Positions 1 through 64,000 of a DNA stretch of 64,000 nucleotides are shown here, in pieces; within the stretch, counting starts at the first letter, position 1, and each line of letters begins with the position of its first letter. The DNA is taken from positions 4,498,887-4,562,886 of the forward strand of contig KV748178.1 of NCBI GenBank assembly GCA_001692895.1, in the 5' to 3' direction. The position numbers and the translations under genes are program-made. The stretch is from Cenococcum geophilum 1.58. Taxonomy: Eukaryota; Ascomycota; Dothideomycetes; Gloniales; Gloniaceae. The notes under the pieces were generated by a model. It did no database searches, was not told the origin of the DNA, and saw nothing but the letters and a program-made list of their open reading frames with translations.

Positions 1-589
1 TAGAACCTACAGCCTAGTGCTTAATCTCTACCTTTAGTTTTAGATATAACGCAGCTTTAGTAGGTTAGTATTCTATATTCCTTAGCGTTTTACTTATTTG
101 TTAACTTAACTAGGACTAGGGTAGAGCTCTAATTAATATCTAGGTATTAAGTGTTGATCTCTATATGCGCATTTAAATAGTCTATTAGATTCTTATCTAG
201 AAAGATACTAAGGTTTATACCTAAAACTCCTAAAACCTGCAGAACCTATATTATATTAGCTATTTAGTTTAAGTGTCTTATAATCCTTATAACTAGATAT
301 TATCCGTTTTTCTTAGGCTACTATACCTTAAGACTCTTAGCTAATATTAGATCCGCCTTATAGCAAGAGAAAATAAAAGAACGTATCCGCGCACTTTAAA
401 AGTAAGAAATTCGCTTACTAAGTGAACCTAATATTTGCTTATAACCCTTCTTCAGCACCTTAATTAAGCGGTAATTCTATATTAATGTTATTTTATAAGT
501 TAACTAGACGGCACCTACTTACCTTAATTAGTAGTAACCTAACTATAAAGGATTTGCGCGTTATAAATAAGCGTTTATAAGGTGGTTAA
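1..589. other. Unassigned RIP-degraded AT-rich sequence
   Basis: No gene recognised. Both strands carry frequent TAA and TAG, and TpA is abundant while CpA/TpG are depleted, as expected after RIP. The minus strand gives a moderately continuous Gln/Leu-rich reading if RIP-type stops are ignored, but no known motif appears. The stretch ends where the tandemly duplicated unit begins. Confidence 0.5.
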
Positions 590-2513
590 TATTTACTAAG
601 GTGAGTTACCATAGCAATTACTTATTAGTAAGCTAATTTAATAAAATTAGTAGCGCGGATATTTACCTTTAATTAACCTCCGCACTTTCTACCTTATAGC
701 ATTATACCGCAAACTTTATTATTATTATTTTATCTATTATCTATAATACCTTCTTTTATACCTCTAAACATGTCTAACAGCTATTTAGTTAAGGAACTTA
801 ATATACGCGACATTGACGATAAAATAGTTAAGGACGCTTTTAAGGACGCCCTTTCTTTTACTAATCCTTTAGGGTCTCTATCTAAAGAGTTAGCTTTCTA
901 ATACTAAATTATACCTATAGCTAATATAATTTTAGGAAATATATACTAAAATACTCTTTATTGGATCTAGCAGAGCACTATAATAAGGCTATTGCGAAAT
1001 CCGCTAGAAATCTGTTTACCTCTTTACTGCCTAGCTCTTTGCCGCCTACTTCTTTACTACCTACCTCTTTGCCGTCTGCCTCTTCGCCGCCTACTACTTC
1101 TAAAAAGTTTAATTATTATTGTGCTTTTGATTCTTTTAAGAGGCAGGCTAATAGAATTGCTGCGTAAAATGTTTAGTATAAGATAGCCTTTAAATCGTAT
1201 ATATTAACTATACTATTTTAGTGTCTTATCTACTAATTTACCTCTTATAGTAACCCAACAGAAATGTTAGAGGTTTTAGATAACAATAAAGAGAGCAATC
1301 TTAATAACGCCGACTCTCCTAAAAGCCCTCCTCTATCCTCTTATAATCTCCACAGCCCTCGCAAGCTCCGTAGTACGCAGACGGCCTAAGCTATAACGTT
1401 TAATATTAATATAAACGAGCGCCTTCCTATTTAAGTGCCGTTAGTAAATAAATAGTATACCCTAAAAGTTAGTACTTGGGAGAATATAAAGGAAGCTTGC
1501 CAGCGGATATATACCTACGTCTAGAATATTAAGGGTAGCTCTAGTATGCTGCGCGATCTGCTATACGCTCTATACGTTAAGTAAGACTATAAATGTCGCG
1601 TTTATAGGCAGGACTCTAGACCTTATTTTAGAGGTGTATACTTAAAATATTACTTAGGTAGTAGGTCGTGCGAAAAGGTATATGCTATATATGCTTATAG
1701 TATACTATTATTCTATTAGCTAATACGTATATAGGATAGTTTGCTAAGACTAAAGCCGGTCACACCTTAGCGTAAAAAACGTATGTAATTAGCTTCTGCT
1801 AGTAATCCGGCTGGAATACCTAGTAAGAAGGTATAATATCCGCATTTTAATAATATAGATATTACTAATATCCGTATAGCTTTGTACCCGCACTATCCCC
1901 CCTCTAGAGACCTCCCCTCCTTTAAAGACTTCTACTCTTTTACTAATTCCTAGTACGTCTGGTACTACTTCTAGTACTCTCGCTCGCACGAAATCTATTA
2001 GGGTGTATTTAGTAATTGCTGTTTCCGCGCGCGTTAATATAGTTAGTAAATAGGTAACTAATATAGCGAAAGATGTTTAAGCTATAGACCGCCAGTTAAA
2101 TAAGTTTAGAGATTCTCTAAGTAAAATAAAGGATAAGCTTGCGTTCTTAAGGTATAGTATTACTACACTTATACGCAACACTGGGTTGCCGGATATAGAA
2201 TTTAAGTAGATATAGGTTAGCTGTTGCTGCGAGTTAGCTGTTATTACAGGTTTAGAGTAATAAAATAGTAGTTCTTACCTCTTTACTACTATATATAAAT
2301 TAAGTCTCTGCCTTGCATTTAATAGATATACCTAATTAATATTATAATATTCGTATAAGCTAGGATAAAGATATATATATAAGCTAGGATAAAGATATAT
2401 ATATAAGCTAGGATAAAGATATATATATAAGCTAGGATAAAGATATATATATAAGCTAGGATAAAGATATCCGCACAAGCTAAGATAAAGATATTTATAT
2501 ATCCGCACCGCTG
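590..2513 (+). pseudogene. Tandem unit A: unidentified degraded gene-like unit
   Basis: First of two head-to-tail copies of a ~1.9 kb unit. Homology to the second copy starts at a TTACTAAGGTRAGT stretch and runs to an ATATCCGCACC end. In the plus sense both copies share a short N-terminal piece with ELNIR near 795 (2780 in copy B), a Ser/Pro/Leu-rich segment (about 1015-1100), an Asn/Ser/Pro stretch (NNADSPKSPPLSSYNL, about 1303-1350), and a region with Tyr, Cys and Arg (about 1470-1720). A short GT...TACTAA...TAG stretch near 1220-1246 could be an intron. Stops are almost all TAA/TAG, the RIP signature. I do not recognise the family. The pair could be a duplicated host gene or an unknown transposon. 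Confidence 0.5.
2357..2500. repeat. 24-bp minisatellite, about 6 copies
   Basis: Unit AAGCTAGGATAAAGATATAT plus four further bases, recurring at 2357, 2381, 2405, 2429, 2453 and 2477, then ATATCCGCACC. The four central copies look identical and the last is diverged. It closes tandem unit A. The minus-strand translation is a simple periodic peptide (FILAYIYI), not a gene. Confidence 0.9.
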
Positions 2514-4494
2514 ATGTTTACTAAGGTAAGTCACCATAGCAGCAATTATTTATTAGTGCGCTGTTTTAATAAAATTTACAGATTAGATATTTACCTTAAA
2601 TTAACCTCTGTATGTCTTCTTTCTCTACTAACCTTTTACCTTACAGCACCGCACCACAAACTTTATTATTATTGTTTTATCTACTATCCCTTAGCATTCT
2701 ACTATCTATAATGCCTTTATTTACACCCGTAAACAATATTAATACAAATAATAGCAGCCAGGCAGTTGAGGAACTTAATATACGCGAAATAAATAAGGAT
2801 GCTGTTAAGTATATAATGGCTACTCTTACTAAGCCTTTGGACTCTGTTTCTAAAGAGTAAGCTTTCTAATACTAAATTATGCCTATAGCTAATATAATTT
2901 TAGAAAATATATACTAAAGCGCTCTTTATAGGATTTAGTAGACAATAAAAATATAGATAGAGCCGAATCCGCTAAAAATCCGCGTACCTTTTTGCTGCCT
3001 GCCTTTCCGTTGCCTATATCTTTGCTATAGACCACTTTGCCATTAGTTTCTTCGCCGTCCGCTTCTTTGCCGTCCGCCTCTCTGCTGCCGCTACCTAATG
3101 CTTCTAAAAGGAGGCTTAATAAGGCTTATTTATCTTCTTTTCTTAGAAAGCAGGCTAAAAAGGCTGCTAATACGAATCTAAAGGCCAAGATAGCCATTAA
3201 ATTGTATATGTTAGTTATACTGTTTTAATGTCTTATTTACTAACTTACCTCTTATAGTAACCTAATAGAGATATTAGAGATTTTAGATAATAATAAGAGC
3301 AATCTTAATAACGCTAACTCTCCTAAAAGCCCTCCTCTATCCTCTTATAATCTCTATAGCCCTTATAATCTCTGCAGCCTTTATAATCTTTATAGTACTA
3401 TAAATATAAATAAACGCCTTCCTATCTAAGTGCCGTTAGCGAATAAATAGTACACTCTAAAAGCTAGTGTTTAGGAGAATATAAAGGAAAGTTGCTAGCG
3501 AATATTAATACATGTCCAGAATATTAAGGGTAGCTTTAGTAAGCTACGTAATCCGCTATATACTCTATATAAGAAGTATAGCTATAAATATTGCGTTTAC
3601 AAGAAGGACTCTAGGCCTTATTTTAGGGGTGCGTGCTTAAGATATTATAGAGGTAGTAGGTCGTGCGGAAAGGTATATACTAATAGTATACTATTATTCT
3701 GTTAGCTAATATGTGTATAGGAAAGTTTACTAAATCTAGAGCCGGTTATACCTTAGGGTAGAAAACATGTAAAATTAACTTCTGCTAATAATCTAGCTAA
3801 AATGCCTACTAAGAAGGTATAGTATCCACGTGTTAATAATACGGATATTGCTAATATCCGTATAGCTTCGTTCTTATACTATCCCCGCCCATGCTACTAC
3901 GCCTCCCCCCCCATTAAGACTCCCACTTATAGTAGTATACACAGCTATAGAGGCACCCGCTCTGCCGCTGCTCCTTTAACTCTTTTACTAATTACTAGCA
4001 CGTCAGGTGCTACTATTACTGCTGCTACTTCTACTAGTATAAAATCTGTTAGGATGTATTTAGTAATTGCTGTTTCTACGCGTATTAATATAGTTTATAA
4101 ACGGGTAACTAATATAGCAAAAGATGTTTAAGCTATGGACCGCCGGTTAAATAAGTTTGGAGATTCTCTAAGTAAGATAAAGGATAAGCTTGCATTCCTA
4201 AGGTGTAGTGTTACTACACTTATATACAACGCTAGGCTACCGGATATTAAATAAGTAGATATAAGTTAGCTATTGCTGCGGGTTGGCTATTATTATAGGT
4301 TTATAGTAATAAAATAGTAGCTTTTACCTTTTTGCTACTATATATGTAGGAATTAAGTCTCCGCCTTAAATTTAATAGATATACTTAATTAATATTATAA
4401 TATCCGTATAAGCTAAGGTAAAGATATCCATATAAGCTAAGATAAAGATATCTGTATAAGCTAAGATAAAGATATTTATATATCCGCACCATAA
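2514..4494 (+). pseudogene. Tandem unit B: second copy of the unidentified unit
   Basis: Second head-to-tail copy, sharing order and most of its sequence with unit A. A short open stretch begins at the ATG at 2711 (MPLFTPVNN...) and runs about 49 codons through ELNIRE and ending SVSKE. The Ser/Pro/Leu-rich stretch is near 3000-3100 and the NNANSPKSPPLSSYNL-like stretch near 3306-3350. Differences from unit A are mainly transitions plus small indels. A tandem duplication of this size is a strong RIP trigger, which fits the heavy C-to-T/G-to-A load in both copies. No domain recognised. The copy ends in the same minisatellite, with fewer repeats. Confidence 0.5.
4410..4481. repeat. 24-bp minisatellite, about 3 copies
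   Basis: AAGCTAAGATAAAGATATC-type units start at 4410, 4434 and 4458 and are followed by the same ATATCCGCACC end as unit A. Copy number differs from the ~6 copies in unit A, so the arrays changed length after the duplication. Confidence 0.85.
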
Positions 4495-7480
4495 AATAGC
4501 TAACTGCTATATTATATACTACGTACTAAAAAGATTATACGCTAGCTAGAATTAATATTAATAAAAAGAACTTGCTTAATATATTAAGACAGAAACGTAC
4601 TATAAGCCTAAGTATTTAAAAGTCCTCCGGTATATTATCTGTAGCTTTATTAAATCCGTCCTTATAAGAGTTGTATAGTAAACTGCTAATATAAGACATC
4701 CGTATATTAAAATTAGTAATGCCTCCCTATAAAAGCCGCTCTAATCTAAGTTAAAGAATAGTAGGTACCTTAAACCCAATGTCCCGTATACGCTGACGTA
4801 TAATTAAGTCCTTAGCAGTTATATCTGTAAGGGACTAGATATTAACCGCAGGAGACTTAATTATATAATTAGATATTATCCGCTTACTAAACGCGTCCTT
4901 AAACTTAGTACGAGGAGGTCTAGTATAGCTTATAGTAAGAACACTCTACCTAAATAGAGAGTCTACTCTAAAGGTTAAGTTTCCGCGTAATTGGAGTAAC
5001 TCCTTTAGCTAAAGATTTAGTAGTTTATTAAGTTAATTAGCTTTAAAAAAGCTATTTAGCTCTCCACGATTACTAATTAGCCTATTTACCAGTACGGCCT
5101 GCTAAAGTACTAGATTACACGCCTCCGTTATAATTAACCTCCAGAAGTATATTATTTTAAATATATAGTTATTGCTCCTTAATCCGGCAAAGTAAAGGCA
5201 AAGATGGGAAATTATATGCTTTAAAAGGCCAATATCCGCATACTTAATAGCGTATTTTAACACTTTATATGTTTTAACTACCTATAGATACTGAATATAA
5301 TTAAAGAACTCTATATTAATAATCTAAGTGGGCTGGCTTATAGTAGCGGAGCTGGGTACTATAAGTAATTAATCTATAACCTAAGAACCTCTGCGGGTAG
5401 AGGGCTGCGGAGGAACCAATTTATTAGCCTTACGGCCGACTTTAGAGCTAAAACCTGCTACACTGATATCCTTAATATGCTATAAAAACCACTTAGGCGT
5501 TAAGAATCTAATATATCTTTTAACCGCACCTTTTTTGTAGATATTAAGCCTATCGCAGATATATATTAAGAAGAGTGTAATAATACGGGCATTAAAACTA
5601 TGCAGTACTAGCTCCTTAAGATAGTAAAAGGGAGGGCGCTCTATAGGAATATTTTGTCGCTTAAGGTGATTTATATAAGTATAGAGCGTAGAGTACTACT
5701 ATACATATTGCTTACCACCGAAGAAAGTTCTTATAATTATATATAGGAAGTTTAACTAAAGGTGCTAAAAACCTAAAATAGGTAGTACCTAACGGTGGCT
5801 ATTATATAAGAGCGCAGCCTCCACCCGCTCCCGCTTATAGGCGTAAATAAGCTTTACGGTTTTCTAATTACCGTATACTAGATATAATCGGTCCTGGAAA
5901 TCATTGTTATAATTAAGCTGTAGTTGCTCTAAGAAGATCGTCTTAAGTACGCGATAGTTGCTATTTATAGAAGCCTCGCTCTCTATAATAGGGCCTAGGT
6001 TTATATAGGTTGTCTTTATTAATAGTAGAATATTTATCTCTGGCATACGCGGATATTTAAGCTTAGTGTTGGATTTAAAAATACTATTTATAGCGGCTGG
6101 ATACGCGCTTTAGAGAGTATTTGCAATTATAAAAATAGATATCCGATTTTAAACGCTATTATATATATTGCCTAGCGCCTTAGCAATATCCTTAATCTAA
6201 AGCTGTACCTAGTTATACAGTATACTTTAAAGAAGGCCGCTAGGGGGAATATAAGATCCGCGAATAAGTTTTCTAGTAGTATGGGAATGGAAAACACTAG
6301 TGTCTCTAACTAACTAATATCGCGATCGCTTAAGGTAGTTAAAGTTATTATATATAATATAGATATTATTAAGAGCGGATATTAATTAGAGGTAAGTCTT
6401 TAATAACATTAGCGCTAGTATATCCGCCGCTGGTATTATAACTTTCCTTAAAGCGTTCGGCTAAGCCCATCTTTTAGTAGTTAAGTGTTTTATATCTATT
6501 AATAAGTCCTAGTCTATAAAGCAGTAATAGAACCCAACACTTTATACCTATGCCTTAAAGATAAAGACTAAGAAGCTAAGTAAAATAGTTAGTAGAGTTT
6601 TAAGCGCGGCCTAACGAAAGGATAGACGTAAGAAGAATAATCCGCCCTAGATACGGATTTCGCAATTTATTAGTTCTTAATTGTGCTAATAATCCTTCTA
6701 TTAGTTAGTAGAGTAGAGGGGTATATTAGCTAATTGTCTTATAGCCCTCTAAGAGTTAAACGTCTTTAAACTCTAGATCTAATTTCTATAGGCCAAAGAT
6801 AACCGTCTTCTGCTAAAGATTATAAAGCTCTTTATAAAGGATATTTATAACCGCATTAACTAGTTCCGAATAGATACCCGCAGTCTCTATAATCGCGTTA
6901 TGGGTTTCTTTGTCCCCTAGAAGGGTAATAATAAGATTCTTTGCCTTCTTCTTTTTTGCGCCTTATCTTTTACTAATACTAAGCTGTAGCTACTCTAAAA
7001 AAAGGTTACTAAAGGACCATCGCCAGTTCCGTAAATGCTCTATAATAAATAGAACTTTCTCTTCCCTTATTACCGGGCGCGATATCCGCTTAGCGAATAC
7101 TCCAGTTAGCGTTTAGATAGGCGTCCGCCGGTTAACTAGTATTGTGTTTATTATAGGGATAGGCAATTTAATTATTAATATATTACCCGTTTGGCGGCGC
7201 TTTCTGCTTAATATCGCGGGGGCTAATAGGGTAGATATATTAATTAATTATAGAGCTAGTTCTGCAGATTAATTTAACGGTATTTCTAAGATAATAGCTG
7301 TTGTGGGGTTATAGATTAATTTTGTTAAAGAAGGTAACTGCTCTATATATAAAACAAGTTGCTTCGCTTAATAAATATTGGCAAAGTCCCTTAGACCATA
7401 GAATTAACTTTTTAACAAAAAAGGTTAGCGATATCCGCTTGCGGATATACGTATGTCCGCTAACTGATTCTATGGTCTGA
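4495..7480 (-). pseudogene. DUF6589-like protein gene, RIP-degraded
   Basis: Read on the minus strand with RIP stops tolerated, this is one long protein-like frame. The clearest piece is the open stretch 6046-5864, ending QDRLYLVYGN and followed past a stop by KTVKLIYAYKRERV. This resembles the YGDQ(K/L)T motif I associate with fungal DUF6589 proteins. Downstream (about 5190-4950) come AGLRSNNY-, FWRLIITEACN- and NRGELNSFF-like pieces matching my memory of that family's C-terminal half. DUF6589 proteins are common in repeat-rich fungal regions and are suspected transposon proteins; their biochemical function is not established. Many in-frame stops make it non-functional. The N-terminal limit is uncertain, near 7300. 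Family assignment is from memory of motifs. Confidence 0.5.
7393..7478. repeat. Nested palindrome, 86 bp
   Basis: Outer arms AGACCATAGAAT (7393-7404) and ATTCTATGGTCT (7467-7478) are perfect inverted repeats. Inside, ATATCCGC (7431-7438) faces GCGGATAT (7441-7448) across two bases. It lies just upstream of the presumed 5' end of the DUF6589-like gene, so it may be a transposon end or a small MITE. Confidence 0.75.
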
Positions 7481-7540
7481 GCTTGCTGAGGTAAGTATAT
7501 GCATACAGGTCGGCTAGACTACGCTAAAATATCGGCCCGA

Positions 7541-8028
7541 TACAGTTATTTAAAAAAGATCGGTAAAAATCGCCAAGCTATAGCAGCGCGTATTACCCCC
7601 CTATTAAAACAATACACCCCCTATAGCCCCACTAATATAGTTCTATATTTTATAAATAGAGGCTCATTTTGTAGCTCTACTCTAGGGCTATAAAATAAGT
7701 CCTTATTTATATAATTCAAGGTTATTTTGGCGGAGTTATGAGGGGTGCTTATTTCTAAGAATGGAGGGGTCGGATTAGTCAGCGCAGAGCCTTAATTTAA
7801 GTTTTGCAGCCTTTGTAAAGCACCCATATAATTCTACCAATATTGGTCCAATTTATATAAATAGAACCTCGTTTTATAGCCCTAGAATAGAGCTATAAAA
7901 TAAGCCTATATTTATAAAATATAGAGCTATATTGGTGGGGCTATAGGGGGGATATTGTTTTGATTTGGGGGGGTGATGCGCGCTGCTGCGGCTTGGCGAT
8001 TTTTACCGATCTTTTTGAAATGACTGTA
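7541..8028. mobile_element. Fold-back (MITE-like) element with long inverted arms
   Basis: Left arm 7541-7714 and right arm 7851-8028 are near-complementary over about 175 bp, separated by a 136-bp spacer. Outer ends read TACAGTTATTT on the left and AAATGACTGTA on the right. Internal landmarks on the left are AAGATCGGTAAAAATCGCC, CTATAGCCCCAC and CTAGGGCTATAAAA, each with its complement on the right. The left arm carries more C-to-T changes, so RIP is uneven. No coding capacity is credible; short open frames here are artefacts of the arms. No target duplication was identified. It is presumably mobilised in trans by an unknown transposase, or is a simple inverted duplication. Confidence 0.8.
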
Positions 8029-8525
8029 GGCGAAACCTCCGCCTACTATACCGAATTTGACTTTCCCTCTAACACTTTGACCTTACTCTTTACCTCTCCT
8101 TTTATTATAGATCCATTTAAATATATTTTAAATACATTCTAAATATAATATTTATAACGTTAAAGAGCTATATAAGCTATCTGTAACATATTCTAAAGCA
8201 ATTTTAATAGTTTAGGCTATTTAGGAAGCCTACCTAAGAATAAAAAGGTTCCCTAAGGGGGTAGATGCTTTTACTAAAGTAAGTAGTTCTAAATATATTT
8301 AGAATATATTCCTAATATAATTCCAGCGTAGTAATATAGTAGACTTAACTATAGGGGAGGTTTTCTATTAGTACAGTATTTTATTAATTTTAGTAGTTAA
8401 TATAGCTATATCTATACAGCCTTTTTATAGGGGAAGTTTTAGTATTTTTACTATTTAAGGGAAAGTTAATACACTATACTAACTACTAGATATACTAGGG
8501 GGCTATATAATATCTTACCTAATTT
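8029..8525. other. Unassigned AT-rich sequence
   Basis: No gene recognised. The stretch contains short related AT-rich pieces (TTTAAATATATTTTAAATA near 8117 and CTAAATATATTTAGAATAT near 8291). A plus-sense reading gives a weak protein-like stretch about 8190-8340 with RIP-type stops and no known motif. Confidence 0.4.
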
Positions 8526-8949
8526 TGTTACGGACCTAATAATAGTAGTAGTATAACTACTAAGGGAGGATATAAACAGACTAGTGGTGGAAGCGTAGAA
8601 GGCGCTAAAACTAGTCGAACTATAGAATAAGGGGTAACTAAGTTATATAACATATTACGTTACTAGTTTAGTATGTGGGAATATAGGAACGTAGGAATAT
8701 AGGTAACGTACTAACGTACTAACGTACTAATGTACTTAGTCATTACTATAGGGAGGAGTTATATATTTAAGGAGCCACCGTCTCTACCTAGATAGTTCCT
8801 TTCCTTATAGTAAATCTTAGAATATAATTATAGTTAATCTATTAGGCAAACACTCTACCAGTTATTATTATATTATTAACATTTTATTTACCTATATACC
8901 TAGCCTATTAATAAGTCTACCATAGTATTTCCTATAAGGCTTCGTTATA
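8526..8949 (+). repeat. LTR of the truncated Gypsy-A copy
   Basis: About 424 bp, starting TGTTACGG and ending TTCGTTATA. It contains a short ACGTACTA tandem repeat near 8708-8740. The segment 8780-8949 aligns in reverse complement to the left part of the Gypsy-A LTRs. Confidence 0.75.
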
Positions 8950-9630
8950 TATTTACTACCGCGGTTACGGTATTAATAAAGTTAAATAATATACTACCGA
9001 AAGCTCTAGTTACAACACTATTAACGGCGGTAACTACCTTAGGTATAAGCGGTAATACTAGTATAAAGGACACTAACTCTTAACTAGTTACGATAGGATA
9101 GTTATAGAAAATAGTTAACTAATTATTAAATAATAATAGGATACTTAAAGAAAAGATTAATAGGATAGGCGTAGCTAAGGTTAAGTTACTCTCTATTAAA
9201 TAATTCTTAGGCGAGAAGTTAAAACTTAAGGGATTTCTTACGTAAATATATTTTAAGGTTATATAAGGAGTAAAACTAGCGACACCTATAGACTAGATAA
9301 CGTATATAGGACTATTCCTAACAGGAAGAGCACTTAAGTAGTTTAAATCTTACCTTATAGAACTATAGATAAATAGAGCAATAGCTACTAACTATAAAGT
9401 ATAACATATATTCTTAAAGTAGGAGGCATTTATAGAACAATTAACACAGATATTTAGAGACCCTAAAGTGACAATGACGGTGGAAAGAAAACTTTAAAAT
9501 CTAGTATAGCAAACCTTAGCAATTAAGTATATAACGTAGTTTTAAATGCTTGCAATATAGGTTAAATAGAATAATAAGGTGCTTATAGTATAGTATAAAT
9601 AGGGGCTTAAGGTAAAAATCCCCTATAGGT
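8526..9630 (+). mobile_element. Gypsy-A family fragment: 5' LTR plus partial gag
   Basis: A 424-bp LTR (8526-8949, TG start) is the reverse complement of the LTRs at 44195-44615 and 56176-56600. It is followed in the plus sense by a Ty3/Gypsy gag remnant (about 8975-9625), recognisable from its similarity to the gag regions of the two longer copies and from a typical gag core. The copy is broken: similarity stops near 9630 and no pol or 3' LTR follows. It is RIP-degraded and the LTR is more diverged than those of the other copies, suggesting an old or separate subfamily insertion. Confidence 0.75.
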
Positions 9631-9639
9631 ACCAATGCC

Positions 9640-10050
9640 CATATATTCCACCGCTCTATAGAAACTAATCCCCTACGGCTTACATTCCTATACGGCTTTT
9701 ACTCTCTTATAGAAACTTTTAGCTATATCTTTCACTCCCCTATGGAACAAATCCCCTATAAATTCCATTCCTATATATAGTAAACCGTATCTTCTACTGC
9801 CCTATAAGAACTATACCCTATAGCTCCTACTCCTATATAGCTTTTACTCCCCTATAGAAACTAATAGCGATTTCTTCCACTTCCTTATGGAAACTAACCT
9901 TCTATAGCTTGCGGTTCTCTATAGGTTAATACCCGCTTTCTTTATCGCCTTATAGCTTTTAATTTCTTATAGGAACTAACGCTTATATCTTCTACTTCTC
10001 TATAGGAACTAATGCCCTATAGCTTCCGTTCTCCTATTTCTAGATCCACA
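9640..10050. repeat. Degenerate minisatellite, ~30-40 bp unit
   Basis: Recurrent CCCCTATAGAAACTAATCC and CCTATAGCTTCCACT-like pieces alternate about ten times with imperfect spacing. No coding sense was found. It abuts the broken end of the gag fragment. Confidence 0.65.
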
Positions 10051-10329
10051 AGCAATTTGCCCGCGCTATAGCCTACCGTATAGCCCTTGTTGTTATAATA
10101 GTAAGTAAGTAATTTCAAGAAAGCAATAAGTAATAATGCTACTAGCTATAAGATCTACAAGGCGTATTTAATGCTATATATATATAAGCGAATCTACGCA
10201 TATAAGTTTAAATTCTTAACTAATCTAGCGCCTTTAAAGTCACTCTTAAAATTTTGGTTTAACGTAAGAGCTATTCTTAAATGCTTATATATAAGTTTCT
10301 CCCTCTTACTTTTAGCCAAGCTATAACCA

Positions 10330-12600
10330 ATCTATATAGTATTCTTGATCTAACATAGTATATTAGCATTAGCCTTAAAACTCTTACTTAAATATTGCCT
10401 TGCCTATCTTCCGTTTAATTAATAGTCTAAAAGCCGCTCCATATCTTTTTTTAAAGATATTAGTAGTAGTATTAGCTTACTTTAGGAAGGTCTTCTATAC
10501 CTAATCTCTTGCCGGTCTCTTTAGCTTATTATATTTAAGTATAAGATGTATTCTGCTCTATATAGCTGCGTTAAATACGGTAATTCTGTTTGTTATAAGA
10601 AATATAATGCCTTAGAAATACTCCATCTATTATAGGAAGATAAATACTAGGCTGTTACGTTGGATATTATTTAAAGTTCTTTCTATAAGAAAGATATCGG
10701 CCTTGTCTAAAAGAAGGACAGCGCTCTAGCGGTAAACGTTCTTAACTATTAGAGCTAGGTTTTGTTTTAAATAAGCTAGATCTATATTAAGGTCTCCCAT
10801 ATAAGCCTTATTATAGTTAGACTGGTATATAAATATACTTATAAAGGGGAATAAACCACATAGAGGGGTCTCCTCTAAGATTCGGCAAGTGCTTTAGCTA
10901 TTAATATCTTTCCTACCCTAGGTGGGCCACTAAAACGGTTAGCCTTTAAAACAGCTAATACCTTACCAGAAAACTTACTATAGTAAGAAAATTAGGCCTT
11001 TCCCCTTCCCTTTAATTAAATTATTAAACTTTAATTTCCTGGACCTAGACTAGTAGCTCTTTACAAGTCCTTAAAGCACCATTTTCTTATCCTCCTTAAT
11101 TACGAGTAACTTAAATACTAAGGCATTTTATTTAATGTCCTTAATATTAGCGACGGCAAATTCACCTATTAGTGCTTGTATTAGTATATATAATTTGCTG
11201 GCTCTAGAAAAAGTATGTAAAAAGCCTAACCCTATTTTTTGTCTGCCAAACTAAAGGCCAGGGCTGTTAGTGGATAGATTAGGTACTTATTGTCTCCTAT
11301 CTTCTTAGGAACTAAACCCTAATTCTTTATGTCCCCTTGCCAATTGGTTCCTTAATTAATTACGTTTATTCTATACGCATCTATAGCGATTAGCTACTTG
11401 CCATAGTTAGGATTCTAATAATAAAATGCTATTACGTCCACTATAATACGGCCGCTTGTAGAAAATCTTAACGGGCTATCTTTAGTCTAGAAAAACGCGA
11501 TCCCTTTATATTTATAGTAGTTAATGCCTTTCAAAGATATAAACTTCCGGCCATTACTAATAAGATCCTGCTTTATCTCGGCTTGTCTCTTATAACGCTC
11601 TAGCGGAAATACCTTAGAGGACGTAATTTTTATAGTTAAACGGAATTCTGGAATAGAGTGGGTGGTTTTTACCTCGCTAAATGCCTTCCTATTATAGCCG
11701 AAATAGTAATAGTTAAGTTCGAAGCTCTTTTCGCTATAAAGTAAGGTTTTAAAGTTGCCTAAATTATATATAAGGTATCTTGGTTAATCTAAGCCTTCGT
11801 AAATTATAAGGATATGCGTATTTAGTTTAAATAAGGCCCAAAGAAGATTAAAATTAATTTCGCTATGGTCCAGAAGTGGTAGGAGACTATTAGTTATAGG
11901 CGCGAAATAGTCTTTAAGGAATCTTAGTACCCCCTAAAGGTGCTTGGCGCCGATTAAGTTGGGAGAAAAACTCTTCTAATATATTTTTAACTAGGGTAGG
12001 AAATTAAATATAAGGTTTATAGGAATCTAGAAGTTAAATTAGAATAAGCTATATCTATAAAAAGGTCNACTTACTATAGGNTTNTNTTCNNAAAGNGAGA
12101 TNGCTTATACGCCGTTTAGCACCACCTATAAGGCGTCTCTTACTTCTCCTAAATTTATGCTTAGGTATATGCTATAGTCTTTCTTATCCTTTTCTAGCTT
12201 AAAGTTAGTATTTAAGTTAATATATTTAAAGGCACCTAAGAAACAGACTAAATTTCTTCTAAAGGATATAAATATACTAATTATATATATTATACTTACT
12301 TAACGTATCCAGCGAAGTCTCTATAGTTTTATACTGGCAGCTTTATTTATCCTAGCTATAGTAGACGCTATATTAGCGTATTTCTAAGTATATCTTGGGG
12401 ATTTCGCGAGTATATATCTTATTTAACACCTTAACTTTAACTTTGGAATCTCTTACTTCGCGTATCTCTTTAACCCTTAAACTTATAGGGGGAGGTAAAG
12501 AAGGTAGAGGAGGTAGAGAAGGTAGAGGAGGTAGAGAAGGTAGAGGAGGTAGAGAAGGTAGAGGAGGTTAGGCCACTTAGACTATCTTTAATACAGCTAC
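10330..12600 (-). pseudogene. DUF7025 / AAA+ ATPase gene, RIP-degraded
   Basis: The minus strand holds, in order, a proline-rich N-terminal segment (the 18-bp repeat at 12490-12570 reads PPLPSLPPLPS), a DUF7025-like domain (about 11700-11380, with SIPEFRLTIKITSSKVFPLE, GRKFISLKGI and YKYKGIAF) and an AAA+ ATPase core. The core shows a Walker A remnant GPPRVGK (about 10931-10905) and a Walker B-type AVLLLDKADIFLIE (about 10722-10685). Known fungal proteins with this architecture are ~650-900 residues, which suits the span. Several motif residues look altered by RIP (for example E to K after LLLD), and in-frame TAA/TAG stops are frequent, so it is a pseudogene. It may be a host paralogue or cargo carried into the repeat region. 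A run of ambiguous bases lies at 12068-12103. Confidence 0.7.
12490..12570. repeat. 18-bp GGTAGAGGAGGTAGAGAA repeat
   Basis: About four tandem copies. They sit in the N-terminal part of the AAA+ ATPase pseudogene, where the minus strand would encode a Pro/Leu/Ser-rich repeat. Confidence 0.85.
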
Positions 12601-13440
12601 AAGCATTTTAACTATAAGATATTACGCTAACTGCCTATAATATAGATATGTTTAGCTTAGGCTACTAGGGGGGGTATTATAAGGCAGTAAAGGCGCTAGC
12701 GTAACGGGCTTAGATACGACTGGCATTATTACTCTATAAAGCTTTAGTAACGTAACACTAATCTAAAAAAGGAGCTAAGTGGAAAGAGGAGCTAGATGGT
12801 ATTATTTTTTAGGCCAGATCTGCCCTTTCCTTATATAACATAAGCTGTGCTATAAGTGTCTTTATACCCCTCTTCTAGTAATAGGCTACCCTCCCTAATT
12901 AATCCTAGCAGACTTTAGTTAAGACACGTTAATATTATCTCTATTGTAGTAAATAAAGCTATAGTATACGTGCTTGCTGTACCTATAGAAATAGTCCCCT
13001 AGCTTATATATAGGATTTCAACTCCAGCACTAGAGCGAGCTTAAAAAAGGACATCGCCTAAAGTATAGAAGTGCTCTAATTAACATATAGGAGATAGGTA
13101 ATGTCTTAGGTTAAATTAAAAATATAAGTGCAGAATTAGTGCTAGTAATGCTAGCTAGATTATAGTAAGCGATCCAGCTATGCATTGTTTAGCTAGGCAT
13201 TGTTTAGCTAGGGAAAGTGGCACATAATTAGGTTAACCGTCCCGTCCCGTCTCGTCTTGTCTTATCTCTTCCTTTCCCTTCCCTTCCCGTCCCTTCCTCC
13301 TTCCCTTCCTCCTTCCCTTTTTATCTCTTCTCGTCCCGCTCTTTCTTATCCCAGCTCTCTTTATCCTTCTCTTTATTCTTAGTTAAACTTCTAATAGCGC
13401 CAAATAACTAGTTTTATAAGCTACTTCATCAGGAAAATGT
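12600..13440. other. Upstream region with pyrimidine-rich tract
   Basis: No gene recognised. From about 13236 to 13400 the plus strand is a long C/T-rich tract (CGTCCCGTCTCGTC..., CCCTTCCTCCTTCCC...). It lies about 600-800 bp upstream of the minus-strand AAA+ pseudogene and may be low-complexity sequence or an old promoter element. AGCTATGCATTGTTTAGCTA-like duplicated pieces occur near 13168-13212. Confidence 0.5.
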
Positions 13441-13560
13441 TTATGCCTCCTGACAGTACTGACAGGCTCCTAACAGCTCCTGTCAGGGCTGCCAGGATCT
13501 CCAGGAGACACTCACACTCGGCGTCCTGTTAGGAACCTGTCAGGAGGCGCCCGGACCACT
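13440..13560. repeat. TCCTGTCAGGA-type palindromic motif cluster
   Basis: Repeated CCTGACAG, CTGACAGG and CCTGTCAGG pieces begin the GC-rich island. The same motif recurs at 15484-15575 on the far side of the arrays, so the motif brackets the island. Confidence 0.65.
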
Positions 13561-13686
13561 AGGACCTCTAGGACCTCCAGGACCTCCAGGACCATCAGGA
13601 CCATCAGGACCATTAGGACTATTAGGACTATCAGGACTATCAGGACCATCAGGACAATTAGGACAATTAGAACAATCAGGATAATA
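13551..13686. repeat. 9-bp repeat AGGACCATC, about 15 copies
   Basis: Units such as GGACCTCCA, GGACCATCA and GGACTATTA follow each other in strict 9-bp phase. The plus strand would read Gly-X-Y triplets like collagen, but there is no start codon and the frame soon closes, so no gene is called. Confidence 0.85.
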
Positions 13687-13689
13687 ATT

Positions 13690-13985
13690 AAATAATAAAA
13701 ATTCTAGATTTTAAAATAAGATATTTTAATACTCTAGTATTTATAGCAGTTAAAATATAAAAATTAGTTCAATTTTAGGCCCTATTCTATATACAGGATG
13801 CTTTAAGCTATCTAAATAATCCAAATCGATCCTTCCTACCTACCCCTATGTCCGTGTCTGTGTCTGTGTCTACTCAGGCGTCGAGCGATCGATTGAGGGG
13901 GAAGCCTTCGCAGAGGCTCCAAATCGTCGATTGGCGGTGTTCCCGATAATCCGCCGGTCGTGTACTGATTTCCTAACTAGGCCTA
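13690..13985. other. Non-repetitive part of the GC-rich island
   Basis: The first half is AT-rich. From about 13850 the composition rises in GC with a TGTGTC microsatellite (13853-13872). No gene was recognised and open frames are short. Confidence 0.4.
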
Positions 13986-14160
13986 GTGCCTGTCCTACCT
14001 GTCCTGCCTGTCCTGCCTGTCCTGCCTGTCCTGCCTGTCCTACCTGTCCTACCTGTCTTACCATCCTACCTGTTCGTGCCTACCTGTCTGTGCCTGCCTG
14101 TGCCTGCCTGTGCCTGCCTGTCGTGCCTACCTGTCTATGCCTACCTGTCTGTATCTGTAA
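13986..14160. repeat. 9-bp CCTGTCCTG array plus CTGTGCCTGC repeats
   Basis: About eight CCTGTCCTG units (to ~14060) grade into TGCCTGCC/TACCTGTC units. Open frames in both directions are periodic (CPACPA, LPVLPV, GQAGQA) and are explained by the array. Confidence 0.85.
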
Positions 14161-14183
14161 TTCGGGGGAGAGGTCGGCCCGAT

Positions 14184-14413
14184 CGAAGGCTCTGCTTAAT
14201 TCGATTACGATTAATTATATTAATTCAAATCGTTCTCTATGGGCGTTCGCTGGCTGTACGTTTGAACGGTGGTCGTCTGGGGTGCCTCCCTAGGAGGCCT
14301 TGATTCGATTCGGTGATGGGCCAATATCAAAGCTCTGGTTTAATTTGATCGATTAATTAATTGAATCGTTTGTGGTATTCGCTGGCTGGTTATTCGAAAG
14401 GTCGTCGTCTAGT
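14184..14413. repeat. Diverged ~95-bp direct duplication
   Basis: 14184-14280 and 14326-14413 share AGGCTCTG..TTAATT, GATTAATTA, CAAATCGTT-like and TTCGCTGGCTG pieces in the same order. It lies immediately before the 20-bp array. No gene seen. Confidence 0.6.
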
Positions 14414-14592
14414 TCTGGTAACGGTCGTCTAGTTCTAGTAACGGTTGTCTGGCTCTAGGACGGTCATCTGGTTCTGGCGACGGTCGTCTAGTTCTGGCGA
14501 CGGTCATCTGGTTCTGGCGACGGTCGTCTAATTCTGGCGACGGTCATCTGGTTCTGGCGACGGCCGTCTAGTTCTAGCGACGGTCCTCTGCT
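14400..14592. repeat. 20-bp GGTCGTCTAGTTCTGGCGAC array
   Basis: About nine units, with alternating GGTCGTCTAG and GGTCATCTGG variants giving a 40-bp higher-order period. The unit is GC-rich and little affected by RIP. Confidence 0.9.
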
Positions 14593-14727
14593 GGCTGCCG
14601 TTCTAGTGCCTCCTAAGGTAGGGAGGATGTAAGGAAGGGTAAAAAATAAGGTAGCTACAAAGGGGGTAGCTTGGCAGAGGCACGTGTAGGGCTATCGGGA
14701 ATATAGCGGGGACCCGATAGTAATGTG

Positions 14728-15438
14728 TGTCATGCGGAGCTTCGTGTAGAGCCTCCGTACGCAGAGCTTCGCGCAGAGCCTCGTGCAGAGCCTCGTGCAG
14801 AGCCTTTGTACGTAGAGCCTTCGTGTAGAGTTTCGTATAGAGCTTTGCGCAGAGCTTCGTGTGAGGCTTCGTATAGAGCTTTATGCAGAGCTCCGTGCAG
14901 AGCCTCTGTACGTAGAGCTTTGTGTAGAGCTTCGTGTAGAGCTTTGTGTAGAGCTTCGTGTAGAGCTTCGTGTAGAGCTTCGTGTAGAGCTTCGTGTAGA
15001 GCTTCGTGAGAGCTTCGTGTAGAGCTTCGTGCAGAAGCTCGTGCAGAGCCTCTGTACGCAGAGCTTCGTGTAGAGCCTCGTGTAGAGCCTCGTGCAAAGC
15101 TTCGTGCAAAGCTTCGTACAGAGCTTCGTGTAGAGCTTCGTGTAGAGCTTCGTGTAGAGCTTCGTGCAGAGCTTCCGGCAGAGCTTCGTGCAGAGCTTCG
15201 TGCAGAGCTTCGTGCAGAGCTTCGTGCAGAGCTTCGTGCAGAGCTTCGTGCAGAGCTTCGTGCAGAGCTTCGTGCAGAGCTTCGTGCAGAGCTTCGTGCA
15301 GAGCTTCGTGCAGAGCTTCGTGCAGAGCTTCGTGCCAGAGCTTCGTGCAGAGCTTCGTGCAGAGCTTCGTGCAGAGCTTCGTGCAGAGCTTCGTGCAGAG
15401 CTTCGTGCAGAGCTTCGTGCAGAGCCTCGTGCAGAGCC
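14728..15438. repeat. 12-bp AGCTTCGTGCAG array, about 58 copies
   Basis: Highly regular array. The left part (14728-15160) is heterogeneous with many GTGTAG units. The right part (15175-15420) is nearly homogeneous GTGCAG, with one unit carrying an extra C at ~15332. The unit has no stop in any of the six frames, so it produces long periodic open frames (RASC, SFVQ, LRAE; LHEA and TKLY in reverse) that are not evidence of genes. Confidence 0.95.
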
Positions 15439-15483
15439 TTAGTAGTGTTGCTTTTTGGGGGGGGGGGTGTCGCTTGGGGGGGT

Positions 15484-15575
15484 TCCTGTCAGGAGCCTGT
15501 CAGGAGCGCATCAGGATGGTAGGGTCCTGTCAGGAGCCTGTCAGGACGATCAGGAGGCCTCCAGGATCTTGGCAC
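15484..15575. repeat. Second TCCTGTCAGGAGCC motif cluster
   Basis: At least four CCTGTCAGGA units, preceded by a poly-G run (15457-15466). It mirrors the cluster at 13440-13560 and closes the GC-rich island. Confidence 0.7.
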
Positions 15576-15589
15576 CCCAACAAAATGCT

Positions 15590-18500
15590 GATGTTAAGGA
15601 AAAAAGAAAGACGTTTAATGCTAATACGTATCCATTACCCTCCTACCAGAACGACGCGTTTAAATTGTGCCTTAAGGTGCTATAAGAAAATATAATATCC
15701 TTAAAGAAACGATTAGGCTCGTAACGAAGTATAAGGCTATATACACGCACTCTATTAACAGACGTTTTCATCGGCTTAGGTCCTAAAGTATTCTTCCTAT
15801 ATACTTTAGCAGCGCTTATCTTAAAGCTGGCAACAGTATTAGTAAAAAACCTCCTCTAAGCGCTTTAAGGATAGTAGGAGAATTGCCCTTACCCCCGCGG
15901 TCTTATAGTTGCTATAAGTACACTTTATAAAGCTAATTTAATTAGCAGGTTAATTCCTTCGCCTCTAAAACGTCTGTCTTTAGAGGTAGATCCCTCTACT
16001 AGTATAAAAGAGCTTTATATTTTAAATAAGTTATTAATAAATATTAGCCTAAGACTTTTAGTTATTTAGTTATTAGAGAGGCATTCTAAAGCTCTAATTT
16101 TTTAGGACGCTTATTAAACGCTTAGTATACAAGTCTTTGGTACTCGTTAATTAGTTACTTATATATTTTAGAGCCAGATTTATTATAAAAGGAAAGTATA
16201 ATCTTATCTAATAATTCTAAAACTAATAGTTGGATACCTTGTTCCCCAAATTTAATATATTAATACTTATCTAAGATAAACGCCTTTCCTAAGAGTCCTC
16301 TAAGCGCCATTATGCTAGCGTATTATTAAGTTATAGATAAACTATTATTAAAGCGTCCCTAGTTGGAATTATAGTAGACTTTAGGTCTATAAAATGACCT
16401 TTAATAAGATATTGCATGTATAGTTAATATTAAATAGGAAATCCAATATTGCTAAAGGAGGGCTAGTACTTTTCTTTCTTATTTATAAGGTACTATATAA
16501 TTAAAAATCTCCCTAAGCTATTTTGCACCGGGATATAGATAAGTAATTTATAGAGAAAGGAAAAGAAGAGAAAAGGACTAGCGGTTATAAATTGCCTGTC
16601 TATATACCTGCTAAAAAAGAAAAATAAGGACACTCTCTTTATAATTAGGATCGGCTACTAAGATAGATTTAATATCTCCAATTTGTTTGGTCTAGGGGAC
16701 CTAGGTATTCCTCTATAAGGAAGCTATAAAAGAAGCTAGAGATTAACTCTTATCTATAAATAAATAGCATATATCGCTTCGGATTACCATTTATTACTAC
16801 CTTTTTTTAAACTTAATCTCTGCCTTTATAGAGTAAAAAAACTACTACTAACCGAAATATAAAAATACGCCCAAGTTACTAGCCCTATCTCTTCTACACG
16901 GCAACCCTGCCCTTTACTTTTATAACTTTAGAAAAAGAGTATACCTATAATAATCTAGCTTTGGCTTGCCGAACGCGTCTTTAATAAGACTTAAGGGCAT
17001 CTTTAAAATTTAAAGGCCCGCTTTTATAAACCTAGGTAGGCTTCTAAGCCACCTTATATTTACGCCCTAACTTAATTATTCTTTCCCCTAGAATATTATT
17101 AATCTTCCATTTATTATCTAAGCTTATTTTATTAATTTTGTCTTTTTTAGTCCGGGTATAACGCTTTATAGTAGGCTCTGGATTTAAAACGTTACTTTAA
17201 TTACTAATAACGCCACTACTATTACCGTCCTCGCTCTTATTATAAGTACAATTACTAGCCTTATTACGCGACGGTTTAATGCTATAGAGAAGGGTAGGCT
17301 TCTAAAGTAAAGGGCTAGTAGGCTGTGGAGTAGATACCGCTTACTAGTTAACTTATAGGTATTAAGAGTTAAGGTTAGGGATAGGAGGGATAGGGGGGCT
17401 AGAAGATTAGTCTTTATAATAGGCGAGTGGCCTTTATTACTTTTAGGAACATGGACTATTATTACCCTTACCGCCCTCACCACCCCTATTACTCTTTTTG
17501 GCAGGGTTATTAGAATTAGAATTAATAATATTATCCCACTTAAGCTTCCGCTTCCTTAGTATAAAGAATAATTCACCTCCTATATTCTCTTTTTTATAAT
17601 TACCCTCCTCCCTAATAAGCGGATTGTCTATATATTATAGTTATTAAGTTATAGTAACGATATTTTTAATATCCATAACTTACTAATATTATCTGTATTA
17701 TTGGCTATTAAGGAGTCTTAGTTAGTTACTACGTAGGTCTCTAACTTCTATATAGCCTAGGGGATAGTTATAATATCGGTTCCCTTAGCTAGGCTATCTA
17801 TTTCATTAACGTCTTCTACTGTAGGTTTGAGATGGTTATATATAAATACGCCAAAGAGATCTTCCAGCTCCTCTAAAGAAGGTAACTCCTTATCCTTATC
17901 GTCCTTATCACTGCGGTTATTTCCGCCACCTAATAATTGTTAAGCAAGGCCGTTATATAGGGGGGAAGTGTATACCTAACCCATAAGGTGCTAGTTAATC
18001 GCCGACTTTATTAGCTTTGTTACTAGTATTACCGACTCTATTACCTTTAGCTTTAGGTTCTAAGTCTAGGTTAGCTATATTATCTTTAATAAATATTGGA
18101 TTCGCTGCTAACTGTTAGACATATTTATAGTTATTAGGGAAAAAAGGAGGGGATAATTACTAAATTACCTTAATTGCTTCCTCTAGCGTCTTAGCTGTTA
18201 CTTATATTCTTATAAATATCTTTATATTTGTTAAAAGCCTTAGGATCTACAGGTTCCTTATTAGGTGAAATGGTTAAAAAAGGTAATATAAAATAACTTA
18301 CCTAAGCACAACTAGGCTAAATATTTCACAAAATTATCTCTTAAAGGGAAACGAGGTACTCTCCCCTTTTTCGTCCTCTTTTAGGTATATTATTTACATT
18401 TGCCTTAGAAGCCGTAATTGCATAATGCTAAGAAGCCTTTAGTTTTTTAGGTGGTGTAGTGTAGAAGTTAATATTATTAAGTAAAATTCCTAAATAAAAA

Positions 18501-20269
18501 CGAAGGGGTTAAGAAGATACTACTATTGCTACCGCCATTGTTATTAGAATTATTATTGCCTTATGCCTTTCTAATAGCCCTAAAGGACGGGTTACGCTAG
18601 GCTTTTAAGTCCATAAATTTACGCTAGTCCCCTCTTCGCTACTAGCTTATATCCGCAGTATCTATACTAAAATAACCCTACTAGCTTAATAACGAATCAA
18701 AACGTATAATTTACGCTCCGTTGGCAATTACCGTTTATAACGTATAAAGGTTTGTACGGGCTTAAACTATTATAAGATTAACGCCTATTAGGAAACTGAG
18801 ATTAAGACCTAACTAACTAAGCTAGCATATTTGGCCTCTAATAGGGGCATCGCACTAAGCCTCCTTATTAAGGAGGTTGGTAGCGAAGTACCTTCTCTAT
18901 TCTTATTCTTTAGAGTTAGGGCTAGTACTAATATATCCGTTTTTTAACCTAACCATACTAGCAAACTAGATCTCTTATATTAGATCCTTTGTAAGACTAT
19001 AGTTCCTAGGGTTAGATAAGTAGAGGGCGTGCTATAATTCTGCTATAAGTATTAAAAAACACTTTAAGCAATAAGGGCATCCTTAAATCTCTCCCTAGGA
19101 TCTAAGGAACTTCCTTAGTCACACTTTACAGAGCCTATAGCCGCTACTTAACCTCCCAAATATATATAAAAGCCTCGCTTTTACCCTTACCTATAGCTAG
19201 ATGTTATAAATAATATAAGGGGGCAGATAGCGTAAGTAGATTAGGCAATTACGCCCGTATCCATCTTACTGCGCCCTTTTAGCTAATACAGCTACCGTAT
19301 AAAGTCCGTCTCTATTAGGAGATTAAATGCGCGAATTTTTCTCTAGTATTTATTAGCTAAGAGTAAGATTATAATACCGGCTCCACTAGAAGTTAGGCTG
19401 TGCTACTAGATAGGTTATTTACCCCTAGATTCCGCCTTATAAGTCTTAGGTCTATATAAAGGATATTTTCCGTATAACCTATACCTCCTTAGCTAAATAG
19501 GGGGCTAGATTAGACTAAAGCCCGGCAGCTTCTCTAATTATTAGGAAAGAGTAAGGTCTAAATTTAGGTTAAGAAGGCGCTAAAAAGGGTAAGGGCTTTT
19601 AGCTTTTAGCGGCGCAGCTTTAACTAAGCTAAGTAACTAGCATTAGCCTATAGTTTTGCTAAGGACCCACTTCGGCGTCTAGCTTCGCCTTTATTATAAT
19701 ACTGTAATGCGATACTACCTAATGTATCCCGTAGCTTATAGTAGCTATAACCTATATAATCTATTACTAGGCGGTTCTTAGCATAGCCTTATAGCTAATT
19801 ATGGCTGTTCCGACAGGGATTAAGTCGTATATTATAGTTATATCTAAGATACTGCTAGAGGTGGAGGTAAAGAAGAGAATAAATAGAAATATTATTCCGG
19901 TATACTAATTAGTAGGGGATATAGGTAGGAGGAGAGGAGAGAGAAAAAAGGAGGAATACGGTAGGACCGAAGCATATATTAATATTAGAAGAAAGTATAA
20001 ATATATCCTATAAAAAGGGCGGAAGAGTTATATTACTAGGTAATTATTAGTATAAAACATGCGGAGATTAGGGAAGGTAGGTAGAGTACCTATATAGACG
20101 CTAAGGGGATGGAAAATGCCTTATAGCTAATAGTTAGGGTCTAAGGTAGCACGGTAGCGGGAAAGAAAGGAGGAGATAGAGCGTAAAGGTAAAAGTAGCA
20201 AGGGAGAAGGCCTTTTATAGTTAAGGTTAAGGTTAGGTCTTAGCTAAACTAGGGTAGAAAAGCGAGCGC
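15590..20269 (-). other. Unidentified RIP-degraded sequence, probably once coding
   Basis: No family recognised. On the minus strand several long stretches read as protein if TAA/TAG are tolerated. Examples are a Lys/Asp/Glu-rich segment (about 17935-17700, with DKDDKDKELPSLEELEDLFG) and a Tyr-, Arg- and Leu-rich segment (about 19790-19560, with YYKLRDTLGSIALQYYNKGE). A 99-codon open stretch at 17483-17184 is part of this. A plus-sense reading about 15570-16250 also looks partly protein-like. These may be one or more old genes or transposon proteins. The right edge is the AGCGC target site of Gypsy-A. Confidence 0.4.
20265..20269. repeat. Target-site duplication AGCGC (Gypsy-A, left)
   Basis: The five bases directly before the left LTR match 44616-44620 directly after the right LTR. 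This fixes both ends of Gypsy-A despite 16.3 kb of nested DNA between them. Confidence 0.85.
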
Positions 20270-20421
20270 TATAATAAAGCCTTATAGTAGGAACTACGGT
20301 AGACTTATTAATAGGTTAGGTATATAGGTAAATAGAAAAGTTAATAATAATAATATAACTAGTAAAGTGGTTGCCTAATAGATTAACTCTAATTATATTC
20401 TAAGATTTATTATAAGGAAGG
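20270..20421 (-). repeat. Gypsy-A 3' LTR, first part
   Basis: 152 bp matching 44195-44346. The alignment stops at the GAAGG target site of Gypsy-B and resumes at 28214. Confidence 0.85.
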
Positions 20422-20799
20422 TGTAAGAGGCCAGCCTAACTGGAACGTATGATTATCTAATCGACAGTGTCACCGGTAAGTAGAAGGTAAGTCGAAGGTA
20501 AATAGAAGGTAAGTTAAAGGTAGAATAAGTTTCACGTATTAAAGGACAAATGCTTCTGACTACTTCTATTTAGAGACTAATCGCTAGTTCTTCTCTAGAG
20601 GAGAACTAGCTCCCTATATAATCTTTTTAAGACGCTAGTAAAACCCTTTACCCCTTATCTGTCTGACTGTGTCTTTTGGGACGTAGATGGAATATAGGTG
20701 AGACCTCCTTCTGGAATATAGATGAGACCTCCTTCTGGAACATAGATGAGACCTCCTTCTATCTTATCTAATATGTACCTTCTAGGGAATTCCGTTATA
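20422..20799 (-). repeat. Gypsy-B 3' LTR
   Basis: 378 bp, starting TGTAAGAGGCC and ending TTCCGTTATA. It contains GTAAGTAGAAG-type short repeats (about 20474-20520) and three 25-bp units with GAGACCTCCTTCTGGAA (about 20683-20760). Confidence 0.9.
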
Positions 20800-23700
20800 A
20801 TTGCCTCCCCTTTAAGGGTCTTAGTCCTCTAAGACTTCGCCTCTACTAAGCTTTTATAAAGTTCCGGCTAAAACTACTAGGGAAATTCTTAGTGGAAAGG
20901 TACTCTATAATGCGGCTTATAGCTAGTTCTTCACTAGCGTGGAATCTTACTTTGTCCTTAGTTCCTTTACTCTTTTCTTACTATAGTTCCCTATAATGCC
21001 TTTGTGATGGAACTAAAATAATAATAATGAAAATTGGATGGGATTTACCTTTCTTATTATAAGAGTTTGTTATAAGTTAATCTGGAGGTTGTCCTGTGCA
21101 ACGCGTCCACGAGCTACTATCCCTATTTACCTAAAATGGATTCTGATAATGACGTCTTTATTTTAATTTTCTTCTAGTTTATAAGCTATTGCCTCTTACG
21201 CGTCTTTTTATTAATAACACCATTTGTCTCGTTTTTTAGCAGACTGTTTCCTCTATATCTCCGCTTTTAGCTTCCGTGTCTCTAGCTGTTCTTTTATAGC
21301 TGCTTTGTTCTCTTTTTGTAATATATCTATAAGTAATAGGATCCCTACCTTATCTTCTTATAACAATGCTGACTTCTTAGAGTATTCTCTTATAATAGCT
21401 CGTGGTCCCTAGACCGGCGGCAGTATTATTAATTTCCTAGTAACGCCCTAGACAGCGTCTGTTGCTCCTACGGCAGTTTCCCTAAAATGCTGTCGTCGCT
21501 ATGTTTATGCTCTTACGCAGGATCCTTCCCATGTCTATAAAATGCCTTACTCCAGCGAAAATAAATCTAAGTGCTCCTATTATTGTAGTAGGGGAAAGAC
21601 CTACGTCCTAGTATTTCCTATTCCGTCCTATTCTAGATTTCGCTAATTGTGCTAGATTCCCGCTATCTATGCGTATAAGACTTATAGGCTCTAACACGCT
21701 ATCTAAGATTTCCGCTAATATCCTAATAGTGACAGGCGGGGATAGAAGGTGTCTTCCCTTGCTTGTAGACTCTTTAATTTCATAAGGGTTTCTACTACTA
21801 TAGAGACGCAATGTTTTCGGATATATAGTGTCTAGGAGCGTATATGCGAACAGCTTGTCCTTATTAATAATAACATTTATACTCTTACGCGGGCTACTCT
21901 GGCCAGGTGAGTTTCTCTAGTAATTTACTTGGGAACTATACTAACTCCTTTAGCCAATATCTCTCTAATCCCTACTTGGACGCCGATTTGGAACCTAGGG
22001 ATACTAAGGATAGCGATGAAGGTTAAGATAAACGTTCTCCTCGCTAGTCTCCCGCCTATGCTAGTTCTTCTAGTACCTGTTGTTCTAAGAAGAATATTAG
22101 TGGAAGTGCTAATGCTTCTAGGGATGGAGGAGCTAATAATACCGTCGATAATAACGTTGAGATGGAAGAGGAGGCTTCTGTTGCTGCTGCTGGTGTTTAA
22201 GTTATTACCTGGCTCTTTCCTTCTTGTAGAATAGCTTTATATAGTGCCTCTTGGGTGCCTCTAGGATGCCCTGTTATTAGGAATTAACTTTATACTTTAG
22301 GGATACCTTTATTCTAAGCTTTGGTAACAATCCATATAAATGCAGTGCACTACTATAATCCCTATATATAATAAACGGGTGGTGTTCCTATAGGTGCCTT
22401 ATAATTCCTTAAAATTTCTAATTCTTTATAGGCTGTCCTTTTACTCCTCTTCGTACTATTGACTTTACTGTATATCTCTGGTGCTAGGCCGGATACTCTC
22501 CTTTTATCTCTAGGGGATCTTACTAAATCCCTAAGGCTACTTCTTATAGTGCTACTGCTCCTTCTTGTACAGCGTCTTCTTTAAATAGTATCTTTGGTGG
22601 TTTTCCTGTGGATTCCTATGGGCTTCCTCTTATAGGATTCTAGGATCCCTGTTATAATGGCGAAACGTTTCCGTTCTTAATGCCTGTACTTAATTCTATA
22701 GTTTTAATTTATGGGGTCTTTCCTATTGCTTTACCTATGGCATATCCGGAACTATTTCTAAGTCTTTACCTTTGGTTCTTAGGAAGGTTTTAATTATGGT
22801 GTCGTATCCCGGCTAAAGGTACTCCTTAGGTTCCTAACTGTTATGCGCCTAAAAGTATCCTTCCTAACGAACTAAAAATTCGCGCTTTTTCTAGCGCCAT
22901 CTTTGGTCTAGAATGTCTTCTATATTCCATTCTAGTTCCCTATTAATTTCGCTAGGTAGGGGCGGTTCCGTACTATCTTTTCTCTAGTATAGCTCTAGCA
23001 AGGAAATATAAAATGTGGGATGTATTAGATAAGATTTCGGTAATTCCAATTTATAGGCTTAGTTTCCTTTAGTTTTTTTAACTATCTTAAAGGGTCCAAG
23101 CCACTGGTGATCTAGCTTCTTCTTAATGCGTTTTATTTGGATATTTTTTATAAACAGTAAGACTTCGTCTCCTATCTTAAATTCTTTTGGTATATATTTT
23201 TTGTTATAGTACCTTTTTTGCACGGCCTGGGCGTCTAGTAAGTGCTTTTCGAGTTCCTCTCTACGAATTCTTATTTGCTTAATTCTTTTGGACGCCACCG
23301 GTACCTCTTTTTTGGGAATAATGTCCTTAACGTTCTAGGGGTTATTTGCTTTTACCCTAAATAATGCTTTATAAGGGGTTATTTTTATGCTGCTGTAGAT
23401 GCTTATGTTATATATATGCTGCGCTAGAGCTAACCACAATGTCTAATCATCCTATTAATAATTAATATAGTAGCGGAGGTAGTGTTCCAATAACGTATTT
23501 AGACGCTCTGTTTGCCCGTCTGTTTGCGGGTAAAAGGCAGTACTTATCCTTCGCTATATTTTCAATAAGAGACAGAATAAAGACTAAAATGCACTGTTAA
23601 ATACGGTGCCTTTGTTAGATATAATTCCCCTTAACGTACTAAATGAGAGCCACTATTCTAAAAACAGGTCTGCCAGTTCTGCTGCTGTGATCGTTGTTAT

Positions 23701-26700
23701 GATAGTAAAGTATTCTAAAAACTTTGTATACCTGTTAATGATTACTAGGATAACGTTAGCAACCTCTCTAGTTCTTATCTTAGTAGGGGGTAAGCCTATA
23801 ATAAAATCCATTGTTAATTCTAATATGGGTCCCTATGGAATAGGAAGCACTAATAACTCGCCGTATGGGCGATGCCTGGATATCTGTATCCTTTAGTACG
23901 TATTATACCTTAATATATAGTCCTTGACCTCTTTAGACATTCCGTCCTAAAAGTATTTCCTTTAAACGGCCTTAAGGGTTCTGTTGGCACCGTAGTAACC
24001 CCTAAAAGGGTTGTTATGGAAGACCTTTAGAATTTCGTCTTAAATCGCTTGGTCCTTTGGGATATATATAGCACCCTTAAAGCGTAATAGACCCTTTTAG
24101 TTTTGCTGCTATAGCTTCTTAGTAACTCCGGCTAAGTTAGTCTCTATTATATCTTTCTACCTCTCCCTAGAGGCGAAGGCGTCCCTTTATTAAGCTTAAA
24201 GAAGAAGATCTAGAAAGGTTTTATATAGATTATTTGCTTCCGTTTCGCCTACCGCTATTGCGGACTTAAGGCGTGGCACGAGACGTTTTAAACTATTAGT
24301 GCTAGTAGATTCTCCTACTATTGTGCAGTATGCCACGCTGCGGATAGGCATCTCGCCTATCCCCCTTGGATCTAAGAACTCGTAGCTAATGCGCCGTCGA
24401 GTTAAAGGTGCCGCGATACCTCTAGCATATCCCGTAGAATTCTCGCTAATTCTAGGGTACGCCAACTTTATAACGTCTGCTTAGTCTATGACCTAGTCTG
24501 TAACTATATCCTGCGGCTTCATAATTGTATCGCTTTATAGCTGCATTACCGGGACCTCTGCCCTGCCGCGAAATTCTATAGTTCTAGGGAAAGAGTCTTC
24601 TTTCTTTCTAAGCAAATTTTATAATATGGGGATTATTTCCCCTATGCTGTCTTGGATCCTCCCTATCTTGTAATCCGGACGTCTTAATAACCCATTAGTA
24701 GGATTTGTCTTTCCTAGGCGGTACGTAATCTTAAAATCGTACTATAATAGTGCCTCTGCCTACCTAGCTTGTTAACCGCTTAATACCTTTATAGTTATAA
24801 AGTATTCCAGGTTATTATAGTCTATGAGGACTTTAATGGGATAATTGCTTCCTATATAATAATGTCGCCAGTGCTTTATTGCTGTGATTATCGCGAGTAG
24901 CTCCTAGTTGTGCGTTATATAACGCTGCTTTATAGGGGTTATTTTCCTTAACTAAAACGCTATAGGATGCTATTTTCCGTCTTTTAATTAAGATATAATT
25001 GCCCCTAGGGCAAAGCCGGATGTATCCGTTTTAAGGTATATACGTAGCTCCTAGTAGAAGTATATTAGGATAGGCGCCGACGTAAATAAATCCTTTAACC
25101 GGTTTATAGCCTGCTTAGCAGCTTCCCTAAATATAAAGGGTCCTAACTTCCTGCCATTCTTGGATTCTTTTAGTAGATTGGTAATTAGGAGTATTACTTA
25201 TAAGTAGTAAATAATAAACGTTTAGTAGAAGTTCGCCGTGCCTAAGAAAACCTATACTTCTCTAAATGTCGTGGGGTAGGGCTATTCCCTAATAGCGTCT
25301 ACCCGACTTTTCTCTATTAACACTTCGTTAACGCTAACAATAAAGCCTAAAAAATTAATGCTAGTAGTATAAAACGTGCACTTTTTTAGGTTTATATAGA
25401 GCTTATATTCCCGCAGTCTTTCTAGTACTATTCGCATGTGGTGCGTATGTGCTTCGTAGTTATTAAAGTAGACTATAATGTTATTAAGGTAGACCACATA
25501 TATTGTGTCCAATAGGCCTAATAATGCCTTATTAATATAGGCCTAAAATATTACTGGTGCGTTAGTGAGCCCAAATGGCATCACTAGGTACTTAAAGTAG
25601 CCGTACCGTATTTAGAACGCCGTTTTCCACTTATCGCTAGCTTTAATCCGGATTCGATGGTATACATCTTTTAGATCTAATTTTGTAAATATCTTTACGC
25701 CCGACAGCCTATTAATAAGCTCCCCTATTAAGGGTAACGGGTAGCGATTCTTTATAGTAATCTTGTTTAGCGCCCGATAGTTAATATAGAGGCGAAGGGT
25801 CCCGTCCTTCTTAGGTATAAATATAATTGGCGCCCCTGCTAGGCTTATAGAGGGCCAAATCTATTCTCTTTAAAGATTGTCTACTATATATTAACGCAGT
25901 ACCGCCAGCTTATTTTTTAATAGGTTATACAGCGGTCTAAAAGAAGGTTGTTTATCCCCTATATCTATCTTATACTTAACCAATATAGGGTTAAGTAAGG
26001 TTTGTGCAGCCTCTTTACTGGAAATATCCTCTAAGTCCGTATATTCCTGTGGAATCTCTAGTTCCTTAACTGCGTATAGCCGGATATCCGAAAATGAATA
26101 TCCCGTGTCCCTATTTTTAGTGTTAAGAGTGGCATATATAGCATATGCCTACCCTTCTTCTTGCATATAGTTTAAGAAAGTCTCTTAATTTTTAACTATA
26201 ATGCGCGGTTAAGACTTTTGATGTTAATACGAGGCTAAAGGCCAATTAATGTCCGGATTAACTTGGCGAAGCTATAGGTATCCTAAAATAAGGTTGTACC
26301 CCTTAATTTCTACGGCATAGAAGCGTATCTCCTATATATCTTATAGACCATCGCGGTCCTAGCTAGCCACGGAAAAAGCCTATTCCCTATAGTATGGAAT
26401 CCGGTGGCCTCTAATACTTCGAATAATGCGCACCTACGAGCCGCTAAGGTCCAAATCTAATTCTTTTACTAGTAATTAAGAAATGAACCCTATACTCGCG
26501 CCGCTATCTATAAGGCAGTCTCGCGTCACTTATTTATTATTAACTTAAATAGAGATAGGAATAACTATGCGGCAGTTTACTCCCTCCTTTTTTTACTAGC
26601 CTAGTATAAGGGAGTAAAGATCTACTAGGCTATCTCTTTTCCTAATTAGGCCGACTCTTGCTTCTTTTGCCGGCAGAAGCGGCTTATATAGCCCTTCTTG

Positions 26701-27830
26701 CCGCAGTTATAATAGGTACGTATCTCCTAGTTCCCCTCCTATGGATTAGGTCTCTGCCTATTATTATTTTAGAGTTAACTAGCGTTGCTCTAGGGCTGCG
26801 AGGCCTACTTACGTTATCCTTCTATAGAGCGGTTAGGTCGGAATCTGCCCCTATTATTAAAGCTAGGTCTAGTCCTACGCTCTTTATTGTTGGCGTCTTA
26901 TTCCTTTTACTTACCTAGATAGTCTCTTTTAGCACTCTTAATCCGAGTAGCTTTAGAGATAAGCTTTTCTTAAAAGGTAGGAATTTCGCCCTTCTCTTAT
27001 ATGGCCTGTTAAATCTTAGGTTATAGCTTAGTAAATAGCTGGTGAAGTTATATAGCGTTATCTTATAGATCTAAGTAGGGTATATTGTCTTCTAGTTTTT
27101 CTAAGTAGTTTATAAACTGGACCACAGTCTAACCATCCCGCTGTTTAGCGTTGTGGTATCACTAGTTGTAGTCTATCCCTTAATTAGTAGGGTCTTAGAC
27201 CTAATCGACTAACTAGGTCCTAAGTTTGCTAAATTTAAGGGGTATAGTAAGTTTCTTTTTATAGCGTGTCTATAAACTCTTAACGGTGCTACGCAGGAAG
27301 GTAGAAGCAATTAGTGTCTAATTATACTCGTTAGAGTAACGTTTCGGATCTAGCCAAAACTTAGTTTCGTATTGTTGGATAAAATAATTGCAGTTCCAAA
27401 GACTATTACTATAGTACTTATTAGGTTCCTTTATGCGGAATTTAGGTTTTTCTAATGTTATAGTATAGTGTGGCATTACCCCTTTGAGTCCGCTTCGTGT
27501 CTGGGGTGTTTATACTTCCCCCAATTATCCTTGCAATTATTCTTGGTAGTCTTAATATGCTTATCTTAATTATATCTCTAACTCCTTTGTTTTTTATAGG
27601 GTCTTATATAGCGACCGCTCTAATAACTCCCTAGCAGTAATCGTTCCTAAGGGTCTCGCAAGGTTAGATAGACCAGCCGTAGCTTCTTTGTAGGAAGAGG
27701 GAATGCGCTCCTTTAGGGAGACTCTTTAAGCCTCTTACGGTAAGGGCGTTGCTTCGTGGGGTATAGGAGTATAGTTCGTTATTGTTAATTAATAGCCGTA
27801 CGTTCCTAACGGATTGTAAGCGATTAGAAT

Positions 27831-28208
27831 TATAAGAGGCTAGCCTAACCGGAACATATAATTATCTAATTAACAGTATTACTGGTAAGTAGAAGGTAAG
27901 TTAAAGGTAAATAGAAGGTAAGTTAAAGGTAGAATAAGTTTTATGTATTAAAGGACAAATACTTCTAACCACTTCTATTTAGAGACTAATCGCTAGTTCT
28001 TCTCTAGAGGAGAACCAGCTCCCTATATGATCTTTCTAAGACGCTAGTAAAACCCTTTACCCCTTATCTATCTAACCGTATCTTCTAGGACGTAGATGGA
28101 ATATAGGTAAGACCTCCTTCTAGAACATAGATAAGACCTCCTTCTGGAACATAGATAAGACCTCCTTCTGTCTTATCTAATATATACCTTCTAGGGAATT
28201 CCGTTATA
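27831..28208 (-). repeat. Gypsy-B 5' LTR
   Basis: 378 bp and co-linear with 20422-20799, including both internal short-repeat blocks. Differences seen are mostly transitions. Confidence 0.9.
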
Positions 28209-28213
28209 GAAGG

Positions 28214-28482
28214 GAACTATCTAGATAGGGACTATGGTCCTTTAAATATATATCTATACTTCTAAGAAAGTTATTACTTTGTCTACTCTATCTACTTTAT
28301 TTACTCTATTATAGATTACCTAGATTACACAAATTATATAAATTATATTACGTAACTCTACTTACTATTCCTTGTTATATGGTTCTATAGGTTTTATTTT
28401 AGACCGTACTTTTATTAACTAACTAGCTTCTTCTAACTCCTCTCTAAGTAGTTATAATATTATACTTAAAGCGTCCATAATA
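28214..28482 (-). repeat. Gypsy-A 3' LTR, second part
   Basis: 269 bp continuing the interrupted LTR after the GAAGG duplication. It ends at GTCCATAATA, followed by a C/T-rich strand (the polypurine tract on the coding strand). Confidence 0.85.
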
Positions 28483-29177
28483 CTATTTCCCTCCTCTTTA
28501 TCTTCGTCCTTAAAGATTTTTAATATCTCTAAGTTATCTACTAGAGGTGTAATATCCGTCTAATTAATTTAGTTAATATTTTTACTTATTATACCTAAAG
28601 TATCTTTTTCTTTGTCTACAGCTCGTTGGTCTTATACTGTTACTATAATATTACCTCTTAGTGAAATAATGCTATCTTTATATTTTTATTACGCAAAAAA
28701 GGGGTTAGTTTATATTACGTTAGCGAGTCCTTCCTCTTAACAACCGTTTTTTTACTTAGAGTGCACTAAAGCGAATATTTAATCGTCCTATAATGTTCGC
28801 TTGGTTTTTAATGCTAAATATACGCGTTCTATTATTCTAAATAGCCTTTAAGTACCCTTATTAATTGCTACTAGGGTCCTAGGTTTAATCTACCGCTATA
28901 AAGCTTAATAATAAGCTCTTAATTACTCTCGCTAAACTTTATCATTCCTATAACGCTAAGAAAGAGGCTACTAATACTTAGTAAAGGGCTCTTAATTCTT
29001 ATCTTACTGCGTTTACTTAGTTAATCCATCTTAAGAGAGTTTGTAAAAAGGTTCGTTCTAAGAAGTAAAAACTTATAGAATAAGGTTTATAGAAACTTAG
29101 TAATAAAAGAACGGATTCTCTTCTAATAGAGAAGGAAATAACTATAAATACCTTAGTAAGTATTCCTCTTAGGTCCC

Positions 29178-29391
29178 TGTTTGTACTAACTTAATAGCAC
29201 GAGTGAGTTGTATCCACGGGCACGAAATACATGTAGTATCGTATGCTTGTTTGGATGGTGACTGTCGATTGTATAAAGCAGACTACGTGGTCTATATACT
29301 AATGCGCCTCCCCCCTAATTAGTTAGCACGTAGGTGGTTGGTGCACGAACGCGTATTTACGCGTTTATATACTAGGTGCTGTAATTATACA
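29178..29391 (-). repeat. Copia-C 3' LTR
   Basis: 214 bp, TGTTTGTACTAAC at one end and AATTATACA at the other. It contains CGCGTATTTACGCG, a short inverted repeat. Confidence 0.9.
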
Positions 29392-32300
29392 CTGGCGGTA
29401 CTTAGAAAATAAAACCACTTGTATACAGCCTCCGTAATTGCCTTAATAGAACCATAAAACACATAAGAAAATACATAGGAAATCTCCCCAAGGTGCCGTC
29501 TAGGCTGCCTTCCAAACGGTACCCTAAGCTAGCCGTAAGTTCTGCTTACGGTCCGTAAAATAAACCGTACGGCCTTTTAACGGGTAGTAGACGAGCCGTA
29601 AGTTAGATTTTAAGGGCCGCTAAGGCGCTAGTGCTAAGCGAACTAATGGCGATTTTCCATCCCGGGGATAGAAAATCGTGATTGGTCAATTTAACCACCC
29701 TATAAAATTCGGCAGGTTACGTGAGTCCACTAAGTTCCACTGTAGCTTTCTACCGTTTTCCACCTATACTGTATAACGAGCCGTACGGCCTTCTAACGGG
29801 CCGTAAACATACCGTAGGTGCTCTATTAATCCCGTTCTACCTATTCTATGACTTTTAGGTTAAGCTTATTTGTGTTAATTAGGGTTTTAAGGGCTTAATA
29901 TAGCTTTACCTTAGTTATAGCGTCCGCTGGGTTATCTCCGCTACTAATCTATTTAACCTCTATAATCTTACGTTGTTCGTAGGCCTAATATAAGCACATT
30001 AGGTCGACTATAAGCCTCTTCTCTTGTGTTGTACCTAGTTTAACTAGGCAGTTGTAAAGGGACTTTAAATTGGTGTATAAAATTAGGGGTAACTACTTTA
30101 GTTATAGAATCTTCTAGACCGTTAATTTAATTGCGGCTGCTATATTAAATTTATAAGCTAGTGCATATAGTTTAGAAGCTAGTACACTACGGGTTACTCG
30201 TTTGTACTTAATTAAAGACTAATATAGTATATTTGCGTCCTAATTGTGGTCCATAAGTACAATTATAAAGCCGATTTATAATGATAGGTCTTTATTATTA
30301 GCAAAGGAGGCGTCCGTAAATGCTAGTAAGCTAAGGGAACTTAGGTCTAGTGGTACGAAAGTAAGTCCCCTTACTATATTGTTAATTTGCCACTAAATGC
30401 GCTTATTAAGCTGCTTAATATTTTCTTCTTATGGATTTACTGCCTAGGCCGCAAAGGACAAGTTATAGGCAGATTTGGGTTGGCAGACTGTGGCAATATA
30501 GGCACCTCTTACACGCTGTGTAGCGTATTAGTCTTTTATATTTATGGTCTTATAGGTCTCTCTACGGGAACTAGTGAGGTCCGTAGGCTTTACTCTAACG
30601 AGCTTTAGGTTTTAAGCTTGGCGTTCCTAGGTTAGCTAGATTAAGTTGCCCTTTTATATAATTAAGCCTCTGTTAAACTTAATTAGAGTCTGCTTAGTTA
30701 ACTGCTCTCGCGGCTTTACTAAAAACTTAGCTTTTTACAGTTTAGTCTCTTTAGCGTCCGCAAATATCCGGTCTGCTAAAAAGAGGGTATTATCTATTTA
30801 GAGTCTAACAATACTAAGGCCGTTTAATAGGCTGTATAGGAGGCAGGGGTTGTAGGTTGACTGTTCCATTTTGAGTTTACTAACGTGGTGCTGGTAGTAT
30901 ATCTTAAACTAATAGTTTCCGGCTTCTGGTACTCCGTAAAGAAGTTTTATAACCTGTAAAATTGTTCCTAGTTGTAGGTTAAGCTTATAGGGTAGTCATA
31001 TAAAGATATCCCTACTTAGGTAGGTATTAGACTGCACGTAGGCTTATGAGATGTCCCGTAAGTAAAGGGCTACGGATTTAGTTTGCTGTAGTCTAGGCAT
31101 AAGTGCGAGTATAATCCGTTAACTGACCTATTAAATTATAGGCAATTGCGTAAGGACTAGGTCCTTTCCCTAATTATTATAAGCTTATACAATAAGCCTT
31201 AATTTCTTAAAGGCTTTATTAGTACTAGGGTGCTTAATCTTATTAATAAAGCATAAGTTAAATATACGGACGCCTTACGGAACGTCTCTCTCCGTTATAA
31301 TTGTAAAGATACCCTTTTTAAGTAGTCCGTTGATCTCTTTACGCCGTAAGTCCGTAAAAGGGGTTTCCTATACTAAAACTGATATATCTATAGGTGGAGA
31401 TTACTTTGCGGATGTGCCTGCGGAGGTTAGGTGGTTCTCCGTTACGGGATTCTTACGGGGGCGTCCTCGGCCACGCTTTATAACAGGTTTAATAGGTTTA
31501 GTGGGTTTCTAGGGGACCTCTAGGGTAGGCAAAGGTGCCTCTAGTTTATCTAATTCGGCAGTCATTTCTGGTTCGTCTAGTTCGGCGGTTGCTTCTAGTT
31601 CGTCTGGCTTGACGTTATAGGTGTTTTTGGGCCAAAAGTAGGGTTTTACGGACGTGCTTCTGAAGCTAGTTAGCCCGCTAGGAAGCTATACGCAGCACGT
31701 CTCGTTTTCTACGGCCAGTAGACGGTAAGGTCTATTCCAACTGCCGCTTTCACGCCATATAAGGACTTTAGAGTTAAGTGGGAGGTTATATACTGAGGTT
31801 GTATTAGGTCCGTTGCGGTAGTATAGGGCGTTATTAATAGTTTATTTAGCCCGTAATTTAACTATTTCGGCCATTGCCTTCCGTATTATAGCTGCTCGTT
31901 CCGCAATAGACGGGGTAGGGGGGCCTAGGTTGCTTATCCTTAGGTAAGCTCCGTAAACCAAGAGGGTAGGTACTAGTCCGTTAGGGCTAGCGGTGTTATT
32001 GACGGCTTTTATAGCCATCTGTAAAGCTAGTTCCTTTTAGATGTCCTTGCACTTGTCCGTAATAATCTAATAAGCTCTCTATAGAGCTGGGTAAGCTCGC
32101 TTAATAAGCCTAATAGACTAATACGCCTTGACTGGAATAGCTTTTATTAATATAGCCATAGCCGTAGCATATTGCTGGAATTCCTTGCTAATAAAGTTCC
32201 TACCGGCGTTGTAGGTGATATACTCAGGAGGTCCAACGTACGTGTTAATCTAGCAGGTCTATAAAATATCCTAAGTGTATTTTATAGATATATTTTGTAA

Positions 32301-35238
32301 CTAACGGGCGGCTTAGTAGTGGGTTGCCTCGTTAATTATATATAATACTGGGCTGCCGTTAATATACATAATATCTACGTATACTAAGTGGTTAAAGTTA
32401 AGGTCCTTATGAAGGGTAAACTTAAATCGGCCTAGGGAACGTCCGTATTTCTGGCAAAAGGAGCAGTATTTAGTTAGGTAATTAACTGCCTTCCTGTTAA
32501 TATTGTCGTGTCCAGAGCGTTTAAGGACTCTATATAGCTTTTTAGCTAACAGGTAGCCGAAACGGCGGTGTAGACGGTAGATCTCTGTACTAATAAGGTA
32601 GCACGGGTTATAGTCAAAAAATTCCTAAATGTAGGTCCGTAAAGTCTCTCCCTATATAAGGAACGGGTGTCTAAATCGTTGTGTAATTAGTAGGGTAATA
32701 TACTTGCTTCTTAGGGCAGTTGCGGGGCCGATTAAGGTGTCCGTAATATTGTTATAGTAAACCTATAACCTATCTATATCCGTAAGGCAAAGTAAGAAAG
32801 GGGTGTCTACTTTTACTATGTGGAAGTTAACTAGGCCAATTAGGGTCTTAACTGCAACTGATCCAATTAATGCAGTTAAGCTAATGCCGAATTGGACGTT
32901 TACGGCCCCAGTTTGCGTAATATTAATGTCCGTATTATTATTTACGGTAGTCCTATATATAAGGTATTGTCCGTAGCCTGTAGTAGACTTCTTAAAGGCG
33001 CCTATATCAATTATAACACCGTAGAATTCCTTAGGGGTATAGCGTTCTATAGTAATATATGCAAATAGGTCCTGCTTATAATCTATAACGTTTATAACAG
33101 GGGTGCTTATAGAATAGTTTTTGGGCGTAACTAAGTATATAAAGGAACGGTCGGCTAATACGGTCGTAATATTAAAGGCTTGGCTGTCCGTAAAAGGTCC
33201 GAAAGTAGTTAGGAATATCTCTAAGGTCTCTTATTCCTAAGCATTTGAGTTAAAGTTAATTATAAGGGCTTCTATTAACTCATTAGGGGGCTCTTCTACT
33301 TCCTCTCTTTTGTATTCCAAAATAAACTAGTTAATATAGCTATTAAGTCTCTTCCTAGACTTATTACGTTCTTCCTAGGTATGCCTTATAGACCAATATT
33401 CTTCCTTACTATATACAAAGCACTTCTGGCTAGTTTGTCTGTGGGGGTATATTTTTATATAAGGGTTGCTGCGGGGGTTACAGGTAGGACTTGGTCGGTA
33501 TAGGTGCTACTAGCGGTAGCGGCGGTCCGTAAAGTAGACGTCTAAGTTTATTTGTGGATATTAAATATCCGTAATAAAGGCTTAAGTGCTACCTGGTAGG
33601 TTTAAGACTTTATACGTTATAATAGAGGAGCGTAGATCATTAATGAGGCCAGCTAAGGTATCTGTAGGCTTATAGTAGGCGTACTTGCAGGGCTCTACTT
33701 CCTGGCAGGCCGTAATAAGTTTATTATATAGGAAGTCGTCCGTTTGAAGCTTAATATTAAAACCGTGCTATAGGTGGCGGAGGTCTTTAATAAGGATTTG
33801 CAGGCACTCTATAGTCGATTTTTTAGTATTCTTGTCCATTACGGTCTGTAGCTTGGTCGCATTCCATTGGGTAAGGATATTACGCTTATATTCCGGTCCT
33901 TTAAAGTAGTTACGTATAGCTTTGTATAGCTTATTAAAAGGAACACCAAGGGGGTTGCTCTTAAGATTGGTGTAGTAGTGGTCGAGTGCTAGGCCGCGTA
34001 GTATGGTAGAGTAGGCTTGGCTAAACTCTTATTTAGGAATATTAGCCTTCTGGCAGAGGTCCGTAAAGATAGTTAGTTTAAAGTTAAAGTTATCGTTTTC
34101 GCCGCTGTACTTAGATTTATCGGTATAGAGCTTAGCTAGGTTAGCTAGCTCCTTACCGTAGGTCTTTAGTTAGGTAGGTTGCGGATCTATAACTTATGGA
34201 TTTGTGGTTTGCGGATATATAGCTTGCGGATCTGTGACTTAAATAATAGGGGTAATTTAGTCCGTATTTTGGTTTACGGGGGTATTACGGTCTGTAACTT
34301 GAGTACTAGGTATACTTTAGCCCGTAAGATTAATTCCAAAACTGCTTAGGTTTATAGGATAAATTTAGTTAAGTGGGTTAGGTATAAGGCTAGCGATTAT
34401 ATTAAGTTTGGAAGAAGTAAAGAGTTCCTTAGTTTCTTGGAACTGGTTTAGGATTTCCTCTTTGGTCTATTCCGTTTGGTCCTTTTTGTGTATTGTGTTG
34501 TATAAGGACTATACAATAGTAACTCGTTTATTCCTTTTAACCTATACACCTTAGTTATATAAGAGGGTCCGTAGGTTACGGATAGTAGTAGGGTTGTATG
34601 CTTTAAAGATAGCTTCCATAAAGTCCGCGAAGTCTTTCTGGTATTACTCCTATAGGTTAACGTTTATAAGCTTAAAATATTTATATTTAAGAACTTTAAA
34701 TTTAATGTAGTTATTAACGTTAGGTATAGACGTAAGGTCGGCTTTCTACCTCTACTTTTCCTAGCCTTTATTAACTTGCTTCCTTAGGTCTGCCATACTA
34801 TATAGTGTAGTGTAGTACGCAGTAGGTGGAAGAGGTCTTATAGTGGTCCGTAAAGGCGGTTAATATCCGTAGCGGTTTGTAGAAGGGTAAGGGTGTCCGT
34901 AAGGGGTCTTAATAGGTCCGTAGTAGTTCGTAGAGGGGTAGGGGGTCTCTGTAAGGGGTCTGAAAAGACGTTGGAGGTATTAAAAGAGGGTATAGTAGGA
35001 ATAGGGGTTTAAGGTTTAAGGGTAGGGGGTTCCGTACAGGTCTGTATTCGCGTTTATTATACTTCTGGTAAACCGTACTAAGACTTAAATAAGTATATAG
35101 AGTTGGAGATAAGTCCGTAATCCCCAACTTCTGACCTTCCAGTAGGTTATACTAGGAGTCTGAACGAGTGGTTACTGTTAAGTATCGCTTGGGGGGAGGT
35201 ATTAAGTGATTGCTGATCTGTGCGCGCTTACTGATTAG

Positions 35239-35452
35239 TGTTTGTACTAACTTAATAGCACGAGTAAGTTATATCCACGGGTACGAAATACATATAGTAT
35301 CGTATGCTTGTTTGGATGGTGACTGTCGATTATATAAAGTAGACTACATGGTCTATATACTAATACGCCTCCCCCCTAATTAGTTAGCACGTAGGTGGTT
35401 AGTACACAAACGCGTATTTACGCGTTCGTACACCAGGTGCTGTAATTATACA
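35239..35452 (-). repeat. Copia-C 5' LTR
   Basis: 214 bp and co-linear with 29178-29391, with transition differences only by eye. Confidence 0.9.
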
Positions 35453-38425
35453 GTCCCCCTTAGATGACTTATTCTTTAATAATCCTTCTTTATTAATACT
35501 ACCTAACCTAACCTCTTTTAATACTTCTGTACCTTTCCTATAGCATTCTCTAAATTATTTAGTGGCTCCTAGGTAGTCTTATTATAGCCTATCTACTTTA
35601 CTTTATATTATATTTTATTATCAATATCCTTATAACTAATAATTTTTAAAACTTACTATTTGTCCTCTTCTTACCCTTTATACGTGTCTGCTTTATAGAC
35701 CAGTGGCTTAATATTCCTATATGCTAGCTCTAGTATCGCGATATGCTATATAGGGTAGATCTTTATTTTAGCTAGTAGGTTTAACTTAAATGTGACTTAT
35801 AAAATCCTCTATATAATTTTAAAAGGTCTTAGTCTAACGTAGTCTAACTTCCTACTTAGTTATTAACTTTTAAAATTTTTATATAGTAGCTATACTTTAT
35901 CCCCCTTCTTAAGATCTGGTCCCTTAGATCTCTTAGCGTTATAGTATTTTTTTTATTCTTTATTATACTACCTTAGCTATATCTATAAGGTGTATATAAA
36001 GATTTATTAATATCTCTATTCTTTACTTAGCTATGCTACTTATCTTCTTTACTTAATATAACGATAACAATATTCTTAGCTCGTATCTATAATTCGCCTT
36101 AAAAGGTAATATACCTATCCCTTCTTATAGTGTTGCGTTGTATACGAACTATATAACTGGTAATAACAATACCTAATTATTCTATACATAATTAATATAA
36201 TGTCTTAGATACTATTCTAGTGTCTAGTTTAATCTTTCTATTTAACCATCTGTCTACGGGTAATATGCGGTAAAAGTTACTACTTAAACCCCTTATTCTG
36301 CTAAAAATATTTCCTAGAATATTATTATAAATCTTAAATCTCTATCTAATATAATCTTACTTAGTACTCCGTGTTTTGTAAATACTTCTTTAATATAGAT
36401 TCTAGCAATATCTTCCGCTAAGATTTCTTCCGTGCATACTATAAAGTAGCCCTATTTAGTTAACTTATCTACTATTACTAAGATTATATCGTAATCTTAT
36501 CCGGTAATAGGGTCTCTTAATTTTAGTAACTTTATAATAAAGTCCTATAATATAACCTCCCATGGTCTCTCTGGTATTTTAATAGGTTATAGCCCTCCGT
36601 ATAGCTTATACCTTGTTAGTTTATTTCTCTAGAAATCTAGATATTCTTTTATAACTTATTTTACTAGTCCCTAGATTCCTTAAATAATATATTCCTCCTA
36701 TAGTCTTAATACTAAGCTTATAGCCCCATTATGTCCCTATATTATTCCCTTATGGAATTCTCTAATAAATTCTTCTGTAATAGACCTTGGAATATACGTT
36801 ACTTTTCTATTTTTATACTGGTCTAAGTCTAAATCCTTATCTTATACTTCTTAGATCTTCTATATCTAATTACCCTCTAGTAAATTATGGATCTATACTT
36901 CTTAAATTACTACTATCTTTAAATAATTATATCTGATTAATCTATCTTTATCTTTTCGTAATATTGCTCCTGACGGCTTTTTGTTATTCTATAGTTTAGC
37001 TTTCCTGCTAAGAGCGTCCGCTTATGTATTCTCTGTACCCTTAGTATACTAAATTTTAAAATAGTATTCTATAAGCATTTCTGCCTATCTAACTTGTCTT
37101 TAGTTAAGTTCTTTTATTATTAGGAACCCTATTAGGTTCTTATAATCCGTCTTAACTATAAATGGTTTCTTTATCCCTTATAAGAATGCTCTCTATTCCT
37201 TAAGTGCTGTAACTATACCTAACAACTTCTTGTTATAGATATTATAGTTTAACTCTAGTAGTGTTATCTTCCGACTATAGTATGCCACTGGATGCTATGT
37301 ATCTTTATACTTCTATAGTAAGTATACTCCTAGTGTAAAGTCTAATATATTTGTTTCTATAATTGTTTCTAACCCTAATTAGTAGATTTTAAGGATTAGT
37401 TCCTAGGTAAATAACTCCTTAAGTTCTTAGAATAGTACTTATTACTCTTTTCCCTATACCTATAGTTCCTCTTTCTTTGTTAACTATGTAAACGGCTTAA
37501 TATTCTTTAACCATTATGCTATAAATCTCCTATAGTAATTGCAAAACCCTAGAAACGACCTTAACTATATAACGTTTTCTAGTTCTTACCAATTTACTAT
37601 AGCTTCTATTTTCTTTAGATCTATGCTAATACGTCCTAGTTTAATAATAAATCCGATAAAATTGGTCTTCCTAGTAAAAAACTTGTATTTCTTAATTGCT
37701 ACTAGCATTTATTTTTCTTATAGTCTCCTTAAAACCTATTTAACGTATTCTCTATATTCGTCTTCTGTTATTAAGTAGATGATAATATTGTTAAGGTATA
37801 CTATAATAAACTTATTAAGGTGTTCTTTTAACACACTATTAATTCGCTTCTAGAACTTTACTAGTGCGTTTATAAGCCTAAATTGTATAACTAATGGTTT
37901 ATATAGTCCTTCCTTTAACCTAAAGGCTACTTTTTATTTGTTGCCTTCCTTAATTCTAATTTAATGGTACGCCTATCTTAGATCTATCTTTATAAAGATT
38001 TACGCGTTACCTATCCTATCTTAGATTTCGCTAATTAAGGGTAAAGGATACCTATCCTTTCTAGTAATGTTATTTAACTGTCTATAGTTAATGCATAGTC
38101 TTAGTTTCCATTCTTCTTTAGTACGAATAGTACTGGATATCCCGCTAATAACTGTAATGGTCTAATATATCCCTTTTATAGGTTTTCCTAGATAAACTCT
38201 TTTAAAGCTCTTAACTCTTCTTTAGTTAGCTTATAGATTAGAAAGAACTTTAGACTTATTTCTAGTTTTAACTCTATCTTATAGTCCTATCCCTTAACCC
38301 GCCGGAATTCGTCCTACCGTTATCGATAAGAACTAGCCAATCAGATCAAGCAAATCGAATCGTCGTGATCAGGAATATGCAGCTGATAATATATAGTGAT
38401 TGCTATATAAAATTGATATAGAGGC

Positions 38426-40440
38426 TCAATTCTTAGAGTCAAGTCGCTCAATATGAGGTAGCCAACAGTCGTCGCTCCTGCAGAACGGTATTTGACATAC
38501 ACTGCAGCCATACAAAGTTCTTGGCGCCCTTTTTGGGCGCTGCCAGTCCTTACTATCGCGAGGCTTCCTAATAGTATTTGACGAGAGCTTTGATAGAGCC
38601 TTCCTACGCCCCTTGTGCTGCACTTGAGTCTTTGAGCCCGCCTCTATACATGCCGAGCAGTTCTTCTGTTTATTCCAAAGCTTTACCAACTTATGATCCT
38701 CCGTCGGATACCATACTATATCATCGGTAGAGTACCGCGTAGGAGGTTCTTGGGTATAGGCCTTTCGCTTTCGAATCGAGCGCTCAAATAAGGCGTCGCG
38801 GAGGTCCCTCCTAAACTTCTTATGGCCATCATTACGACCAGCTCGGCGATCGGTAGGACGGTAGGAGGATAGCAGGTAGGAGTTGCCAAGGACTGTATCT
38901 AGTAGGAAGTGAAAGAGAGGCTTCCACGTCTTTCGATGCGTCCTCTGAGTGTTAAAATAGGACCGTAGCTGATCCGCGATATCCACGCCACCCATATACA
39001 GATTATAGTAGAAAATAAAGGTAGGAATGCGGAGTGTCTTAACTACCTTATCGCCAAAGACTTTGCGAGTCATTCGGGCGCCAGTTTGGGTGATAGGAGG
39101 ACGTCTTCGGTTAGTTTTCTTTGTTNATTGACCTGTGATGTATGACGTAGTCAGTATATGAGGCTCGAATAAGCTTATTTTAAGCCTCATTTTGGAAAGC
39201 TTTTAGAGCATTACTTACCGTCGTCGACCGTACTCATAAAAAGCACTACATTGGCGTCCTTCCAGGCGAATTCCATAACCTGACCGTCTTTGGAAGTCGC
39301 TGCATATAGTGTGCCCCATTGTATTTGAGATGCGTGAGTCAATTTAATATCAGCGAGCCTCTGGTCGATTTGCTCTGCAGGAACTTTGACCTTCTTTCTA
39401 CCTGCCGATTTGTTCACTAAAATATCGCCCTCCTCTCCTCCCTTCTTCTCACGCTCCGTTCTAGTTGTACGAACGGTTCCTGCAGCTCCAATTCCAAGCT
39501 CTCGAAGTCGAGTAAGAAGCTTGACACTTGTAAATAGATTGTCGAGCCAAACGACGTGTTTTCCTGGAGGATAAAGAGGCTCATTTGACTCTGCATCGCG
39601 CTGAGTAAGCATATCAAGGACTACTGCCTGCGTCTTTGAAAAGCCTTCCTCCGTGAATGTCTCATCCAGATCAACTGGGCCCGCCTTATCACCTCTTGCG
39701 TGCCACAGCCAATCAAGTATATAGCCCTCGTTCGCTAGGACCCATATTTTGAAGCCTTCAGGTGTTGGTTTGGTAGGAATATTAACGATTTCGGGGGCAC
39801 GGCCCATAAAGCGTTCAATCGTTTCGTCGACCGCAAGGTGGGCGCCAGGCCTGTAGAGCTTCCTGCAAGTAAGCCGAATGTGTTCAGCAAGCTTATCAAC
39901 TCTATCGAATGTAGATTGTGGTGTAGGATCGTTATCTGGCCATGGTTCTGTGCACCGAAAGTAGCGATCAAGCTGCTCAAATCGAGTCCGACTGATGTAT
40001 TTCTTAACGATATGTTCCGAACCAGTAGTGTCTAAAGAACCCCAGTAATCCTCAATGGATGATTCGTGTGTAAGGCCCATATGAATAAGTACACCAAAAT
40101 ACGCCCAGAGTTCTTCTTTGCATGTTGGCTGCCATGGGCGGGCCCTTTCATCTGCATCATTTGACGGGTGCAGCTCTGCGTACTTATTCGTCCATTCTAC
40201 CAGCTTATCCATAATCTCACCAGTAAAGAATTGACTGAATATAGCAAACGGATCGTTTCGATCAAGCGTAGGAGGTAGATTTGGGGCGCCATGGTCGTCG
40301 AAATCGTCAATATGCAAAGGCTCGAAATCGGGCAGCTCCCATGGCTTGGGGGGTGGTTTTTTAGCAACCCGGTTTGGTGGAACTTTGTATTGAGTCGGTT
40401 GAACAAGATCTATATCATTAGAAGTACGATTGGAAGGCAT
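38426..40440 (-). CDS. piggyBac-type transposase (DDE_Tnp_1_7), two exons
   Basis: Exons 40440-39219 and 39132-38426 give 642 residues. The 86-bp intron has a GTAAGT donor, a TACTGAC branch point and a CACAG acceptor, phase 1. Domain positions: conserved N-terminal region with WEL.DF.P (about 34-41); DDE domain with first Asp in LAVDETIERFMGR (D205), second in VVWLDNLFTS (D300), WKDANVVLFMSTV (393-405), and third in YMGGVDIADQ (D458); a Cys/His-rich C-terminus (NCSACIEAG and CSVCQIPFCRSDDCW..H). All three catalytic aspartates known for the family are present. It is expected to act in the nucleus on its own inverted ends, inserting at TTAA. One ambiguous base (39126) makes codon 410 TNA, which could be Ser, Leu or a stop. 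Otherwise the frame is intact. Start at 40440 is the first ATG of the open frame. Confidence 0.92.
39133..39218 (-). other. Spliceosomal intron in the transposase gene
   Basis: 86 bp. Donor G|GTAAGT, branch TACTGAC about 20 bases before the CACAG acceptor. Splicing restores the frame: the unspliced frame stops three codons into the intron, and the two flanking frames join as ...STVDDG|Q. This is the point where piggyBac proteins continue without a break. Confidence 0.88.
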
Positions 40441-43400
40441 GGTTGATGGTAATTAGTTGATCAAATCTATGTAAACAATACGCGTAGTTTTGATTCTGGT
40501 GTTCCCGCACGGACCAACTTCCCGTAGGACGCCGGCGGGTTAAGGGATACTATATAATCTAATAGCTTCTTACTTTCTAGTAACTATAACTTTTTGCCAT
40601 ATTTATAGTATCTCTTTAGTATATAACTTAAGCCTCGCTTAGTCTCTTTATATATTGCTCTAACTTAGTACCATACTATCTTAATAGCTGTGCGCCTTTT
40701 ACGTTATTAAGTATCTCTAATATTGACTTAACCTATAATCCAATTAATCTTTGGATTATATTCCTATAACTAAGGTATACCTAATATTGCCTTCTCCTAT
40801 CCCAATAGTAGGATATTAAAAGACATCTTAATTCGTCTTTCTTTAATAGTTAGCTAAATAGGTCCTGTTTTAAGGTTAATAATGCCTCCTCTATAGGCTA
40901 TCGGATCTCCTAAAATTATAACTAATAGGTAAGAATACTCCCTTTGTCTATGCGGTAATTCCATCCTTTTTACTATTATTGGTGAGATGTAGTTCCTTAT
41001 TACTCTACTATCTATTAGTACTTTGAACTGTTAATCTTACTATTTAACTTATAAATTTAGGTGTTGTCCTTAAATTCCTTTAAGGGTTTAAGGCTCTACT
41101 ACTAGCTCCCTTTAGTCCCGTAGGCCTCTACTTTTCCTAACTATTAGCTGCTAGATCCTGTTTATACTTAGTTTAACTTTAGCTAATACTTAGTTCGTTT
41201 CTTTTCTTTAATATGCCATGGATATGTATTCTCTAGGCATTCCCACTACTGTCGTCTATCTAGGTATTCTTCTGTAAGGAATCTTTCTAGTTAAAGCGTT
41301 AAGTTGCCTTCTTCCTAGCCTTCTACTAGATGCTAGCTATATATATACTTAGTATTCCTAAACCTTTGTTTATCTGTTATCCAATATATTCTAATTAGGT
41401 ACTTTCAATTCTTTTTCTTTAGATTCTTGTGTATATCGTATATATCGTTTACGCATGCAATCTACGCTAATGTATAATGTGCTGGGTGTCTTAGGTTAAC
41501 TCTTGGTTTATCTTTACTCGTAAGTTTAAACCTCTATCTTATCGATCTAAATGTTGCCCTATCGTTGGCTAGTAATGTAATTTGTTTACTATATCTCTAG
41601 TCCTCTAATTGCTGTTCTAGATCTCTTGATGTTATAATTAATGCTCCTTTAATGTAACTTATTTCTTTCTCGGTAATGGCTCTATCTATAATGACTTTTT
41701 TTATCTAGCCATATGTAGAAATCTTCCTACTTATTGTTGTGTCGCTGCCTATACCACTTTTGGTACAGCTCTATAAGCGTATACAACCTATCTATAAAGA
41801 AGTATCTTTTTATTACTGCGTTGTTGCAACCCTTTATGTGTCGTTTTACAAACCTAGTTAGAATCCCTAGATCCTTTTCTTGCTCCAGTTTATTTAACTA
41901 CTTAGCTCTAGGTGTACCTGCCTTTAGCCTATTAGTAATTCTTTATATAGGTACTTAGTCCCTTATACGACCTACTATACTAGTTCTTATATCTAGCTTT
42001 TATTCTTACTATGCGATAATTCTTACCCTAAATTTATCTATGCTTTCTTAGCGTTTGTGTCTTATAGTTAAATCCTTAAAGTCTTTATACTTCTTAATTA
42101 TTGTATTAACTTCTTAATCTTTAGGCTGAACATTTTATTCCCCTAGAATATCTTCTAGGTCTATATATCGGTCTCCTAGCCTAGTTACTGTTTGTATTGC
42201 GGATTCTTGTGCCGCTAGGTAAACTCTTCGTTCTTTTAGAATTATTATAGTCCTTATTCGTTCTCTAAAATCTTGGTTTTAAGGACTACTTAGTCCTAAG
42301 CTTGCCTTTTTTTTTTTAAAAAAAACTTTATCTTAGTCTAATTAAGCTTTGCTAGTGTTTTTATCTCGTTTTAAGAGTTTTAAATCTTACTTATCTCGTC
42401 TTAAGAATCTTATGTCTTAGGGAATCTTTGTCCTGTACTTATTCGCTTATTCTTAAACTGAGCCGCTGCCCTTTCCCAACGGTTATCGTCTGTTGTGGGT
42501 CCTTAGGTGTGCCTTATCTCGTTTTAAAAATCTTAGTCGTCTCTTATCTTAAGAGTCTTAAGTCTATAGCCTTTTGCCTTTATTAAGTGGTAATATAGCA
42601 CTAGTAGTCGTCTGCTTGCTTAAACCTCTTTAGTCTTATATCCTGCCGTCTTATAAAGCGATAGATGCCATATCTAATAGTGTTATAACATCCGTTACTA
42701 ATCCCCGTTTTATAGTAGTCTTAGTCTCTACTTCTATTACGTTATTAAGGTTTGGGTACTCCTAGTTAGTCCCTTTTTCTTCCTTATTGCGGTTAATTAA
42801 TAAGTACTCTAACTTTATTGTTATAGTTGCTAATCTTTATCCGTATATTACTATAACATCCTAATCTAGCTTATAGAGTTGATCCTATTCTTTATCTAAC
42901 TCTTTAGTTCCTTTAAGTTCTCTTAACTCTAGCTCCTATAGCTAATAACTTGCGCCGTACTTAGCGTCCTTATAAATTGGGCATGCGTTATTATAGTAAA
43001 ATATAAAACTTCTAATTAAGCATTCCTGCATTCTGTGTAATATTTTTATTACTAGTCTAGGTTCTCCTTATTTAGTACCCCTTACTGTGTAATAGTAACT
43101 CTAACTACTTTTATAGTCTCTAGCGTAGTGACCTTGTTTCCTATAATTTATACAAGCTCCGTTTTTAAACTATTTATTTTACTATAAAGTTCGCCTAAAC
43201 ATCTTCTACTGCTAAGATCCCTAGTTTAGCCTATACTCTTTAGTCCTTTAATTACTTAATTCTTAACCTTTAGGTTTCTATAGGTTTCTATCCCTTTTAG
43301 ATTCTTTGGTACCGCTTAGGTCTATTAGCTCTAGTCCGCTATTTTATAGTTTTTAACTCTATGTCGGTCGTTGCGTACTCTGCGCCTTATATAACTATAG

Positions 43401-44194
43401 AACTCTATCCTAACCTTTTTTAGTCTGCTCCCTCTAATAGATTCTATTGTCGATCTTAATTGCTTAATCGATTAGTTTTCTTAGGGTTTCCGTATCTTCT
43501 ATTAAAATAATCGCGTCTTGGACTTTTACTTTAAATCCCTGCTTATACTGTGCTATAAGCACCTTATTATTCCATTTAACCTATATAGCTAGCGTCTAAA
43601 ACTATGTCGTATACTTAATTGCTGAAGTCCGTTATATTAGGTTTTATAACCTTTTTTCCGCTATAGTTATCGCCTCTGGGTCCCTAAATATCTATATTAG
43701 GCGTTCCGCGAATCCTCCCTAACTAGCGAATATAAATCGTACTTCTTAATTAGTAGTAGTTATACCATTAGTTTATATCTTAGTAAGGTAAGATTTAAAC
43801 TATTTAAGTGCTCTACCTGTTAAGAATAGTCCTGCGTAAGCTACTTAATCCATTAATATTAGTAACTTTGCCCCTTTCTACATAACCTTAAAGTGCATTT
43901 GTGTAAGGAATCCTTTTAGTTTTAACTTCTCTCCTAAGAATCTCTTAATTAATGGTAACTTAATCTTAGCTGCTCTAATTCTATTAAGTCTTTCTTTAAG
44001 TATCTTATTATTATTGTTTAACTAATTAACTATTGCTTATAACTATCCAACCGTAACTAGTTATAAGTTAGTGTCCTGTATACTAGTGTCTCTACTTATG
44101 CCTAAAGTGGTTGCTGCCGTCGATGGCGTTATAACTGCTGCTTTAGGTGGCATGTTATTTAACTTTTATTAATACTATAACTAAGTAGTAAATG

Positions 44195-44615
44195 TGTAAC
44201 GAAGCCTTATAGTAGAAACTACAGTGGACTTATTAATAGGCTAGGTATGTAGGTAAATAGAAAAGTTAATAACAATAATATAACTAGTGGAGTAGTTACC
44301 TAATAGATTAACTCCAATTATATTCTAAGATTTACTACGAGGAAGGGAACTATTTAGGTAGGGACTATAGTCCTTTAAATACACATCTATACTCCTAAGA
44401 AAGTCGTTGCTCTGTCTACTCTATCTACTCTATTTGCTCTATTATAGATTACCTAGATTATACAGATTATATAAATTATATTACGTAACTCTGCTTACTA
44501 TTCCTCGTTATATAGTTCTACAGGTTCCATCCTAGACCGTGCTCTTATTAACCAACTAGCTTCTTCCGACTCCTCTCTAAGTAGTCGTAATATTGTACTT
44601 AAAGCGTCTGTAATA
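44195..44615 (-). repeat. Gypsy-A 5' LTR
   Basis: 421 bp, starting TGTAACGAAGCC and ending GTCTGTAATA. It is the only uninterrupted LTR of this copy. AGCGC follows directly. Confidence 0.88.
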
Positions 44616-45051
44616 AGCGCGCCCCGCCTATAAAGGAACCTCTATTTCCTAATGCGTGGTGTCTATTTTATTTTTTACTCCATTAAAAAAGAAAATGGAG
44701 ATTTAACTGCCGGTTTTAGAGGGTTCTGTCGCCGTTTTTGGAGGTCGCGTCACTAAAACTCCCTGCCGCCCTAAGCCTCTTGCTTGCCGGTCTAACGTTA
44801 AGCCTCTTACTTACTACCCTATACCCCTTACTTTTTAATAGGCAGACTATAATCCTTCTACGCGCCTGGCGCTAAAGCTATATATACTCTATAGCTCCTA
44901 CCTCTAATCCGTTTAATCTAGGCCTTATTTCTCTTATTCTCTACCCTTCTATCTCCTTAACCCTACATTACTCTTTAGATTCTTCCCACTATTATTACCC
45001 TCTAGGTCCCTTTCGCTGTTACTACCCTAAGTTCTCTTCTAGCTTCCTAAA
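44616..45051. other. Region upstream of the DUF3435 gene
   Basis: About 435 bp between the Gypsy-A insertion and the likely ATG. It contains CCTATAAAGG at 44627-44636 (TATA-like but far upstream), and a mildly GC-rich segment at 44700-44780. No gene seen. Before the Gypsy-A insertion it was contiguous with the sequence ending at 20269. Confidence 0.45.
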
Positions 45052-46107
45052 ATGCGGCGCACTTAATTATTAGATTATAGCTTATTATCTAGCGTTACTA
45101 ATAATAAGTATATAGATACGGATAGTAACGGTAACAGCTACGGGACAGAACCGACCGTCTTTAATAGTAATACCGATAGTAATGCCAATAGTAACGCCAA
45201 CTGCGACGCTAATAGTAGCATTAACTGTAACGCTAATAGCATTACTAGATCTAACGATACTTATAAAGCGCCCGCTTAAGTATAGCTTTATAAGGATTAA
45301 GACTATCTACTAGAATATTACCTTAAATAGTTAGAAGAGTTTAAGGAATCCAATTTTATAATATAGGACTACGCCAATAGTAGTACAAATCTCCTTAACT
45401 GTATTAAAGATTAATAGTATTAGTAAGTAATAACCTATTCTACGGCTTTCTCTTAGGCTTAACTTAGAGCTAACAATTCCTAAATACTACACCTATATAA
45501 GGAAAGACCCTAAGAAAATATACCAAGTCCTCTTACTTTAGCTACTTTATAGCTTTTTTAACTGGTTCCTAAATTAGAAATAAGGGAAGGGGGGTAAAAA
45601 ATAGTACGGGACAAAGCTTTCTAGCTCGCTTAGTATATACTAGAAGTACTATCGCCTTATATATAAGAGAGCAACCAATAGGAAAATTATTAGTAAATTA
45701 ACCCGCTAGATATATAAGGTAATTACATTTCTAGTTAACCCTTTAGCCTAGCAAAGTAAGGCGGAGCTAAAATATCTTTTTTAGGTACTTTAGAAACTAG
45801 TAAAGAAACATAGCTTAAGTAATAAAAAGCAAGAAAAACCCGTTATAGACGTAAAGGATCTCGCCCTAGTTCTTAAGACCAACTTAGTTATAACTAAAAA
45901 GAGATATATAGTTAGGTAACATCGGATATAAGTCTATTTCTTACTATAGCTAGGCCTTTATACTATAAGCCGACCTAAAGCTCTTCTTAACCTATACTAC
46001 TAATATATAATAATTACACTTATTCGCGACCTAGAAGGCGGGCCTTATAAGATCGTGCCTAAGTTTATATTTAAATTTACTAAGGAATATCTTAGCATAA
46101 TAGAAGC

Positions 46108-46157
46108 GTATGTTCCCTTTCTACCCTATTTCTCTTCTTACGCTTACGGAGAATTAG
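46108..46157 (+). other. Intron in the DUF3435 pseudogene
   Basis: 50 bp with GTATGT donor and TTAG acceptor. Removing it joins a Glu-Ala codon pair to NTFPISKIIFNP, as in intact family members. Confidence 0.75.
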
Positions 46158-46534
46158 TAATACTTTCCCAATTTCTAAGATTATCTTTAACCCTTTGCTT
46201 ATTTTTAGCCCTTACGTCTTTCTCCTAGGCCTTCTTTTTGCTAATAAAGCTTTTATGGCCCCTAATCTAACGTTTATAGAGCAGCTTAGTAAGCTATATA
46301 TCAAGCCTAGGCATAATAAGTTGCCGTTACTACTCCGTTTAGACCTAGATAATATCCCCGTATTTTAGCAATTAATTAAAACCCCCTATAGCTACAAGGT
46401 CTCACTTAACCAGCCTTTACTATACTTAACTCTTTTACCCTAGATTAAGGACCTTAGCGCAATCACGGGATTTTAGCAGGTTGCGCGCCTATATAGTCTC
46501 CGTTACGGTATAGGTAAGGCATTTAATAAGAATA

Positions 46535-46594
46535 GTAAGTTTTATTGTATAAAGCTAGTTCTACTAAAACCTTTCTAACGTCTATACTACCTAG
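46535..46594 (+). other. Intron in the DUF3435 pseudogene
   Basis: 60 bp with GTAAGT donor, TTCTAAC branch point and CTAG acceptor. Removing it joins LRYGIGKAFNKN to NVSNALQN in frame, matching the uninterrupted family motif. Confidence 0.85.
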
Positions 46595-47568
46595 GTAACG
46601 TAAGTAACGCCCTTTAGAACCTAATAATGTAGCACGCCAACGCTTAAACATTCCTAAAGCACTACCTTCTACGGCGTGTTAGCATAGATATATAGGCAAT
46701 TGTTTAAGGCTTAGAGCCTTAAGAAAAGTTAATAAAAGCAGTATGCTAAATAAGCCGATTAATTAACCTACGGCGGCCACAGCACCTAATAATAGAATAA
46801 TCCTTATTAGTAAACAAGAACCCGCGTATTTGTTCCTTAATTAAAGTTTAAAATAAGCTAAAGCTTAGCCTTAAGCGCAAAACCGTAGAAAATACAGAAT
46901 ACTAAAAGCTTAGCTAAGAAATTATAAATAAAAGGCAACGTTAGAGAAATACGCTATTAAAAAATATTAAGAAGAATTAGGATAATAAATAAGCTATAAT
47001 TAATATTAAGCGGCAACTTTCCGGGGTTATATTTAGCGAGGATATTAAAGCAACCTTAAAATCTAGTAATAATAGATCGGTTAAATACAAACGCCTTATT
47101 AAAGTGATTATAACGCTACCTGGCACGTTACTAGAAGATAAAATACGTAGATGCAATAATGCTATTAATACAGTTATAGATTACTGCAATGTTAAGGAAG
47201 GTAGAGCGCATCGGCTAAGTTATTACTAGAAATAGTTTAGGATAGGTATTACCCTTAGCCAAGTTAAGATTAAAGAAGATGCTAAGATTTTAGAAGCGGC
47301 TAAAGCGCTAGAGAGGGTAAAGTCATCCTTATATAAGGAGAAAAGACTAAAAATATACTTTATCTGCCTTAGGAATAAAAAGCTTATAATTAGCAAGCGT
47401 ATATATAGGTTCCACACTCTAACTACTCTTATAAAGCATTTCCGACAAGCGCATCTCTCTAAACTCCTAAAATAGGGTAAGATTAAATATAACGTTTATA
47501 AAGTAACCCTTAAGCATAAAATGCATTTTTAGAACCATGCGTATAGTATACATAGGACCTTTTCCTAG

Positions 47569-48645
47569 TTATTACGCGCTTATCTTATTATTCTTTACCA
47601 CTTTTTATTTTATTTTAGTTTATTGTCATCTAATCCTGTTTTAGTATTTAGTAGAATAGATATAATGACTAGGATTCTATAATTCGTCTAGGGGGGTAAG
47701 GGGTAATAGGTAAGGTAAGGGTAAGGTAAAGGATAAAGTAAAGGATAAGATAAAGGGTAGGGTAAGGGGTGGTTATATACTTTATCTTAGGTAAACTAGT
47801 TTTAGTAAGAAGCTATTAGAGTTTAAATTTTATATAGATAATATAGCTCTAACCCGTAAGTAAATAAAGGGAAAATTATACCTATTCTAATTAGCATATA
47901 ACTATATATAATAGCAAGCTAAGGTAAAACTAGAAAGCTTAATTAAAGATTACTCTAAAGCGGACTAATCTAAAACGGATTACTTAAGCCTATAAGCGAG
48001 AGAGGTATTATAGGCTAAGAAACGACTTAGGAATATAATACTAATTAAACTTTGCCTAATATAGCTTAATAGAGTGCAGAGCCTTAATCTAAGCCACGGG
48101 AACGCATTACCCTATTATATAACTACTAATAATAGGCACGACGCTAGGTAGACTATCCTACTATAGGTTTAGAGGGGACACCCTAGAGGGTATTTCTACT
48201 AGTTGGTCCTAGGCGCCACGACCATATACTTTTTATAGCTGGTATATTTTTTAAGCTGTATATTTTTTATAGGCCGCTATTATTAGCACCTAGCTTTTAA
48301 GAGTTTAAGGCTTTTAAGACACTATTCTTAGGACCTAAAACTTCTTAAAAGTTTAAGGATTTTAGAAGACTAATCCTAGGACCTAGAAGCTTTTAGGAGA
48401 CTATTTTTAGGACTTAAAGGCTCCTTAAAGCTTAATTCTAAAAGGCTATCCCTAGGACCTAGAGACTCTTAGGAGCTTAATAGGTATAAGAAGTATAAGG
48501 AGAATACTAGGCGTATTATCCTAGAGTGCTAAAATCTAGCCCTTACTAAATTTAGTCTTTTATTTTTAGGAGGCGAATTTTATAGGGCGTCTAAAACGGG
48601 CACCTAAAGCCTTAACAGTTGTTAGCGAAACTGGCTTCGCCTATT
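47569..48645 (+). other. Unassigned region with G/A-rich and GGACC repeats
   Basis: Contains a GGTAAGG/GGATAAAG-rich purine tract (47694-47775). A plus-sense protein-like reading (about 47790-48240) has RIP-type stops and no known family. Imperfect repeats built on CCTAGGACCTAGA...CTTTTAGGAG (about 48290-48480) have spacing of 31-48 bp. No functional gene. Confidence 0.45.
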
Positions 48646-48650
48646 CCCCT

Positions 48651-49074
48651 TATAACGGAACCTTGTAGCAAGAACTACGGTGGGCTCGTTATTGGGCTAG
48701 GTGTGTAGGAAATGCAAGTATAAAAGTCAACAACGTAATAACAACTGGTGGAGTGGTTGCCCAATAGATTAACTCTAATTATATTCTAAGAATTACTATA
48801 AGGAAGGAACTATCTAGGTAGGGACTAAGGGTCCTTAAATACACAACTGTACTCCTATGAAATCCTTCTTATACGTGATGTACGTCTTATATATAAGGTA
48901 CGTAAGTTTCTTTTATTCCTCTCGTTTAATATATAGCATATTATATAACCTTAGTTACTATTCCTTATATATAGTTTTATTAGCTCCATCCTAAACCGTG
49001 CCTAAATTAACTAACTAGCTTCTTCTATCTCTTCTCTAAGTAGTTATAACATTGTACTTAAAGCGTCCGTAATA
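48651..49074 (-). repeat. Gypsy-A2 3' LTR
   Basis: 424 bp, starting TATAACGGAACC and ending CGTCCGTAATA. Preceded by CCCCT. Confidence 0.9.
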
Positions 49075-52000
49075 CTATCTCCCTCCTCTTTATCTTTATC
49101 CTTAAAGATTTAAAATATCTCTAAGTCGTTCACTAGAGGTATAATATCCGTCTAATTAATTTGGTTAATATTATTGCTTATTATACCTAAAGCAATTTCT
49201 TCTTTATACGCCTAACGTCGTACTTATACTATTGCTGCAATATTATCTCTTAGTAAGATTATACTGTTTCTATATTCTTGTTATTTAAAAGAGGGATTAG
49301 TTTATATTATATTAGCGAACCTATCTTCGCAACAACCGTCTTTTTATTTAAAGTGTACTAAAGCGAATATTTATTTGTCCTATAACGTTTACTCTACTTT
49401 TAATACTAAATATACGTGACCTATTACTCTTAATAGTCATCTAGTTCCCTAATTAATTTATCTTAGGGTTTTATATTTAATCTACTACTGCGCGGCTAGA
49501 TAGTAAACTATTATAAGCCCTTACTAAGTTAGAACGTTCCTATAACGCGGAATAGAAGGCTTTAGATACTTAAATTACGGCGTCTACTTATCTACTTTGT
49601 CTTAAGAAGGTTTATAAGAAGGTTTATTCTAAGGAGTAGAAACTTATAAAATAAGGTTTATAGGAATTAGGCGATAAAAGAACGGACTCTTCTCTAATAG
49701 AGAAGGAAATAGATCTAAGTAGTTTGGCAACTACTCTTCTTAGGTCCCCCTTAGGTGACTTATTTTTTAGCAATCCTTCTTTATTAATGCTGCCTAACCT
49801 AATCTCTTCCGATACTCCTATGCCTTTTCTATAGCGTTCTTTAAATTCTTTAGTGGCTCCTAGGTAGTTTTAGTGTAGCCTATCTACTTAACCTCGTACT
49901 ATATTTCGTCGTTAATGTTCTTATAATTAATAATCTTTAATACTTGCCATTTATCTTCTTTTTATCCTCTATATATATCTACTTTATAAACCGGTGGCTT
50001 AATATTCCTATATACTAGCTCTAGTATTGCGATATATTATATAGGGTAGATCTTTATTTTAGCTAGTAGGTTTAACTTAAACATAATTAGTGAAATCCTT
50101 TATATAATTTTAAAAGGTCCTAGTTTAATATAGTCTAACTTCTTACTTAGTCGTTAACTCTTAAAATTTTTGTATAGTAACTATACTTTATCTCCCTCCT
50201 TAAGATCTAGTCCCTTAGATCTCTTAGCATTATAGTACTTTTTTATTCTCTCTTATACTTTCTTTACTAATTCTATAAGGTTTATATAAAGATTTATTAA
50301 CGTTTTTATTCTTTCTTTAGCTATACTACTTGTTTTCTTTACTTGTTATAGTAACAATAATATTCTTAGCTTATATCCGTAATTTGCCTTAAATAGTAAT
50401 ATGCCTATTCCTTCTTAAGGTATTATATTATATGTAAACTATATAACTAGTAATAGTAATACCTAATTATTCTATATATAATTAATATAATGCCTTAAAT
50501 ACTGCTTTAGCGTCTAATTTAATCTTTCCGTTTAACCGTCTGTCTGCGGATAATATACGGTAAAAGTTGCTGCTTAAATTCCTTACTCCGCTAAGAACAC
50601 TTCCTAGAATACTACTATAAATCTTAAATCTCTATCCAATATAATCTTACTTAGTGCTCTATATTTTGCGAATACTTCTTTAATATAGATTTTAGCGACA
50701 TCTTTCGCTAAGATTTCTTCTATATACGCTATAAAGTATCCCTACTTTATAAGCTTATCTATTATTACTAAGATCGTGTTATAATCTTATCCAGTAATAG
50801 GATCTTTTAATTTTAGTAACTTAATAATAAAGTCCCATAATATAACCTCCTATAGTTTTTCTAGTATTTTAATAGGTTATAGCCCTCTATATAGCTTATA
50901 TCTTATTAGTTTATTTCTTTAGTAATTTAAATATTCCTTTATAACTTTTCTAGCTATTCTTTAGATTCTATTAATAATATACTCCTCCTAAAGTCTTAAT
51001 ACTAAGCCCGTAGCTCTATTGTGTCCTTAAGTTAGTTCCTTATAGAAGTCTTCTATAAACTGCTTTGCTATACTTTTTAGGATATACTTTACTTCTTAAC
51101 TTTTGTATATATCCGTCTGTAGATCCTTTAGCTATACTTCTAGAATTCTTTATACCTAAAAGCTTTCTAGTATCTTGTAGATTTTCTCTAGTTTATTATC
51201 TTCTTAAGTTGCTATAATTCTCGGATAATTATACCTAATTAATCTATTTATATCTTTTTGCAATAAAGCCCCTAATAGCTTCTCCTTATTTTATAGTTTA
51301 GCTTTATAGCTTAGAGTATCTGCCCTTATATTATCTGTACCTTTAGTATATTAAATCTTAAAATGGTATTCTGTAAGTATCTCTACCCATCTAACCTATC
51401 TCTGGTTGAGTTTCTTTATTATTAGGAATCCTATTAGGTTTTTATAATCCGTTTTAACTATAAATGGTTTCTCTATACCTTATAAAAATGCTCTCTATTC
51501 CTTTAATACTGTAACTATACCTAATAACTTCTTGTTATAGATGTTATAGTTTAACTCTAGTAGTATTATCTTTTAACTATAGTATGCTACTAGGTGCTAT
51601 CTATTTTAATACCTTTATATAAAGTATGCCCCTAGTATATAGTTTAATATATCTGTCTTTATAACCGTCTTTAGTTCTAGTTAATAGATCTTAAGAACTG
51701 GCTCCTAGGTAAATAACTCTTTAACTTTCTTAAAGAGTTCTCTTTGCTCCTCTCCCTATACCTATAGTTCTTCTTTCTTTGTTAACCTTATAAGTGGCTT
51801 AATGTCCTTTAACTACTGCGCTATAAACCTTCTATAGTAATTATAAAACCCTAGGAATAATCTTAACTATATAACGTTTTCTAGTTTCTGCTAATTTACT
51901 ATAGCTTTAATTTTTTTTAGATCTATATTAAGTTAGCCTAGTTTAATAATAAATTTAATAAAATTGGTCTTCCTAGTAAAGAACTTGTATTTCTTAATTG

Positions 52001-55000
52001 CTACTAGTATCTGTTCTTCTTATAGTCTCTTTAAAACCCATTTAACGTGTTCCCCATGTTCTTCCTTAGTTATTAAGTAGATAATAATATTGTTAAGATA
52101 TACCATAACAAATTTATCTAAGTATTCTCCTAATATATTATTAATACGCTTTTGGAACGTTGCTGGTATATTTATAAGCCTAAATTGCATAACTAATGGT
52201 TTATATAGTCCTTCTTTTAACCTAAAGGCTGCCTTTTATTTATTACCTTCCTTAATCCTAATCTAATAATACGCCCATCTTAGATCTATCTTTGTGAAGA
52301 TTTGCGTATTACCTATTCTGTTTTAGATTTTGCTAATTAAGGGTAAAGGATATCTATCCTTCCTAGTAATGCTATTTAACTATCTATAGTTGATATATAG
52401 CCTTAGTTTACTATTTTTCTTTGGTATGAATAGTACTGGATAACCCGCTAATAACTATGATGGTCTAATATATCCCTTTTATAGATTTTCCTAGATAAAC
52501 TCTTTTAACGCTCTACCTTCTTCTTTGGTAAGTTTATAGATTAGAAAGAACTTTAGACTTGTTCCTGGTTTTAACTCTATCTTATAGTCCTATGTTATAT
52601 ATTTTAATAGCTTCTTATTTCCCGGTAATTATAGTTTCTTACTATACTTATGGTATCTCTTTAGTATATAACTTAGTCCTTTTTCTATTTCTTTATAGGT
52701 TGCTCCTACTTAGTACTATACTAACTTGGCTTATTATTATATCTTACAGCGTTAAGTATCTCTAATATTAACCTGACCTGTAATCTAATTAATCCTTAGA
52801 TTGTATTTCTGTAATTAAGGTATACCTAATACTGCCTTATCCCGTCCTAATGGTAGGATATTAAAAGATATCTCAATTTATCTCCCTTTAATAATTATCC
52901 AAATAGGTCCTGTTTTAAGATTAATAATCCCTCCTCTATAGGTTATTAGATCTCCTAAAATTATAACTAATAGGTAAGGTTTCTCCTTTTATCTATAAGG
53001 TAGTCCTATTCTCTTAACTACTACTAGTAAGATATGGTTTTGCGTTGCTCTACTATCTATTAGCGCTTTAAACTGCTAATCTTGCTAATTAACTTATAAA
53101 TTTAGGTGTTGTTTTTAAATTCCTTTAAGGGTTTAAGGCTCTATCACTGGCTCCTTTTAGTCCTGTGGGCCTCTACTTTTCCTAACTATTAGCTGCTTAA
53201 TTTTAGTGCACTTAGCTCGCTCTTTAGCTAATGCCTAGTTTGCTTTTTATCTTCTATATACTATAGACACGTATTTTCTAGGTATTTCTACTACTATTGT
53301 CTATCTAAGCATTCTTCCGTAAGGAATCTTCCTGGTTAAAGTACTAAACTTCCTTCCTTTTAGACCTCTACTGGATGCCATCTATATATATATTTGGTAT
53401 TTCTATACTATTACTTGTTTGTTATCTAGTATATCCTTATAGGGTATTTCTAATTCTTTTCCTTTGGATTCTTATATATTTTGCATATATTATCTATATA
53501 CGCAATCTATAATAACGTGTAGTGTACTAGGTGCTTTGGGTTAACTCTTAGCTTATTTTTATTCTTAAGTTTAAACCTTTATTATGCTGATCTAAACGTT
53601 ATAACTTTATTTATAGGTATTAAGATACGTCTCTTATTTTTCTAATCCTCTAAACATTTCTTTAGATCCTTTAACGTTATAATTAAGGCTCCTTTAATAT
53701 GCGTTATGGCCTTTTCTATAATTAGGTAGTTTTAGATAACTTTTTTATCTAACTATATATAGAAATCTTCCTATTTATTATTATGCCTTTGCCTATACTA
53801 CTTTTAATATAGCTACTAGAGTATATACGGTCTATCTATAAGGAAGTATCTTCTTATTGCTGCGTTGTGATAGCCTTTTATGTGTTGTTCCTTAAACCTA
53901 GTTAGAATCCCTAGATCCTCTTTATCTTCTAGTTTAGTAAGCTACTTAGCTCTTAGTATACCTGCTCTTAGCCTATTAGTAATTCTTTATACTAGTGCTT
54001 TGTCCTTTATACGTCCTAATATACTAGATCTTTTATCTAGTTTCTGTTCTTGCTATATAATAATTCTTTACCTAAACTCTTCTATGGTTTTTTTTAGTTT
54101 ACGCCTTATGCTCTAATCCTTAAAGTTATCTTACTTCTTAATCCTAGTATTAACTTTTTAATCTTTAGTCCGAACACTTTATTTAACTAGTAAATTCTTT
54201 AGGTTTATATATTCGTCTCCTAATCTAATTACTATTTATACTGTAGATTCTCTAATCTATAAAGAAGCTCCTTGCCTCTTGTCTATAGGTGTCCTAATTT
54301 ATACCCTAAATTCTTAACCCCTTAGGTTTTTTAATCCCAAGCTCGCTTCTAACTTAAGCTTAGCTCTAGCCTTAGTCTAACTAGGCTTACTTAGTGTTCT
54401 TATTTTGTTTTAAAAGTCTTAAATCTTACTTATCTCGTCTTAAGAATCTTATACCTGTGGGAACTTCTATCCTAAGCTTATTTGTATATTCTTAAACTAA
54501 GCTGCTACTCTACTCTATCGGTTATTGTCCGTTATAGGTCCTTAAGCTTACCTTATCTTGTTTTAAGAATCTTAGTTATCTCTTATTTTGCTATAAAAAT
54601 CTTAAGCCTTTAGCCTTTTACCTTTATTAAGTGCTGAAGTAGTTCGCTATTCTACTTCTTTTATGTCTTGTAAAGCGATAGATATTGTGTCTAGTAGGGT
54701 TTTGATCCCTACTAATGTTCCCTATTTTGTAGTGGAATTATCCTCTACCTTTAGTATAATATTTCTAAGGTTTACTTACTCCTAGTAAGCGGCCCTTATT
54801 GCCTTATTGTTATAGAATGTTTCGCCTAGGTTGAATTTATTATCCTTAATATTTAATCTACGAACTAGTTCGTTAGTTCCTTTATATTTTATAGGTGCTA
54901 GCTCTTATAGCTAATAGCTTACGCTATACTTAGTATTCTTATAAATTTGGTATACGTTGTTATAATAAAATGCAAAACTTTTAATTAAATATTCTTTTGT

Positions 55001-56175
55001 TCCTTATAGTATATTATTATCCCTTTATATATGTATATCGTCTACTAGTCTTATACCCTTTACTATATAGTAACTCTACCTACTTTTATAGTCTCTAATA
55101 TAATAACCCTATTTTCCGTAATTTATATAAGCTCCTTCTTTAAACCATTTCTCTTGCTATAGAGTCCGCCTAAATGTCTTCTGCTAATGAGATCCCTAAT
55201 TCGGCCTCTGCTCCTTAGACCTTTAATTACCTAATTCTTATCCTTTGGGTTTCTATAGTTTGCTCCATCTCTTATAGGCTTCTTTAGTGCTACTTAGGTC
55301 TATTAGCTCTGCGCTATACCATAGTTTCTAACTTAGCTTTTGTTATTATGTACTCTGCGCCTTATATAACTATAGAACTCTGTCCTAGCTTCTCTTAGCC
55401 TATTCCCTTTAGTAGATCTAATTATTAATCTTAATCGCCTAATCTATTAGTTCCCTTAGGGTGTCCGCATCTTCTATTAGGATAATTATGTCCTAGACTT
55501 TAGCCTTAAGTCCTTATTTATACTATGCCTTAAGCGCCCTATTATTCCACTCTACTTATATTGCTAGTGTCTGGAACTATATTATATACTTAATTGCTAA
55601 AGTTTATTATATAAGGTTCTAGAGTTTTCTTTCCGCTATAGTTATTTCTTCTAGGTCTTTAAATATCTACGTAAGTCGTTCTATAAATCCTTCTTAACTT
55701 AAGAATATAAATCGCACGTCTTAGTTAGTGGTCGTTATTTTATTTGCCTATATCTCCGTAAAGTAAGGTTTAAATTACTTAAGTGCTTTTCCTAATAAGA
55801 ATAGTCCTACATAGGCTATCCGATCTATAGGTATAGGTAACTTTACTCCCTCTTATAAGACCTTAAAGTGTATCTATATAAGGAATCCTTTGAGCTTTAA
55901 CCTCTCTCTTATAAATCTCTTAATTAATAGTAGCTTAATCTTTACTGCTCCTATCCTATTAAGTCTTTCTTCTAATACTATATTATTAGCTGTTAGCTAG
56001 TTAACTATTTCTTATAGCTATTTAACCGTTACAGGTTGCTATAAGTCAGTATCTGCTATACTGGTATTACCTCCTATCCTTAAAGTAGTTACTGCCGTTA
56101 ATGGCGTCGTAGTAGCTGCTTTTAGTGGCATGTTATTTAACTTCTTATATTAATACTATAACTAAGTAGTAATTG

Positions 56176-56600
56176 TGTAACGGAACCTTATAGCAAGAAC
56201 TACGGTAGGCTCGTTATTAGGCTAGGTATATAGGAAATGTAAGTATAAAAGTTAACAACGTAATAATAACTAGTGGAGTGGTTGCCTAACAGATTAACTC
56301 TAATTATATTCTGAGAATTACTATAAGGAAGAAACTATCTAGGTAGGGACTAAGGGTCCTTAAATATACAACCGTACTCCTATAAAATCCTTCTTATACG
56401 TAATGTACGTCTTATATATAAGGTATATAAGTTCCTCTTATTCCTCTTGTTTAATATATAGCATATTATATAACCTTGGTTACCATTCCTCGTCACATAG
56501 TTCTATCGGCTCCATTCTAGACCGTGCCTAAATTAACTAACTAGCTTCTTCCGTCTCTTCTCCAAGTAGTTGTAATATCGTACTTAAAGCGTCCGTAACA
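56176..56600 (-). repeat. Gypsy-A2 5' LTR
   Basis: 425 bp, starting TGTAACGGAACC and ending CGTCCGTAACA. Followed by CCCCT. Confidence 0.92.
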
Positions 56601-56875
56601 CCCCTAGGGGAATAATCCCCTAGGGCTTCGTTCCCCTAGGGCTTCGTTCCCCTAGGGCTTTATTCCCCTAGGGCTTTATTCCCCTAGGGCTTTATTCCCC
56701 TAGGGCTTCGTTCCCCTAGGGCTTCGTTCCCCTAGGGCTTCGTTCCCCTAGGGCTTTATTCCCCCAGGGCTTTGTTCTCCTAAGGCTTTGTTCCCCTAGG
56801 GCTTTGTTCCCCTAGGGCTTCGTTCCCCTAGGGCTTTATTTCCCTAGGGCTTCGTTCCCCTAGGGCTTCTTTCCC
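56601..56875. repeat. 16-bp CCCCTAGGGCTTCGTT array, about 17 copies
   Basis: Units CCCCTAGGGCTTCGTT and CCCCTAGGGCTTTATT (the latter carries C-to-T and G-to-A changes) run from about 56615. CCCCTAGGGG is palindromic. Gypsy-A2 inserted at the first unit, so its CCCCT duplication is array sequence. Confidence 0.93.
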
Positions 56876-56879
56876 TACG

Positions 56880-57400
56880 CTTCCTCTCCCCTTAGCCTCT
56901 AAGCTCGCTAAGATCTGCCCTTATACGCGGCACCTAGGTGCAGTTTATGAGTTTAGTTAAGGCACTAAGGTAAAAATTATTAATTAGGCCTATACCATTA
57001 AAATATAAACCAAATTAGCTAAAAAAAAGCCGTAAATATAATAGTAAAGGCCTTACTTTAGCCCTATAAAATATAGATAATAATAAAAAAGGTTTTTGTT
57101 ATAAATATATTAATAGCAATTTAAATTTAGTGGGTGTAGTAAGACCGCACTTATAAACTATACCCCGGTAGTAGGGTAAACCAAAAGTATAAATTATACT
57201 TTTGGCTTACTAACGACGCTAAGAATGCTAATATAATATCTTAGCGTATATCTAAGCACGTATTAAACCCTAGCTATAAACTAGTTATTAAGAAATCTAC
57301 CTCTAAAAATAGATACTTTGCGCCTTATTTTAAGGGTTAGGAAGTCTAAAGATAGAGAAAGCTTATATTACTATTTTATAGCTAAACACTTTCTGCTACC
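56880..57400. other. AT-rich spacer with a strong hairpin
   Basis: No gene seen. Within it, 57176-57210 forms a near-perfect palindrome: GTAAACCAAAAGTATAA, one base, then TTATACTTTTGGCTTAC. That gives 17-base arms with a single mismatch. Confidence 0.6.
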
Positions 57401-60400
57401 AACGCCATAAAAATAAGGGTTTAGTTAGTGCGGCTCGGCCACCCTCTAGTCCTTAAGATAACCACTATTTAACTTTAGGATGCAGCCTATCTTATGCCAT
57501 AATATACGGCTATGTTTATATCATAGCCTCCTCTAAAAGAATCTTAGCATATTATACTGCCTTTAAGCTTTATAGGCGCGCCTTTAACGCCTCTGTAAAC
57601 TAATAAGAAAGCCTTTACCTAAGCTCCTTAAGTTATCGCACTTCTTAAAAATACAGCAATTAAAATCCGTAGACATCCTTTTAGCTTATATAAGGGGAAT
57701 ACAATAAGATAGAGCGTCGGCTTAGGTAAGATAAGTTACTATTTAGGTTTATTAAGAATAAAATATAGTACGTAGCCTCTAGCGGGGAAGAGGTATTAGC
57801 TAATAATGCCAGTTGGATAAATATAACTATAACGGCAGGAGGAATTAACTTATTATTTATATGCCTACTTAGCTGCACTAAAGTAGAGTGCTTTTAAGCT
57901 TCTGTATAAATAAAAGCTTTATAGTGATAGGTAAAAGAGCTGGATAAAGGGCGGTATCTAGAGCGTATATATTTATTATCTCGCTGCTAAATTAGTAGTT
58001 TATGCTATACGAGCTCGCTTAGAGCCATATTCTAGGCACTATCCTCTTAGCGAAGGCATCTATAGGAAAATATCCTCTTGGGATACTCCTACTAAGCCTA
58101 TAGTAGAATAGCCTGCTTAGCGCCCCTACTTTATTTTATTTATAGGATACTATTACTTTCGCTGCGTTTTAGATATTAACTTATAGGTAGCATTACTAGA
58201 TGTTAATATCTAAGATATAAAAGGATCTATGTTTACCGGTTAGTGATACCTATAAGGCTACTACTTAATATCTTAAAGCTTACCGTAGGCACCTTAAAAT
58301 AGAATAGTTTAAATATCTAAGTGTATTTTCTTACTGCATACAGCTGTTTTTATGCATTTTTGCTGCTAATATATCTGTACTAATATACATAAATTTAGCC
58401 TTATTTAAGTAGAGATAAGTATTAATAGTTTATATACCTACTAAAGTCTACTTTCCTTAGCTTTGTTCTATACTAATAGCTTTAAGAAATATTACTCTAT
58501 AAAAAGCTATAAAACTATAAATTCCTACTAAAGAAGAGCTAGAATTCTGCCTTAAATTTATAAATTTATTCCTTACTATCTATAGAAAGTAGCTAACTTG
58601 TCTCTAAAGGTATACTATATATGTTTAGGAAATACTCTTATATAGTTACGGTTACTTTTACTCTAATAAGTGCACGCGTAAGTGTAATATGGCTAGATAA
58701 AACGGCGTATAGTGTACAGAAAATAATCTAAATAATGTCTAGAATATAAGGACATTATAGGGTATATATAGCTGTGATTTAGAGTATAGGACGCCAGAAT
58801 TAATATAATAAGCCTTTTAAAATTAGAAGTACCCAATATAGCACTCTTTATTTATAGTTATAAATATAGCTAAGTTAAATAAAACCTTAGTTTTTTTCTA
58901 AATTCCTCCAGCCTTAAATAGAAAAACTTAAGAATATTATTTCTTAACTCTATCTCTTAAATTACTGTGTGTCTATAATTAACGCTTTATTGTGTTATTC
59001 TAGCTAATATCTCCTGCCTCTAATAGATATTTCCCCTTCTTAGGCTTTAAACGGTTCTTTTTTAACTTAGTATTATTAGCCGAATATCTATTAGAGAAGC
59101 CTTTAATTAAGAGTACTTATAGCGGCTTTAAATTCTTACTAGATATCCTAGGAGGTACTAGCGCTCACTATTTATATATAAATAGGGTGGTCTCTAGGTC
59201 TATATCCGCGCTAGTCTTTAATATATCTAAAAGGAACCTCTAGCTTTGGTTAGTATTTATAGATTGCTTTTAGTTGGTCGTTAATACGCCCTAAGAGTTT
59301 TGTATCTTTAAGAGTGTATACTGTAAGTATACCACTACGGAGGCGTAATTGTAGAAGTTGGAGATGTATATCCTCACTAGGCTTAAAGTAATTAAGTAGT
59401 ATTATAATATTTATAAGACTATATATTGTAGTAAAATAGCAAGGCTTGTTCCCTTTTTTATTAAGTATAGCAGTTAGACTAGAAATAAGGCCGTTAAGCG
59501 CTATATTAAGATCGGGGCTAATATAAATAAGAGTAACTAGAGTAAGCGTAAAGACAAGACGAGAATGCCCATTAAAAAAATATTTTAAATTTATTTGGAC
59601 TTAAGATGCTATAAAAGTAATTAGGCGGAGTGGAGAGTTATTAATAAAATTTTCTGTTGCTTAAATAATTAGTATTACTGCTTAACTTGGGGCCGAGCGC
59701 TAGAGAGAAAGCAATAATATTAAGGAGGTTTGGGGGATTAAGTAGACCTTAAAAATTAAGTACCTAATTTTAGGCGTTAAATAAAAGACTTTTTTAGGTC
59801 AGTTAGGTGCTCCCTTAGTTATTACTTATTATAAGGAGTAAGGTGTATATTTTATTATCCGGCCCTATACGCGGCGTAGCACAGCATAGGTACCTAGCTT
59901 AGTGTTGCCTTAGGCGTACAAAGCCTTACACTTTACCGTATCTCTAATCTTTTATTCTTTTACTACTATCTACACTGTTTATAGTTCTTCTATAGTAATT
60001 ATACTAGAAAATAAAGGTAGAAATAGGTAATTAAGATTAGTTTTTTTTAGGATTAAGAGCTTCCTAAAAGCCCTAAACCTAAATATAATGCCTATTAAAT
60101 TTGTCTTTACGTAAAGTTTATAAATATATATGGTGAAAGCTATATTAAGCTTTTTAGTTGTAATAATCTATATATATAATTAATATACATCCCTATATAC
60201 TGCAAAAATCTACGCTAATATTTACCTATCTAGTTCTAGGTATTTTATTAAACCTAATAAGTTAAATAGCTCCTTCTTTACAAGGGATCTATCCATATCC
60301 TTAAGCATATATTTTCTCTCTAGAATTGGTCCTAAGAGGAGATTAAGAAAGTAAGTTATCTATTAGCTGCATTTATAGAGAAAACCACTACGTTCTTTAT

Positions 60401-62990
60401 CTAAAATATTAATAAGCAATTTAAAATCATCTACTAGAAGTCTTTTAATACTATAGAAAGTTAGCCTAGTATAGATTCTACTAGCAGGAAGGAAGCTTAC
60501 TCGCGGTTATAGATACTAAAATTACTATTAGTTAGGACTAAAGTAAGGATACTAGTACTAAATTAAGCTGCTAGTATATGCCAGTTGCGTCCCTAACTAA
60601 GTCTATTTTTTAGGGTAGTTAGTTATTTATTATACTTAACTGTATATCTTATAAGTTTAGGATATGCTTAGGATAGTATATCGTCTAAAGCGTGGAAAGT
60701 AGCCTGGCCGCAGTAACCTAGTTTTAATATTCGCTCTTTATTCCGCTAATGTCTAGTCTACCGGACCGATTAAAGCTAGTAATTCTATTCTAACTATATA
60801 TAAGCTTCCACTAATCTAATTAGGTGGAATCGCTTTATAATAAAAGCTATAGTAAGTAAGACATCTAATTAATTTAGAGACTCCATATTTGCGGATACTG
60901 TATTACTAAAAGAAAGAATAACTATGCTTATACTCTTCTAAATAGTGAGATAGGAATTCCGTAATTATATAAAAGCGTCCTAGCTAGCAACCGCGAAGAA
61001 TAAGCGAGTAAGGAGCTAGAGCCTATTAGAATTGTCTAACGAGCTATAGTTAGTAAAGGTTTAATATATCTCTATTAACGGAAATTTACAGTTATAAATA
61101 GGTGGAATCTTCTTTAGAGTTTATTTTTGTAGCCTCTTAACCTTATAGAAGTGTTAATTATTAACTTTTTGTTTACTCCAAAGCCGCTCTAATGTCGCCC
61201 TTCTAGACTTAGTAATCGCTATATTTAGTGTTTTAGTAGGCTTAGCTCGCTATAGTTACTTTTTATTTACAGGCAATTATGCTCCTTCTCTTTAGTATAT
61301 TTTACTTTACTGTTTAGAATTATATCTAACTTCTTTTATTATGTTATCCCGTCCATAAATATTATCTAACTCTACCTTATCCTACCCCTCTTTACGCGCC
61401 TATATTTAGTTGTCCCGCCTTATATATTAGAGATTATAGTTAATTAATTATTAAGGATCTTTATAGTATTACTTATCTACCTAAGATAGTAACTGTTCTT
61501 TCTCTCCTTTTAGGTTATCCGTATAATTATAAGGTTAACTACTAGGACTTTACTACAATGTCTTTACACTTTAAATTAATAAGTTTATAGCTATAAAGGG
61601 GAACTGGTTTTCCGTATAGGATAAAGGGTGTTAAAGAAAAGGCGCGGGAGACTTTTGGGGGGTCGTGTTGGCGCCTTAAGATGGCGTGAAATTACCGTTA
61701 TAAAAGGAAAACTAATTAGTAGTGCTTGCCTTAGTCTATTTAGCTAGCTCACCTATAGGTAAAGGGGACAAGCTAGAAGCTAAAAGGAGCTTACTAGGAT
61801 CAATAAAATCACTATTATAATTCTATAAATCTTCTTTAAATAAGTCTCTAGTAGCAATATAGTATATAGCTATAAAATTAATAGCTGCGGAAAGTATAAG
61901 CGCCTAATTACAGATTAGCTAGGAATACTTTAGATTTATATCTAAGAGCTAGTTAAGCTTAAAGCAGACATTATATTAAAGGATCGTAATTTCCTATAAT
62001 AGCTATATTAGTTATAAAAATTAAACGTAAAGGGGGAAGTAAAGAAGGCATACATTTTCTATCTTAGCACTAATAGTATTAATCGGCATGCCTTAAGTCG
62101 GTTTATTATAAGTAAGGGGATTATAGTTTAAAGGCGGACACTGCGCTTACGCGTATAAGTAGAAGGTAGTAAAATAAAGTCACCTGTAAAGATATAGGTC
62201 TCGGCTTATTAACCGCCCAAATATTATAAGCAATAAAAGGCAGACTTAGCCTTGTAGGGTAACAGCTCTATTAATAACAATCGCTCTAGGCCGCATATTT
62301 AAAATCCTAAACAAACCCACCTCCTATAATTATGGCGGCTGACTTTATAGCGGCCACCTTTCTTTAGCTAAGGAAAGAGGCTTTAGTTAAATAGATAACA
62401 CCCCACGTAATAATTGCGCTAGAGCTTTAACCGCTAATATTTAGGAAATGCCACCTTAATAAGGGTCTAGTTAGTGCGGCTTAGCCACCCTCCCTACTAG
62501 CGGGGGCGAGCTTAAAGTATTTTACGCTTTAATTACATGCTGTAAATACCGCTAATTATATTACCCGTCCTAATAAGCCTTTATAGATATTTGGCTTAGC
62601 TTAGCGCTTAAATATATATTTATATAGTAAAAACGGTTAGCTAACCTAAGTCTGGAATAATTGCAGGACTGACACTTATAGGCAACAGCTTAATTAAACT
62701 GCCCGCCCTTTATAGCCCTAGAATTATCCCTTAACCCTAGTATAAAATGCGCAACCAAAGTCAAGAGCTATTAGCGTGGGAGTTAACTTACGTAACTTTA
62801 TGCAATATATTATTATCTCTATTAGCTACGGTTAAACTTATTCCAATAGGTTAAGATATATAGGAGGATAGATTGTTTAAGGTAGGGTTTAATAGTAATA
62901 GGATAATATTATTTTAGCTAATAGTGTAGGTATAGAGGGTAAATGTTCCTAGAGTATATTCTAGATATTCTACTAATACACTTAGTTATA
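57400..62990. other. Unidentified RIP-degraded sequence between ~50-bp direct repeats
   Basis: No family recognised. From about 58320 to 61700 the plus strand keeps one frame almost continuously if only TAA/TAG are tolerated, but parts of the minus strand (about 59950-58200) look equally protein-like, so the true strand is unclear. A short open stretch at 57878-57681 on the minus strand is not convincing alone. A ~50-bp sequence with AGTTAGTGCGGCT and GCCACCCTC occurs near 57414-57455 and again near 62461-62500 in the same orientation. It could mark the ends of an old element of about 5 kb or two separate repeats. Confidence 0.4.
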
Positions 62991-62995
62991 GGAAG

Positions 62996-64000
62996 TAAGT
63001 AGACCTACAAATACCGAGATATATAGCTGCTGCTAATCTTATCCTACTTAGTGGTGTAGCTTATAAGTAGACCTATAAATACTAAGATATATAGCTGCTG
63101 TTAACCTTATCCTATTTATTAGTATAGCGTATAAGTAGACCTGTAAATACTAAAATGTATAGCTGCTACTAACCTTGTTTTGTTTATTAGTATAGGATAT
63201 AAGTAGACCTATAAATACTAAGATATACGGCTGCTGTTAACCTTATCCTATTTATTAATATAGGATATAAGTAGATCTGCAAATACTAAGATATATAGCT
63301 ACTACTAACCTTATCCTATTTGTTAGTGTAAAAAATAAGTAGACCTATAAATACTAAGATATATAGCTGCTGCTAACCTTGTCCTATTTATTGGTATAGT
63401 ATATAAGTAGACCTATAAATACTAAGATATACGGCTGCTGCTAACCTTATCCTATTTATTAGTATAGTTTATAAATAAACCTGCGAATACTAAGATATAT
63501 AGCTGCTGCTAACCTTATCCTATTTATTAGTATAGTATATAAGTAGACCTGCGAATATTAAGATATACGGCTACTGCTAACCTTGTCCTATTTATTAGTA
63601 TAGTTTATAAGTAGACCTACAAATACTAAAATGTACGGCTACTGCTAACCTTATCCTATTTATTAGTATAGAAAGTAAGTAGACCTGCGAATACTAAGAT
63701 ATATAGCTACTGCTAACCTTGTCCTGTTTGTTAATATAGTAGGTAAGTAAACCTATAAATACTAAGATATACAGCTGCTGCTAATCTTGTCCTATTTATT
63801 AGTATAGGATATAAGTAGACCTGCGAATACTAAGATGTATAGCTGTTACTAACCTTGTTCTGTTTATTAGTGTAGCTTATAAGTAGACCTGCGAATACTA
63901 AGATATATAGCTGCTGCTAACCTTGTCCTATTTATTAGTGTAGCTTATAAGTAGACCTATAAATACTAAAATATATAGCTGCTGCTAACCTTATCCTATT
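62996..64000. repeat. 68-bp minisatellite, about 15 copies, open at window end
   Basis: Units begin AAGTAGACCT at 62996(~), 63065, 63133, 63201, 63269 and onward every 68 bp, each containing ACTAAGATATATAGCTGCTG and AACCTTATCCTATTTATTAG. Variation is mainly C/T and G/A transitions. The array continues past the window. No coding function is inferred. Confidence 0.95.

Follow-up and report, generated by a model that had tools for sequence, protein, structure and literature searches.

Judging from its sequence, the segment at positions 38291-40546 of the window (the whole stretch of DNA that was analyzed, 64,000 nucleotides in length) is a DNA transposon of the cut-and-paste kind whose transposase belongs to the piggyBac superfamily. 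It is lodged in a Gypsy-like retroelement, at a site within the retroelement polyprotein and before the reverse transcriptase (Table 1). A second copy of the retroelement, which is without the insert, matches the two flanks of the transposon at 82% and 74% identity and has long terminal repeats (LTRs) of about 424 bp that are 90.6% alike; a third, distant Gypsy-like copy, with 59.6% DNA identity, lies near 26 kb. No second copy of the transposon itself was found within the window. The coordinates proposed for the element in a preliminary description of this DNA were correct, as they coincide with the best-supported ends.

Table 1. Features of the transposon, its insertion site, and the copies of the host retroelement (positions are those of the window)
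Feature	Position	Strand	Basis and remarks
Transposon	38291..40546	-	2256 bp, best-supported ends; from the insertion compared with the unoccupied retroelement copy
Terminal inverted repeat, 15 bp, CCCTTAACCCGCCGG	38291..38305	.	Inverted repeat; boundary taken from the empty site
Terminal inverted repeat, other end	40532..40546	.	Inverted repeat; empty site
Probable target duplication AT, left	38289..38290	.	Empty site; placement ambiguous by up to 2 bases
Probable target duplication AT, right	40547..40548	.	Empty site
TTAA inside terminal repeat	38294..38297	.	Target duplication in the rival reading
TTAA, other end	40540..40543	.	Target duplication in the rival reading
Transposase exon 1	39219..40440	-	1222 nt; open frame, PF13843
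Predicted intron	39133..39218	-	86 bp; GTAAGT donor, TACTGAC, CACAG acceptor; joins two frames
Transposase exon 2, including stop	38426..39132	-	Open frame, splice model
Undetermined base N, codon 410	39126	.	Base composition and splice model
Catalytic D205 (D268 of piggyBac)	39826..39828	-	PDB alignment
Putative catalytic D300, motif VVWLDN	39541..39543	-	Motif position only, outside the PDB alignment
Catalytic D458 (D447 of piggyBac)	38981..38983	-	PDB alignment
Cysteine-rich domain, CxxC-CxxC-C-CxxxH	38453..38659	-	Cys positions; pattern by eye against that described in PMC8086355
RIPed left flank of the host retroelement (reverse transcriptase part)	35453..38290	-	RVT_1, E=1.4e-14, from a translated piece with X at stops; aligns to 49744-52593
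RIPed right flank of the host retroelement	40549..44615	-	40551-44613 aligns to 52596-56598
Second retroelement copy, empty site 52593/52594	48653..56601	-	LTRs 48653-49075 and 56178-56601

The transposase

The transposase gene lies on the minus strand and, when spliced, has 642 codons, with X at codon 410. The predicted intron, whose length is not divisible by 3, joins one open frame of 413 codons to another of 258 (counted from stop to stop), and the join puts the third catalytic aspartate in frame. The "clean" intron of the preliminary description was confirmed as a well-formed prediction: a GTAAGT donor, a branch-like TACTGAC, and a CACAG acceptor join the frames at 39219 and 39132, and we infer that it is spliced.

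The only Pfam family to match the spliced product above the cut-off (22.4) was PF13843 (DDE_Tnp_1_7), to which residues 63-493 aligned over the whole profile (1-349; E=1e-53, 183 bits). A search of the PDB yielded just two sequences at E up to 1, piggyBac (2.3e-26) and piggyBat (2e-11). The transposase thus assigns the element to the piggyBac superfamily by its PF13843 domain, its DDD residues, and, by pattern, its C-terminal cysteine-rich domain. Membership in Tc1/mariner, a class with a 2-bp TA duplication, was ruled out, as there is no Tc1/mariner-type DDE transposase and PF13843 alone exceeded the cut-off. With respect to the three catalytic Asp motifs that had been claimed, alignment to the solved Trichoplusia ni piggyBac (PDB 6x67/6x68) supports D205, D458, and D461, which align with D268, D447, and D450, and D300 is assigned by motif only.

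The Cys/His-rich tail was likewise found as described: six cysteines (566, 569, 617, 620, 625, and 630) and His 634 follow the order CxxC-CxxC-C-CxxxH, with another histidine further upstream. Compared by eye with the patterns described in PMC8086355, this arrangement resembles that of PiggyMac-type domains and piggyBat (PDB 9c0f), which have the same order and an upstream histidine; for T. ni piggyBac a different pattern is given there, CxxC-CxxC-CxxH-CxxC. The tail has a computed pI of 9.9, and DNA binding by this predicted cysteine-rich domain is therefore plausible. A sequence search of the PDB with the tail alone returned no credible relative (best E 0.023), and a model of exon 1 by itself was discarded at a pLDDT of 35.9. 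When the proteins of exons 1 and 2 were compared with viral_contigs (2 and 6 pattern matches) and genome_contigs (7 and 17 pattern matches), none of the matches was confirmed, and the element end patterns had no match in viral_contigs; this is as expected, because these are virus and prokaryote collections. Rfam and tRNA scans yielded nothing.

The N at 39126, the seventh base of exon 2, is the only one in the region, and for two of the four bases that it could represent, codon 410 would be a stop. Were it really a stop, the element would be dead, a possibility that is compatible with any reading of the ends discussed below and whose probability is not to be added to theirs. We regard it as rather unlikely, given the long open frames on either side, the end-to-end match to the family profile, the perfect terminal repeats, and the absence overall of a RIP signal.

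Contrast in RIP between the element and its host

The whole window is strongly RIP-like, which makes a filamentous fungus its most likely source. The ratio (CA+TG)/(AC+GT) is 1.09 in the element versus 0.40 and 0.53 in its flanks, and TA/AT is 0.92 versus 1.52 and 1.64. When a composite RIP index was calculated in 500-bp windows, it was below zero in 11 of the 18 lying wholly inside the element, in 3 of the 608 lying wholly outside, and in 1 of the 10 straddling an end. The seven inside windows at or above zero begin at 38401-39001 and cover exon 2 and the intron, and the three outside windows below zero are at 13.9-15.7 kb, at short tandem arrays. The element had been claimed to be RIP-free in RIP-saturated DNA. 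Its contrast with the flanks is clear, but, with 7 of 18 inside windows not below zero, "RIP-free" is to be understood as clearly unRIPed relative to the flanks and not as perfect. With this proviso, the picture of a piggyBac-type transposon with an intron inside a RIPed retroelement is borne out by the PF13843 match, the predicted intron, and the RIP contrast.

Counted for both retroelement copies and on both strands, C-to-T differences between the two copies affected 255 of 446 CpA, 111 of 624 CpC, and 354 of 1733 CpT sites; they were also high at CpG (156 of 328). The best explanation is that the element entered the retroelement after the host's RIP, or without sharing in RIP. That the element escaped RIP would be compatible with its being single-copy or having arrived late.

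The ends of the element and the empty site

A perfect inverted repeat of 18 bp (38288-38305/40532-40549, 100% complementary) marks the two ends and extends outward past TTAA to TATCCC/GGGATA. The 16-mer TCCCTTAACCCGCCGG, allowing up to 3 mismatches, occurs at the two element ends only, with 0.27 occurrences expected. TTAA borders CCCGCCGG at 38294 and 40540, at first sight a classical piggyBac insertion; the part of the repeat inside the TTAA is 8 bp. A telomere-like origin of the CCCTTAA ends was rejected, as they are symmetrical at both sides, and to our knowledge these ends are not the telomere repeat. A self-comparison for sub-terminal repeats of the piggyBac kind yielded short, weak matches only.

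The second retroelement copy aligns gap-free up to 38290/52593 and resumes at 40549/52594. Relative to this empty copy the insert is 38291-40548, exactly 2258 bp, that is, 2256 bp plus AT: the empty copy reads TATAGTCCTAT and then GTTATATATTTTAATAG, and the occupied copy reads TATAGTCCTAT, the 2256 bp, AT, and then ACTATATAATCTAATAG. The alignment requires no gap, and the two nearest differences beside the junction are transitions. Because the empty copy has no TTAA at the site, the TTAA on either side of the element, which the preliminary description did not address, is probably not the target duplication. Provisionally, from this one site, the insertion lacks the TTAA duplication of canonical TTAA-specific elements.

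When the occupied copy is joined at one TTAA, it is longer at the junction by exactly 12 bases, which read ATCCCTTAAGGG or an equivalent shift of it. In the polyprotein, with stops written as X, the occupied copy reads LLDYIV-SLKG-XDYKIEL, the empty copy LLKYIT-XDYKIEL, and the third copy, in a match that is short at the insertion site, LLNPIL-VKYKIDI. Since the third copy thus has the short form, the 12 bases (four codons) look like a derived addition in the occupied copy, and a 12-bp deletion in the second copy was rejected on the same ground. Across the conserved stretch 36001-42230 this transposon is the sole insertion in the occupied copy of more than 1 bp, the other indels being two stretches missing from that copy (12 bp and 1 bp) and one extra base; a further eleven, 2-47 bp in length, occur from 42237 onward. 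Of the 1042 TTAA sites in the joined window, just 2, the insertion site included, have at least four palindromic flanking bases.

The ends of piggyBac elements are described as repeats of 12-19 bp starting with CC[C/T]T (PMC2872659), a rule that is not absolute, as many bee elements are reported to start with CAC (PMC10140906). Only the outer ends (15 bp, CCCT) conform to it; the inner ends (8 bp, CCCG) do not.

Target duplication and relatives

We consider it probable that the element is a fungal variant of piggyBac that inserts without duplicating TTAA, with 15-bp ends, CCCTTAACCCGCCGG, and a 2-bp AT duplication within TATA. This reading is drawn from a single insertion compared with two other copies; all of these are RIP-damaged, and the third copy is distant. 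The target TATA is a palindrome, which leaves the position uncertain by up to two bases. Duplication of TA would imply a 2-bp indel, and duplication of TATA the loss of one base on each side; these would not be fully separable from AT. If the AT duplication is correct, TCCTATACTATA, or a RIP-altered form of it, is expected in empty alleles, and CCCTTAAGGG is not.

The principal competitor is a canonical insertion, in which the element would be 38298-40539 (2242 bp), with TTAA duplicated and the target TTAA residing in a pre-existing 12-bp palindromic insertion, ATCCCTTAAGGG. TTAA-CCC is the classical piggyBac junction and counts for such an insertion: TTAA sits exactly at each side, followed at both ends by CCC. 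The conserved Y450 and N451 also argue for it and against the 2-bp duplication. The known geometry of the transpososome, which is described as mandating a 4-bp offset (PMC7351741), likewise counts against the 2-bp duplication. A canonical insertion, however, would require a prior 12-bp insertion centered on TTAA within a 16-bp palindrome, the choice of that TTAA despite 75 others in the conserved stretch, and inner ends of only 8 bp that violate the CC[C/T]T rule. It would appear to need two coincidences, the 2-bp AT account being the simplest, and we judge it unlikely. Less likely still is an aberrant integration by a transposase that is otherwise TTAA-specific, whether through a 4-bp stagger at TATA minus one base per junction or through end-joining capture of an excised element. 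The left flank TAT and the right flank ATA do each preserve three of the four bases of TATA, and piggyBac excision is reported to be independent of TTAA flanks (PMC7351741), but two symmetrical one-base losses would be required, and the CCCTTAA ends would be required still.

How might a 2-bp duplication arise? The transposase would be translated from the spliced mRNA and, by inference from the family, would bind the element ends, perhaps via its C-terminal zinc domain; its three aspartates would then cut, and the element would be pasted elsewhere. Cleavage in this lineage would be altered, with cuts or strand transfer departing from the 4-bp TTAA geometry known for piggyBac. In piggyBac, according to the structural account, cutting yields a TTAA hairpin of 4 nt that adopts almost the same conformation on the enzyme as the TTAA target does, and the dimer fixes the offset (PMC7351741). 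In a pairwise alignment, Y450 and N451 correspond to Y439 and N440 of piggyBac, which contact the TTAA hairpin there, and R275, Y283, and K290 of the omega loop, which also touch it, align with M212, N220, and P227. The former pair argues weakly for unchanged handling of TTAA and the latter three argue weakly for a change, the comparison being of five residues in one alignment and weak in both directions. piggyBat targets TTAA and in this would differ from the element here.

Elements of this superfamily are stated to be rare in fungi, and the closest parallel by description is Ti_tr1 of Tuber indicum, a 2351-bp insertion with a PF13843 transposase gene of three exons and a TA duplication without TTAA, whose class was left unclear in the account of it (PMC3864998). 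Ti_tr1 is similar in being fungal, in its intron-bearing PF13843 transposase, in size, and in having a 2-bp duplication instead of TTAA; as described, it differs in its 52-bp terminal repeats, its three exons, its 566 residues, and its duplication of TA. Apart from Ti_tr1, no fungal piggyBac without TTAA was among the literature matches listed, and others may be in print; going by these matches, the element here would be the second fungal case without a TTAA duplication. Outside the fungi, non-TTAA duplications of piggyBac elements in seven bee species have been explained as possible mutations (PMC10140906), and PiggyMac, a domesticated ciliate transposase, is described as making 4-bp staggered cuts centered on TA, so that the superfamily can cut with only the central TA kept (PMC3408717). 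T. ni piggyBac would differ from the element here in its TTAA target duplication (PMC7351741) and, as described, in having a transposase encoded by one uninterrupted open reading frame (PMC10512250).

Insertion at TTAA with a 4-bp offset is regarded as a hallmark of piggyBac, and transpososome structures have been used to explain it (PMC7351741). Tentatively, and with somewhat less than even confidence, we suggest that a fungal lineage comprising the element here, and perhaps Ti_tr1, carries TTAA inside its terminal repeat and uses a 2-bp stagger at AT/TA, in which case TTAA specificity and the 4-bp geometry would not be universal in the superfamily. A relative with its catalytic residues kept and a 2-bp duplication would then offer a natural way to ask which protein regions determine target and stagger, and a TTAA near the end could belong to the element itself and mislead annotation. 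Even if only the canonical reading is true, the locus clearly illustrates how a DNA transposon can stand unRIPed within a RIPed compartment.

A nested segment beside the transposon

The RIPed, Gypsy-like retroelement that carries the piggyBac-superfamily transposon is also split by a segment of approximately 6.3 kb, which is delimited by a pair of direct repeats. It probably represents another LTR element, likewise RIPed, that is nested next to the transposon. Within it lies a stretch that is free of stop codons, the rest of the segment being RIP-like.

Repeats elsewhere in the window

The left part of the window contains an adjacent direct duplication, a fold-back repeat and a GC-rich 12-bp array in which several frames are open on both strands. 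Of the three 500-bp windows that lie wholly outside the transposon and have a negative composite (RIP) index, two begin inside this array. Toward the right end, a 16-bp repeat directly adjoins the right LTR of the second, transposon-free retroelement copy, and a 68-bp satellite runs up to the window end.

Repeats and open stretch, in window coordinates
Feature	Position	Strand	Description
Direct duplication	589-2429/2514-4482		~2 kb, 73% alike
Fold-back repeat	7541-8028		77% match to own reverse complement (496 aligned positions)
12-bp repeat	14733-15437		~58 copies
Direct repeats	29178-29391/35239-35452		214 bp, 93% alike
Open stretch	32763-33230	-	155 codons
16-bp repeat	56616-56875		~16 copies
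68-bp satellite	62996-64000		at least 14.8 copies
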